From Nocardioides sp. (lineage in GTDB: Bacteria > Actinomycetota > Actinomycetes > Propionibacteriales > Nocardioidaceae), in contig JAOPXM010000094.1 in assembly GCA_025965125.1 (NCBI GenBank), positions 1-50,456 on the forward strand: a DNA stretch of 50,456 bases, given 5' to 3'. Position 1 is the first letter of the stretch. Every line of letters starts with the position of its first letter. Below the pieces are notes generated by a model. It was not told the DNA's origin. It was given only the letters and a program-made list of their open reading frames with translations, and did no database searches. Below, piece after piece: positions 1-50,456 of the stretch. Made by a program: the position numbers and the translations under genes.

Positions 1-1
1 G

Positions 2-1204
2 GTGCGCGAAGCCGTCAGTGCCTTCGGGCGAGGCGAGTGCTTCGTGGAGAAGTACCTCGACAAGCCGCGCCACGTGGAGACCCAGTGCCTGGCAGACCAG
101 CACGGCAACGTCGTCGTGGTCTCGACCCGCGACTGCTCCCTGCAGCGTCGACACCAGAAGCTCGTCGAGGAGGCGCCCGCGCCGTTCCTCACCGACGACC
201 AGGTCAGCAAGCTGTACGAGTCGTCCAAGGCGATCATGCGCGAGGCGAAGTACGTCGGCGCCGGCACCTGCGAGTTCCTCGTCGGCCAGGACGGCACGAT
301 CTCCTTACTCGAGGACAACACTCGCCTGCAGGTCGAGCACTGTGTCTCCGAGGAGGTCACCGGCATCGACCTGGACCGCGAGATGTTCCGCATCGCCGCC
401 GGTGAGGAGCTCGGCTACGACGACCCGGAGATCCGCGGCCACTCCATCGAGTTCCGCATCAATGCCGAGGACGGCGGCCGCAACTTCATGCCCGCCCCCG
501 GCACGCTCACGGCGTGGGCGCCCCCCAGCGGCCCGGGTGTTCGGCTCGACGGCGGCTACGTGAGCGGCGAGACGATCCCCGGCAGCTTCGACTCCCTCAT
601 CGCCAAGCTGATCGTCACCGGCCGGGACCGCACGCAGGCGCTGGAGCGCTCGCGCCGCGCGCTGGACGAGTTCGTGGTCGACGGCATGCCGACCGTGATC
701 CCGTTCCACCGGGCGGTCGTGAGCGACCCGGCGTACATCGGGGACGGCAAGACCTTCAGCATCTACACGAGCTGGATCGAGACGGAGTTCGACAACCAGA
801 TCGAGCCCTACACCGGCGACAACGTCGAGGCCGAGGAGGTCGGAGAACGCCAGACGGTCGTCGTCGAGGTCGGGGGCAAGCGCCTCGAGGTGGTGCTGCC
901 GGCCGGTCTGGGGGGGCTGACCACCGGAACGGCCGCGGGCGCCAAGAAGCCCAAGCGGGCCGCCAAGAAAGCCGGCGCCGCGGCGTCGGGGGACTCGGTC
1001 ACCAGCCCGATGCAGGGCACCATCGTCAAGGTCGCCGTCGAGGAGGGCCAGGAGGTTGCCGAGGGCGACGTGGTGATCGTCATCGAGGCCATGAAGATGG
1101 AGCAGCCCATCAAGGCCCACAAGGCCGGCACCGTGACCGGACTGCAGGCCGAGGTCGGCGCGACCGTCACCAACGGCGCCGTCATCTGCGAGCTGAAGGA
1201 CTAG
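2..1204 (+). CDS. accA: Acyl-CoA (acetyl/propionyl-CoA) carboxylase alpha chain, C-terminal part
   Basis: This is the C-terminal 400 codons of a biotin carboxylase plus biotin carboxyl carrier protein fusion, cut by the left edge; the family is about 590-600 residues, so roughly a third is missing. The visible part starts in the ATP-grasp domain, has the biotin carboxylase C-terminal domain up to about residue 270, then an Ala/Lys-rich linker, and ends with a biotinyl domain carrying EAMKMEQ, whose central Lys takes biotin. It carboxylates biotin with bicarbonate and ATP and passes it to a beta subunit encoded elsewhere. Family and architecture match mycobacterial AccA3. Together with mutB and meaB at the far end it suggests propionyl-CoA metabolism, but acyl specificity cannot be read from this subunit. 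Confidence 0.93.
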
Positions 1205-1239
1205 CGGCACCGCTCGGCGTTCCCTCGCGGGTGGCCCCG

Positions 1240-1245
1240 TAATGT
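1240..1245 (+). promoter_or_regulatory. -10 box of leaderless promoter for the PH-domain gene at 1253
   Basis: TAATGT lies exactly 7 nt before the ATG at 1253, so the predicted transcription start coincides with the start codon. No Shine-Dalgarno sequence is present in the gap. Confidence 0.6.
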
Positions 1246-1252
1246 CGGGACC

Positions 1253-1744
1253 ATGTCCGAGGGTCGCTCGCTACGGGAGCCCGCGCAGCGCGTCAGTCCC
1301 CGTGCCAGGCTGGTGTGGCTGATCGGCGCCATGGCCGAGTCGTTGCTGGTCATGGTTGCCGTGGTGCTCGTGGTCTGGGTGTGGGACTGGGTCAACGTCT
1401 CGACCTGGGTCGTGGTGATCGTCGGACTCGGGCTGGCCGCGTACGTCGCGATCGTGCCGCAGTGGCGCTACCTCGTGCACCGCTGGGAGGTGACTGACAC
1501 CGCCGTCTACACCCAGACGGGCTGGTGGGCCCGGGAGCGACGGATCGCGCCGATGTCCCGGATCCAGACTGTCGACTACGCCGAGGGCGCGGTCTCGAGG
1601 CTGTTCGGGCTGGCCTCGGTGACCGTCACGACCGCGTCCGCGGCCGGGGCCCTGGAGATCTCCGGGCTGGACAAGGTCCGAGCCCGACAGCTGGTCGACG
1701 AGCTCACCGTCAAGGCCGACGCCGTCGAGGGCGACGCCACGTGA
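1253..1744 (+). CDS. Membrane protein with bacterial PH domain (YdbS-like)
   Basis: A 163-residue protein with two membrane segments at about residues 18-45 and 50-70, followed by a bPH2-type (DUF304) domain containing the family pattern of a tryptophan-rich turn, an I-x-P-M-S-R-I-Q-T-V strand and an S-R-L-F-G-L-A-S-V strand. Proteins of this type are membrane-bound and usually paired with a larger multi-PH protein, as here: the next gene starts inside this stop codon. The cellular role of the pair is not established; in Bacillus the homologues YdbS/YdbT have been linked to resistance to bacteriocins and other membrane-active agents. The ATG is supported by the -10 box exactly 7 nt upstream. 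Confidence 0.85.
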   Translation: MSEGRSLREPAQRVSPRARLVWLIGAMAESLLVMVAVVLVVWVWDWVNVSTWVVVIVGLGLAAYVAIVPQWRYLVHRWEVTDTAVYTQTGWWARERRIAPMSRIQTVDYAEGAVSRLFGLASVTVTTASAAGALEISGLDKVRARQLVDELTVKADAVEGDAT

Positions 1745-3222
1745 CAGAGACCGTCGCCCGGCAGGAGCTCGCGCGCGACCACGACTGGCAGCGCCTGGAC
1801 CCGCGAATGCTGCTGGTCCACCCGGTCAAGGAGCTGCTGCGGTTCCTTCCTGTGCTGATCGGCATATTCCTGGCGGGTGCCGGGTCCGGAGGCCCGCGCT
1901 GGGAGCTGATCGGCGTCGCCGTTCCGATCGGGCTCGGGGTGCTCCGCTACCTGACGACCAGCTTCCGGATCGCCGACGGCAGGGTCGAGCTGCGCCGCGG
2001 GCTGCTGAACAGACATGTGCTCTCGACCCCGCTGGACCGGGTCCGCACGATCGACCTCACTGCCTCGCCCATCCACCGGCTGCTCGGCCTCACGACGGTG
2101 CGCATCGGGACCGGCACCGCCTCCACCAGCGGGGACGATCGCCTCGATCTCGACGGGCTCCCCGTGGACCGGGCGCGCACGCTGCGCGAGGACCTGTTGC
2201 AGGTCGCCCCCGAGGACGCGCCGGCCGGTGCGGCTCCGAGCGGGCCGCGCGTGGTGCTCGGGTTCGACCCCGCCTGGATCAGGTTCGCCCCCCTGACGAG
2301 CAGTGGCCTGGTCATCGCCGCCGGTGTGCTCGGCGCGTCGAGCCAGCTGGTGAACACACTCGGTGGCTTCGACCGGTTCGATCCGTCCGGCTGGGGCAAC
2401 AGCGTCACCGGTCTCCCGGTCTGGGCGGCGGTGGCCGGGGGTCTCGTCACCCTCCTGGTGCTGGTGTCGGGCCTCGCGATCGGGGGGTACGTCGTGGCGA
2501 ACTGGGGCTTCACGCTCACCCACGCTGCCGGCGCCTGGCATCTTCGGCGCGGACTGCTGACCACCCGGGAGACGAGCCTGGACGACGACCGCGTGGCGGG
2601 AGTGAGCCTGTGCGAGCCGATCGGGCTCCGGCTCGCCGGAGGCGGTCAGCTGCGCGCCATCGTGACCGGGCTCGACAAGCAGCAGGGCAGCGCGGTGCTG
2701 GTGCCGCCGGCCCCGTTCCGCGTCGGCATGGCTGTCGCCCGGGACGTGCTCGGCGTGGCCGGCCCGGTCGACGCTCCGCTGGTCGGCCACGGGCCCGCAG
2801 CGCGACGGCGCCGCTACACGCGCGCGCTGCTTCCCGCCGGCGTCCTCCTGGTCGCGGACCTCTTCGTCGTCGTGCGGGAGGACCTGAGCGCCTGGCTGCT
2901 CGCGCCCGCCCTGGTTGTGCTGGCCTCGGCCGGTTTCGTGGCCGCCGACCGGGCGGCGTCCCTGGGCCACACGCTGGTCGACCGCTACGTCGTGAGCAGG
3001 TCCGGCAGCCTGCACCGCCGCCGTGACGCCCTGTCCGTCGACCACGTCATCGGGTGGAACCTTCGATCAACCTGGTTCCAGCGCCGGGTAGGGCTCACCT
3101 CTCTGGTGGCGACGACCGCAGGCGGGAGCCAGTCGGTGCGGATCCTCGACGTACCCGAGAACGAAGCGGTGGCGCTGGCCGACGACGCCGTGGCCGACCT
3201 CGTCGGCCAGTTCACCGCCTGA
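1741..3222 (+). CDS. Multi-PH-domain membrane protein (YdbT-like)
   Basis: A 493-residue membrane protein with about six hydrophobic segments in three pairs. Each pair is followed by a bPH2-like domain: about residues 70-155, 265-330 and 410-485. Repeated strands such as RRGLLNRHVLSTPLDRVRTI in the first copy and RRGLLTTRETSLDDDRVAG in the second show the internal repetition. The GTG start overlaps the stop of the preceding PH gene (GTGA), so the two are translationally coupled and probably form one membrane complex. An open frame continues upstream of this start, but it only runs antiparallel in register through the previous gene. Function is unknown beyond the family link to the YdbS/YdbT pair. 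Confidence 0.85.
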   Translation: MTETVARQELARDHDWQRLDPRMLLVHPVKELLRFLPVLIGIFLAGAGSGGPRWELIGVAVPIGLGVLRYLTTSFRIADGRVELRRGLLNRHVLSTPLDRVRTIDLTASPIHRLLGLTTVRIGTGTASTSGDDRLDLDGLPVDRARTLREDLLQVAPEDAPAGAAPSGPRVVLGFDPAWIRFAPLTSSGLVIAAGVLGASSQLVNTLGGFDRFDPSGWGNSVTGLPVWAAVAGGLVTLLVLVSGLAIGGYVVANWGFTLTHAAGAWHLRRGLLTTRETSLDDDRVAGVSLCEPIGLRLAGGGQLRAIVTGLDKQQGSAVLVPPAPFRVGMAVARDVLGVAGPVDAPLVGHGPAARRRRYTRALLPAGVLLVADLFVVVREDLSAWLLAPALVVLASAGFVAADRAASLGHTLVDRYVVSRSGSLHRRRDALSVDHVIGWNLRSTWFQRRVGLTSLVATTAGGSQSVRILDVPENEAVALADDAVADLVGQFTA

Positions 3223-3236
3223 TCGTCGCGGGGGGG

Positions 3237-4451
3237 CTAGTGGAGCCGCTCGCACGAGCTGCGGAGCTCAGCATGCAGGCAGGTGTCCCGACCCCCTCCG
3301 CCCAGGACGCGATCACGTCCGGCGCCCGCGTCAATGAAGTCGTTCTCGCCACTTCCCTCGACGTAGTCGTTGCCCGCGTAGGTGTGGGCGGTGAGCCGGA
3401 GGCCGAACTCGTCGAAGGCCTGGACGTGGTCCGGTCCGGGGGTGCCCCGGAAGTCCCAGTGCGCGTAGGCGGCCAAGGAGTAGTTCTCGAACCCGGCGAC
3501 CGGACCGGCCCCCGCGTCCACGACCACGGTCGGCAGCTGCTGAGCCGCAGCCCCCTTGGAGAGCGTGACGTAGTCGGCGCCTCCGTCCCCACGCAGGAAC
3601 ACCCCCGACGCCATGACCGCCGAGATGAAGTCGCTACCCCCTTGGCCCCGCACGCGGTCACCCTCGGCACCGTAGCCGGAGAACTGGTCGCGGCCCGCGC
3701 CGAGGAAGACCCGCTCGTGCCCGGAGAAGCTCGTGACGATGTCGTTCCCGGACCCGGTCCGGACCAGGTCCGCGGAGCGGGGTTCGAGGCGACCCCCATC
3801 GAGGTGCACGTCGTCATCGCCCGCCCCCGAGTAGACCGTGTCCGAGCCCCCGGCCGCACGGATCCGGTCCGCGGCCGAAGAGCCCTGGATGGTGTCGCCG
3901 TGGCGGGACCCGACAACGTTCGGGTTCCCATCCAGCACGAACGTGTCCTGCCCGAACCCGCTGCTGGTTCCCGTCGCCCCGTCCCCCAGGTCGATCTTCA
4001 CTCCTCGCGAGGCGTCGCTCCACCGCAGGGTGTCCCGGTCGACTTGCGCGGACGGGTCGAGCCCCGGGTCGAGGTGGTCGTCCCCGGGACCCCCGGACAG
4101 CGAGTCACCGGCCAGTCGGACGTCCTCGTCGGTGTCTTCGAGGCCTCCGAAGAGCCGGTCCGACCCCGGACCGCCGTTCATCTGGTCGGCGCCGTCGTCC
4201 CCGCACAGCACGTCGTTGCCGGCCAGGCCGTCGACCACGTCGTCGCCGCCGAGGGCCGCGATCACGTCGTCGCCGGACGTCCCGGTCAGGGTTTCGGCGC
4301 TGTCGGTGCCCACGATCGTCGCTTCCACACCGTCGCAGAGCACCGGCGCCGCTACGGCCGATGCTGGTGACGCGGCGACGAGCGCGGGGATTGCCAGTCC
4401 GACCGCAAGGAACGCGGTCACCGCCGTTCGGCGCAGAGGTCGAGCAGTCAT
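3237..4451 (-). CDS. Secreted RTX-type (hemolysin-type repeat) calcium-binding protein
   Basis: A 404-residue protein beginning with a clear signal peptide (MTARPLRR, a hydrophobic stretch, then an Ala-rich cleavage region near residue 32). From about residue 50 it carries glycine/aspartate-rich nonapeptide repeats of the GGxGxDxxx kind (for example GGDDVVDGLAGNDVLCGDDG), which bind calcium in parallel beta-rolls. Further repeats recur to the C-terminus, which ends in a short segment with paired cysteines (RDTC and SSCERLH). The N-terminal Sec signal and the absence of a type I secretion operon argue for Sec export and against classical RTX toxin secretion. The chosen ATG has GGGGA about 8 nt upstream; the open frame extends 45 codons further without supporting signals. 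Ligand and role are unknown. Confidence 0.85.
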   Translation of the reverse strand: MTARPLRRTAVTAFLAVGLAIPALVAASPASAVAAPVLCDGVEATIVGTDSAETLTGTSGDDVIAALGGDDVVDGLAGNDVLCGDDGADQMNGGPGSDRLFGGLEDTDEDVRLAGDSLSGGPGDDHLDPGLDPSAQVDRDTLRWSDASRGVKIDLGDGATGTSSGFGQDTFVLDGNPNVVGSRHGDTIQGSSAADRIRAAGGSDTVYSGAGDDDVHLDGGRLEPRSADLVRTGSGNDIVTSFSGHERVFLGAGRDQFSGYGAEGDRVRGQGGSDFISAVMASGVFLRGDGGADYVTLSKGAAAQQLPTVVVDAGAGPVAGFENYSLAAYAHWDFRGTPGPDHVQAFDEFGLRLTAHTYAGNDYVEGSGENDFIDAGAGRDRVLGGGGRDTCLHAELRSSCERLH

Positions 4452-4593
4452 GGTTCGGTCCCCGATCGGAGGTGGTGGCCCGGTTGGGGCCCTCGTCAGT
4501 CTGATGCACGAACCCGCTCCCGAGTTCGCGGATCCGAACACCTCTTCGTCTCGCGGGCAATGGGGGGCGCGCTTGCCCACCATCATTCGCTTA

Positions 4594-4599
4594 TAGCGT
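4594..4599 (+). promoter_or_regulatory. -10 box of leaderless promoter for pyc
   Basis: TAGCGT ends 7 nt before the pyc ATG at 4607. The gap is mostly C and contains no ribosome binding site, so a leaderless transcript is predicted. The adjoining TATA makes the region locally AT-rich. Confidence 0.6.
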
Positions 4600-4606
4600 T
4601 GCCCCC

Positions 4607-7600
4607 ATGTTCTCCAAGGTGCTCGTGGCCAACCGCGGCGAGATCGCGATCCGGGCCTTCCGCGCGGCGTACGAGGTCGGCGCCCGGACCGTCGCGGTGT
4701 TCCCCTATGAGGACCGCTGGTCCGAACACCGCCTGAAGGCCGACGAGGCCTACGAGATCGGCGAGCGCGGGCACCCGGTCCGGGCCTACCTCGACCCGGA
4801 CGCGATCGTCGCGACCGCCTTGCGCGCGGGTGCGGATGCGGTGTACCCGGGTTACGGGTTCCTGTCGGAGAATCCGACGCTGGCCGAGGCGTGCGCGAAC
4901 GCCGGAATCACGTTCATCGGCCCGACCGCCGAGGTGCTCACCCTCACCGGCAACAAGGCAAGGGCAATCGCAGCCGCCAAGGCCGCGGGGGTGCCGACCC
5001 TGGCCAGCGTGGAGCCCTCGACCGACGTCGATGCCCTGATCGAGGCAACCGGCGAGATGCCCTACCCGCTGTTCGTGAAGGCCGTGGCGGGCGGCGGCGG
5101 TCGAGGCATGCGCAGGGTCGACGACCCGAAGGACCTCCGCGAGGCCGTCGAGATCTGCATGCGCGAGGCCGAGGGTGCGTTCGGCGACCCCACGGTCTTC
5201 ATCGAGCAGGCCGTGGTCGACCCGCGCCACATCGAGGTCCAGATCCTCGCCGACGGCGCCGGAAACGTGATCCACCTGTTCGAGCGCGACTGCTCGGTGC
5301 AGCGTCGACACCAGAAGGTCGTCGAGATCGCGCCGGCCCCCAACCTGGACCCGGACATCCGGGAGCGGATGTGCGCCGACGCGGTCCGGTTCGCGACCGA
5401 GATCGGCTACCGCAACGCCGGCACCGTGGAGTTCCTCCTCGACCCCGAGGGCAACTACGTCTTCATCGAGATGAACCCGCGCATCCAGGTCGAGCACACG
5501 GTGACCGAGGAGGTCACCGACGTCGACCTGGTGGCCTCGCAGATGCGCATCGCGGCGGGCGAGACGCTCGACGACCTCGGGCTGTCCCAGGACACCATCA
5601 CGCTGCGCGGCGCCGCCCTGCAGTGCCGGATCACCACCGAGGACCCGGCCAACAACTTCCGCCCCGACACCGGAGCCATCACGACCTACCGCTCGCCGGG
5701 TGGTGGCGGAGTGCGCCTGGACGGCGGTACGACGTACACCGGCGCCGAGGTCTCGGCCCACTTTGACTCCATGCTGGCCAAGCTGACCTGCCGCGGCCGG
5801 ACCTTCGAGCTGGCCGTCGCCAAGGCTCGCCGCGCGGTCGCCGAGTTCCGCATCCGCGGCGTCTCGACGAACATCGCGTTCCTGCAGGCAGTGCTCGACG
5901 ACCCGGACTTCTCGAGCGGCCACATCACGACCTCGTTCATCGAGACCCACCCCCAGCTGCTGCAGGCGCGCGCCAGCGGCGATCGGGGCAGCAAGCTGCT
6001 GACCTACCTCGCCGACGTGACGGTCAACCAGCCCCACGGCCCGGCGCCGGTGAGCATCGACCCCGCGACGAAGCTGCCTCCCACGGATCTCGCCGTCCCC
6101 GCGCCCGACGGCACCCGCCAGCTGCTGCTCGAGGTAGGACCCGCGGAGTTCGCCCGGCGGCTCCGCGAGCAGAAGCTCGTGGCGGTCACCGACACCACGT
6201 TCCGCGACGCCCACCAGTCGCTGCTGGCGACGAGGGTCCGCACCCGTGACCTGCTGGCCGTCGCCGGCCACGTCGCGCGCACCACCCCCGAGCTCTGGTC
6301 GATCGAGGCCTGGGGTGGCGCGACGTACGACGTGGCCCTGCGCTTCCTGACCGAGGACCCGTGGGACCGGCTGGCGGCCCTGCGTCAGGCGGTGCCGAAC
6401 ATCTGCCTGCAGATGCTGCTGCGCGGACGCAACACCGTGGGCTACACGCCGTACCCCACCGACGTCACCAACGCGTTCGTGGAGGAGGCCGCGGCCACCG
6501 GCATCGACGTCTTCCGGATCTTCGACGCTCTCAACGACGTGGAGCAGATGCGGCCCGCCATCGAGGCCGTGCGTGCGACCGGGACCACGGTCGCGGAAGT
6601 CGCGCTCTGCTACACCGGCGACCTGTCCGACCCGGACGAGAAGCTCTACACGCTCGACTACTACCTGAAGCTCGCCGAGCGGATCGTCGACGCCGGCGCC
6701 CACGTCCTGGCCATCAAGGACATGGCCGGCCTGCTGCGGGCACCGGCTGCCCGCACCCTGGTCACGGCGCTGCGCGACAGCTTCGACCTGCCCGTCCACC
6801 TGCACACCCACGACACCCCCGGCGGCCAGCTCGCCACATTGGTGGCGGCGATCGAGTCCGGGGTGGACGCGGTCGACGCCGCCTGCGCGTCGATGGCGGG
6901 CACCACCTCTCAGCCGGCGCTGTCGGCGCTGGTCTCGGCGACCGACCACTCCGAGCGGGAGACCGGGCTGTCGCTGGCCGCGGTCAACGCGCTCGAGCCC
7001 TACTGGGAGGCCACCCGGCGCGTCTACGCGCCGTTCGAGTCCGGGCTCCCGTCCCCCACGGGGCGCGTCTACCGCCACGAGATCCCGGGCGGCCAGCTGT
7101 CCAACCTCCGGCAGCAGGCAATTGCGCTCGGCCTCGGCGAGAAGTTCGAGCAGGTCGAGGACATGTATGCCGCGGCCAACGACATCCTCGGGAACATCGT
7201 CAAGGTGACCCCGTCCTCCAAGGTCGTCGGCGACCTCGCGCTGCACCTCGTCGCGGTCGGTGCCGACCCGGCGGAGTTCGCGCAGGAACCGGGCAAGTTC
7301 GACATCCCGGACTCGGTCATCGGCTTCCTGAACGGTGAGCTGGGTGACCCGCCGGGCGGCTGGCCCGAGCCGTTCCGCACCAAGGCGCTCGAGGGCCGCA
7401 CCTGGAAGGCGCCCAACGAGGAGATCACGGCCGAGCAGGCCGAGGGGCTCGCCGGCAGCCAGGCCACCCGTCGCCGCACGCTCAACGCGATGCTCTTCCC
7501 CGGACCGACCAAGGACTTCCTCGAGGCCCGCGAGACGTACGGCGACATCTCCGTCCTGCCGACGTTGGACTACCTCTACGGGTTGCGACAGGGCGACGAG

Positions 7601-7993
7601 CACGAGGTCGACCTCGCGGAGGGAATCAAGCTGATCCTCGGCGTGCAGGCGATCAGCGACGCGGACCAGCGCGGCTACCGCACGGTGATGGCCACCATCA
7701 ACGGGCAGCTGCGCCCGGTCAGCGTGCGCGACCGCAGCGTCGCGTCCGAGGTCGCCGCGACCGAGAAGGCCGACTCCTCCAAGCCGGGCCAGGTCGCCGC
7801 TCCGTTCCAGGGCGTCGTCACGATCGCGGTGGCCGAAGGGGACCGGGTGTCCGCCGGGGACACGGTCGCGACCATCGAGGCGATGAAGATGGAGGCCTCG
7901 ATCACGGCACCTGTCGACGGCACCGTCGAACGCCTGGCCCTGTCGGGCACCCAGGCGGTCGAGGGCGGCGACCTGGTACTCGTGCTGGGCTGA
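4607..7993 (+). CDS. pyc: Pyruvate carboxylase
   Basis: A full-length 1128-residue biotin enzyme that makes oxaloacetate from pyruvate, bicarbonate and ATP, refilling the citric acid cycle. Domain order is that of single-chain pyruvate carboxylases: biotin carboxylase at residues 1-450 (KAVAGGGGRGMR ATP-grasp loop, QRRHQKVVE), carboxyltransferase at about 520-800 (DTTFRDAHQSLLATR at the start, AIKDMAGLL with the carboxylated Lys), the tetramerisation/PC region at about 850-1010, and a biotinyl domain at the C-terminus with EAMKMEA. The start is fixed by homology of MFSKVLVANRGEIAIR to biotin carboxylase N-termini and by the leaderless promoter. It stands alone, convergent with the SpoIID-like gene, whose stop is 6 nt away. 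Confidence 0.97.
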   Translation: MFSKVLVANRGEIAIRAFRAAYEVGARTVAVFPYEDRWSEHRLKADEAYEIGERGHPVRAYLDPDAIVATALRAGADAVYPGYGFLSENPTLAEACANAGITFIGPTAEVLTLTGNKARAIAAAKAAGVPTLASVEPSTDVDALIEATGEMPYPLFVKAVAGGGGRGMRRVDDPKDLREAVEICMREAEGAFGDPTVFIEQAVVDPRHIEVQILADGAGNVIHLFERDCSVQRRHQKVVEIAPAPNLDPDIRERMCADAVRFATEIGYRNAGTVEFLLDPEGNYVFIEMNPRIQVEHTVTEEVTDVDLVASQMRIAAGETLDDLGLSQDTITLRGAALQCRITTEDPANNFRPDTGAITTYRSPGGGGVRLDGGTTYTGAEVSAHFDSMLAKLTCRGRTFELAVAKARRAVAEFRIRGVSTNIAFLQAVLDDPDFSSGHITTSFIETHPQLLQARASGDRGSKLLTYLADVTVNQPHGPAPVSIDPATKLPPTDLAVPAPDGTRQLLLEVGPAEFARRLREQKLVAVTDTTFRDAHQSLLATRVRTRDLLAVAGHVARTTPELWSIEAWGGATYDVALRFLTEDPWDRLAALRQAVPNICLQMLLRGRNTVGYTPYPTDVTNAFVEEAAATGIDVFRIFDALNDVEQMRPAIEAVRATGTTVAEVALCYTGDLSDPDEKLYTLDYYLKLAERIVDAGAHVLAIKDMAGLLRAPAARTLVTALRDSFDLPVHLHTHDTPGGQLATLVAAIESGVDAVDAACASMAGTTSQPALSALVSATDHSERETGLSLAAVNALEPYWEATRRVYAPFESGLPSPTGRVYRHEIPGGQLSNLRQQAIALGLGEKFEQVEDMYAAANDILGNIVKVTPSSKVVGDLALHLVAVGADPAEFAQEPGKFDIPDSVIGFLNGELGDPPGGWPEPFRTKALEGRTWKAPNEEITAEQAEGLAGSQATRRRTLNAMLFPGPTKDFLEARETYGDISVLPTLDYLYGLRQGDEHEVDLAEGIKLILGVQAISDADQRGYRTVMATINGQLRPVSVRDRSVASEVAATEKADSSKPGQVAAPFQGVVTIAVAEGDRVSAGDTVATIEAMKMEASITAPVDGTVERLALSGTQAVEGGDLVLVLG

Positions 7994-7999
7994 CCCCGC

Positions 8000-9199
8000 T
8001 CAAACGGTGAACGTGACCCAGGTGGAGCGCAGGCCGAGCCGGGACCGGAACGTGTCCCCGGAGACGACGACCCTGCCCCGGCTGCCGGTGAGCGTGAGCG
8101 ACACCAGGCGACCGCCCCACTGACCGTTGCCGTCCCGGTCGGTCACCGCGATCCGGGTCAGGTTGCCGATCGCCGGCCAGGCCCGCTCGAGGTCGGAGTC
8201 ATCGAGAGTCACCGACCACGAGTGGACGGGGTTGCCGGACCAGCCGTCGTACGGATCCTGCCTGGCCGGGAGGTAGGGCACCGACCCGGCCGCGGTCCAG
8301 CCGCCGCTGCTCGAGGCGAACTGCGTGAAAGCCGGCTCGTCGTCGGACAGGAGCACCCGACCGCGGGTGTCGTCGACGGCCGTGTTCGAGGCGGCCTGCT
8401 CGGCGCCGTGTCCGCCGTAGACCTGACACGAGGTGGTGTCGCAGAGCTGGTAGTCGTCGGAGTGCGGGTGGTCGCGCTCGTACGCCGCATAGGTGCGCGC
8501 CGCGACGGCCTGGGCCCGCACCGCCTGGGTGCTCCAGGAGGCCGGCATCTCCAGAGGGACGACGCCCTTGACGTAGTTCTCCAGGCTCACGTCGTTCACG
8601 GTGATGCGGCCCGCCGGGGTGTCGGCGCTGCGCAGCCGACCTCGGTACGCGTGAGGTCCGGACGGCGTGAGCAGGGTGATCGGCTCTCCGTCGGCGGCGA
8701 ACTCACCTGCACCGGCCAGGTCGGCCCAGCCGTGCCATCGCTTCAGCTTGTAGGCCACCCGGGCGGCACCGCTGGATCCCACGGCCACCCGCCACCGCAG
8801 CGCCCCGTTGTCGGGCAACGAGACCGGATCGCCGCCGGCCGTGTCCCGAACGGTCAGCCCGGCCCGCGGCAGGACCTCGAGGTCGTCGCTCGTGTCCTCG
8901 GTGATGAGCACCGTGACGCGGCCCCGGCTGCGCCCCCAGGTCGTGCCGGGGTAGTAGAAGCTCGCGATCTGCCGGTAGCCCAGGCCCTGGCGTGCGGCCC
9001 CCTCGGCGCCGTACTGCGACATGCCGTGTCCGTGCCCGTAGCCGTGGCCCTTGATCGTGATGGTCGCGTGGGCCGGCACCCGCCACGTGTCCTGCGAGGC
9101 CGCTGCGCCCGCAGGTGTGGTGGCGAGTCCCGACAGCGCGACGGTCGCGGTCACGAGGAGGCCGAGGATCCGCGCGGGGCGATCGTGGGACGCGCGCAT
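8000..9199 (-). CDS. Secreted SpoIID/LytB-domain protein, copy 1
   Basis: A 399-residue exported protein: signal peptide to about residue 34, then the SpoIID/LytB N-terminal signature GHGYGHGHGMSQYGAEGAA, and the catalytic-type segment GVVPLEMP (SpoIID acidic residue) followed by AVRAQAVAARTYA. In endospore formers SpoIID is a lytic transglycosylase acting on stripped glycan strands, and LytB enhances an amidase; in this non-sporulating lineage the protein probably acts in cell-wall remodelling outside the membrane. CGGAG lies about 7 nt before the ATG. A close paralogue lies directly upstream on the same strand, so a tandem duplication is likely. Exact substrate is unknown. Confidence 0.88.
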   Translation of the reverse strand: MRASHDRPARILGLLVTATVALSGLATTPAGAAASQDTWRVPAHATITIKGHGYGHGHGMSQYGAEGAARQGLGYRQIASFYYPGTTWGRSRGRVTVLITEDTSDDLEVLPRAGLTVRDTAGGDPVSLPDNGALRWRVAVGSSGAARVAYKLKRWHGWADLAGAGEFAADGEPITLLTPSGPHAYRGRLRSADTPAGRITVNDVSLENYVKGVVPLEMPASWSTQAVRAQAVAARTYAAYERDHPHSDDYQLCDTTSCQVYGGHGAEQAASNTAVDDTRGRVLLSDDEPAFTQFASSSGGWTAAGSVPYLPARQDPYDGWSGNPVHSWSVTLDDSDLERAWPAIGNLTRIAVTDRDGNGQWGGRLVSLTLTGSRGRVVVSGDTFRSRLGLRSTWVTFTV

Positions 9200-9328
9200 C
9201 GAGGCTCCGGAGGCTGTGACGGGAGGGGTCGAAAGTGATTGTCGAGACAGGTGTGACAGGTGATCGCACCACGCATCCGGGCGGGCCGCAACGAGTACCG
9301 CCGAACTACCGATCTGTAATTCCCTCGC

Positions 9329-10498
9329 TCAGGAGACGCGCAGGGTGAACCAGGTCGAGTACAGGTCGAGCAGGAACCGGAAGTCATCGCCGCTCACCGT
9401 GACGCTGCCACCCGACCCGGTCAGCGTGACCGTGCCGACCCGGCCACCCCACTCACCGTGGCCGTCCCGGTTCGACACCCGGATGGACCTCAGGTTGCCG
9501 ACCTCCGGCCACTCCGACTCGATGTCCTCGTCGGCCAGCGTCACGCTCCAGGAGTGGTAGGGGTTGCCGGACCAGCCGTCGTAGCCGTCCTTCTTCGCCG
9601 GTAGGTAGGAGAACGCGCCGGCGGAGGTGTAGCCGCCGCTGCTCGCCGAGAACTGGGCGAACACCGGCTTCCCGGACTTCGTCAGGATCTGGTGCGCGGT
9701 CGCGTCCACGGCCGTCGTGGAGGTCGGGTATTCCGCCGAGTAGCCGCCATAGACCTGGCATCGCTCGGTGTCGCAGATCTGGTAGTGGCTGGCGAGCGGT
9801 TCGCGGCGTTCGTACGCCGCATAGGTGCGCGCCGCGATCGCCTGGGCACGCAGCGCCTGTTGGTGCCACACGGACGCGATGACCTCGCTCGGGACGACGC
9901 CCTTGAGATACGCGTCGAGCGGCAGGATGTTGACGGTGTCGCTGTGCGTGGAGCGCAGGATCCCGCGGTACTGCACGCTGCCGGACGGGGTGTAGAGCCG
10001 GATCGGCTGACCCCCGGCCGAGAACTCCGCGCCCCCGACCAGCACGCGCCACCGATGCCAGGCGGAGGTCTTGAACTCGATCTCGCTGCGGCCGGCCGTC
10101 GACGGCACGATCCGCCAGCGCTTGGCGGCGGCTTTTGCCTTCGCCAGGTTCCAGGACTTCCCGGACGTCGTCGCGCGGACCGTCAGGCCGTCGCGCGGAC
10201 CGACCATCACGTCGCGGGTCGTGTCGGCGCTGATCAGCACCTTGACGTTCCCGGTGGCGCGGCCCCACTTGGTGCCGGGGTAGTAGTAGTTGACGATCTG
10301 CCGGTAGCCGAGGCCCTTGCGCGCTGCGCCTTCGGCGCCGTACTGCGAGAGACCGTGTCCGTGCCCGTAACCGTGACCCTTGATCGTGATCGTGGCATTG
10401 CCGGGAATGGTCCAGGTCTCGGCCGCCGCCGCACCGGACGAGGCGAGGGCGACCACGGTGACCGTGGCGGCGATGCCGGTGAGGCGGTGACGGAACAT
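9329..10498 (-). CDS. Secreted SpoIID/LytB-domain protein, copy 2
   Basis: A 389-residue paralogue of the downstream gene with the same plan: signal peptide (MFRHRLTG..., cleavage near residue 26 after AAAA), GHGYGHGHGLSQYGAEGAA signature, GVVPSEV acidic motif and ALRAQAIAARTYAAYERRE. The two copies agree over long blocks, including YPGT, QICDTERCQVYGG versus QLCDTTSCQVYGG, and DGYDGWSGNPYHSWSVTL. The paired cysteines in the CDT-x-x-CQVYGG segment may form a disulfide outside the cell. The ATG has GGGAG about 8 nt upstream; a longer open frame reaches 10747 but has no signals. The gap of 129 bp to copy 1 leaves room for a separate promoter. Confidence 0.88.
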   Translation of the reverse strand: MFRHRLTGIAATVTVVALASSGAAAAETWTIPGNATITIKGHGYGHGHGLSQYGAEGAARKGLGYRQIVNYYYPGTKWGRATGNVKVLISADTTRDVMVGPRDGLTVRATTSGKSWNLAKAKAAAKRWRIVPSTAGRSEIEFKTSAWHRWRVLVGGAEFSAGGQPIRLYTPSGSVQYRGILRSTHSDTVNILPLDAYLKGVVPSEVIASVWHQQALRAQAIAARTYAAYERREPLASHYQICDTERCQVYGGYSAEYPTSTTAVDATAHQILTKSGKPVFAQFSASSGGYTSAGAFSYLPAKKDGYDGWSGNPYHSWSVTLADEDIESEWPEVGNLRSIRVSNRDGHGEWGGRVGTVTLTGSGGSVTVSGDDFRFLLDLYSTWFTLRVS

Positions 10499-10604
10499 CC
10501 GGATCTCCCGAGGGTTGTTGCGGAAACGAGCGGCCAACCTAACCGATGTGCCGTGACGGCCGCGGGCGCCGGAACCCCGCCACCTGGCATACCGTCGGAC
10601 AATC

Positions 10605-11261
10605 ATGTGGACATTCGGGAAGCGCAAGGCACGGCGGCTGCTGGCCGCAGACCAGTTCCGGATGAACCGGCGCGCCACCGACGAGGACATCACGGTGCTC
10701 GGCGAACAGCTCAGCGAGCTGCATGTCGACACGCTCACGGTCGACATCGACGACGAGATGCGGGAGGACTACCAGCGCGCGCTCGACGCCTACGAGAAGG
10801 CCAAGCTCGCGCTTCGGGCGGCCGCGACGTCCGAGGACGTGGCAACCGTCAACACGATCCTGGACGAGTCCCGATTCGCCCGGGCTTGCGTGCTCGCTCG
10901 ACGTGACGGACTGGACCTGCCGAAGCGCCGTGAGTCCTGCTTCTTCAACCCCCAGCACGGGCCCGCCGCCACCGACGCCGACTGGAAGCCGTCGGGCGGG
11001 GTCGCGCGGAGCATCCCGGTGTGCCGCAACGACGCAAACCGCCTGGCCAATGGCGAGCTGCCTCCGGTCCGGATGGTGCGGACGGCCTCCGGTCTGGTCC
11101 CTTGGTACGCCGCCGGTGAGTATCTCGGTGGGACCGGATTCACCACCGCGCACGTGCATGGCGATGACTCGTACCTGACGACCAATGCCATCGCCGAGGC
11201 CCAGATCCGCGCGTCGACCACAGGTCCTGGGGGGATCGCTGGCGGGAGCTCCCGCATCTGA
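10605..11261 (+). CDS. Conserved hypothetical protein with Cys/His-type C-terminal motif
   Basis: A 218-residue soluble protein that I do not recognise by function. The N-terminal half is charged and helical (about residues 1-90, likely coiled coil). The second half has ESCFFNPQHGPA near residue 110 and SIPVCRNDANRLANGELPPVR near residue 140, that is one Cys and one His followed by a second Cys about 25 residues later. This CFFxPxHG...VPVC pattern recurs in actinobacterial proteins of unknown role and could be a metal site, which is inference. It is divergent from the SpoIID-like copy 2. TACCGT lies 9 nt before the ATG at 10605, so a leaderless or nearly leaderless transcript is possible. Confidence 0.75.
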   Translation: MWTFGKRKARRLLAADQFRMNRRATDEDITVLGEQLSELHVDTLTVDIDDEMREDYQRALDAYEKAKLALRAAATSEDVATVNTILDESRFARACVLARRDGLDLPKRRESCFFNPQHGPAATDADWKPSGGVARSIPVCRNDANRLANGELPPVRMVRTASGLVPWYAAGEYLGGTGFTTAHVHGDDSYLTTNAIAEAQIRASTTGPGGIAGGSSRI

Positions 11262-11267
11262 GCCGGC

Positions 11268-12680
11268 TCAGATGCGGTGCAGGCGCCGGGCGGCCTCGGC
11301 GATCGAGCCGCTCATCGACGGGTAGACCGTGAACGCCTGAGCGAGCTGGTCGGCGGTGAGCGACTCGGCCACCGCGATCGACACCGGGTGGATCAGCTCG
11401 CTGGCGCGCGGTCCGACCACCACTCCCCCCACGACGATGCCGGTGCCTGGCCGGCAGAGCAGCTTGACGAACCCGTCGTGCACGCCCTGCATCTTGGCGC
11501 GGGGGTTGCCCGAGAGCGGCAGCATCACGACCTCGGCCTGCATCTCGCCGTTGTCGACCGACTCCTGCGACCAGCCCACGGTCGCGATCTCGGGGGCCGT
11601 GAAGACGTTCGAGGAGACCTTCTTCAGGTCGAGAGGGTGCACGGCATCGCCGAGAAAGTGCCACATCGCCACCCGACCCTGCATCGCGGCCACGGAGGCC
11701 AGCATCAGCACGCCGGTGCAGTCGCCGGCGGCGTAGACGCCGCGGGCCGACGTCCGCGAGACGCGGTCGACGTTGACAAAGCCGCCGTCCTTGAGGATGA
11801 CGCCCCCTTCCTCCAGACCGAGGTCGGCGGTGTTGGGGACCGACCCCAGGGCGAGGATGCAGTGCGAGCCCTCGACGGTCCGGCCGTCGGTGAGCGTGAC
11901 CGTCACGGTGTCCCCGTGGCGGGTCACGGACTCCATCCGCGACCGGGAGAGCAGCTTCATCCCGCGCCGGATCGAGACCTCCTCCAGCACGGCCGAGGCG
12001 TCGGCGTCCTCACCGGGCAGCACCCGGTCCCGTGAGGACACGAGGGTGACGTCGATGCCGAGCGCCAGGTAGGCGCTGGCGAACTCCGCGCCGGTGACAC
12101 CGGAGCCGACCACGATGAGCTTCGTCGGCACCTCGGTGAGGTCGTAGACCTGCTCCCACGTGAGGATCCGCTCGCCGTCGGGCAGCGCGGTGGGCAGCGT
12201 CCGCGGGGCTGCTCCCGTGGCGACGAGCACGGCGTCGGCCTCGAGCACCTCCTCGCCGCCGTCGGCGAGCGCGGCCACGACGCGACCCGGTCCGTCGAGC
12301 CGGCCACGACCCCGGACGACCGTGACGCCCTCCTTGGCGAGCCGCCGGCCGATGTCCGCGGACTGGTCGGCCGCGAGCTGCTTGACCCGTGCGTTCACGC
12401 GCGCGAGGTCGACACGGAGGCTGGTCGCCGCGTCGCCCTCACGGTCCTGGAAGTTGACGCCGAGCTCCGCCGCACCCGCCACGTCGGTCATCAGCTCGGC
12501 CGTGGCGATCAGGGTCTTGCTCGGCACGCAGTCGGTGAGGACGGCCGAGCCGCCGATCCCGTCGGAGTCGACGACCGTGACCCTGGCACCGAGCTGCGCC
12601 GCGACCAGGGCGGACTCGTAGCCACCGGGGCCGCCACCGATGATGACGACCCGCTCGGTGGTTGCTCGGGTCGGCGGCAT
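11268..12680 (-). CDS. lpdA: NAD(P)H-quinone dehydrogenase, LpdA-type flavoprotein disulfide reductase homologue
   Basis: A 470-residue FAD protein of the disulfide reductase fold: FAD site VVIIGGGPGGYESALVAAQ at the N-terminus, NAD(P) site VVGSGVTGAEFASAY near residue 180 and an FAD contact GVYAAGDCTG near residue 310. The redox pair of true Lpd is not kept: where Lpd has CLNVGC this protein has AVLTDC, and the C-terminal catalytic HPT is YPS. That loss is the mark of M. tuberculosis LpdA (Rv3303c), a quinone reductase and not a lipoamide dehydrogenase. The ATG shares one base with the lpd stop upstream (TGATG), so both are cotranscribed. Reaction assigned from the family. Confidence 0.88.
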   Translation of the reverse strand: MPPTRATTERVVIIGGGPGGYESALVAAQLGARVTVVDSDGIGGSAVLTDCVPSKTLIATAELMTDVAGAAELGVNFQDREGDAATSLRVDLARVNARVKQLAADQSADIGRRLAKEGVTVVRGRGRLDGPGRVVAALADGGEEVLEADAVLVATGAAPRTLPTALPDGERILTWEQVYDLTEVPTKLIVVGSGVTGAEFASAYLALGIDVTLVSSRDRVLPGEDADASAVLEEVSIRRGMKLLSRSRMESVTRHGDTVTVTLTDGRTVEGSHCILALGSVPNTADLGLEEGGVILKDGGFVNVDRVSRTSARGVYAAGDCTGVLMLASVAAMQGRVAMWHFLGDAVHPLDLKKVSSNVFTAPEIATVGWSQESVDNGEMQAEVVMLPLSGNPRAKMQGVHDGFVKLLCRPGTGIVVGGVVVGPRASELIHPVSIAVAESLTADQLAQAFTVYPSMSGSIAEAARRLHRI

Positions 12681-14083
12681 CAGAAGTTGATCATGTGACC
12701 GGCGATGCCGTGGACGGCTTCCTTGACGGCCTCCGACAGCGTCGGGTGGGCGAAGATGTTGCGCGCCACCTCGTCCGCGGTGAGGTCCCACTGCTGGGCC
12801 AGTGTCAGCGCGGGCAGCTGCTCGGTGACGTCCGGCCCGATCAGGTGGGCGCCGAGGAACTCGTTGTGCTCCGCGTCGGCCACGATCTTCACGAACCCGA
12901 CCGCTTCGCCCAGCCCCTGGGCCTTGCCGTTCGCGGAGAACGGGAACGTGGCGGTCTTGACGTCGTACCCCTTGTCCCTGGCCTGCTGCTCGGAGTAGCC
13001 GAAGCTGCCGATCTGCGGCTGGCAGTAGGTCGCGCGGGGAATCATGTCGAAGTTGATCTCCATGGTCTCGGCGCCGGCGATCGTCTCCGCCGCGACGATG
13101 CCCATCGCCTCGGCCGCGTGGGCGAGCATCATCTTTCCGGTCACGTCGCCGATGGCGTAGACCCCGTCGACGTTGGTGCGGCCGCGGCCGTCGATGGCGA
13201 TCGCCCCCCGGTCGGTGAGCTCGACGCCGGCCGTCTCGAGCCCGTAGCCCTCGACCCGCGGCGCGAACCCGATGGCCTGCAGGACCTTGTCCGCCTCAAG
13301 GACCTCCTGGGTGCCGTCCTTGCTGACGGTGACCTTGACCTTGTCCCCGCTGTCGTCGATCGACTCGACCTTGGTGGAGAGCAGCACGTTGACGCCGAGC
13401 TTCTTGTAGTGCTTGAGCAGCTCCTTGGAGACATCCGCGTCCTCGGTGGGGACCATCCGGTCGAGGAACTCCACGATCGTCACGTCGACCCCGAAGTTCT
13501 TCATTACGTAGGCGAACTCGACGCCGATGGCGCCCGAGCCGGCGATGATGATGGAGCCCGGAAGGTTTTCGTCGAGGATCTGCTCCTCGTAGGTCACCAC
13601 GCGCTCGCTCAGCGAGGTGCCCGGCACCAGTCGGGTCTTCGCCCCGGTGGCGAGGATCAGGTTGTCGCAGGTGTACGACGCCATCTGACCGTCGCGCTGC
13701 TTGACGTCGATCCCGTGCTTGCCGTCCTTGGCGCCGGTCAGGGTGCCCCAGCCGTCGATCTCGGTGATCTTGTTCTTCTTCATCAGGAAGTGGACGCCCT
13801 TGACGATGCCCGCGGACACCTGACGACTGCGCTTGAACGTCGGCCCGTAGGCCATCGTGGCGTCGCCCTCGATGCCGAACTTGTCCTTCTCGTGCGTCAG
13901 CACGTGGGCGAGCTCGGCGTTCCTGAGCAGCGCCTTGGAGGGGATGCAGCCGACGTTGAGGCACACCCCGCCCCAGTACTTGTCCTCGATGACGGCTACG
14001 GACTTGCCGAGCTGGGCCGCGCGGATCGCCGCGACGTACCCTCCGGGGCCGGCACCAAGGACGAGGACATCGAAGTGGGTCAC
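12680..14083 (-). CDS. lpd: Dihydrolipoyl dehydrogenase (E3)
   Basis: A 467-residue dihydrolipoamide dehydrogenase that reoxidises lipoyl groups of 2-oxoacid dehydrogenase complexes with NAD+. It has the FAD loop [17 protein letters not shown] at residue 11, the redox-active disulfide [14 protein letters not shown] near residue 45, an NAD loop [13 protein letters not shown] near residue 180 and the catalytic AHPTLSEA near the C-terminus. The GTG at 14083 is preferred because it places the first residues correctly for the family and has a -10 box exactly 7 nt upstream; an in-frame ATG 19 codons earlier lacks both supports. Transcribed with lpdA downstream. Confidence 0.95.
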
Positions 14084-14090
14084 GCCCGCA

Positions 14091-14096
14091 AGCCTA
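14091..14096 (-). promoter_or_regulatory. -10 box of leaderless promoter for lpd-lpdA
   Basis: TAGGCT on the minus strand, 7 nt before the GTG at 14083, with no ribosome binding site between. It is divergent from the leaderless promoter at 14141 for the next gene. Confidence 0.6.
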
Positions 14097-14140
14097 GGAG
14101 CAACCGGTGAGGGCCACAAAGGTGGGCCGTACGAGGGCAC

Positions 14141-14146
14141 TAGTCT
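14141..14146 (+). promoter_or_regulatory. -10 box of leaderless promoter for the cyclotransferase-like gene
   Basis: TAGTCT, 7 nt before the GTG at 14154. It shares a 70-bp divergent promoter region with lpd. Confidence 0.6.
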
Positions 14147-14153
14147 TTCGCGG

Positions 14154-14606
14154 GTGACGCTGTACGCCGCCTACGGGACCAATCTGGATCCGGCCAGGAT
14201 GGGCGAGCGTTGCCCCCACTCTCCCCTGCGCACCACCGGCTGGCTCACGGGGTGGCGACTCACGTTCGGCGGTGAGGAGCACGGCTGGGACGGGTCCCTG
14301 TCGACCATCGTCCAGGACCCGCTCGACCAGGTCTTCGTGGCCGTCTACGACATCACCCGGGAGGACGAGCAGCAGCTCGACGGCTGGGAGGCGGCCGACT
14401 CCGGGCTCTACCGCAAGACCAAGGTCCGGGTCAGCACGATGACCGGGGAGATCGTCGTGTGGACCTACGTGCTCGACGGCTACGAGGGCGGCCTCCCTTC
14501 GGCGTCGTACCTCGGCGTGCTGGCCGACGCCGCGGAGGCGGCGGACGCCCCCGACGACTATGTGGCCGCGTTGCGCCGGCGCCCCTGCCGCTCGACCGGG
14601 CTCTGA
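14154..14606 (+). CDS. Gamma-glutamylcyclotransferase-fold (AIG2-like) protein
   Basis: A 150-residue protein of the gamma-glutamylcyclotransferase fold: the N-terminal [13 protein letters not shown] is the family's Y-G-(S/T)-N-x-x substrate loop, and an acidic residue in the EQQLDGWEA segment is in the place of the catalytic Glu. Related enzymes release 5-oxoproline from gamma-glutamyl amines or trim other amino-acid adducts; the substrate here is unknown. Its position between lpdA/lpd and punA matches Rv3304 of M. tuberculosis, which I recall as the same family. The GTG start is supported by the -10 box 7 nt upstream; the open frame upstream is only antisense to lpd. Confidence 0.82.
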
Positions 14607-14709
14607 GCTGTCGCTCGTCGCGAGGATCCGGACACCGCCGTGCACTGACGGCGGCTCGTGAACATGTGACCCAGTCGACACCGGAGCCGTCAAACGCGAT
14701 TTCCACCCC

Positions 14710-14715
14710 TAGGAT
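14710..14715 (+). promoter_or_regulatory. -10 box of leaderless promoter for punA
   Basis: TAGGAT, 7 nt before the GTG at 14723, with no Shine-Dalgarno sequence in the gap. It lies 104 nt after the stop of the cyclotransferase-like gene. Confidence 0.6.
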
Positions 14716-14722
14716 CACTGCC

Positions 14723-15529
14723 GTGACCGACGTGAGGACCAGCGCCGACGCGCTTGCCCAGGAAGCCGCCGACCGGCTTCGCGCGCTCACGGGTGTGGAC
14801 CACCATGACGTCGCACTGGTGCTCGGATCCGGTTGGTTGCCCGCGGTCGACGCGCTCGGGGAGGCCACTGCCGAGATCGCGACCACCGACCTGCCCGGCT
14901 TCTCGGCTGCTGCCGTCGCAGGCCATTCCGGGAAGATCCGGTCCGTGCGCGCCGGGGATCGCAACCTGCTCGTGTTCCTGAGCCGGACCCACTACTACGA
15001 AGGCAGGGGCGTGGCCGCGGTCGTGCACCCGGTCCGCACCGCGGCGAAAGCAGGCTGCTCGACCATCGTGCTGACCAACGGCTGCGGTGGGCTCCGGGAG
15101 ACCTGGACCCCGGGGACGCCCGTCCTGATCAGTGACCACATCAACCTCACCGGCTGCTCCCCGATCGAGGGCGCGCACTTCGTCGACCTCACCGACCTCT
15201 ACAGCAGTCGACTTCGTGCGATGTGCCGCGAGATGGACCCCAGCCTCGACGAGGGCGTCTACGTTCAGTTTCCCGGCCCCCACTATGAGACTCCCGCCGA
15301 GATCGGCATGGTCCGGGCGATCGGGGGTCACTTGGTGGGCATGAGTACGACGCTGGAGGCCATCGCAGCCCGCGAGGCGGGCATGGAGGTGCTCGGGATC
15401 AGCCTGGTCACGAACCTGGCCGCCGGGATCAGCGGCGAGCCCCTCGACCACGAAGAGGTCCTCGAAGCCGGGCGCGCTGCGGCATCGAGGATGGGTGACC
15501 TGCTCGGCAAGATCGTGCCGGGGATCTGA
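14723..15529 (+). CDS. punA: Purine nucleoside phosphorylase (trimeric, PNP/MTAP family)
   Basis: A 268-residue phosphorylase that splits purine nucleosides and deoxynucleosides with phosphate into base and (deoxy)ribose-1-phosphate. Family marks are LVLGSGW near residue 34 (phosphate loop), AGHSGKI, FLSRTHYYEG, TNGCGGL, GPHYETPAEI and the base-binding NLAAGI segment near residue 230. Length fits the low-molecular-mass trimeric class. The GTG start is chosen from the 7-nt -10 spacing and N-terminal homology; a longer open frame upstream overlaps the previous gene. The TetR gene follows after 8 nt and is probably on the same transcript. It feeds the mutase and aldolase genes further along. Confidence 0.93.
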   Translation: MTDVRTSADALAQEAADRLRALTGVDHHDVALVLGSGWLPAVDALGEATAEIATTDLPGFSAAAVAGHSGKIRSVRAGDRNLLVFLSRTHYYEGRGVAAVVHPVRTAAKAGCSTIVLTNGCGGLRETWTPGTPVLISDHINLTGCSPIEGAHFVDLTDLYSSRLRAMCREMDPSLDEGVYVQFPGPHYETPAEIGMVRAIGGHLVGMSTTLEAIAAREAGMEVLGISLVTNLAAGISGEPLDHEEVLEAGRAAASRMGDLLGKIVPGI

Positions 15530-15537
15530 GCTCCTCG

Positions 15538-16173
15538 ATGACAGTCTCTGCTAACGACACCCGGCAGCGGCTCATCGACGCCGCGACCCGCGCGTTCGCG
15601 GATCACGGCGTCATCGGGGCATCCCTGCTCGAGATCACCCGGCAGGCCGGGCAGCGCAACCGCGGTGCTGTGCACTACCACTTCGGCTCCCGTGAGGGCA
15701 TGCTCGTGGCCGTCCTCGAACAACAGGCGGACTTCCTGTCGGTCCGTGAGGGTGAGCTCCTCGACCGGGCGCAGGCCCGGCCCGACGACGACCTCAACTC
15801 CGTGATCGAGGCGATCGTGCGCCCCACCGTCGAGCTGGCGGAGACCGGGTGGCGCGGCCGCTGCTACCTCGTCATCGTCGGTGACGTCGTTGAGCAGGAC
15901 CAGTCGAAGCTCGCCGACGAGGTGCCGGAGGCGTTGCGACGTACCGGTGGCTACGAGGTCTACGCCCTGCTCGCCGAGCGGATGCCGCCCATGCCGGAGG
16001 AGCTGCGCAACGAGCGCATGGCGCTGGCCACCAGCTTCATCCTCCACTCCGTCGCGGACCGGGCCCGGGCGACGGAGCACCCGGAGACCAGCCGCGCGCA
16101 GCTCGAGACCGAGCCCTTCATCCAGAACCTGATTGCGATGGTCGCCGGCATGGTGGCCGCGCCGTTGACGTGA
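15538..16173 (+). CDS. TetR family transcriptional regulator
   Basis: A 211-residue one-component regulator. The N-terminal 60 residues are a TetR helix-turn-helix (RQRLIDAATRAFADHG, then SLLEITRQAGQRNRGAVHYHFGSREGM). The C-terminal 130 residues are helical and would bind an effector that I cannot name. It starts 8 nt after punA with only a weak GAG upstream, so it is probably translated from the punA transcript. Whether it controls punA, the dehydrogenase downstream or something else is not visible; I found no clear palindrome near it. Confidence 0.9.
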   Translation: MTVSANDTRQRLIDAATRAFADHGVIGASLLEITRQAGQRNRGAVHYHFGSREGMLVAVLEQQADFLSVREGELLDRAQARPDDDLNSVIEAIVRPTVELAETGWRGRCYLVIVGDVVEQDQSKLADEVPEALRRTGGYEVYALLAERMPPMPEELRNERMALATSFILHSVADRARATEHPETSRAQLETEPFIQNLIAMVAGMVAAPLT

Positions 16174-16229
16174 AGCCCGCGACCCGGCGTACCTCGGTGA
16201 GCGTCCCCGCGGCGCCTTCGGCGAGCAGA

Positions 16230-16235
16230 TAGCCT
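16230..16235 (+). promoter_or_regulatory. -10 box of leaderless promoter for the uronate-dehydrogenase-like gene
   Basis: TAGCCT, 7 nt before the GTG at 16243. No ribosome binding site lies in the gap. Confidence 0.6.
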
Positions 16236-16242
16236 TCTGCGC

Positions 16243-17040
16243 GTGAGAGTCCTCGTCACCGGAGCCGCCGGAAGCATCGGCCAGGTGCTGGTCCCGGGCC
16301 TCACCGATCGCGGTCATGAAGTCGTCGGGCTCGACCGGGTCCCGCAGCCCGAGGGCCACGACGGGCGTTGGTACACCCTGGACGCCACCGATCCCGATGC
16401 CGTGGCCGCGGTCTTCGAGGAGGAGTCGATCAACGGCGTGGTGCACCTCGCGGGCCACCCCGGCGAGTCGAGCCTGCCGGACGCGCTGACCTCCCACGTG
16501 GTGACGACCGCCGCCCTGCTCGACGCCATGGTCGAGCACGACGTCACCCGGTTCGTCTACGCCTCGTCGAACCACGCCGTCGGCCGCACCCCGCGCCGCG
16601 ACCAGGTGACGGTCGACACGCGGCCTCGCCCCGACACGTTCTACGGCGTCGGCAAGGTCGCGGCCGAGGCCGTGCTCAGCCTGTACGCCGATCGCTACGG
16701 CATCGACGCCGTCTCCTGTCGGATCGGGTCCTTCCTGCCGCAGCCCGAGAGCGTCCGGGCGCTGTCCACCTGGCTCTCGCACGACGACTGCGTCCGGATG
16801 GTCGAGGCCGCCCTGACCGCGCCGGCGCCCGGCTTCGCGGTGCTCTACGGCATCTCCGCGAACACCCGGGCCTGGTGGGACCTCGAGCCGGGGCGGGCCC
16901 TGGGCTACGAGCCGCAGGACGATGCCGAGGACTTCGTCGACCGGGTCGCCGCAGCGCCCGACGACGAGGTCGAGGCGGCGCACGTGGGCGGACCGTTCGC
17001 CACCGAGCGGTTCTACCGCCCCGCCCTCGATCGCGCCTGA
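16243..17040 (+). CDS. NAD-dependent epimerase/dehydratase family, uronate-dehydrogenase-like
   Basis: A 265-residue short-chain reductase of the extended type: nucleotide loop VTGAAGSIGQVL at the N-terminus, acidic residue LDRV near residue 31 favouring NAD, catalytic Ser near ASSNHAVG and Tyr/Lys in FYGVGKVAAE. The SSNHxxG, YGVxK, RIGSFLPQP and TWLSHDD segments together are typical of uronate dehydrogenases, which oxidise glucuronate or galacturonate to aldaric lactones. The assignment is by motif only. The GTG start has a leaderless -10 box. The next gene follows 8 nt after the stop. Confidence 0.8.
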   Translation: MRVLVTGAAGSIGQVLVPGLTDRGHEVVGLDRVPQPEGHDGRWYTLDATDPDAVAAVFEEESINGVVHLAGHPGESSLPDALTSHVVTTAALLDAMVEHDVTRFVYASSNHAVGRTPRRDQVTVDTRPRPDTFYGVGKVAAEAVLSLYADRYGIDAVSCRIGSFLPQPESVRALSTWLSHDDCVRMVEAALTAPAPGFAVLYGISANTRAWWDLEPGRALGYEPQDDAEDFVDRVAAAPDDEVEAAHVGGPFATERFYRPALDRA

Positions 17041-17048
17041 GTGCCGAC

Positions 17049-17546
17049 GTGCCGACCAACCGGGAAGAGCGCCTCGCGCGTCCCCGAGCCCAGCGGGTCG
17101 CGCTCGAGATCCTCGGTTGGTTCCTCGTGGTCGCGGGCATCATCGCGATCCCGCTGCCCGGGCCCGGACTGCTGATCCTGGCCCTCGGCCTCTGGGTGCA
17201 CTCGCTCAGCTACGAATGGGCCGAGCGGCTCCTCGAGCCGGTGCAGCGCCAGGCCCTGCGCTCCGCCGCCGACAGCGTCAAGACGTGGCCCCGGATAGTG
17301 CTCAGCAGCATCGGCGCCCTGTGGCTCATCGGCATGGGTGTCCTGTGGTGGGTGCAGCCGGGTGCCCCGGGGTGGTGGCCGGTCGACGAGAAGTGGTGGC
17401 TCCTGGGCGGCAGGTTCACCGGGGTCGTGTTCGTGGGCTCCGGCCTCGCGGCCTACGCACTGCTCGGCTGGAGCATGAAGCGCTTTCGCTACGGCGGCGA
17501 CAACATCGACGAGTACCTCGATGAGCACTTCCCCGAGGACGACTGA
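17049..17546 (+). CDS. PGPGW-motif small membrane protein
   Basis: A 165-residue membrane protein with about four hydrophobic segments. The segment IAIPLPGPGLLILALGLWVHS near residue 35 matches the PGPGW (TIGR02611-type) actinobacterial membrane family. The C-terminus is acidic (EYLDEHFPEDD). A GTG start is chosen because no ATG exists in frame before the motif; the upstream open frame is antisense or out of phase with the dehydrogenase. Function is unknown. It is likely cotranscribed with the preceding gene. Confidence 0.75.
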   Translation: MPTNREERLARPRAQRVALEILGWFLVVAGIIAIPLPGPGLLILALGLWVHSLSYEWAERLLEPVQRQALRSAADSVKTWPRIVLSSIGALWLIGMGVLWWVQPGAPGWWPVDEKWWLLGGRFTGVVFVGSGLAAYALLGWSMKRFRYGGDNIDEYLDEHFPEDD

Positions 17547-17564
17547 AGACCACCCGACGGCCAC

Positions 17565-17595
17565 TTGACCTGGAGTGCACTCCAGGGCGGAGACT
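17565..17595 (+). promoter_or_regulatory. MerR-type promoter and operator in front of merR
   Basis: A -35 TTGACC (17565-17570) is followed after a 19-nt spacer by the -10-like GAGACT (17590-17595). The long spacer contains the perfect 18-bp palindrome CCTGGAGTGCACTCCAGG at 17569-17586. An over-long spacer carrying the operator is the hallmark of MerR-activated promoters. The ATG follows only 6 nt after the -10, so the transcript is leaderless or nearly so. GGAGA also lies just before the ATG, but too close for standard spacing. Confidence 0.8.
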
Positions 17596-17601
17596 GGAGA
17601 C

Positions 17602-18006
17602 ATGACCGCTCCGAGGACCGTGCCCGCCACCTGGACGATCGCCGAGGCGTCAGCCCGCTCCGGGCTCTCGGCGGACACCTTGCGCTACTACGAGCGCGAC
17701 GGGCTGATGCTGCAGGCGGTCGGACGGTCCGCGACCGGCCATCGCCGCTACACCGAGCACGACCTCGGCTGGATCACGCTGATCACCCGGCTGCGCTCCA
17801 CGGGGATGCCGATCCGCGACGTACGCCGTTACGCCGACCTGGTGCGCCAGGGCGACGGCAACGAGGCCCACCGCCTCGACCTGCTCCGCGCCCACCGCCA
17901 GCAGGTGCTCACCCAGCTCGCGGAGGTCCAGGAGCACCTGGGCGCGATCGACGCCAAGATCGGGATCTACCTCGAGAAGTTGGAACGCTTCGAGATCGGG
18001 GCTTGA
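17602..18006 (+). CDS. MerR family transcriptional regulator
   Basis: A 134-residue MerR regulator: winged helix-turn-helix at residues 10-75 (WTIAEASARSGLSADTLRYYERDGLM, then HRRYTEHDLGWI), followed by the long dimerisation helix to about residue 125. It lacks the C-terminal cysteines of metal-sensing members and resembles the AdhR/NmlR group, which responds to reactive aldehydes or similar stress and controls oxidoreductases. The same 18-bp palindrome stands in front of this gene and the next, so it probably controls itself and the aldo-keto reductase. Effector inferred from family and neighbour only. Confidence 0.9.
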   Translation: MTAPRTVPATWTIAEASARSGLSADTLRYYERDGLMLQAVGRSATGHRRYTEHDLGWITLITRLRSTGMPIRDVRRYADLVRQGDGNEAHRLDLLRAHRQQVLTQLAEVQEHLGAIDAKIGIYLEKLERFEIGA

Positions 18007-18033
18007 CCTGGAGTGCACTCCAGGATCTTGACT
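18003..18033 (+). promoter_or_regulatory. MerR-type promoter and operator in front of the aldo-keto reductase gene
   Basis: A second copy of the module: TTGACC at 18003-18008, palindrome CCTGGAGTGCACTCCAGG at 18007-18024, 19-nt spacer and -10-like TTGACT at 18028-18033, with the ATG 6 nt further on. The -35 box contains the TGA stop of merR. The two modules are identical over 20 bases from TTGACC to the end of the palindrome. Confidence 0.8.
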
Positions 18034-18039
18034 GGTGCC

Positions 18040-19035
<996 letters not shown>

Positions 19036-19041
19036 CCTGAC

Positions 19042-19070
19042 TGACCCGTCCGGAACTCTCGGGCGGGTCA
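19042..19070. terminator. Bidirectional stem-loop terminator between convergent genes
   Basis: Left arm TGACCCGTCCG (19042-19052) and right arm CGGGCGGGTCA (19060-19070) form an 11-bp stem with one G-T pair around a 7-nt loop. It sits between the aldo-keto reductase stop and the stop of the convergent SRPBCC gene, whose TGA is the end of the right arm. There is no T tract, as is common in GC-rich actinobacteria. Confidence 0.65.
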
Positions 19071-19496
19071 GCCGAGCCGCTCGCGGAGGCCGACGACACA
19101 GCCGGCCATCATGCGGTCGTGGTTCCAGGTCAGCAGCGGCCGCACCACGGAGGACATGGCGCCGAGCACGCCGCCCACGGTGACCTCCTGCTCGAAGTCG
19201 AGGCGGGTGCCGGACGGCTGTTCCGCCAGCCGCCACCGGACCGTGCCGGCGAGGTCGCCGGACACCCCGACCTCGAGGAGGTCGGGGTCACGGCGGACGG
19301 CGTGCAGCACCAGGTCCAGCGTGTAGGGCAGCGTCGAGCGGCACAGCACCCGCGCGTCGTCCGGACCCAGTGACGCGACGGCCACGACCTGCGGCCACCA
19401 GTCCGGGTAGTGCTCCAGGTCCACGAGGACCTCGTGCACCCGGGCCGGCGGCGCGGCCACCGTCGACGAGCCGCTGAACCTGTAGGCCGCGCTCAT
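19068..19496 (-). CDS. SRPBCC (START-like) family protein
   Basis: A 142-residue helix-grip protein of the polyketide cyclase/dehydrase SRPBCC superfamily: AAPPARVHEVLVDLEHYPDWWPQV at the N-terminus, central strands ending in GTRLDFEQEVTVGG, and the long C-terminal helix. Such proteins bind hydrophobic ligands; nothing in the sequence identifies the ligand. AGGA lies upstream of the ATG. The start overlaps the stop of a 27-codon open frame upstream (ATGA). Confidence 0.82.
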   Translation of the reverse strand: MSAAYRFSGSSTVAAPPARVHEVLVDLEHYPDWWPQVVAVASLGPDDARVLCRSTLPYTLDLVLHAVRRDPDLLEVGVSGDLAGTVRWRLAEQPSGTRLDFEQEVTVGGVLGAMSSVVRPLLTWNHDRMMAGCVVGLRERLG

Positions 19497-19617
19497 CGGG
19501 CGGGATCCTGGTCAAGGTGCCGCCGGACCGTCATCCGGGTGACGACGGTGTCGCAGGGCGGGGGGAGGGCGATCACGCGCCCATGATGCCCGGAGCAGCA
19601 AAGGCGCATCGAGCGGC

Positions 19618-19623
19618 TACGGT
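19618..19623 (+). promoter_or_regulatory. -10 box of nearly leaderless promoter for the mutase gene
   Basis: TACGGT, 6 nt before the ATG at 19630, with no ribosome binding site in the gap. Confidence 0.5.
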
Positions 19624-19629
19624 GCCGCC

Positions 19630-21285
19630 ATGAGCCGTCCCGAGCTGGCAGACCTCCTCGACCGTGCCCACGCCTGGGCAGCCGAGGACCCCGACGACCA
19701 GACCCGTGCCGAGCTCGAGGCGGCGGTCGCCGCGGTAGCCGATGGCGGCGACCCCGGGGACCTGGCCGACCGCTTCGACGGCACCCTCGAGTTCGGGACG
19801 GCGGGGCTGCGCGGAGCACTGGGCGCCGGTCCGAACCGGATGAACCGGGTCGTGGTGACGAGGGCGGCGGCCGGCCTGGCCGCCTACCTGAAGGACAACG
19901 GCGCTCCTCGGGAGGCCGCGGTCGTCATCGGCTACGACGCGCGGCACAACTCCGCCGTGTTCGCACGCGACACCGCCGAGGTGATGACCGGGGCCGGCAT
20001 CAAGGCCTGGGTGCTGCCGCGTCCCCTGCCCACCCCGATCCTGGCGTTCGCGATCCGCGAGCTCGGCTGCGTGGCCGGGGTGATGGTGACGGCGAGCCAC
20101 AACCCACCGGAGGACAACGGTTACAAGGTCTATCTCGGGGACGGCAGCCAGATCGTGCCACCGGCAGACGCGCAGATCGCGGCCCGGATCGCGGCGGTCG
20201 GTCCCCTGGGCGGCGTCCCGCGCGGGTCGGGTGGCACGGTCCTCGGCGAGGACATCGTCGACCGCTACCTGGACACGGTCGCCGACCTTGCGGTCGACGG
20301 CCCGCGCGACCTCGACGTCATCTACACCCCGCTGCACGGCGTGGGCGGCACTTCCGTGGTCCAGGTGCTCGAGACCGCGGGATTCGGTCCACCTCGGGTC
20401 GTCAGCGAGCAGGAGGTCCCGGATCCCGACTTCCCAACGGTCTCGTTCCCCAACCCCGAGGAGCCCGGGGCGATGGATCTGGCGCTCGGCCTCGCGGAGA
20501 AGTACGGCGCGGACCTCGTCGTCGCCAACGACCCCGACGCCGACCGGTGCGCCGCCGCCGTGCCCGGCCCGCACGGGTGGCGGATGCTGCGCGGCGACGA
20601 GGTCGGCGCCCTCCTGGCCCACCAGCTCCTGACCGCGGGCAAGCAGGGCACCTACGCCACCTCGATCGTGTCCTCGAGCCTGCTGGGGAAGATGGCCGCA
20701 GCCCACGGGCAGCCGTACGTCGAGACCCTGACGGGCTTCAAGTGGATCGGTCGGGTCGAGGGTCTGGCGTTCGGCTACGAGGAGGCGCTCGGCTACTGCG
20801 TCGACCCCGAGCACGTGAAGGACAAGGACGGAGTCTCCGCCCTGCTGCTGCTCTGCGAGCTGGCCGCGAACGCCAAGGCTGCCGGGCGCGGCCTGACCGA
20901 CCTCCTCGACGACATCGCGGCGGAGCACGGCCTGCACGCGACCGACCAGCTGTCGGTCCGGGTCACGGACCTGGCCGAGATCGCCGCGGCCATGGAGCGC
21001 CTGCGCCGTACCCCGCCCGCCGAGCTCGGCGGCCTGGTCGTCGAGGGCATCGACGACCTCGCCGCTGGTTCCGCAGACCTCCCTCCGACCGAGGGCCTGC
21101 GTTACCGGCTCGCTGACGGCGCGCGCGTCATCGTGCGGCCGAGCGGCACGGAGCCCAAGCTCAAGTGCTACCTCGAGGTGGTCGTCCAGGTGCGTCCCGA
21201 GGACGGCGTCGACGCCGCCCGGATCGCCGCCGCCGGTCGTCTCGACGCCCTCCGCAACGCCATCAAGGCGGCCGCCGGCATCTAG
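19630..21285 (+). CDS. pmmB: Phospho-sugar mutase (phosphopentomutase/phosphoglucomutase type)
   Basis: A 551-residue alpha-D-phosphohexomutase of the PGM2-like class. It has all four domain signatures: LEFGTAGLRG near residue 57, the phosphoserine loop TASHNPPEDNGYK near residue 155, the metal loop NDPDADR near residue 300 and the phosphate-binding RPSGTEPKLKCY near residue 500. The M. tuberculosis neighbour of punA is pmmB. In this setting the most useful reaction is converting (deoxy)ribose-1-phosphate from punA/deoA to the 5-phosphate used by deoC, as human PGM2 does; this is inferred from context and class. The ATG is supported by a -10 box 6 nt upstream. Confidence 0.92.
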   Translation: MSRPELADLLDRAHAWAAEDPDDQTRAELEAAVAAVADGGDPGDLADRFDGTLEFGTAGLRGALGAGPNRMNRVVVTRAAAGLAAYLKDNGAPREAAVVIGYDARHNSAVFARDTAEVMTGAGIKAWVLPRPLPTPILAFAIRELGCVAGVMVTASHNPPEDNGYKVYLGDGSQIVPPADAQIAARIAAVGPLGGVPRGSGGTVLGEDIVDRYLDTVADLAVDGPRDLDVIYTPLHGVGGTSVVQVLETAGFGPPRVVSEQEVPDPDFPTVSFPNPEEPGAMDLALGLAEKYGADLVVANDPDADRCAAAVPGPHGWRMLRGDEVGALLAHQLLTAGKQGTYATSIVSSSLLGKMAAAHGQPYVETLTGFKWIGRVEGLAFGYEEALGYCVDPEHVKDKDGVSALLLLCELAANAKAAGRGLTDLLDDIAAEHGLHATDQLSVRVTDLAEIAAAMERLRRTPPAELGGLVVEGIDDLAAGSADLPPTEGLRYRLADGARVIVRPSGTEPKLKCYLEVVVQVRPEDGVDAARIAAAGRLDALRNAIKAAAGI

Positions 21286-21297
21286 CGGACCCCCGCC

Positions 21298-21334
21298 GGT
21301 CGAGGCAGGTCGCGCTAGCGATCGTCTCGAAACC
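21298..21334. repeat. Degenerate palindromic REP-like element
   Basis: GGTCGAGGCAGGTCGCGC followed by TAGCGATCGTCTCGAAACC forms an imperfect inverted repeat with the pattern GGT..CGAG..G..TCGC on each arm. I recall similar extragenic sequences as dispersed repeats in Nocardioides-like genomes. Here it separates the convergent mutase and PH-domain genes and may also end transcription. Only one copy was found in the window. Confidence 0.45.
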
Positions 21335-21360
21335 CGGTGAGGGAGGCAGGGCGGAACGAG

Positions 21361-21948
21361 CTAGACCAAGAGGCTGATCACGAACGCCAGTGTCGCGACG
21401 GCGAGCGCGGCGATCTCGGGCCAGGCAAGCTGTCGACGAACTCCTTCCGCCAGGGCAGCCTGCTCGTCTGAGTAGCTCTGGATCCCGCGCTTGGCGCGCT
21501 CGTCGTCGCAGCGCTGCCGGATCCGCTGCTCCACGAAGTCGGGATAGCTCGCGAGCGCTGCATCGACCGGCACCGCGGTGTTCCGCTTGTTGGACTTGAT
21601 GGTCTGCCGCCAGCTCCGACCAACGGCAGGCGAGACGTAGCGGTCCGCGCCGGCGCGGACCGCGAGCACCTGGCGTACCGCGATCTCCTCGATCGAGGCC
21701 AGCGGGATCGACACCGTGTCGAGCATGTTGCGCAGCACGAGGTGGTCCTCGGTCACCGACACCCGCGGGCGCAGGGTCGAGGCCCACACCAGCACTCCCA
21801 CGACGAGCGCCCCGGTCAGCACCGGACCGGGGATGGCGCCGCGGTCCACGATCCCGATCACCACGATCGCGAGCGCCACGGCCAGCCCGATCCCACCCGT
21901 GATTCGCCCGCTCGTGGGGCGGAAGCGCTCCACCGGCTCGTCACTCAC
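21361..21948 (-). CDS. Membrane-anchored PH-domain protein
   Basis: A 195-residue protein with two hydrophobic segments near residues 18-35 and 42-57, then a PH-like domain from about residue 60 (RPRVSVTEDHLVLRNMLDTVSIPLASIEEI), a charged stretch and a final membrane segment at the C-terminus (IAALAVATLAFVISLLV). The PH-type module is also seen in the genes at 1253 and 1741, but sequence similarity between them is low. Function unknown. The GTG start has a -10 box exactly 7 nt upstream that overlaps the -10 of divergent deoC. Confidence 0.75.
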   Translation of the reverse strand: MSDEPVERFRPTSGRITGGIGLAVALAIVVIGIVDRGAIPGPVLTGALVVGVLVWASTLRPRVSVTEDHLVLRNMLDTVSIPLASIEEIAVRQVLAVRAGADRYVSPAVGRSWRQTIKSNKRNTAVPVDAALASYPDFVEQRIRQRCDDERAKRGIQSYSDEQAALAEGVRRQLAWPEIAALAVATLAFVISLLV

Positions 21949-21955
21949 GCGGCCA

Positions 21956-21961
21956 ACCCTA
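21956..21961 (-). promoter_or_regulatory. -10 box of leaderless promoter for the PH-domain gene at 21948
   Basis: TAGGGT on the minus strand, 7 nt before the GTG at 21948. Its last two bases of territory (21960-21961) are shared with the -10 box of deoC on the other strand. Confidence 0.6.
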
Positions 21962-21965
21962 TGCT
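21960..21965 (+). promoter_or_regulatory. -10 box of leaderless promoter for deoC
   Basis: TATGCT, 7 nt before the ATG at 21973. It overlaps the divergent -10 box by two bases. Confidence 0.6.
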
Positions 21966-21972
21966 GGGGCGC

Positions 21973-22959
21973 ATGGCCTCATCCCCCACCACCGACGCGC
22001 CATCGGCCGGCGCCCGAGGTCAGGGCTGGGACTTCTCGGACGTCACGCACTCCGATGCGACCCTGCGCCGCTTCCTCCACGGCCTGCCCGGTGTCGACCA
22101 GGTCGGTGCCGACGCCCGGGCCGCGGCCCTGGGCACCCGATCCATCAAGACCACGGCCAAGGCGTTCGCAATCGACCTCGCGATCCGGATGGTGGACCTG
22201 ACCACCCTCGAAGGAGCCGACACCGCCGGCAAGGTGCGCGCTCTCGCGTCCAAGGCGATGCGTCCCGACCCGTCCGACCCGACCTGCCCGGCCACAGCCG
22301 CGGTCTGTGTCTACCCCGACATGGTCGCCACCGCCCGGCAGACCCTCGGCACGAGCGGCGTGCACGTCGCCGCGGTGGCGACGGCGTTCCCCAGCGGACG
22401 TGCCGCCCTCGACATCAAGCTGGCCGACACGCGTGACGCCGTCGAGGCGGGCGCCGACGAGATCGACATGGTCATCGACCGCGGCGCCTTCCTGTCCGGG
22501 CGCTACCTCCAGGTCTTCGAGGAGATCGTCGCGGTCCGCGAGGCGTGCGGCGGGGCACACCTCAAGGTGATCTTCGAGACCGGCGAGCTCCAGACCTATG
22601 ACAACGTACGACGCGCCAGCTGGCTCGCGATGATGGCCGGCGGCCACTTCATCAAGACCTCCACGGGCAAGGTGCAGCCGGCAGCGACCCTGCCGGTCAC
22701 GATGATCATGCTGGAGGCGGTGCGCGACTTCCGCGAGGCGACCGGGCGGATGGTCGGCGTCAAGCCCGCCGGCGGCATCCGCAGCAGCAAGGACGCGATC
22801 AAGTACCTCGTCGTCGTCAACGAGGTCGCCGGCAACGACTGGCTCGACCCGGACTGGTTCCGGTTCGGGGCCTCCACCCTGCTCAACGACCTGCTCATGC
22901 AGCGCACCAAGATGCGCACCGGCCGCTACTCCGGTCCCGACTACTTCACGCTGGACTGA
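21973..22959 (+). CDS. deoC: Deoxyribose-phosphate aldolase
   Basis: A 328-residue class I aldolase that cleaves 2-deoxyribose-5-phosphate to glyceraldehyde-3-phosphate and acetaldehyde. Marks: VCVYPDMV near residue 110, the Schiff-base Lys in GGHFIKTSTGK near residue 218 and the second active-site Lys in VGVKPAGGIR near residue 260. It is longer than the E. coli enzyme (259 residues) by an N-terminal extension, as in other actinobacteria and in eukaryotes. The ATG at 21973 is preferred over an in-frame ATG at 21961, because the latter lies inside the -10 box. The ALDH genes directly downstream can remove the acetaldehyde. Confidence 0.95.
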   Translation: MASSPTTDAPSAGARGQGWDFSDVTHSDATLRRFLHGLPGVDQVGADARAAALGTRSIKTTAKAFAIDLAIRMVDLTTLEGADTAGKVRALASKAMRPDPSDPTCPATAAVCVYPDMVATARQTLGTSGVHVAAVATAFPSGRAALDIKLADTRDAVEAGADEIDMVIDRGAFLSGRYLQVFEEIVAVREACGGAHLKVIFETGELQTYDNVRRASWLAMMAGGHFIKTSTGKVQPAATLPVTMIMLEAVRDFREATGRMVGVKPAGGIRSSKDAIKYLVVVNEVAGNDWLDPDWFRFGASTLLNDLLMQRTKMRTGRYSGPDYFTLD

Positions 22960-22962
22960 TCC

Positions 22963-24465
22963 GTGGTGACTGACAAGAACGCGGCAGGGACTGCCGCAAC
23001 CACTGAGGAAACAGGCGACCACGAGATGAAAAGCAACGTCTTCACCTACGCCCCGGCTCCCGAGTCGCGCAGCATCGTCGACATCAAGGCGTCGTACGGC
23101 CTGTTCGTGAACGGCGAGTTCGTCGATGGCGCCGGGAAGGCGTTCAAGACGATCAACCCCGCCACCGAGGAAGTTCTCGCCGAGGTCGCCGAGGCCGACG
23201 AGGCCGATGTCGACAGGGCGGTGAAGGCGGCGCGACGGGCCTACGACCGGGTCTGGTCGAAGCTGTCCGGTCGCGAGCGCGCCAAGTACCTCTACCGGAT
23301 CGCCCGGATCATCCAGGAGCGCAGCCGCGAGCTGGCGGTGCTCGAGTCGATCGACAACGGCAAGCCGATCAAGGAGTCGCGCGACGTCGACGTCCCGATC
23401 GTGGCGGCGCACTTCTTCTACTACGCGGGCTGGGCCGACAAGCTCGAGTACTCCGGGTACGGCGGCGGCAACCCCCAGCCGCTCGGGGTGGCCGGTCAGA
23501 TCATCCCGTGGAACTTCCCCCTGCTGATGCTGGCCTGGAAGATCGCCCCCGCCCTGGCCTGCGGCAACACCGTCGTCCTCAAGCCGGCCGAGACGACCCC
23601 GCTGACCGCGCTGCTCTTCGCGGAGATCTGCCAGCAGGCCGACCTGCCTCCCGGCGTCGTCAACATCATCACCGGTGCAGGCGAGACCGGGCGGGCCCTG
23701 GTCTCGCACCCCGATGTCGACAAGGTCGCGTTCACCGGATCCACCGACGTCGGCAAGGCCATCGCCCGCGCCGTCGCCGGGACCGAGAAGAAGATGACAC
23801 TCGAGCTCGGCGGCAAGGCGGCGAACATCGTCTTCGACGATGCCCCCATCGACCAGGCCGTCGAGGGGATCGTGGACGGGATCTTCTTCAACCAGGGCCA
23901 CGTGTGTTGTGCCGGCTCGCGGCTGCTCGTCCAGGAGAGCGTCGCCGACGAGCTGCTCGAACGGCTCAAGCGACGCATGGCGACGCTGCGGGTCGGTGAC
24001 CCCCTCGACAAGAACACGGACATCGGGGCCATCAACTCCGCGGAGCAGCTCGAGCGCATCCGCGAGCTGTCCGCGGTCGGCGACGCAGAGGGTGCGGAGC
24101 GCTGGTCGCCGCCCGGCGACCTGCCCCAGCACGGGTTCTGGTTCCCGCCGACGATCTTCACCGGCGTCTCGCAGGCACATCGGATCGCGCGCGAGGAGAT
24201 CTTCGGCCCGGTCCTGTCGGTGCTGACTTTCCGCACGCCTGCCGAAGCGGTCGAGAAGGCGAACAACACGCCGTACGGCCTGTCGGCCGGAGTCTGGACC
24301 GACAAGGGCTCGCGGATCCTCAAGATCGCCAACGAGCTCCGCGCCGGGGTTGTCTGGGCGAACACGTTCAACAAGTTCGACCCCACCAGCCCGTTCGGCG
24401 GGTACAAGGAGTCGGGCCATGGCCGCGAAGGCGGCCGCCACGGACTGGAGGGCTACCTCAAGTGA
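22963..24465 (+). CDS. Aldehyde dehydrogenase (NAD-dependent, complete)
   Basis: A 500-residue aldehyde dehydrogenase with every catalytic element: IPWNFPLLM (oxyanion Asn) and KPAETTP near residues 183-215, FTGSTDVGK cofactor loop, ELGGKAA (general base Glu) near residue 285 and FFNQGHVCCAGSR with the nucleophile Cys near residue 310. It starts 3 nt after deoC, so acetaldehyde from deoxyribose-5-phosphate is the natural substrate; this is inference. Two adjacent GTG codons at 22963 and 22966 and an ATG at 23026 are all possible starts; conserved sequence begins after the ATG. The stop overlaps the start of the truncated homologue. Confidence 0.93.
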   Translation: MVTDKNAAGTAATTEETGDHEMKSNVFTYAPAPESRSIVDIKASYGLFVNGEFVDGAGKAFKTINPATEEVLAEVAEADEADVDRAVKAARRAYDRVWSKLSGRERAKYLYRIARIIQERSRELAVLESIDNGKPIKESRDVDVPIVAAHFFYYAGWADKLEYSGYGGGNPQPLGVAGQIIPWNFPLLMLAWKIAPALACGNTVVLKPAETTPLTALLFAEICQQADLPPGVVNIITGAGETGRALVSHPDVDKVAFTGSTDVGKAIARAVAGTEKKMTLELGGKAANIVFDDAPIDQAVEGIVDGIFFNQGHVCCAGSRLLVQESVADELLERLKRRMATLRVGDPLDKNTDIGAINSAEQLERIRELSAVGDAEGAERWSPPGDLPQHGFWFPPTIFTGVSQAHRIAREEIFGPVLSVLTFRTPAEAVEKANNTPYGLSAGVWTDKGSRILKIANELRAGVVWANTFNKFDPTSPFGGYKESGHGREGGRHGLEGYLK

Positions 24466-25346
24466 ATGCCGCACCGTCGGCTCGAATCGACGTTCGCAAG
24501 ACCTACAAGCTCTACATCGGTGGGGCGTTCCCGCGCTCGGAGTCGGGCCACTCCTACGCCGTGCACGACACGAAGGGAGCCTTCGTGGCCAATGCCGCGC
24601 TGGCCTCCCGCAAGGACGCCCGCGACGCCGTCACGGCGGCCCGCAAGGCGTTCCCGGGCTGGTCCGGGCGGACGGCGTACAACCGCGCCCAGATCCTCTA
24701 CCGCGTCGCCGAGGTCATGGAGGACCGCCGCCCGCAGTTCCTCGAAGCCGTGCGGCAGTCCGAGGGCCTGAGCGCCGCTCGGGCAGAGAAGGCGGTGGAC
24801 GAGGCGATCGACCGCCTTGTCTGGTACGCCGGCTGGGCCGACAAGATCACCCAGGTCGTCGGCAACGCCAACCCAGTGGCCGGCCCGTTCTTCAACCTCT
24901 CGACCGCCGAGCCGACCGGTGTCGTCGCGGTGCTCGCGCCCCAGACGTCGTCGTTGCTCGGCCTCATCCACGTCGTCGCCCCCGCCGTCGTCACCGGCAA
25001 CACCGCCGTCGTGGTGTCGTCGTACGAGCGACCGCTGCCGGCGGTGACGTTCGCGGAGGTGCTGGCGACGTCCGACGTTCCGGGCGGGGTGGTCAACATC
25101 CTCACAGGCTCCGCGGCCACGATCGGCCCCTGGCTGGCCTCGCACATGGACGTCAACGGCATCGACCTGACCGGCATCGCCGGTGACACCGACCTGGCGA
25201 CGGCCCTGGAGGTCGCTGCCGCCGACAACCTCAAGCGCGTACGCCGACCGCCGACCGCCGAGCCCGACTGGACGCTGGATCCCGGCACCGGGCCGATGAC
25301 GGCGTTCCTGGAGACCAAGACCGTCTGGCACCCCATCGGGGTCTAG
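24462..25346 (+). CDS. Half-length aldehyde dehydrogenase homologue without catalytic residues
   Basis: A 294-residue protein homologous to the N-terminal, cofactor-domain half of aldehyde dehydrogenases (YKLYIGGAFPRSESGHSY start, FPGWSGRTAYNRAQILYR, GGVVNILTGS). The oxyanion IPWNFP is replaced by LAPQTS, the NAD-binding KPAE by VSSYE and the GST loop by GIAGD, and the whole catalytic domain with Glu and Cys is absent. It ends with an unrelated tail. It is not a decayed pseudogene: codon use is normal and its GTG overlaps the stop of the complete dehydrogenase (GTGA). It most resembles the inactive second half of ALDH16, and probably binds the complete enzyme. Confidence 0.85.
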   Translation: MNAAPSARIDVRKTYKLYIGGAFPRSESGHSYAVHDTKGAFVANAALASRKDARDAVTAARKAFPGWSGRTAYNRAQILYRVAEVMEDRRPQFLEAVRQSEGLSAARAEKAVDEAIDRLVWYAGWADKITQVVGNANPVAGPFFNLSTAEPTGVVAVLAPQTSSLLGLIHVVAPAVVTGNTAVVVSSYERPLPAVTFAEVLATSDVPGGVVNILTGSAATIGPWLASHMDVNGIDLTGIAGDTDLATALEVAAADNLKRVRRPPTAEPDWTLDPGTGPMTAFLETKTVWHPIGV

Positions 25347-25351
25347 CGCCC

Positions 25352-26347
25352 TCAGCGCAGGACGACCCTGACGACCCGGTCCGTGAGCGAGGGGGACTCA
25401 CCACCGACCAGGTAGGCGCCGTCTGGGCCTACCGCGACCGCGGAGTCGGACAACGGACGCGGCAGCCGGCCGGCCCGGGTGAAGGACCGCGAGGCCGGGT
25501 CGAACCACCACATGCGAGCGGTGACGGCCGTCGAGGCGGTCCTGCCTCCGACGAGCAGGATGCGCGCGCCGAGCGCCACGGCCGACGCGTGGCCCAGCGC
25601 CTGCGGGAGCCGGGCCACGACCCGCGCCCGACCCGACGCGTCGACCCGCTGCACCGCGGTCTGCATGACGCCGGCACGCTCACCACCGAAGAGCCAGACG
25701 GCGTGCCCCCGCGCGACACCGGCTGCGTAGCGAACGGGCACCGGGAGGTTGCCCAAGGCCCGCCAATGGGCGCCGTCCGTGCTGGCGAGCACGGACGGGA
25801 CGGCGACGGTCGTGGCGTCGTACCCACCCAGCACCAGGGCCAGCGGCCCGACCACGGCCGTGGTGAGGTCTGACCGCGGCTGGGGCAGATGGCCCGCGAC
25901 CGACCACCGCTTGCCGATCCGGACCTGAACAACGTCCTGCTCGGTGGCGTTGCCGCCGCCCACCACCAGGAGCCTGCCCTGAAACGCGATTCCGGCAGTG
26001 TCATGGACGGGGACCGCCAACGGGGCGGCCGCCCGGGTGTGTCCTGTCCCGGGGTCGAGCGTGAAGACTTGGTCGGTCGACCGGTCACCCGCGACCAGTC
26101 CACCGGCCACGACGAACGAGCCCGAGACGGGCACGACGGCCTCGCGGGCCAGTGGGTACGGCAGCCGCCACGGCTCCGTGGCAACGACCAGGCGCTGCGG
26201 GGCGGGTGCCCGAGTGGGATCGGTCGTCTTCGTGCTCCCGGAGCTCGGGGGGTTCGGCGCTGCGGGCTCCGGGGCGTGGGCGCCCGAGCACCCCTGCATG
26301 AGGAGCATCATCGCGATGGCCAGCACGGCCGCCGGACGTGGCCTCAT
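25352..26347 (-). CDS. Kelch-type beta-propeller lipoprotein
   Basis: A 331-residue exported protein with a lipobox LLMQGC at about residue 20, a Pro/Thr-rich linker to about residue 55 and then five or six Kelch-like repeats (for example RLLVVGGGNAT, LALVLGGYDAT, AVWLFGGER, RILLVGGRTAS, GAYLVGGES), each with the double glycine of Kelch blades. It should sit on the outer face of the membrane as a small propeller. The ATG overlaps the stop of the preceding propeller gene (ATGA). Ligand unknown. Confidence 0.82.
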   Translation of the reverse strand: MRPRPAAVLAIAMMLLMQGCSGAHAPEPAAPNPPSSGSTKTTDPTRAPAPQRLVVATEPWRLPYPLAREAVVPVSGSFVVAGGLVAGDRSTDQVFTLDPGTGHTRAAAPLAVPVHDTAGIAFQGRLLVVGGGNATEQDVVQVRIGKRWSVAGHLPQPRSDLTTAVVGPLALVLGGYDATTVAVPSVLASTDGAHWRALGNLPVPVRYAAGVARGHAVWLFGGERAGVMQTAVQRVDASGRARVVARLPQALGHASAVALGARILLVGGRTASTAVTARMWWFDPASRSFTRAGRLPRPLSDSAVAVGPDGAYLVGGESPSLTDRVVRVVLR

Positions 26348-27552
26348 CGGAGATTGCCCGTGTGGCCCAGGGAGTAGCGCCCCGGTTGTGGCCAGACGAG
26401 CAGCCCGTGCGGGTTGCCGCCGACCCAGATCTTGGCGACCAGCCTGCCGGTCCGGGTGTTCCACCCGTAGACGTAGCCGTCGTATCGACCGGAGAGCCAC
26501 AGGGTCCTGCCGTCGGCCGAGAGCCCTCCCATGTCCGGACTCCCCCCGCCGGGGACCGACCAGGTCTTCACGACTCGGTGCCGGGCCAGGGAGAACACGC
26601 TGACCTTTCCGGCGCCACGGTCGGAGACGTAGAGGAACCGGCCATCGCGACTCGGGTAGATGCCGTGGGGCATGGCGGGGAGCGGCGTGGACCCGATGAT
26701 CCGGAGCTTGCGCCACCCGATCTGCAGCAGTCGGTTCCGGTCCATGTCGGCGACGTAGAAGGATCGGCCGTCCGGAGCCAGCCGGACGTCCTGCGGCTTG
26801 CTGCCAGGACCCAGGTTGAGGTGTCCGACGATGCGCTGGCCCAGCGTCGAGATCTTGAGCAGGGAACCGCTGAACTCACAGGTCACGAGGAAGTAGCGGC
26901 CGTTCGCGGAGAAGTCGGCATGGTTGGGTCCGTCGCACGTGCGGTCGCTGACCGCCCGCTGCGCACGGAACCGGTGGGGGTCGGCGAAGACGATCCTTTG
27001 GTGCTCCTCGTCCATGACGACCGCGTGCCGGCCGTCGGGCGTGAAGTAGAGGTTGTACGGCCGGTCCACGGGGTAGCGCCTCAAGAGCTGGCCGGAGCGC
27101 GGGTCGAGCACGTCGATCTGGTTGCTGCCGCTGGCCTCGACGTAGAGCCGAGACAGGTCGTACGACGGGGTCACGTGCTGCGAGAGCACTCCCGTGTGCA
27201 GGACTCGCACCACCTTGCGCGTGCGCTGGTCGATGACGGTGGTGATCGGCGCGCCGTACGAGTTCGGCACGTAGAGGTACGCGGCCGCGCGGGCAACACG
27301 CGGTTTCATGTGCGAGGGCCGCGTCGCCGCATACACGTTGTTGCCCCGGCTGGGTGGCATGCCCGGGAGGCGGTGGCGGAAGGGTGCGGCGACGAGTCGG
27401 GGCGCCGGGCTCGCCGGGGTCGCCGAGGACGCCCGGCCCGCGGCCGGTCCGCTGGGCCGCTCCACGGGACTCGACGTGCATGAGGCCCCGAAGGCGCCCA
27501 CGCAGACGGCGATCGCGCACGCACCGACTCGGGCGCGGCCGACACGACTCAT
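26344..27552 (-). CDS. YncE/YVTN-type beta-propeller protein, probable lipoprotein
   Basis: A 402-residue exported protein: N-terminal hydrophobic segment ending GASC near residue 25 (an imperfect lipobox), a Pro/Ala-rich linker and then a seven-bladed propeller with YVTN-like repeats (AYLYVPNSYG, SRLYVEASGSN, RSFYVADMDRN, RFLYVSDRG, RTLWLSGRYDG). Two cysteines in the RTCDGPN and LVTCEFS segments could pair. It is the first gene of a two-gene unit with the Kelch lipoprotein, which overlaps it by 4 nt. The minus-strand upstream region has TATCGT about 40 nt before the ATG and GGGGAG as ribosome binding site. Confidence 0.82.
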   Translation of the reverse strand: MSRVGRARVGACAIAVCVGAFGASCTSSPVERPSGPAAGRASSATPASPAPRLVAAPFRHRLPGMPPSRGNNVYAATRPSHMKPRVARAAAYLYVPNSYGAPITTVIDQRTRKVVRVLHTGVLSQHVTPSYDLSRLYVEASGSNQIDVLDPRSGQLLRRYPVDRPYNLYFTPDGRHAVVMDEEHQRIVFADPHRFRAQRAVSDRTCDGPNHADFSANGRYFLVTCEFSGSLLKISTLGQRIVGHLNLGPGSKPQDVRLAPDGRSFYVADMDRNRLLQIGWRKLRIIGSTPLPAMPHGIYPSRDGRFLYVSDRGAGKVSVFSLARHRVVKTWSVPGGGSPDMGGLSADGRTLWLSGRYDGYVYGWNTRTGRLVAKIWVGGNPHGLLVWPQPGRYSLGHTGNLR

Positions 27553-27632
27553 CCGGACTGCTCCCCTCTGGCTGGGTCCCTCCCGAGACGATAGTGAACC
27601 GAACCTGCAAACAAGCAGGGCAGAATGAGCCG

Positions 27633-28244
27633 GTGCGCTCCCGGGTGATCGTCCTTGCCGGCCCCTCGGGGTCGGGCAAGTCGCGACTCGCGGAACGGGT
27701 CGGCCTGCCCGTGCTGCGGCTCGACGACTTCTACAAGAGCGGTGGCGATCCGACGCTGCCCCGGATCACCCACGGTGCCAATGCCGGCATCCCCGACTGG
27801 GACCACCCCGACTCCTGGCTCCTGGCCGACGCGCTCACCGCGATCGAGGCACTGTGCCGCGACGGCAGGGCCGAGGTGCCGGTCTACGACATCGCCCACG
27901 ACGGACGCAACGGCTCGCACGTCCTCGACCTGGACGGCCACGACCTCTTCGTCGCAGAGGGCATCTTCGCCGAGGATGTCGTGCCGTACTGCCTTGAGCG
28001 TGACCTGCTGGCCGCCGCCTTCTGCCTTCGCCAGCACCCGGCCATCACGTTCTGGCGTCGACTCACGCGAGACCTGCGCGAGCACCGCAAGCCGCCCCTG
28101 GTGCTCGTCAGGCGCGGGCTGGCGCTGATGCGTGACCAGAAGCGGGTCGTCGGGCGCGCGGTCAGCCGCGGCTGCGACCCGGTCACACCCGAGCAGGCGC
28201 TGGCCGCGATCCGGCTGCTTGCTGACGAGGACGCCCGCCGGTGA
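27633..28244 (+). CDS. Uridine-kinase-like P-loop kinase
   Basis: A 203-residue nucleoside/nucleotide kinase-fold protein: Walker A GPSGSGKSRLA at residue 10, then RLDDFYKSGGDPTLP, DWDHPDSW, VPVYDIAHDGR and VAEGIFA, the same order as in uridine kinases. It would phosphorylate uridine/cytidine, which fits the salvage genes nearby, but the C-terminal half is divergent and other substrates are possible. Start is uncertain: GTG at 27633 or GTG at 27645; neither has a good ribosome binding site. The next gene overlaps its stop (GTGA). Confidence 0.78.
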   Translation: MRSRVIVLAGPSGSGKSRLAERVGLPVLRLDDFYKSGGDPTLPRITHGANAGIPDWDHPDSWLLADALTAIEALCRDGRAEVPVYDIAHDGRNGSHVLDLDGHDLFVAEGIFAEDVVPYCLERDLLAAAFCLRQHPAITFWRRLTRDLREHRKPPLVLVRRGLALMRDQKRVVGRAVSRGCDPVTPEQALAAIRLLADEDARR

Positions 28245-28852
28245 GCGGTCAACCTGCCGAGATCTTCGACCAGGCGCTGCGCCAGCCCGACCAGCGTTCG
28301 TGTGGCGCCACCGTCCTGGTGGTGGCCCGGATGCTGCTCGACGACTCCTACGCGGAGTTCATCGCGAGCGGGCGCCACCCACGCAGCGGCTTCGCGCTGC
28401 CCGGCTCGGTCGCGGCCCGGTTCCGCTACGAGGTGCTGGACATGCACCGGCGGGTCACCGGGTTCGTGGACGTGTCGGGTGCCCTGCAGGTGCCGTGGCC
28501 CCGCGCGATCGGCACCCCGCCCTGGGCGGTGGCCCACCAGCTGTCCGGCACGGGGACCGAGGAACGGCCGGCCCGTCATCACAGCACCCACGTCGTCCTC
28601 GACCGGGGTCCGGCGTACGACGCGGTGGTCGCCGCCACCGCCGACCGTCGGCCGGTCCCCGTCTACGTCGGCTCCCGGGGGCTGCCTCGCCACGTGGTCC
28701 TCGCCATCGGTGAGGTCCGCGGCAGCTTGCGTTTCTACGACCCGGCTAGCGGGCTGCTGTCAGATGTCGAGCGTGGCGCCTTCGAGTCGGCCGAGCTGGG
28801 GCTGTCCGGCTGGGACCGGCCCTGGTTCGTCGTGCTCCCGGACTCGACCTAG
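28241..28852 (+). CDS. Predicted papain-like (C39-like) cysteine peptidase-fold protein
   Basis: A 203-residue protein that I do not recognise by name. It has the layout of a C39-like papain fold: a Cys in QRSCGATVLVVARML near residue 20 at the start of a helix, a His in LPRHVVLAIGEV near residue 155 at the start of a strand, and an Asp in LRFYDPASG about 18 residues further, a typical C-H-D triad order and spacing. No signal peptide is seen, so it is cytoplasmic. It is translationally coupled to the uridine-kinase-like gene (GTGA overlap). Activity, substrate and the meaning of the pairing are inference. Confidence 0.7.
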   Translation: MSGQPAEIFDQALRQPDQRSCGATVLVVARMLLDDSYAEFIASGRHPRSGFALPGSVAARFRYEVLDMHRRVTGFVDVSGALQVPWPRAIGTPPWAVAHQLSGTGTEERPARHHSTHVVLDRGPAYDAVVAATADRRPVPVYVGSRGLPRHVVLAIGEVRGSLRFYDPASGLLSDVERGAFESAELGLSGWDRPWFVVLPDST

Positions 28853-28920
28853 GTAGCGAGCACGAGGTCCCTCGAAGTGGGGCTCCGCTCGGTTGGGTCC
28901 AGTCGGTCAAGCCGAAGAAA

Positions 28921-29496
28921 TCAAGCCTCGACGACCTCTCGGATGCATTCGAGCGTCTGCCTCATCCCGTCGCACAGCATGTCGCGCCGCTGTGCGATGT
29001 GCGCTTCGGCGTCGTCCAGTTGCTCTGCTTGGAGCCGAATGCCGCTGAGCCCCTCCGGCAGGTGCTCAAACTGTTGCTCCACGACGCACCCGGCGTCGGT
29101 CGGTGTGATCCGGAACGTCCAGCGCGTCGCGGGCGTGCCGTCGAACCGGTCCCCGACGGTGTAGGCGAAGCAGCGCGGCGGCTCGTATGCGACCACGTCA
29201 CACGGCCGCGTCCACTCGTAGGTTTCGCTCCCGTCCTCCATGCGGTTGCGCCCCTCGAACCGGCCGCCGACGGCATGCGCGGGTGAGCCTTCGACCCACC
29301 ATGCCTCGGCGCATTCAGGACTGAACTCCCCAATCCGCTCGACACTCGTGATGAGATCCCAGATCGCCTCGGGCTGGCACGCCATCGGCATCTGGACGGT
29401 GACACCCATGGCGGGTACGGCGGCGCTGACGCGCGGGTCGGGTGTCGGCCGCGGCCCATTGGCCGACTCGCCCCAGTTGCTCACGTGCAGCGTCAC
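28921..29496 (-). CDS. SRPBCC family protein
   Basis: A 191-residue helix-grip protein: MPMACQPEAIWDLITSVERIGEFSPE is the N-terminal strand-helix of the SRPBCC fold, followed by VGGRFEGRNR, TRPCDVVAYEPPRCFAYTVG and WTFRITPTDAGCVVEQQFE strands and a long C-terminal helix. The GTG at 29496 is preferred because AAAGGAG lies about 5 nt upstream. Ligand unknown. It is more distant from the SRPBCC gene at 19068 than a recent duplicate would be. Confidence 0.8.
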   Translation of the reverse strand: MTLHVSNWGESANGPRPTPDPRVSAAVPAMGVTVQMPMACQPEAIWDLITSVERIGEFSPECAEAWWVEGSPAHAVGGRFEGRNRMEDGSETYEWTRPCDVVAYEPPRCFAYTVGDRFDGTPATRWTFRITPTDAGCVVEQQFEHLPEGLSGIRLQAEQLDDAEAHIAQRRDMLCDGMRQTLECIREVVEA

Positions 29497-29713
29497 GACG
29501 CTCCTTTGGCCGGCCCCGATTCACAGATCAAGCGTGCGCGTGCGCCTGACGGAGAGTCGCAACCGACGCATCCGGACAACGTAGCGAACACTGACGCAAC
29601 GACTACTCGCATCGCGCAGACGCGGAACGTGGTCGTCCCGCGAGGACCAGGCCCTCGGGGCCAAGCAGCCTCCCGGTCCGGCTCTCGGAGACGGACCGGG
29701 GTGCTGCTGTCGC

Positions 29714-31090
29714 TCAGTGGTGGTGGTGGCCGACGGGCTGGAGGTAGTGCGTTGCCGCGTACCGCGCGACGTTCAGGCCGAGCATCTTGGCCTGGCGGTC
29801 GCTGGTGCGGAAGTGCAGGCCGGCCCAGATGCGGGCTTCGACGACCTCGTCGAGCACCTGCGAGAAGCTGTCGAAGTGGCGGGTGCGCGGATCCGCAGGT
29901 TCAGGTGCGAGGAGCGTCGAGACGCTCGTGATCGAGAAGCCGCCCCTGGGGGTGTCGCCGAAGAACATCCGCAGAATGCGGGTGTGGGCGCCGTCGAGGC
30001 ACAGGTGGCCCGACGGGGCTTCGGGATACGGCGCAGCGATCAGCGGCAACCAGCCGGGGTCCGGCTCTGTGGCCGGGTTGCGGTCCTCCGCTGCGCGTTG
30101 GATCGCGTTCCAGGGACGCCAGAAGTCCCAGTGGTACTTGTCGTTCCAGCAGTTGATCGCCGCGTCAGCTCCGCCCAGGTTCTGCAGCGCGAGCAGGCGG
30201 GCGGTTTCGAGCGCGTCCAGGCCCTTGCGCATCGCGAGGTCGCGCCCGACCTGGTTCCAGCTCCTGACCGGCGTGCTCTGCCACCACCGGGCGATGTAGG
30301 TCTGGGTCTCTGTCCGGACGGTGCTGTTCACCGCGCCGAGCTGCTTCACCTCGTTGAATTCCCTTGCCCACCTTTCGCTGGCGAGCCCGGGCGGCCCGGC
30401 CGTGCGGAACTGCGAGGGAGACGACAGGGTGAACGGTTCCACCGCGCCAACCCATGGCGTGGGATCGAGGATGGGCTGCCCGGTAGTCGGGTCCGTCTGC
30501 GGCCACCAGTGGCCCGGAGCGGTGTTGGGCACCCACTGCGAGGGCCCGAACCGGCCGTCGCCCTGGCGGGCCGCGATCATCACCATTGCCGCGGCCTCAC
30601 CGGCGGCGATTCCCTTCGTCTCGCGCCAGCCGTCGGGGATGTCGGCCAGCGCTCCCCCGTACTGCGTGGCGAGCGTGTCGAGGACGGTCGTCCGACTGGT
30701 CTCCGGGATGTTTGGCACGGTGGACACGATGTTGCGGAGCACCCCATAGGCTGCGGCTGCCACCGCGGCGTCTTCCGAGGCCCCGGCCGCGAAGCGCTTC
30801 TTCAGCAGGTAGGGCCGGTAGTGCATGCGCCCGATCGCGTTGACCGCGTCGAAGACCGCTCCCTGGACCATCGCTACGTGGACCTGCGCGGCCGGAGGGG
30901 CGCCCCCGGCCGGCCCGGGTAGGCCAGTGAGCGTGTTCACGGCGATCTCGTTCCACGCCCTGACGGCGTCGCCACTGGCAGCATCCCCGTGGTCATGGCC
31001 GGTGTGGGCTTCGCTGGGTGAAGCAGACACGCTACCGAGTGCGAGCACCACCCCGGTCACCAGAACGGTCAGCTTTCGGGTTGACCTCAT
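29714..31090 (-). CDS. Secreted vanadium-dependent haloperoxidase / PAP2-type acid phosphatase family protein
   Basis: A 458-residue exported protein with a signal peptide to about residue 28. The C-terminal half has the PAP2/vanadium haloperoxidase site: KYHWDFWRP (K-x6-RP), APSGH (PSGH) and ARIWAGLHFRTSD (R-x5-H). These residues bind phosphate or vanadate. The length and the all-helical N-terminal half fit the bacterial vanadium chloroperoxidase-like group, whose members oxidise halides or act as phosphatases. The mature N-terminus is HTGHDHGD and the protein ends in GHHHH, so both ends are His-rich. Downstream of the stop there are about 217 bp without a gene. Confidence 0.85.
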   Translation of the reverse strand: MRSTRKLTVLVTGVVLALGSVSASPSEAHTGHDHGDAASGDAVRAWNEIAVNTLTGLPGPAGGAPPAAQVHVAMVQGAVFDAVNAIGRMHYRPYLLKKRFAAGASEDAAVAAAAYGVLRNIVSTVPNIPETSRTTVLDTLATQYGGALADIPDGWRETKGIAAGEAAAMVMIAARQGDGRFGPSQWVPNTAPGHWWPQTDPTTGQPILDPTPWVGAVEPFTLSSPSQFRTAGPPGLASERWAREFNEVKQLGAVNSTVRTETQTYIARWWQSTPVRSWNQVGRDLAMRKGLDALETARLLALQNLGGADAAINCWNDKYHWDFWRPWNAIQRAAEDRNPATEPDPGWLPLIAAPYPEAPSGHLCLDGAHTRILRMFFGDTPRGGFSITSVSTLLAPEPADPRTRHFDSFSQVLDEVVEARIWAGLHFRTSDRQAKMLGLNVARYAATHYLQPVGHHHH

Positions 31091-31223
31091 CGCTCCTCCT
31101 TGACGGCAGACGAGGACGCGATCTTGAGGCGGTCCTCCGGTGGTTTCGACCTTCCTCAGTCAAGGTGTCGGCAACCGAAAATGGCAACGCCCAAACTTGG
31201 GGAACTCCTCCGCCGCTCTGACA

Positions 31224-31865
31224 TCACCCAGGCTGGGGAGCCTCCTCATCGGCCCATCGGTCCGAGTCCTCGGTCATGGCCTTCGCCTGTCGATCCGCGA
31301 GCACCAGACCCGCGGCCCATCCCGGCGCGCGACCTCCTGGGGGTGGCCCGATCGCGTCCATGTCGTGGCCCGTGCGTGCCAGTACCCAGGCGACCGCAGA
31401 ATTGGAGTTCCACATCTCGCCTGCGCCCACTTCGTCTCTGCCCCAGGTCAGCACCGGTGTCTCTCGGAGCACGTCCATCACGGCTGAGACTCTCGCCGGA
31501 TCTTCGGTGGTGCGCACCGGGCTGTCGACAGCTTCGGCGACGTCCGGGATGCAGCCCCCGGGCCAGCAACGCATCTCGTAGCGAAACGCGCGGAATCGGC
31601 CGAGCCACCTCGACCCAACCGGGCCTTCGGCGAGGACACCGCGACCAGCGTCGGAGACATTCCACACCGGACCCATCTCGACTGCATACGTGATGTCGTC
31701 GAGGCAGAGCATCAGTCCGCAGTGGTACAGGTCAGCTCGAGGACGGTGTTGTCGCCGGGCTGACCACCATTCATACAGGCGGCCGTTCCAGCGCACGAAT
31801 TGACCTCCCGCCCCAAGAGGAAGCCAGAACAGGTCGACCGATGCGTGTACAACTTCATCGCCCAT
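31224..31865 (-). CDS. Conserved hypothetical protein, possible NlpC/LRAT-like fold
   Basis: A 213-residue protein of a family I know only as actinobacterial hypothetical. Recognisable conserved blocks are DLFWLPLGAGG, YHCGLMLCLDDITYAVEMGPVWN, GPVGSRWLGRFRAFRYE and LTWGRDEVGAGEMWNSNSAVAWVLARTG. The order of a His at a strand start, a VE-x-G turn and a later helix starting WNSNSAVAW resembles circularly permuted papain-like (NlpC/LRAT) proteins with the nucleophile Cys replaced, but this is inference. AGGA about 9 nt upstream supports the ATG. It has no signal peptide. Confidence 0.6.
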   Translation of the reverse strand: MGDEVVHASVDLFWLPLGAGGQFVRWNGRLYEWWSARRQHRPRADLYHCGLMLCLDDITYAVEMGPVWNVSDAGRGVLAEGPVGSRWLGRFRAFRYEMRCWPGGCIPDVAEAVDSPVRTTEDPARVSAVMDVLRETPVLTWGRDEVGAGEMWNSNSAVAWVLARTGHDMDAIGPPPGGRAPGWAAGLVLADRQAKAMTEDSDRWADEEAPQPG

Positions 31866-31911
31866 GTCTTCGATCCTCGATGAAACCCTCGACAGCGGTC
31901 AGGGTCGAAGG

Positions 31912-32445
31912 TCACGAGGCGGTGGGGTTCTCGGCGTCCGAAAGCCTGATCTCCACCATCAGCTCGTCGGCGATTGCTTCGAGCAATGACCGCAAGTCAT
32001 CCATGCTGGTCGATGGCGGTGCCTCCAGGACTGCCTGCACCTCGAACAGTTGTCCCCCGGACATCGGCGCCTCGCGGACGTCGGTGCTCAGTTCCTGGAT
32101 GCCCACTCGCTGGCTGGCGAGCGCAGTGGATATCTCAGCCACGATTCCTGGGCGATCTGCTCCGAGCAACTCCAGATTCAGTCGCAGCGATAGGTGCTCG
32201 GCAGGCACGTCGGTCCGCTCCAGTGTCACAAGCAGGCCGACAGCCTTCAGTGCCGTCAGGTCCGAGACAAGCGGGTCTGCCGAGTCGTCGGGGACATCCA
32301 GCAACAGGATCCCGGCAAACTTGCCCCCCAACCTCGCCATCTGGCTGCGTTTCCAACTCGCGCCGTGGGCACTGATCGGTGCCGAGAGATCGGACACGAG
32401 CCCCGGTCGGTCGTCACCGATGCAGGTGAGCGTGAAGGTGGCCAT
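31912..32445 (-). CDS. Double ACT-domain protein (GcvR-like)
   Basis: A 177-residue protein made of two ACT domains: residues 1-80 (TFTLTCIGDDRPGLVSDLSAPISAHGAS) and 90-170 (LNLELLGADRPGIVAEISTALASQRV). Both have the D-R-P-G-(L/I)-V ligand turn. This is the architecture of GcvR, the amino-acid-responsive partner that silences the gcv activator in enterobacteria; in actinobacteria the targets are unknown. TAGCCT lies 6 nt before the ATG, so the transcript is probably leaderless. It is divergent from the toxin-antitoxin remnant. Confidence 0.85.
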   Translation of the reverse strand: MATFTLTCIGDDRPGLVSDLSAPISAHGASWKRSQMARLGGKFAGILLLDVPDDSADPLVSDLTALKAVGLLVTLERTDVPAEHLSLRLNLELLGADRPGIVAEISTALASQRVGIQELSTDVREAPMSGGQLFEVQAVLEAPPSTSMDDLRSLLEAIADELMVEIRLSDAENPTAS

Positions 32446-32451
32446 GGGCGC

Positions 32452-32457
32452 AGGCTA
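32452..32457 (-). promoter_or_regulatory. -10 box of nearly leaderless promoter for the ACT-domain gene
   Basis: TAGCCT on the minus strand, 6 nt before the ATG at 32445. Confidence 0.5.
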
Positions 32458-32460
32458 TGA

Positions 32461-32661
32461 GATTCGCGGCAGCCATGTCGCCTCAGCGACAAAGCTCGTG
32501 CCTCCCGGCGTGGTGACGCAGTGCTGCTCTCCCGTGCCGACTACGACGCGCTTGAGGAGACCGCACACCTGCTGCGCGTGCCAGCGAATGCCAAGCGACT
32601 GATCGGGAGTCTGCAGCAGGCTCTTGCCGGACAGCGCGAAGGGCACGACCTCATCCGGTGA
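32461..32661 (+). pseudogene. 5'-truncated YefM/Phd-family antitoxin
   Basis: From about 32512 the frame reads RGDAVLLSRADYDALEETAH and then LLRVPANAKRLIGSLQQAL, the C-terminal toxin-binding half of YefM antitoxins, ending HDLIR just before the stop at 32659. The DNA-binding N-terminal half is missing: a TGA closes the frame at 32458, no ATG lies in frame and the preceding 18 codons show no family resemblance. An in-frame GTG at 32521 could still give a 46-residue peptide containing the toxin-neutralising part. The stop overlaps the toxin start (GTGA), the normal arrangement of yefM-yoeB operons. Confidence 0.75.
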
Positions 32662-32915
32662 GGCTGGTCTTCACCCCCCACGGCTGGCAGGACTACACGT
32701 ACTGGCTCGCGGCGGACCGAGCCACGCTCGAACGCATCAACCGTTTGATCGACGACTCTGTCCGCGACCCCGTTGCTGGCATCGGGAAGCCCGAACCACT
32801 ACGCCACATGCTTGCCGGCGCCCGGTCCCGGCGAATCCGCCAGGAACACCGCCTCGTCTACCTCGTCGACGGAGACGACCTCGTCATCTTGGAGGCTCGC
32901 TTCCACTACAAGTGA
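32658..32915 (+). CDS. yoeB: YoeB/Txe family mRNA-cleaving toxin
   Basis: A complete 85-residue RelE-superfamily toxin. It aligns end to end with YoeB: LVFTPHGWQDYTYW, RINRLIDDSVRDP, GIGKPEPLRH, RSRRIRQEHRLVY and ARFHYK at the C-terminus. The residues that form the YoeB active site are present: Glu in KPEPL, Arg in EHRLVY and the final His-Tyr. Such toxins cut mRNA on the ribosome. The GTG start overlaps the antitoxin remnant by 4 nt. An intact toxin beside a truncated antitoxin is unusual and suggests either a functional short antitoxin or a toxin silenced by loss of its promoter. Confidence 0.9.
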   Translation: MRLVFTPHGWQDYTYWLAADRATLERINRLIDDSVRDPVAGIGKPEPLRHMLAGARSRRIRQEHRLVYLVDGDDLVILEARFHYK

Positions 32916-32964
32916 CTTCCGGTTAACGAGCGCGGGAGGCGAAGGTACGCCCTGCAGCCGCGAG

Positions 32965-33447
32965 TCATCCCCCGTTGGTGGGCTTTCGGTTGGACACCTG
33001 AAGCCTCTGGTCAGGGTTGAAGACACTGGCGGCCGAACGGCCATTCGGAGCGCAGGCGCGGACAGCGTCGGCAAGCTCCTCGTTGAAGACTCCGGCGACG
33101 TCGGCTGCAGAGAGCGAGCCTCCGCCACCACTCACGGTGGCGCCCACTGCGACGAGAGTTCCGTCATTGAGCACCACCGCATCTGCCTCGTCGTCCCAGG
33201 TTGTCCCGGTCGGCCAGATCACGGGCGCGCTGCCGATGAACAAGCAGTCACCGACCAGCCTGACCGGTCCCCGGATGAGGGCCGCCATACCGGCTTCCCA
33301 GTGCGCGTCCGAGACCAGCACCGGCCCATCGATGCGCGCGTGGACTTCAGGCTCCGCGGCTCCGTCCGACCCTACGAAGCTCACCAGGGCCCAGGCACCG
33401 ACGGCGCCCAGGATCACGGCGACAACGGTCGGGGCTCGCGCCACCAC
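32965..33447 (-). CDS. Hypothetical membrane-anchored or secreted protein
   Basis: A 160-residue protein with an N-terminal hydrophobic segment (APTVVAVILGAVGAWALVSFVG) acting as signal or anchor, then a mostly beta domain (VRLVGDCLFIGSAPVIWPTGTTWDDEADAVVLNDGTLVAVGATVSGGGG). That stretch resembles small beta-barrel proteins found in actinobacteria, but I cannot name a function. Two GTG codons (33447, 33444) follow a perfect AAGGAGG at 5 and 8 nt; the open frame continues upstream only antisense to the next gene. It ends in a Lys/Asn-rich tail. Confidence 0.65.
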   Translation of the reverse strand: MVARAPTVVAVILGAVGAWALVSFVGSDGAAEPEVHARIDGPVLVSDAHWEAGMAALIRGPVRLVGDCLFIGSAPVIWPTGTTWDDEADAVVLNDGTLVAVGATVSGGGGSLSAADVAGVFNEELADAVRACAPNGRSAASVFNPDQRLQVSNRKPTNGG

Positions 33448-33556
33448 AATGCCTCCTTCGATCCATCCCTTGAAGTACGACGCACACAGGCTCCCCCGAC
33501 GTTCCCACGAACGCGGTCCCGCCGCTGACACCCTGGCCCGGTGATCCGGCTGGGCG

Positions 33557-33934
33557 TCAGTCCCCGGGCACGAGGACGGCGACGACCAGCGCGGTGCGCG
33601 CCAGTCCCAGCATCGGTCCGAACGGCAGCGCGAAGCCGATCCAGAAGACAAGCTCGACCGGCAGCAGGGCCAGAGCCAGCCACGGGGCGGTCGTGGCGTC
33701 GCGCCAGAGCAGGACACCTACCGCGACCTCGGCGGCGCACACGGCCACGAAGCCGAGCAGCAGCGCGACGCTGGTCGGGAGCCCCCAGCGCTCGAAGGGG
33801 CCCTCTCCGTACGTCGGGAAGCCGAGGAGCGTCCACACCTCGCTGTGCCGCGCGAAGTAGCCCGCACCGTAGACGCCCGGGAGGCCGAAGCCCAAGCCGA
33901 GCACGAGCGAGCAGACGGCGGCCGCTCTGGTCAC
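33557..33934 (-). CDS. Small four-helix membrane protein
   Basis: A 125-residue protein with four hydrophobic segments (near residues 5-25, 55-75, 83-95 and 100-122), without recognisable motifs. GTG start with GGGGGA upstream. It follows a possible frameshifted small membrane gene and lies opposite the MarR gene at 34195, from which it is divided by an operator-like palindrome; MarR control is therefore plausible. Confidence 0.6.
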   Translation of the reverse strand: MTRAAAVCSLVLGLGFGLPGVYGAGYFARHSEVWTLLGFPTYGEGPFERWGLPTSVALLLGFVAVCAAEVAVGVLLWRDATTAPWLALALLPVELVFWIGFALPFGPMLGLARTALVVAVLVPGD

Positions 33935-33947
33935 GGCGTCCCCCGGT

Positions 33948-34104
33948 TCACCCGGGCTGCCCGCTGCGGACCGATGGGATGTATGTCATCGGCACCAATT
34001 CGAAGATGCCGGCGACCAGCACCACGAGGCCACGCCATCCGGTCCATCCAGACAGGAAGGGAGGTGGCAGGCAAAGAGCCCGCCGCCACGTGGGTCATGG
34101 TCAT
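33948..34104 (-). pseudogene. Small membrane protein gene, apparently frameshifted
   Basis: An ATG at 34104 with GGGAGA upstream opens MTMTHVAAGSLPATS. One base later in phase, from about 34055 downwards, the frame reads SGWTGWRGLVVLVAGIFELV and then PMTYIPSVRSGQPG before a TGA at 33948, with GC-rich third positions and a clear membrane helix. Joining the two needs a +1 shift near a C-rich run (CTCCCTTCC). Without it, the first frame runs on to a 73-codon ORF (34152 to 33931) that overlaps the next gene. Frameshift mutation, sequence error and programmed shift all remain possible. Confidence 0.35.
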
Positions 34105-34154
34105 CACTTCTCCCGCCCCGAGAAGCAACGCGCGCCTCCTAGCGCGCTTCATTT

Positions 34155-34171
34155 ATTCAGGTAACCTGAAT
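34155..34171. promoter_or_regulatory. MarR operator-like palindrome
   Basis: ATTCAGGTAACCTGAAT is an inverted repeat with perfect 8-bp arms and a 1-bp centre, AT-richer than its surroundings. It lies 23 bp before the marR ATG, and TACTCT (34171-34176) at its edge is a likely -10 box for marR, so binding would block transcription. The other side faces the small membrane protein genes. Confidence 0.7.
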
Positions 34172-34194
34172 ACTCTGCCGACCCGGAGTTGTCA

Positions 34195-34620
34195 ATGGAG
34201 AAGCAACTGAACACGGTTTCGATGCTGGGCCAGGCCTACAGCCTGCTCGGCTTCCAGATCGTTGAGGGTGTGGTGGGGGCCGGCTATCCGCAGAAGCCCA
34301 AGCACTCCGCCGTCTTCGCCCAGATCTCTCCCGCCGGCTCGCGGCTCACCGAGCTGGCGCGGAAGGCCAACATGAGCCCTCAGGCCATGGGCGAGCTTGT
34401 CGACGAGCTCGTGGACATGGGGTACGTCGTCCGTCGTCCCGACCCCGACGACGGCCGGGCGAAGCTCATCCTTCTCACCAAACGTGGCCGGGGCGCCGTG
34501 GCGGCCGGGCGTCAGACGATCGAGGGGATCGAGGAGCAGGTGACCGAGATCCTGGGCCAGCGCGGGCACCGGGAGCTCCGACGGCTGCTTTCGAAGCTGC
34601 TCGACGCTACGGATGCCTGA
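34195..34620 (+). CDS. MarR family transcriptional regulator
   Basis: A 141-residue regulator with the MarR winged helix: GSRLTELARKANMSPQAMGELVDELVDMGYV is the recognition region and RRPDPDDGRAKLILLTKRG the wing. Helices at both ends form the dimer. GGAG lies 6 nt before the ATG. A strong palindrome overlaps its own predicted -10 box, so autorepression is expected, with the divergent small membrane protein genes as probable targets. The inducing ligand is unknown. Confidence 0.9.
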   Translation: MEKQLNTVSMLGQAYSLLGFQIVEGVVGAGYPQKPKHSAVFAQISPAGSRLTELARKANMSPQAMGELVDELVDMGYVVRRPDPDDGRAKLILLTKRGRGAVAAGRQTIEGIEEQVTEILGQRGHRELRRLLSKLLDATDA

Positions 34621-34850
34621 CGCGGCCGCGGCGGACAGGATGAGGGAGCGCGTGACCGTCATCGTGGGACATTCGCAGCACAGTCTGGCCGCGGCGTCGC
34701 TTGCGAACGACAAGGCCCAGCGCACTCGCGGCGGCGATGAGGTTGGCCTTGATGAGCTGGAGGTCGTTGAACTTCGCCTCGATCTCAACGACCTTGGCTG
34801 AGGCGCGTGCCGGCAGGCGGAGGTCCGTCCCGTAGCCGCATCTGAGGACT
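34607..34850 (-). other. Region with a coding-like minus-strand frame lacking a start
   Basis: Between marR and the DUF1801 gene there are 259 bp without a confident gene. On the minus strand a frame ending at 34607 reads AKVVEIEAKFNDLQLIKANL and then IAAASALGLVVRKRR, with GC-rich third positions, but it has no ATG or GTG start and runs out of phase into upstream sequence. It may be a remnant. A 62-codon plus-strand frame at 34613 is less protein-like. Confidence 0.25.
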
Positions 34851-34866
34851 TCATACGCACGCTGGG

Positions 34867-34872
34867 TAGGGT
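34867..34872 (+). promoter_or_regulatory. -10 box of leaderless promoter for the DUF1801 gene
   Basis: TAGGGT, 7 nt before the ATG at 34880, without a ribosome binding site. Confidence 0.6.
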
Positions 34873-34879
34873 CCGTGTC

Positions 34880-35221
34880 ATGGCTGCAAGCTGGCGAGCT
34901 GACATCGTCGACCGGGTACGCACACTCATCGTCGAGGCCGAACCCGACGTCGTCGAGGAGGCGAAGTGGCGCAAGGCATCAAATCCGGATGGCGTGCCCA
35001 CCTTCGCCTGCTCGGGTCTGATTTGCACGGTCGAGACCTACAAGGACAAGGTGAAGATCACCTTCGCCAAGGGCGCCTCGCTCGCTGACCCAGGCACGCT
35101 GTTCAACGCGAGCCTCGACGCCGGCACGCGGCGTGCCATCGACATCTTCAGCGGCGACGAACTCGACGAAGCCGCGTTCGTCGGGCTGGTCCGTGAGGCG
35201 GTCGCGCTCAACCGCGCGTGA
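34880..35221 (+). CDS. DUF1801 (YdhG-like) family protein
   Basis: A 113-residue protein of the DUF1801 fold: DRVRTLIVEAEPDVVEEAKWRKASN is the conserved start, followed by the ICTVETYKDKVKITFAKGA strands and the C-terminal helices. Members resemble iron-chaperone-like frataxin folds, but their role is not established. Leaderless ATG start. It is convergent with add, 9 nt between stops. Confidence 0.85.
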   Translation: MAASWRADIVDRVRTLIVEAEPDVVEEAKWRKASNPDGVPTFACSGLICTVETYKDKVKITFAKGASLADPGTLFNASLDAGTRRAIDIFSGDELDEAAFVGLVREAVALNRA

Positions 35222-35230
35222 CAGACAGCC

Positions 35231-36328
35231 CTACTCGGCCAACAGCGCGACGTAGCCCGGCTTGATGATGTTGTCGATGATCGCGAGCCGCTGGTCGAAC
35301 GGCAGGAACGCCGACTTCATCGCGTTGATCGTGAACCAGCGCAGGTCGGTCAGGTTGTAGCCGAACGCGTCGACCAGCGCACACATCTCGTCGGTCATCG
35401 AGGTCTGACTCATCAGCCGGTTGTCGGTGTTGACAGTGACCCGGAACCGAAGCCGCTTGAGCAGCCCGATCGGGTGCTCGGCGATCGAAGGCGCGGCCCC
35501 GGTCTGGATGTTGGAGGCGGGACACATCTCGAGCGGGATGCGCTTGTCCCGCACGTACGCCGCGAGGCGTCCGAGCGTCACGTCGCCGTCCTCGTCGACG
35601 GTGATGTCGTCGATGATCCGGACCCCGTGCCCGAGCCGGTCCGCGCCGCACCACTGGATCGCCTGCCAGATCGAGGGCAGCCCGAACGCCTCACCGGCAT
35701 GGATGGTGAAGTGGGAGTTCTCGCGCTGGAGGTACTCGAACGCGTCGAGGTGCCGCGTGGGCGGGTAGCCCGCCTCGGCCCCCGCGATGTCGAAGCCGGC
35801 GACGCCCCGGTCGCGCCAGGCGATCGACAGCTCCGCGATCTCCATCGAGCGCGCCTGGTGGCGCATGGCCGTGAGCAGCTGGCGCACGATGATCCGGCCG
35901 CCCGCAGCCTGCGCCCCCTCGTCGAAGCCCTGCTGGACCGCCGCCACGACCTCGTCGAGGGTGAGCCCGTTGCTGACATGCTGCTCGGGGGCGTACCGCA
36001 CCTCGGCGTAGACCACCCCGTCGGCGGCGAGGTCCTCGACGCACTCGCGGGCCACCCGGGTGAGCGCAGGCCCGTTCTGCATCACCGCCACCGTGTGGTC
36101 GAAGGTCTCGAGGTAGCGCTCCAGCGACGCGGAGTTGGCCGCGTCCGCGAACCACTGCCCCAGCTCCGCCGCGGTCGTCACGGGCAGCTCGTGGCCGGCA
36201 TCGGGAGCGAGGTCGATGATGGTCTGCGGCCGAAGACCGCCGTCCAGGTGGTCGTGCAGGAGCACCTTGGGCGCCCGACGGACCTGGTCGCGAGTGGGGG
36301 CGATAGGTTCCGTCGAGAGGGCGCTCAT
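35231..36328 (-). CDS. add: Adenosine deaminase
   Basis: A 365-residue zinc amidohydrolase converting adenosine and deoxyadenosine to (deoxy)inosine, which punA can then split. Zinc ligands and catalytic residues are visible: LLHDHLDGG (HxH) near residue 25, [10 protein letters not shown] (His and Glu) near residue 208, RLGHGVRI near residue 230 and [18 protein letters not shown] near residue 310. The ATG at 36328 is preferred: AAGGAT lies upstream in a position that could act as ribosome binding site or as a -10 box 7 nt away; a second ATG 3 codons upstream is less likely. It is divergent from the MaoC-type gene 34 bp away. Confidence 0.95.
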
Positions 36329-36362
36329 GGGCGCCATCCTTGCATTCACGGAGGACGACACG

Positions 36363-36815
36363 ATGCGCAACTTCACCACCCTCGACGAGATCACGGCTGC
36401 AGCGGGCGAGGAGCTCGGCACCTCGGAGTGGGTGACCATCGAGCAGGACCGGGTCAACCAGTTCGCCGAGGCCACCGGCGACCACCAGTGGATCCACGTC
36501 GACGTCGAGCGGGCCAACGACGGGCCGTTCGGGGGCCCCATCGCCCACGGCTACCTGACGCTCTCGCTCATTCCCTGGCTCGGCAGCAAGGTGTTCTCGA
36601 TGGAGACCCCCGGTGCCAAGCTGAACTACGGCATCAACAAGGTCCGCTTCCCGAATCCGGTGCTCGTCGGCAAGCGGATCCGCTCCACCGTCACCCTCGG
36701 CGACGTCACCGACGTACCCGCCGGCAAGCAGGTCACCATCCGGCACCTCATCGAGATCGAGGACGAGGCCAAGCCCGCGTGCGTCGCCGAGATGGTCGTG
36801 CTGCTGCTTGCCTGA
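36363..36815 (+). CDS. MaoC-family (R)-specific enoyl-CoA hydratase-like protein
   Basis: A 150-residue single hot-dog-fold protein of the MaoC/NodN group. It has the catalytic pattern [14 protein letters not shown] (Asp and His) followed by [14 protein letters not shown]. Such enzymes add water to trans-2-enoyl-CoA. GGAGG lies 8 nt before the ATG. It sits between add and the nucleoside operon on the opposite strand, with no visible link to nucleosides. Its stop is only 6 nt from that of deoA. Confidence 0.9.
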
Positions 36816-36821
36816 GCTCCC

Positions 36822-38108
36822 TCAGCTGACCCGGTCGATGACCAGAGCCCCCGGCTCGTACGTCGTGCCCGGGGCGCCGATGTCGTAGCCACCCTGGAGC
36901 GAGGCCAGCGCCCGGGTGAAGCGGGTCTCGTCGTCGCTCAACAGGGTGAACAACGGCTCGCCCTCGCGCACCTGGTCGCCCGGCCGCGCGTGCCAGACGA
37001 CCCCGGCACCGGCCTGCACCGGGTCCTCCTTACGGGCCCGGCCGGCCCCCAGCCGCCACGCTGCGAGCCCGACGGCCATCGCGTCGAGCCGGGTCAGCAC
37101 GCCGGTAGACGGCGCTGTCACGACGTGCGACTCGCGAGCCACAGGCAGTGCGGCGTCGGGATCGCCGTCCTGGGCGCGGATCATGGCCTTCCACACATCC
37201 ATCGCGGAGCCGTCGGCCAGTCGGTCCGCGGGATCCACGGCGTCACGACCGGCACCGGCCAGCATCTCGCGCGCCAGCGCCAGGGTCAGCTCGACCACGT
37301 CGGCAGGCCCGCCACCGGAGAGCACCTCCACGGACTCCGCGACCTCCACTGCGTTGCCGGCGGCCAACCCCAGGGGCGTCGACATGTCGGTGAGCAGGGC
37401 AACCGTGTGGACGCCGGCGTCCTTGCCCAGCGCCACCATCGTCTCGGCCAGCTCCCGCGCCCTCGCCACGTCCTTCATGAAGGCGCCTGTGCCGACCTTC
37501 ACGTCGAGCACCAACGCGCCGGTGCCCTCCGCGATCTTCTTGCTCATGATCGACGACGCGATCAGCGGGATCGCCTCGACCGTGCCGGTCACGTCACGCA
37601 GCGCGTAGAGCTTCTTGTCCGCAGGCGCCAGCTGGTCGCCCGCCGCACAGATGACTGCGCCCACGGACTCGAGCTGGTCGAACATCTCCGTGTTGGACAG
37701 GGCCGCCCGCCAGCCCGGGATGGACTCCAGCTTGTCGAGCGTCCCGCCCGTGTGGCCCAGGCCGCGCCCGGACAGCTGGGGCACGGCGACCCCGCACGCG
37801 GCGACGAGCGGAGCCAGGGGCAGGGTGATCTTGTCTCCCACTCCCCCGGTGGAGTGCTTGTCGGCGGTCGGCCGCGAGAGGCCTGAGAAGTCCATCCGCT
37901 CCCCCGAGGCGATCATCGCCTCGGTCCAGCGCGCGATCTCCCGGCGGTTCATCCCGTTGAGAAGAATCGCCATCGCGAGCGACGCCATCTGCTCGTCGGC
38001 GACAACGCCCTTCGTGTACGCGTCGATCACCCAGTCGATCTGGCCGTCGCTGAGCTCGCCGCCATCGCGCTTGGCGATGATCACCTCGACGGCGTCATGT
38101 TGCGTCAC
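36822..38108 (-). CDS. deoA: Thymidine (pyrimidine nucleoside) phosphorylase
   Basis: A 428-residue phosphorylase splitting thymidine/deoxyuridine (or pyrimidine nucleosides generally) into base and deoxyribose-1-phosphate. Family marks are the phosphate loop KHSTGGVGDK near residue 82, SGRGLGHTGGTLDKLESIPG near residue 112 and SSIMSKKIAEG near residue 185; length fits the family. The GTG start overlaps the P450 stop (GTGA), so it is the last gene of the transporter-salvage operon. Its product feeds the mutase and deoC. Confidence 0.95.
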   Translation of the reverse strand: MTQHDAVEVIIAKRDGGELSDGQIDWVIDAYTKGVVADEQMASLAMAILLNGMNRREIARWTEAMIASGERMDFSGLSRPTADKHSTGGVGDKITLPLAPLVAACGVAVPQLSGRGLGHTGGTLDKLESIPGWRAALSNTEMFDQLESVGAVICAAGDQLAPADKKLYALRDVTGTVEAIPLIASSIMSKKIAEGTGALVLDVKVGTGAFMKDVARARELAETMVALGKDAGVHTVALLTDMSTPLGLAAGNAVEVAESVEVLSGGGPADVVELTLALAREMLAGAGRDAVDPADRLADGSAMDVWKAMIRAQDGDPDAALPVARESHVVTAPSTGVLTRLDAMAVGLAAWRLGAGRARKEDPVQAGAGVVWHARPGDQVREGEPLFTLLSDDETRFTRALASLQGGYDIGAPGTTYEPGALVIDRVS

Positions 38109-39268
38109 GTAGCCCTGCCTCCCACTTTCACACGATGAAATCCGCGCAGCACGAACGTGCCGCGACTCTCCGGCTCGTCGGTCAGTGCCAGGTCCGGGAA
38201 CCTCGACCACAGGGACGACACCGACTCCGCCAGCTCCATGCGCGCCAGCGGCGCCCCGAGACAGAAGTGAACACCCACCCCGAACGCGAGGTGCGGGTTG
38301 GGGTCGCGCGCGACGTCGAACTCGTCGGCCCGGTCGAACACCGCCGGGTCGCGGTTGGCGGCACCCAGCAGCGCCGCGATCTTCTGGCCCTCCTCGACCA
38401 GGACGTCACCCATCGAGACGTCTTCGGTCGCGGTGCGCTCGAAGAGCTGCAACGCGGAGTCGAAGCGCAGCATCTCCTCGACGCAGGCAGGTACGTCGGG
38501 TCCGGGTCGCAGGCCGCGTTGCAGCATCGCGGTCAGCCCGTTGCCGAAGACATTGACCGACGCCTCGTGGCCGGCGTTGAGCAGCAGCACGACGGCTGCC
38601 ACGACCTCGTCAGCGGAGAGCTCGGTCGCGACCAGGTCGCTGATCAGGTCGTCGGTCGGCCGAGAGCGGCGCTCGGTGACCAGCTCACGCACCAGCGCTG
38701 CGAAGTCGGTCGCGGCGGAGACGGCCGCACCCACGACGGCGTCCGACGGCGCAACCTCGTACATCCGCACGATGGCCTGCGACCAGTCCCGCAGCGAGGA
38801 CGCATAGGAGCGGGGCACGCCGAGCAGATCGGCGATGACGAGCACGGGCAGCGGCTCCGCGTAGTCCCCGACGACGTCGAAGCCGGACGGGTCGACCTCG
38901 GCGAGCAGGTCGGCGGCGAGCTCACGGACCCGAGGCCGGAGCCTCTCGATGTGGCCGCGGTTGAACGCCGACGCCACCGGGCGACGCAAGCGGGTGTGCT
39001 CGGGCGGCTCGTTCTCCATCATCTGGTTGCGGTGCAGGAGGTTGAACGGCTCGAGCCGGTCGGCGGGCTGCCGGTCGGTCCAGATCCGGCCCAGGCGCCG
39101 ATCCCGCTGGACAGCGCTCACCGACGCGTGGTCGAACGTCAGGAACATGCCCGACGGCTCGTGCCAGGCCACTGGGTGTCGGGCTCGCTCCGCGGCGAAG
39201 TGCGGGTACGGGTCCGCGACGACCTCGGGCGAGGTCAGGTCAAGCGAGGTCGTCGGGACCGAACGCAT
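38105..39268 (-). CDS. Cytochrome P450
   Basis: A 387-residue soluble bacterial P450. The ExxR motif is in EEMLRF near residue 268, the heme loop is FGVGVHFCLGAPLAR near residue 335 with the Cys thiolate ligand, and the I-helix segment is LLNAGHEASVN near residue 230. The usual I-helix Thr after the acid is Ala here, followed by Ser; the same change in P450eryF shifts proton delivery to the substrate. The gene overlaps the end of cdd by 29 bp and the start of deoA by 4 bp, so it is firmly part of the operon. Substrate unknown; no ferredoxin gene is adjacent. Confidence 0.92.
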   Translation of the reverse strand: MRSVPTTSLDLTSPEVVADPYPHFAAERARHPVAWHEPSGMFLTFDHASVSAVQRDRRLGRIWTDRQPADRLEPFNLLHRNQMMENEPPEHTRLRRPVASAFNRGHIERLRPRVRELAADLLAEVDPSGFDVVGDYAEPLPVLVIADLLGVPRSYASSLRDWSQAIVRMYEVAPSDAVVGAAVSAATDFAALVRELVTERRSRPTDDLISDLVATELSADEVVAAVVLLLNAGHEASVNVFGNGLTAMLQRGLRPGPDVPACVEEMLRFDSALQLFERTATEDVSMGDVLVEEGQKIAALLGAANRDPAVFDRADEFDVARDPNPHLAFGVGVHFCLGAPLARMELAESVSSLWSRFPDLALTDEPESRGTFVLRGFHRVKVGGRAT

Positions 39269-39623
39269 CCGGCAGCACCTCGTCCATCCGCTTCACGCCC
39301 GACACCGTCAACAGGAGCAGGTCGGGTCCGCCGTTCTCGTGGAGGAGCTGCCGGCAGCGGCCGCACGGCATGATCACGTCGTGGTCGCGGTTGACGCACA
39401 CGAAGTGCGTGAGGCGGCCGCCGCCGCTGATGTGCAGCTGCGACACCAGCCCGCACTCCGCGCACAGGGCCACGCCGTACGCCGCATTCTCGACGTTGCA
39501 CCCGACCACCAGCCGGCCGTCGTCGACCAACGCGGCAGCACCCACCGGGAAATGGGAGTACGGCGCGTATGCGTGCCCCATCGCGACTGCGGCTTCGGCC
39601 TTGAGCGCCTCCCAGTCGAACAC
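39240..39623 (-). CDS. cdd: Cytidine deaminase
   Basis: A 127-residue zinc enzyme converting cytidine and deoxycytidine to uridine forms. Motifs: APYSHFPVGAA, GCNVENAAYG, ALCAE (catalytic Glu and first zinc Cys) and MPCGRCRQ (PCxxC). The GTG at 39623 is chosen since AGGGGAG lies 6 nt upstream and the length fits the family. A longer frame from GTG at 39659 overlaps the permease end. Its 3' end overlaps the P450 start by 29 bp. It supplies uridine/deoxyuridine for deoA. Confidence 0.95.
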   Translation of the reverse strand: MFDWEALKAEAAVAMGHAYAPYSHFPVGAAALVDDGRLVVGCNVENAAYGVALCAECGLVSQLHISGGGRLTHFVCVNRDHDVIMPCGRCRQLLHENGGPDLLLLTVSGVKRMDEVLPDAFGPDDLA

Positions 39624-39648
39624 AGAGCTCTCCCCTGGACCCGGCACG

Positions 39649-40917
39649 CTAACCGGCACTGCCCTTGCGATAGGTCTGCCCGTCGGCGGCCGGCATCCGC
39701 AGCCGTTGCGCCGCGAACGCGAGGACCAGCAGCGTGGCGACGTACGGCGTCATGCTCGTGAACTCACGCGGCACCTCGTCGGTGAACAGGTACCACAACA
39801 GGAACAGGACGCCGGCCCCGCCGAGCACCAGCCCGGAGGTCCGGTGTCCCCGCACGGCCTGCAGCACCGCGAACACGAGCAACGCGATCGCGACGAGCAG
39901 GAGAAGGGCATGGATCGTCGAGGAGTCCCGCAGCCGCAGGGAGTCGGTGTAGCCGAACATGCCGGACCCGAGCAGGATCCCGCCCGGACGCCAGTTGCCG
40001 AAGATCATCGCGGCCAGACCGATGTAGCCACGTCCGTTGGTCTGACCGGTGCTGAACCCGCTCGAGGCAACGAGCGCGAGGTAGCCACCGCCGAGCCCGG
40101 CGAACCCGCCCGAAACGACGACCGCGACGTACTTGTGCAGGAGCACGTTGACGCCGAGGCTCTCGGCCGCCTGCGGGTTCTCGCCGCAGGCGCGCAGCCG
40201 GAGTCCGAAGCTGGTGCGCCAGAGCACCCAGGCGGTCAGTGCCACCAGCACGAAGACGAGCAGGGTGATCGCCGAGATGGACGTCGTCAGGGCCGCGACC
40301 GTCCCGGCCAGGTCGGAGAGCACGAACCAGTGCTTGTCCGCGAGGTTGCCGGCCGCGTCGCTGAGGCCCGGAACCGTGAAGGACGGTGGCGACTCGAGTC
40401 CGCTCAGCTTGTTCTGCCCACCGGTGCCGCGTGAGGAGTTGAGGTCACTGAAGTAGGCCTCCGCGAGGAAGCTCGAGAGCCCCAGCCCGATGATGTTGAG
40501 GGCCACACCGGACACGATGTGGTCAACCCCGAATGTGACGGTCGCCAGTGCGTGCAGGAGACCGCCGAGGGCACCGAGGGCGATGGCGCCGAGGATCCCC
40601 GTCATCGGGCCGTACCAGTAGGTGAAGTACGCCGCACCCCAGGTGCCGAGGATCATCTGGCCCTCGAGACCGATGTTGACCACTCCGGCGCGCTCACTCC
40701 AGAGTCCACCGAGCGCCGCCAGCAGGATCGGGCACGTGGCGATCAGGGCGGCCCGGAGGCTGCCCGGGGAGTCGATCTCGTCGGCTCCCGTGATCACCCG
40801 GACGGCGGAGACCAGTGCGACGACGCCCACGGCGATGGCGACGTAGGTCCAGAGCCGGCGGTTCGGACGACCGGCCTTGGTCGAGGTCGCCTCCGGAGGC
40901 TGGGTCAGGGTCGTCAT
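39649..40917 (-). CDS. Nucleoside ABC transporter permease 2 (YufQ/NupC-like)
   Basis: A 422-residue membrane protein of the BPD_transp_2 permease family, with about ten hydrophobic segments. LWSERAGVVNIGLEGQMILG near residue 70 is the signature of the BMP-type nucleoside permeases, and FGLRLRACGENPQAAESLGV near residue 230 is the coupling-helix region. It is longer than most relatives because of extra loop segments at residues 150-180 and the C-terminal part. It starts inside the stop of permease 1 (ATGA). It forms the channel with the other permease. Confidence 0.93.
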   Translation of the reverse strand: MTTLTQPPEATSTKAGRPNRRLWTYVAIAVGVVALVSAVRVITGADEIDSPGSLRAALIATCPILLAALGGLWSERAGVVNIGLEGQMILGTWGAAYFTYWYGPMTGILGAIALGALGGLLHALATVTFGVDHIVSGVALNIIGLGLSSFLAEAYFSDLNSSRGTGGQNKLSGLESPPSFTVPGLSDAAGNLADKHWFVLSDLAGTVAALTTSISAITLLVFVLVALTAWVLWRTSFGLRLRACGENPQAAESLGVNVLLHKYVAVVVSGGFAGLGGGYLALVASSGFSTGQTNGRGYIGLAAMIFGNWRPGGILLGSGMFGYTDSLRLRDSSTIHALLLLVAIALLVFAVLQAVRGHRTSGLVLGGAGVLFLLWYLFTDEVPREFTSMTPYVATLLVLAFAAQRLRMPAADGQTYRKGSAG

Positions 40918-42022
40918 GCCGTCACCGCCTCGGCGTCGGAGGGTCGGTCGTCCTGGACGGTCGCGGTGACGTGGCGCTGCTCGAGCCGGGTCCGCCAGCG
41001 ACGCACGACCTCGTAGGCGATCACGATCGCGAGCACGATGATGCCCTGGGTGACCTGGACGATGTCCTTGGAGACGTCGACCCGTGCGAACTCGAGCTGG
41101 GTTGCCTGCTCGTTCAGGAACGCGAACAGCACTGCTCCGACGGCAATGCCCAGTGGTCGGTTGCGACCCAGCAGGGCGACCGCGATGCCGGTGAAGCCGA
41201 GCTGGGACTGGAAGACGCTGCCCGAGTAGTAGCCCGGGGAGGAGGCGTCGAACAGGTTCGGCAGCCAGATCAGCCCCGCCACGGCTCCCGACATCATCAT
41301 CGAGATCACGACCATGCGCGGGACCCGCACACCGGACGCGACGGCTGCCGACTCGCTCATGCCGGTTGCTCGCAGGTCGAAGCCGAACCTGGTCCGGCTG
41401 ATCACGAACCAGAAGAGCACCCCCATCACAACGGCGATCAGCGCAAGCGTCCAGACGGCCCCGTCTCGCTCGGCGAAGGGCAGGAATCCGCCGAACTGGC
41501 TGCTGTCCTCGAGGGGGGTGGTGCGGCGCCCGTCACCGGCTTTCTGCCCGTAGCGCTGGATGAAGTAGCCGACCACGAACACCGCGATCGAGTTGAGCAT
41601 GATCGTGGAGATGACCTCGCTGACGCCTCGGAAGACCTTCAGCAGGGCGGCGATCGCGGCCCAGGCGGCACCGGTCAGCATCGCGAGCAGGATCGCGACA
41701 ACGACATTGAGCAGCCCCGGCAGGAACGCCGCACCGGCGAAGACCGCCGCAACGTAGGAGGCGATGCGGTACTGGCCCTCGACGCCGATGTTGAACAGGT
41801 TCATGCGGAAGCCGATGGCCGCGGCCAGCCCGGACAGGAAGATCATCGACGACTGGTTGATGATGTTGACGAGGATGCGGTTCTCGGGCCAGGCGAGAAC
41901 CACCGACCAGAAGTCACTGGGAGAGCTGCCGACGAACGCCACGACGACGCTCGTGATGAGCATCGAGGCGATGAGTGCGACCAGGGGCGCCAGGACCACG
42001 GACCCGACCTTGACCAGGATCC

Positions 42023-42026
<4 letters not shown>
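40914..42026 (-). CDS. Nucleoside ABC transporter permease 1 (YufP/NupB-like)
   Basis: A 370-residue permease of the same family with nine or ten membrane segments. IGFRMNLFNIGVEGQYRIA near residue 70 is the family signature and FGFDLRATGMSESAAVASGV near residue 235 the coupling helix. The GTG start overlaps the ATPase stop (GTGA). It pairs with the following permease to form the transmembrane part of the importer. Confidence 0.93.
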
Positions 42027-43597
<1,571 letters not shown>

Positions 43598-43672
43598 GTC
43601 CCTCCTTGCGGGTGGAATCCGGCTGGTCGATCAGTCCGCGGAGCCGACATGTCGGCGTTGTCCAGGGCTGGG

Positions 43673-43719
43673 GACGGGCCCGGGGGGACACGCTATCGCG
43701 CACACCCCCCGGGCCCGTC
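43673..43719. terminator. Perfect 15-bp stem-loop between binding-protein and ATPase genes
   Basis: GACGGGCCCGGGGGG (43673-43687) pairs perfectly with CCCCCCGGGCCCGTC (43705-43719) around a 17-nt loop. It lies 33 nt after the BMP gene stop on the minus strand and about 75 nt before the ATPase ATG. No T tract follows in that direction. It probably works as a partial terminator or 3' mRNA stabiliser within the operon. Confidence 0.75.
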
Positions 43720-43751
43720 GATACTCCGGGTCCCGGCTTGTCAGCCGAGGG

Positions 43752-44849
43752 TCACGGGGCCGTAGGAACCTCGATGTCACCCGAGATGATCTTCGCGGCG
43801 AAATCATCCAGCTGGCTCTTGATGTCGTCGATGAAGCCACCCGAGGTGGCGTAGCCGACGCCGTCGCTCTTCAGGTCGTAGACCGTGTAGCTGACCAGCG
43901 GCGATCCGTCGTTCACGGCCTGGATCGCATTGAACGTCGCCACGTCGACCCGCTTGAGCATCGACGTCAGGATGTGCGGCTGCTGGTCGGCCGGAGCCGT
44001 GAGGTACTGGTCGGAGTCGACACCGATGGCCCACATGCCGTCACCGGCCTCGGCTGCGGCTTCGAAGACACCAGCGCCCGAGGCACCGGACGCGTGGTAG
44101 ACGATGTCGTCGCCCTTGTCGTAGAGCCCCGCAGCTGCGGCCTTGCCACCGGCAGGGTCACCGAATCCGGCGAGGTCGCTCTCCTCGATGTACGTGACGT
44201 CGACCGTGATGTCCGGGTTCACTGCCTGGGCACCCGCGGTGTAGCCGGCCTCGAACTTCTTGATGAGGTCGTTGTGGACGCCACCGACGAAGCCGATCTT
44301 GTCGGTCTGGGTCTTCAGCGCAGCGGCTGCGCCCACGAGGAACGAACCCTCGTTCTCGGCGAAGCCGAGGTAGGCGACGTTGTCGTTGGCCGTGGTGTCC
44401 GGGTCGAACCCGTCGATGACCGCGAAGTTGGCCTCCGGGAAGTCCGGCGCCACGGCGTTGACGGCCTCGCTGTAGGCGAAGCCGACGCCGATGATCGGAG
44501 AATAACCTTGCTCGGCCATGCCGCGCAGTCGGTCCTCACGGGCCGACTCGGGCTCGCCCTCGGCGGCCTCTCCCTCGAAGCAGGTGGCATCCAGGTCCGA
44601 GACGGCCTTCACGACACCTGCGTACGCGGAGTCGTTGAAGGACTGGTCACCGCGACCACCGACGTCGTAGGCCAGGCCGACCTTGGGGCCGGAACCGTTG
44701 GCGGTCTTGCAGACGTCCTCGTTTGTGGTCGACGACGACCCACCATCGGTCGGCGTGTCAGTGGCCGTGGTGTCGTCGTTCTTGGAACAGCCGGTAAACA
44801 CGAGCGCGAGAATCGCGCTGGTTGCCGCAATCTTGCTCACACGACGCAA
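43752..44849 (-). CDS. BMP-family nucleoside-binding lipoprotein
   Basis: A 365-residue substrate-binding lipoprotein: signal peptide ending in the lipobox LVFTGC near residue 21, a Thr/Ser/Asp-rich linker, then the BMP (Med/PnrA) domain from about residue 55 with GLAYDVGGRGDQSFNDSAYAG and a conserved aspartate-rich pocket. PnrA-like proteins bind purine and pyrimidine nucleosides. A TTG at 44849 is the likely start, since GAGGAGG lies 4 nt upstream; an ATG at 44888 would put that site inside the gene. ACCCTA (44898-44903) is TAGGGT on the minus strand, a possible -10 box for the operon. Confidence 0.93.
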   Translation of the reverse strand: MRRVSKIAATSAILALVFTGCSKNDDTTATDTPTDGGSSSTTNEDVCKTANGSGPKVGLAYDVGGRGDQSFNDSAYAGVVKAVSDLDATCFEGEAAEGEPESAREDRLRGMAEQGYSPIIGVGFAYSEAVNAVAPDFPEANFAVIDGFDPDTTANDNVAYLGFAENEGSFLVGAAAALKTQTDKIGFVGGVHNDLIKKFEAGYTAGAQAVNPDITVDVTYIEESDLAGFGDPAGGKAAAAGLYDKGDDIVYHASGASGAGVFEAAAEAGDGMWAIGVDSDQYLTAPADQQPHILTSMLKRVDVATFNAIQAVNDGSPLVSYTVYDLKSDGVGYATSGGFIDDIKSQLDDFAAKIISGDIEVPTAP

Positions 44850-44954
44850 GATGCCTCCTCTTCTAATGGCACCGTCGAACCGGCGCAAGGTTCGGTCACC
44901 CTAGTGCGCTCTTGTGACCCGCGAGTAGGCAAATGCTGACAGAAAGCAGAGTTG

Positions 44955-46154
44955 TTATCGGTCAGTGATCATCGCGCCGAGCGCCGCTTCGGCCAGCAGT
45001 CGGGCACCGATCCCGATCGCCCGTTCATCGATGCGGAGGTTTCCCTGGTGCAGGTCGAACGTCGGACCTCCCGGCGTGCGCGTGCCGAGCCGCATCATCG
45101 CGCCGGGGACCTCGTCGAGGAACCAGCCGAAATCCTCGCCCCCCAGGCTCTGGGGAGCCACGACCTCGGCGTGCTCACCGAGCACGCGCCGGACGGTCGA
45201 GGCCAGGATCTCGTTGGAGACGGGCTCGTTGACCACGGGCGGGACCCCGCGCTGGTAGTCGACGACCGCCGTCAGGCCGTAGGGCTGCACGATCCCGTGC
45301 ACGATCTCGCGCACCAGGGGCTCGCAGTCGGCCCAGGCGACGGCATCCAGGATCCGCACGGTGCCCGCGACGAGCCCGCTGTCGGGGATGACGTTGGGGG
45401 CGGCCCCGGCGTTCAGGATCCCCCACACGACGGAGACACCGGACCGGGGGTCCATGCGGCGCGAGAGGACCCCGGGCAGCTCGGTGGTCACCTTCGCGAG
45501 GGCGAACGTCAGGTCGCCGGTGAGGTGGGGCCGCGACGTGTGGCCGCCGGTGCCCGAGAGTCGGACCTCCAGCTTGTCGGCCGCACTGGTGAGCGGGCCC
45601 AACCGCAGGCCCACCTGTCCCACGTCGACCGCAGGGTCGCAGTGCAAGGCGAAGATCCTGTCGACGCCCTCAAGGGCACCGAGGCGCATCAGGTGCAGGG
45701 CCCCGCCGGGCATGACCTCCTCGGCTGGCTGGAAGAGCAGCCGAACCCGTGCGTTCAACAGGCCCCGGTCGTGTGCCTCGCCGAGGGCGAGGGCGGCGCC
45801 CACCAGGGCGGCGGTGTGGACGTCGTGGCCGCAGGCATGGGCAACGCCAGCGATGGTGCTGCGCCACGGGTCGTCGGTGACGTCCTGGACCGGGAGGGCG
45901 TCCATGTCGGCCCGGAGCGCGACCACTGGCCCCACATCGCCGAGGTCGGCCACGAGCCCACTCCGGGTCAGCCGGGTCACCCGCCAGCCGGCCGGCTCGA
46001 TCCGCGCGGCAACGAGGTCGGTGGTCCGCGACTCCGCCCAGGAGAGCTCCGGATGGGCGTGGAGATCGCGACGCAGGTCGACGAGGTCGGCGTCGTACTT
46101 GTCGATGACGGCAGCAACGAGCTGCGAGCTGTCGATCTGGGGGTCGGCTGGCAT
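44955..46154 (-). CDS. M20-family amidohydrolase (AmiB1-like)
   Basis: A 399-residue metalloenzyme of the peptidase M20D/amidohydrolase group. Metal ligands are in RADMDALPV, HACGHDVHTA, QPAEEVMPGGA and LHCD; the lid domain is at about residues 180-290. Such enzymes remove acyl groups from amino acids or related amides. In M. tuberculosis the neighbours of punA are the amidohydrolases AmiA1/AmiB1, so this is the probable counterpart. The ATG is set by a leaderless -10 box. Confidence 0.9.
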   Translation of the reverse strand: MPADPQIDSSQLVAAVIDKYDADLVDLRRDLHAHPELSWAESRTTDLVAARIEPAGWRVTRLTRSGLVADLGDVGPVVALRADMDALPVQDVTDDPWRSTIAGVAHACGHDVHTAALVGAALALGEAHDRGLLNARVRLLFQPAEEVMPGGALHLMRLGALEGVDRIFALHCDPAVDVGQVGLRLGPLTSAADKLEVRLSGTGGHTSRPHLTGDLTFALAKVTTELPGVLSRRMDPRSGVSVVWGILNAGAAPNVIPDSGLVAGTVRILDAVAWADCEPLVREIVHGIVQPYGLTAVVDYQRGVPPVVNEPVSNEILASTVRRVLGEHAEVVAPQSLGGEDFGWFLDEVPGAMMRLGTRTPGGPTFDLHQGNLRIDERAIGIGARLLAEAALGAMITDR

Positions 46155-46161
46155 TGGGTCA

Positions 46162-46167
46162 AGATTA
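46162..46167 (-). promoter_or_regulatory. -10 box of leaderless promoter for the M20 amidohydrolase gene
   Basis: TAATCT on the minus strand, 7 nt before the ATG at 46154. No ribosome binding site lies between. Confidence 0.6.
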
Positions 46168-46238
46168 GACCGCCCCGGATGCGGGAGCGGGCCCCGGCCG
46201 TCGGCCGGGACCCGCTCGAGTCCGGGGTGGTCGATGCC

Positions 46239-47354
46239 TCAGAGACCGAGCTTCACCAGTCGGCCGGCAGGCGGGCCGTCGGACGGCAGCGCGTTGACGG
46301 TGGCGTAGAGCTGCCCACCCTGCAGCTCGACCGCGGCCGGGAGCGGGAACGACCGGAATGGCTGGGCCTCGTCCGCACCCGCGGGGATCTTGGCGATCTG
46401 GCCCGCGAACAGCTCGGACACGTAGAGGTCACCGTTGGGGGCAACGGCAACACCGGTGGCACTGATCAGGCCGCTGACCACCTTCGTGGCGTGTCCGCTC
46501 TGCGGGTGCACCCTGTAGACCGCGCCCAGCGCGCCTGCGCTCCCGTCCTCGGGTCCACCCGGGAGGCTGCTGACATAGAGCGAGCCGTCGGAGCCGACCT
46601 CGACGTCGGTCGGGACGGGCTCGAAGTCATAGGTCAGCCCGATCGTGCAGTCGGGGAAGCCCGCTGACGCCGCTGCCTCGGCGGTCACGACCGCAGGGAC
46701 TACCGGCAGCACGGTGAGCTCGCTCACCGTGCCTTGGCCATCGATCTCGAGGATTGCGTTCGCCGCGGCGTCGGCCACATAGATGGTGTCGGCCGTCGAG
46801 GCCGTCCCGTAGGGGTGGGCGTCGATGATGCCCGTGTAGGTCGGCGGCCCGGACACCGCGGGGTCGATCTGGGCGGCACATTCGTCAGGGATCGACTCGA
46901 ACCCGTAGGTCGAGCCTGCGTCAGGGTTCTGGGTCTTCTCGAAGGCGCCCACGTCGGCGATCGTCTTGATCACCCACTTCCCGTCCGTCTTGGTGGCCTG
47001 CTTGATCACGCCACCGGTCGCCGAGGTGACCGCGAACGTGACCACGCCGTTGCGTACCGACACGGCGCCGACCTCGTTCGGCCCCTCCGCGGAGCCGCCC
47101 TTGGCCTGGAAGACCAACGTGGACGGCTCGCCGGGTTTCTTCTCGAGCAGCTGGCCGATGAAGTTCTGGGCGATGTACGCCGTGCCGTTGCTCCGCACCG
47201 CGAAGCTCAGGGGACTGAACAGGTTCTTCGTGACGACGCTCCGGTGGGGAGCGGAGCCGGATCGGGCCGCAGTTGCAGTTGCGGTCGACATCGTCCCGGC
47301 GGTGGCCAAGGCTGCGGCCGCGACTGCGGCGGTGATCAAGGTCTTGCGTTGCAT
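46239..47354 (-). CDS. Secreted ScyD/ScyE-family beta-propeller protein
   Basis: A 371-residue exported protein: signal peptide to about residue 31, then a six-bladed propeller (LSFAVRSNGTAYIAQNF, DTIYVADAAANAILEID, TDVEVGSDGSLYVSSLPGG, TGVAVAPNGDLYVSEL). The pattern and length match the ScyD/ScyE family, named after scytonemin-cluster genes of cyanobacteria but common in actinobacteria with unknown function. GGAGG lies 8 nt before the ATG. Two cysteines (DECAAQ, DCTIG) may form a disulfide. Confidence 0.85.
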   Translation of the reverse strand: MQRKTLITAAVAAAALATAGTMSTATATAARSGSAPHRSVVTKNLFSPLSFAVRSNGTAYIAQNFIGQLLEKKPGEPSTLVFQAKGGSAEGPNEVGAVSVRNGVVTFAVTSATGGVIKQATKTDGKWVIKTIADVGAFEKTQNPDAGSTYGFESIPDECAAQIDPAVSGPPTYTGIIDAHPYGTASTADTIYVADAAANAILEIDGQGTVSELTVLPVVPAVVTAEAAASAGFPDCTIGLTYDFEPVPTDVEVGSDGSLYVSSLPGGPEDGSAGALGAVYRVHPQSGHATKVVSGLISATGVAVAPNGDLYVSELFAGQIAKIPAGADEAQPFRSFPLPAAVELQGGQLYATVNALPSDGPPAGRLVKLGL

Positions 47355-47496
47355 CGGTGCTGCCTCCGTACGTCGGTGGGGTAGACGCTGATCGTCTCCG
47401 TCCCGGCGTCCCGAACGCATGGGTGCGGTGTCCCTTGTTGACGGGATCCTGTGCCTCTGGTCCGCGCAAGTAAAGGGTGGACCGGACGAGTGCGGC

Positions 47497-48489
47497 TCAG
47501 CGACGCTCGTCGTAGGCGGCCAGGATCCGGTCCGCAGCGACGGTCGCGGGCAGCTCGCCCGCGAGCACCTCGTCGCGGACCTGCTCGCGGATCGCCTTCA
47601 CGCCGGGCGAGTGCCGCAGTCGCTGGTCCAGCTCGTCGCGGACCAGGGCCCAGGTGAAGTCGAGCTGCTGCCGGGACCGCTTGGCGGCCAGGCCGTCGCG
47701 GCCGAGGTGCTCACGGTGCTCGAGCACGCGCTGCCACAGGTCGTCGACTCCCACGTCGTACAGGCCGGAACAGGTGACGACCGGCGGCGCCCACTCCCCC
47801 GGCGCCCGGACCAGGCGCAGGGCACCCGCGAGTTCGCGGGCGGCGGCGCGTGCCTCCTGCTCGCGATCGCCGTCGGCCTTGTTGACCGCGATGACGTCGG
47901 CGATCTCGAGGAGGCCCTTCTTGATCCCCTGCAGCTGGTCACCGGTGCGGGCCAGGGTCAGGAACAGGAAGGTGTCGACCATGCCGGCCACGGTCACCTC
48001 GGACTGTCCGACCCCGACGGTCTCCACGAGCACGACGTCGTACGACGCCGCCTCGAGCACCGACATCGCCTGGACGGTGGCCCGAGCGACACCGCCGAGG
48101 GTGCCCGCGGCCGGTGACGGCCGGATGAACGCGTCGGGGTCCACGCTGAGCCTGGCCATCCGGGTCTTGTCGCCCAGCACCGACCCGCCGGTGCGGATCG
48201 AGGACGGGTCCACGGCCAGGACGCCGACCCGGTGGCCGTCCGCCGTCAGCCGGCTGCCGAGGGCCTCGATGAACGTCGACTTGCCGACGCCCGGGACTCC
48301 GGAGATCCCTACGCGGACGGCGGGCGCGTCCTGCTCGAGCCCACTCAGCTCGGTCAGCAGGTCACGCGCCTCGGCCCGGTGCTCGGGCTTCGACGACTCG
48401 ACCAGCGTGATCGCCTGCGAGACCGCGGCACGCTTGCCCGCGCGGATGCCCGCGACGAGCGCCGGGACCCTCTCGTCGGTCGACGTCAC
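47497..48489 (-). CDS. meaB: Methylmalonyl-CoA mutase-associated GTPase MeaB
   Basis: A 330-residue G3E-type GTPase that loads and protects the B12 cofactor of methylmalonyl-CoA mutase. It has P-loop GISGVPGVGKST near residue 62, the switch segment with SSIRTGGSVLGDKTRM near residue 95, VETVGVGQSE near residue 155 and the NKAD specificity motif near residue 203. The GTG shares one base with the mutB stop (TAGTG), so it is cotranslated with the mutase it serves. Confidence 0.95.
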   Translation of the reverse strand: MTSTDERVPALVAGIRAGKRAAVSQAITLVESSKPEHRAEARDLLTELSGLEQDAPAVRVGISGVPGVGKSTFIEALGSRLTADGHRVGVLAVDPSSIRTGGSVLGDKTRMARLSVDPDAFIRPSPAAGTLGGVARATVQAMSVLEAASYDVVLVETVGVGQSEVTVAGMVDTFLFLTLARTGDQLQGIKKGLLEIADVIAVNKADGDREQEARAAARELAGALRLVRAPGEWAPPVVTCSGLYDVGVDDLWQRVLEHREHLGRDGLAAKRSRQQLDFTWALVRDELDQRLRHSPGVKAIREQVRDEVLAGELPATVAADRILAAYDERR

Positions 48490-50456
48490 TAGTGCTTCAG
48501 CTGCTCCCGCAGCTTCGCGAGCAGGTCGAGGGCGGACTCCGCGATCACGGTGCCCGGCAGGAAGACGGCCGCCGCACCCATCTCGCGCAGGGTCGAGACG
48601 TCGTCGGGCGGGATGACACCACCGATCACGATCATGATGTCGGGGCGGCCCTGGTCGGCGAGCGCCTGCTTGAGCGCCGGCAGCAGCGCAAGGTGGCCGG
48701 CGGCGAGCGACGAGACCCCGACGATGTGGACGTCGGCGTCGATCGCCTGCTGGGCGACCTCCTCAGGGGTCGAGAACAGCGGGCCCACGTCGACGTCGAA
48801 GCCCATGTCGGCGAACGCGGTGACGACGACCTTCTGGCCGCGGTCGTGGCCGTCCTGGCCCATCTTCGCGACCAGGATGCGCGGCCGACGCCCCTCGGCT
48901 TCCTCGAACTCGTCGGTGGCGTCCAGCACACGCTGGACCAGCTCACCGCCTGAGCTCCCGGACTCGTCCCTGAACACGCCGCTGATCGTACGGATCACGG
49001 CCTGGTGGCGGCCGTAGACCTTCTCCAGCGCGTCCGAGATCTCGCCGACGGTCGCCTTGGCCCGGGCCGCGTCGACGGCCAGCGCGAGGAGGTTGCCGTC
49101 GAGGGAGTCCTTCTCGGCGCCGCGTTCGGCCGAGTTGGTCAGCGCCTCGAGGGCACGCCGTACGTCGTCGTCGTTGCGCTCGGCTCGGAGCCGCTCGAGC
49201 TTGGCAACCTGCTGTCGGTAGACGTCGTCGTTGTCGACCCGGAGCACGTCGAGCTTGTCCTCCACGTCGAGCCGGTAGGTGTTGACGCCGATCACCGCCT
49301 GGGCGCCGGAGTCGATGCGGGCCTGGGTGCGGGCCGCGGCTTCCTCGATGCGCATCTTGGGGATGCCCTGCTCGATGGCCTTGGCCATGCCACCGGCGGC
49401 CTCCGCCTCCTGGATGTGGGCCCAGGCGCGTTCGGCGAGGTCGTGGGTCAGGCGCTCGACGTAGTAGGAACCGGCCCACGGGTCGATGGTGCCGGTCGTA
49501 CCGCTCTCCTGCTGCAGCAACAGCTGGGTGTTCCGCGCGATCCGGGCCGAGAAGTCCGTCGGCAGGGCAATCGCCTCGTCGAGGGCATTGGTGTGGAGCG
49601 ACTGCGTGTGGCCCTGGGTCGCGGCCATCGCCTCGATGCAGGTGCGCTGGACGTTGTTGAACACGTCCTGCGCGGTGAGCGACCAGCCACTGGTCTGGCT
49701 GTGGGTGCGCAGGCTGAGCGACTTGGGGTTCTTCGGGTCGAAGTCCCGCACCAGCCGGGACCAGAGCGCGCGGGCGGCGCGCATCTTGGCGATCTCCATG
49801 TAGAAGTTCATGCCGATCGCCCAGAAGAACGACAGCCGCGGCGCGAACTGGTCGATGGTCATGCCGGTGTCGAGGCCGGCCCGGATGTACTCGACCCCGT
49901 CGGCCAGCGTGTAGGCGAGCTCGAGGTCGGCCGTCGCCCCGGCCTCCTGGATGTGGTAGCCCGAGATGGAGATGGAGTTGAAGCGCGGCATCTTCGCGGC
50001 CGTGTAGCTGAAGATGTCGGAGATGATCCGCATGCTCGGAGCCGGCGGGTAGATGTAGGTGTTGCGGACCATGAACTCCTTGAGGATGTCGTTCTGGATC
50101 GTCCCCGCGAGCTGCTCCGGCTTCACCCCCTGCTCCTCGGCCGCCGCGATGTAGAGCGCCAGCACCGGCAGCACGGCGCCGTTCATGGTCATCGACACCG
50201 ACATCTCGTCGAGCGGGATGCCGTCGAAGAGGGTGCGGGTGTCGTAGATCGAGTCGATCGCCACACCGGCCATGCCGACGTCGCCGCGCACCCGCGGGTG
50301 GTCGGAGTCGTAGCCGCGGTGGGTGGCCTGGTCGAACGCGACGCTCAGCCCCTTCTGGCCGGCGGCCAGGTTGCGGCGGTAGAACGCGTTGGACTCCTCG
50401 GCGGTCGAGAACCCGGCATACTGCCGGATCGTCCACGGCTGGGTCGTGTACATCGT
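48489..50456 (-). CDS. mutB: Methylmalonyl-CoA mutase large subunit, 5'-truncated by window edge
   Basis: At least 654 residues of the catalytic subunit that converts (R)-methylmalonyl-CoA to succinyl-CoA; about 70-80 N-terminal residues lie beyond the right edge, and the first visible Met is internal. The barrel domain includes [20 protein letters not shown] and [11 protein letters not shown]. The C-terminal B12 domain has DGHDRGQKV (cobalt-ligating His) and [14 protein letters not shown]. It is upstream of meaB in one operon. A small subunit gene would be expected beyond the edge. Confidence 0.95.

Follow-up and report, generated by a model that had tools for sequence, protein, structure and literature searches.

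Two overlapping plus-strand genes of Nocardioides sp. are, judged by their sequences, a two-gene counterpart of the aldehyde dehydrogenase (ALDH) family ALDH16. They lie in a 50,456-nt stretch of DNA (contig JAOPXM010000094.1), here called the window, and encode P1, the catalytic ALDH subunit (22963..24465), and P2, an ALDH partner without catalytic domain that is the counterpart of the ALDH16 C-terminal domain (24462..25346; 294 aa from a GTG). We propose that an ALDH16-type enzyme is produced here as two separate chains, P1 and P2, each corresponding to one of its halves, and put the probability at about 0.82 that they form a heteromer which rebuilds the ALDH16 fold and oxidises acetaldehyde from deoxyribose. 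Homology, architecture, complementary loss of parts, co-occurrence and gene order all connect the two proteins.

P1, P2 and the ALDH16 chain

As the initial annotation had recognised, P1 is a complete ALDH with all catalytic residues. Asn184, Lys207, Glu281 and Cys315 (500-residue numbering; the Cys315 codon is at 23905..23907, plus strand) are identical in 84/84 split and 125/125 fused homologues, the latter comprising 121 distinct sequences, as four loci were fetched twice. The start of the gene is uncertain because the matches of most homologues begin at about residue 20-27; the ATG at 23026 (479 aa) seems at least as likely as the GTG at 22963 (500 aa). The top PDB match of P1 is the ALDH16 structure 6MVR (residues 11-475, 526 bits), and ALDH1A2 (437 bits) represents the next family in the PDB; fold and catalytic residues are what P1 has in common with ordinary ALDH1/2-type enzymes. 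The family libraries NCBIfam and Pfam do not resolve ALDH16.

The Pfam Aldedh match of P2 covers only model positions 12-232 of 461. Its relatives, 94 split-type partners in all, carry Val (42), Leu (30), Ile (17), Ala (4) or Thr (1) and never Lys at the NAD-lysine position, and just one of them has Asn at the oxyanion-Asn position; Glu and Cys would lie in the catalytic domain, which P2 does not have. The annotation's picture of P2 as an N-terminal ALDH fold bereft of Asn, Lys, Glu and Cys thus holds for the residues, but P2 is more than an N-terminal half, as it also retains the C-terminal strand (see below). Its top PDB match is the ALDH16 structure 6MVU (residues 499-766, 160 bits), aligned to the chain end. 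The N-terminal half of that chain yields 56 bits, and the best ordinary ALDH, with an alignment that stops at P2 residue 260, reaches 113 bits. Against a profile of fused ALDH16 C-termini (136 sequences, 132 distinct) P2 scores 244 bits, versus 86 for fused N-terminal halves, 127 for the N-terminal halves of split catalytic subunits and 123 for five ordinary ALDHs, and the fused-C-terminus profile likewise scores highest in 94/94 split-type partners. The profile comparison put forward in the annotation therefore came out for ALDH16 C-termini over ordinary ALDH N-termini, and we rejected P2 as a plain ALDH N-terminal fragment on account of the better ALDH16 match. P2 is rather a second ALDH-like domain, devoid of the catalytic domain and homologous to the ALDH16 C-terminus.

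Hence both proteins best match one ALDH16 chain, P1 its first half and P2 its second, which bears out the proposal of a two-gene ALDH16 whose parts follow each other as in the fused chain. ALDH16 itself is a single chain of 767 residues, whereas the window has two genes, and P1-P2 is no member of ALDH16 by a strict test because it is not a single polypeptide. The structures 6MVR, 6MVS, 6MVT and 6MVU come from Loktanella sp. (PMC8160307, excerpt). The closest named relative of P2 is found in Nonomuraea gerenzanensis (68 percent identity), in which deoC, P1 and P2 encode 312, 472 and 281 aa.

The P1 and P2 ORFs lie in different frames and overlap by 4 nt, with the P2 start inside the P1 stop, as annotated (GTGA, 24462..24465, plus strand). 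By eye, a Shine-Dalgarno-like GGAGGG (24447..24452, plus strand) is located within the P1 gene, with 9 nt between it and the start of P2. In 60 of the 76 Actinomycetota loci classed as split by script, a P2 start that overlaps the P1 stop is available (offset -3 in 32, -7 in 17, 0 in 9 and others in 2), a count favoured by our method, which chose the P2 start nearest to offset -3. Overlapping genes would allow coupled translation, and we infer that P1 and P2 are coupled in this way. The short overlap, the different frame of P2 and the existence of a fused form elsewhere might alternatively be read as a programmed frameshift that generates a single ALDH16 chain from two frames. However, frame offset and overlap vary (the 76 split loci fall into frame classes of 46, 26 and 4), gaps between the genes reach 1853 nt and in some cases hold other ORFs, and two genomes have the genes unlinked; we therefore rejected frameshift fusion, which we consider extremely improbable.

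Hairpin, C-terminal strand and a proposed P1-P2 complex

A classic ALDH subunit packs its hairpin and its C-terminal strand against the catalytic domain of the adjacent subunit. Between P1 and P2 these elements are lost in a complementary manner: P1 is without hairpin and C-terminal strand, and P2 keeps both and is without the catalytic domain. In ordinary ALDH1/2-type enzymes, by contrast, hairpin, catalytic domain and C-terminal strand belong to one subunit. At the site of the oligomerisation hairpin of ordinary ALDHs, P1 has a short turn (residues 161-172; 23443..23478, plus strand), as judged by homologue loop lengths and the P1 model. The loop measures 11-12 residues in 83/84 split homologues, the exception being a catalytic subunit with a 20-residue loop (L062), and 15-20 residues in five ordinary ALDHs of the window's genome. 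The P1 model contains neither a strand at this site nor a C-terminal strand, and the chain ends where the latter should begin; a hairpin and strand of its own, as in the catalytic subunit of an ordinary ALDH1/2, P1 does not have.

P2, on the other hand, retains the oligomerisation hairpin according to alignment and model (residues 129-150; 24846..24911, plus strand), a segment of 22 residues in 94/94 split-type partners, with strands predicted at 135-138 and 143-151. It also retains the C-terminal ALDH strand (residues 283-291; 25308..25334, plus strand), which is a strand in the model and is placed by structural alignment; the last P2 residues, ETKTVWHPIGV, correspond to it. In VIA-align, the confident P2 model aligned to the NAD-binding and C-terminal parts of ALDHs and ran to their C-termini; 6MVR was absent among the 50 matches listed for this structure alignment. 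By sequence alone, the tail was recovered in 90/376 tests versus 12/376 with shuffled sequences, clearly so only for some ordinary ALDHs.

The fused ALDH16 relatives divide the same elements as P1 and P2 do, with a catalytic half without hairpin and a C-terminal half with hairpin and tail. ALDH16 forms a dimer resembling the tetramer of classic ALDHs and possesses aldehyde oxidation activity, and its C-terminal domain is of the Rossmann type and bears a beta-flap that protrudes from it; the P2 model predicts a domain of just this kind. Within the single ALDH16 chain, the extra domain imitates the packing of hairpin and strand (PMC8160307, excerpt).

We thus picture P2 as an ALDH from which the catalytic domain would have been cut out, so that the NAD-binding-like fold, the hairpin and the C-terminal strand remain, and P1 as an ALDH that would have kept all catalytic residues without hairpin and strand. 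Since P1 lacks the two elements that P2 has, P2 would most likely dock them on the P1 catalytic domain between chains, similar to the subunits of the classic ALDH dimer, and the resulting P1-P2 unit would pair into a P1(2)P2(2) particle with the shape of a classic ALDH tetramer. It is in this form that we infer a physical complex and its stoichiometry. Distances among catalytic subunits and among partners correlate beyond deoC (partial r 0.63 for 82 split pairs and 0.59 for 43 fused proteins), and catalytic-DeoC distances given the partner do so with partial r of 0.41 in split and 0.74 in fused forms, the latter exceeding the 0.59 between catalytic and partner domains. As the catalytic domain also co-varies with DeoC, the distance correlation fits P1-P2 contact without proving it.

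Of the two roles that the initial annotation had offered for P2, structural or targeting subunit, the former is favoured because P2 keeps the oligomerisation parts that P1 lost, and the latter less so. P2 could mainly be a regulatory, targeting or channelling adaptor (e.g. to DeoC) that binds P1 and is unneeded for the P1 fold, as might be expected from its faster evolution (mean distance 0.67 versus 0.40 for P1 over 82 split pairs) and from the fact that most P1-P2 pairs adjoin deoC. Yet, the pieces that P2 retains are the oligomerisation elements missing from P1, Spirochaetota keep the pair with no deoC in the stretches read, and controlling for the catalytic subunit leaves little correlation between partner and deoC (partial r 0.26). 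We regard an adaptor role as quite unlikely and continue with P2 as a structural half of the enzyme.

Split and fused forms across phyla

Genome sets that we take to be Actinomycetota, Pseudomonadota, Verrucomicrobiota, Spirochaetota and SAR324 were sampled. Among 296 Actinomycetota genomes, 157 have P2 matches at 1e-20. A full-length P2, for which we set the cut at E up to 1e-70, is encoded in 71; of the other matches listed, the majority break off around P2 residue 240-261 and resemble ordinary ALDHs. A P2 profile search found 84/396 Actinomycetota genomes. The 78 Actinomycetota loci fetched and the window make 79, of which 76 were classed as split by script, two are without upstream sequence and one was judged by hand (L072; separate frames, hence split), so that P1 and P2 are separate genes in 77/77 resolvable loci. 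Pseudomonadota have a full-length C-terminal domain in 40/349 genomes, at 41 places within open frames of 779-889 residues, plus weaker partial matches in three further genomes; all 38 of the 41 loci that were fetched are fused. Fused, too, are the best 80 of at least 587 relatives in a contig scan, mostly Rhodobacterales (four of these 80 loci are also counted under other handles). L110 and L155, being single ORFs of 773 and 778 aa, were likewise classed as fused. In SAR324, 20/52 genomes have the partner domain and 14/14 loci fetched are fused, five of them (L217, L281, L283, L286 and L290) with an incomplete catalytic domain in the frame of the partner.

Both forms occur in Verrucomicrobiota (15/145 genomes; 16 loci, one of them from the scan), with 13 split and three fused loci, the split ones having 12-1853 nt between the P1 stop and the partner match. 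Spirochaetota (4/100 genomes) contribute an adjacent pair (L234), a fused form (L239) and two unlinked cases (L235 and L236), in which the partner gene is on another contig or ~670 kb from the catalytic gene and both genes are kept; P1 is matched at 71-72 percent identity in these two genomes.

Several loci have peculiarities of their own. Between the two genes there is an ORF of 447-463 residues that by eye resembles POT-family transporters in three Verrucomicrobiota (L220, L223 and L225), a GxxExxY-like ORF (by eye) in three others (L228, L229 and L231) and, in one actinobacterial locus (L059), ~1.4 kb with a 322-residue ORF that looks metallophosphoesterase-like by eye. Another actinobacterial locus, one of the 77 with separate genes (L085), has an interruption in its catalytic frame although the partner gene next to it is intact, and only the last ~90 catalytic residues are in frame with an intact partner in a fused Verrucomicrobiota locus (L232), owing to sequencing error or decay in either case. 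A locus titled Nocardioides marinus DP1N28-1 (L109; GC 64.6 percent) bears a fused, Rhodobacteraceae-type deoC-ALDH16 block with 82 percent DNA identity to a Ruegeria locus (L167), which may reflect a mislabelled or mixed assembly, or transfer.

Both genes are present in 68 of the 296 Actinomycetota genomes, P2 only in three, P1 only in one and neither in 224. Both thus occur in 68/72 carrier genomes, and in the remaining four a contig end truncates the locus. From these counts and the unlinked Spirochaetota pairs it follows that the partner is kept together with the catalytic subunit, touching or not, and its conservation in several phyla excludes a chance arrangement. This bears on the notion that P2 is the decaying remnant of a tandem ALDH duplication, as its missing catalytic residues and domain could suggest: a full-length partner is found in several phyla, 33 residues are invariant across 63 sequences, P1 and P2 co-occur, and P2 is retained even when unlinked. 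For these reasons, we rejected P2 as a pseudogene and see hardly any probability in the remnant reading.

In trees of 66 catalytic and 69 partner domains, split and fused forms are sister clades, consistent with a single change of architecture (SH-aLRT of 97 and 95 in one tree, 92 and 99 in the other); the trees are quick ones whose outgroup branches are few and long. The fused relatives have a linker of ~22-33 residues, and the kind found in the window makes up a separate clade. Fused Verrucomicrobiota and Spirochaetota group with the proteobacterial type, and their split counterparts fall within the actinobacterial group in the catalytic tree and next to it in the partner tree, a placement that suggests transfer between phyla. 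Because the root lies between the two sister clades, fission and fusion are equally possible. The annotation's phrase of a split ALDH16 thus stands insofar as the genes encode the two ALDH16 halves, but they belong to a clade that spans several phyla instead of a local split, and the trees give no direction.

The deoC neighbourhood and a possible role of the ALDH16 family

Upstream of P1 in the window, and all on the plus strand, lie genes for a purine-nucleoside phosphorylase (14459..15529; TIGR01698, 329.8 bits, cutoff 302.6), a phospho-sugar mutase (19630..21285; Pfam PGM_PMM I-IV) that possibly catalyses the phosphopentomutase step, and the deoxyribose-phosphate aldolase DeoC (21973..22959; start 21961 or 21973; TIGR00126, 172.8 bits, cutoff 117.3, ORF 21742-22959). 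Elsewhere in the window, a P-loop ORF (27354-28244) that is uridine-kinase-like by eye and has no NCBIfam match at 1e-10 may possibly belong to further nucleoside salvage, and a Kelch-repeat ORF and a beta-propeller ORF on the minus strand (25352-27552) face the end of the operon.

Of the 76 Actinomycetota loci that the script classed as split, 71 have deoC upstream of P1 in the same orientation, at a median distance of 10 nt from the P1 match (>500 nt in six); L048 has no deoC within the fetched stretch, and the other four loci without it are cut at contig ends. It is also present at 13/13 split Verrucomicrobiota loci, at 37/38 Pseudomonadota loci (the remaining one near a contig end), at 77 of the best 80 of at least 587 scan relatives (the other three at contig ends), at 9/14 SAR324 loci (some of the remaining five at contig ends) and upstream of the ALDH16 of Loktanella salsilacus (L108), as in the window. 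None of the 11 other ALDHs of the window's genome has deoC within the fetched stretch. In Spirochaetota, the sequence read around the split genes contains no deoC, and with its absence there, at L048 and at five of the 14 SAR324 loci, the deoC link is weaker than that between P1 and P2.

Acetaldehyde is a product of DeoC. The likeliest substrate of P1-P2 would therefore be the acetaldehyde formed from deoxyribose-5-phosphate, and the genes in the window would make up a pathway from purine-nucleoside phosphorylase via the mutase and DeoC to P1-P2, which would oxidise the released acetaldehyde to acetate. The pair might instead serve another aldehyde of nucleoside or sugar catabolism, in keeping with the fact that none of the best 25 of the 46 NCBIfam families matched by P1 reaches its cutoff. 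In view of the deoC gene that precedes most split and fused loci, and of its product, we think this rather unlikely and retain acetaldehyde as the probable substrate. DeoC-containing, putative sugar-phosphate-utilising microcompartment loci similarly pair a DeoC-type aldolase with an aldehyde dehydrogenase, but there the dehydrogenase is thought possibly to form acetyl-CoA and the locus encodes a shell (PMC4207490, excerpt).

Among the listed titles, abstract openings and excerpts of a literature search that left most subscription journals outside and included parts of PMC8160307, PMC8346489, PMC4207490 and PMC10650815, neither a two-gene ALDH16 nor a connection between ALDH16 and deoC was described. 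Human ALDH16A1 is of the same family and domain plan (PMC8160307 and PMC10650815, excerpts), yet it is a single chain and is described as a pseudoenzyme without the catalytic residues that P1 possesses; associations with gout and with HPRT1, an enzyme of purine salvage, have been noted for it, and its role and that of its extra domain are described as unsettled (PMC10650815, excerpt).

In P1 and P2, a catalytic subunit and an inactive relative have each lost parts that the other keeps. The role of the ALDH16 family and its extra domain is unsettled, and the natural two-gene form makes it directly testable, as the extra domain can be removed or added without cutting a protein; the unlinked Spirochaetota genes represent a natural test of P2 function in trans. 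In addition, the deoC neighbourhood of split and fused forms offers a concrete pathway for the family, the breakdown of deoxynucleosides, and this may also hint at the role of human ALDH16A1 given its ties to gout and HPRT1 (PMC10650815, excerpt). We further entertain, as a tentative idea with the odds against it, that the enzyme began as two proteins, whose fusion gave rise to the single-chain ALDH16, with the half subunit as an obligate assembly factor in both forms and DeoC and P1-P2 as one acetaldehyde-handling unit. If so, the ALDH16 family would be the aldehyde-oxidising partner of deoxyribose-phosphate aldolase.
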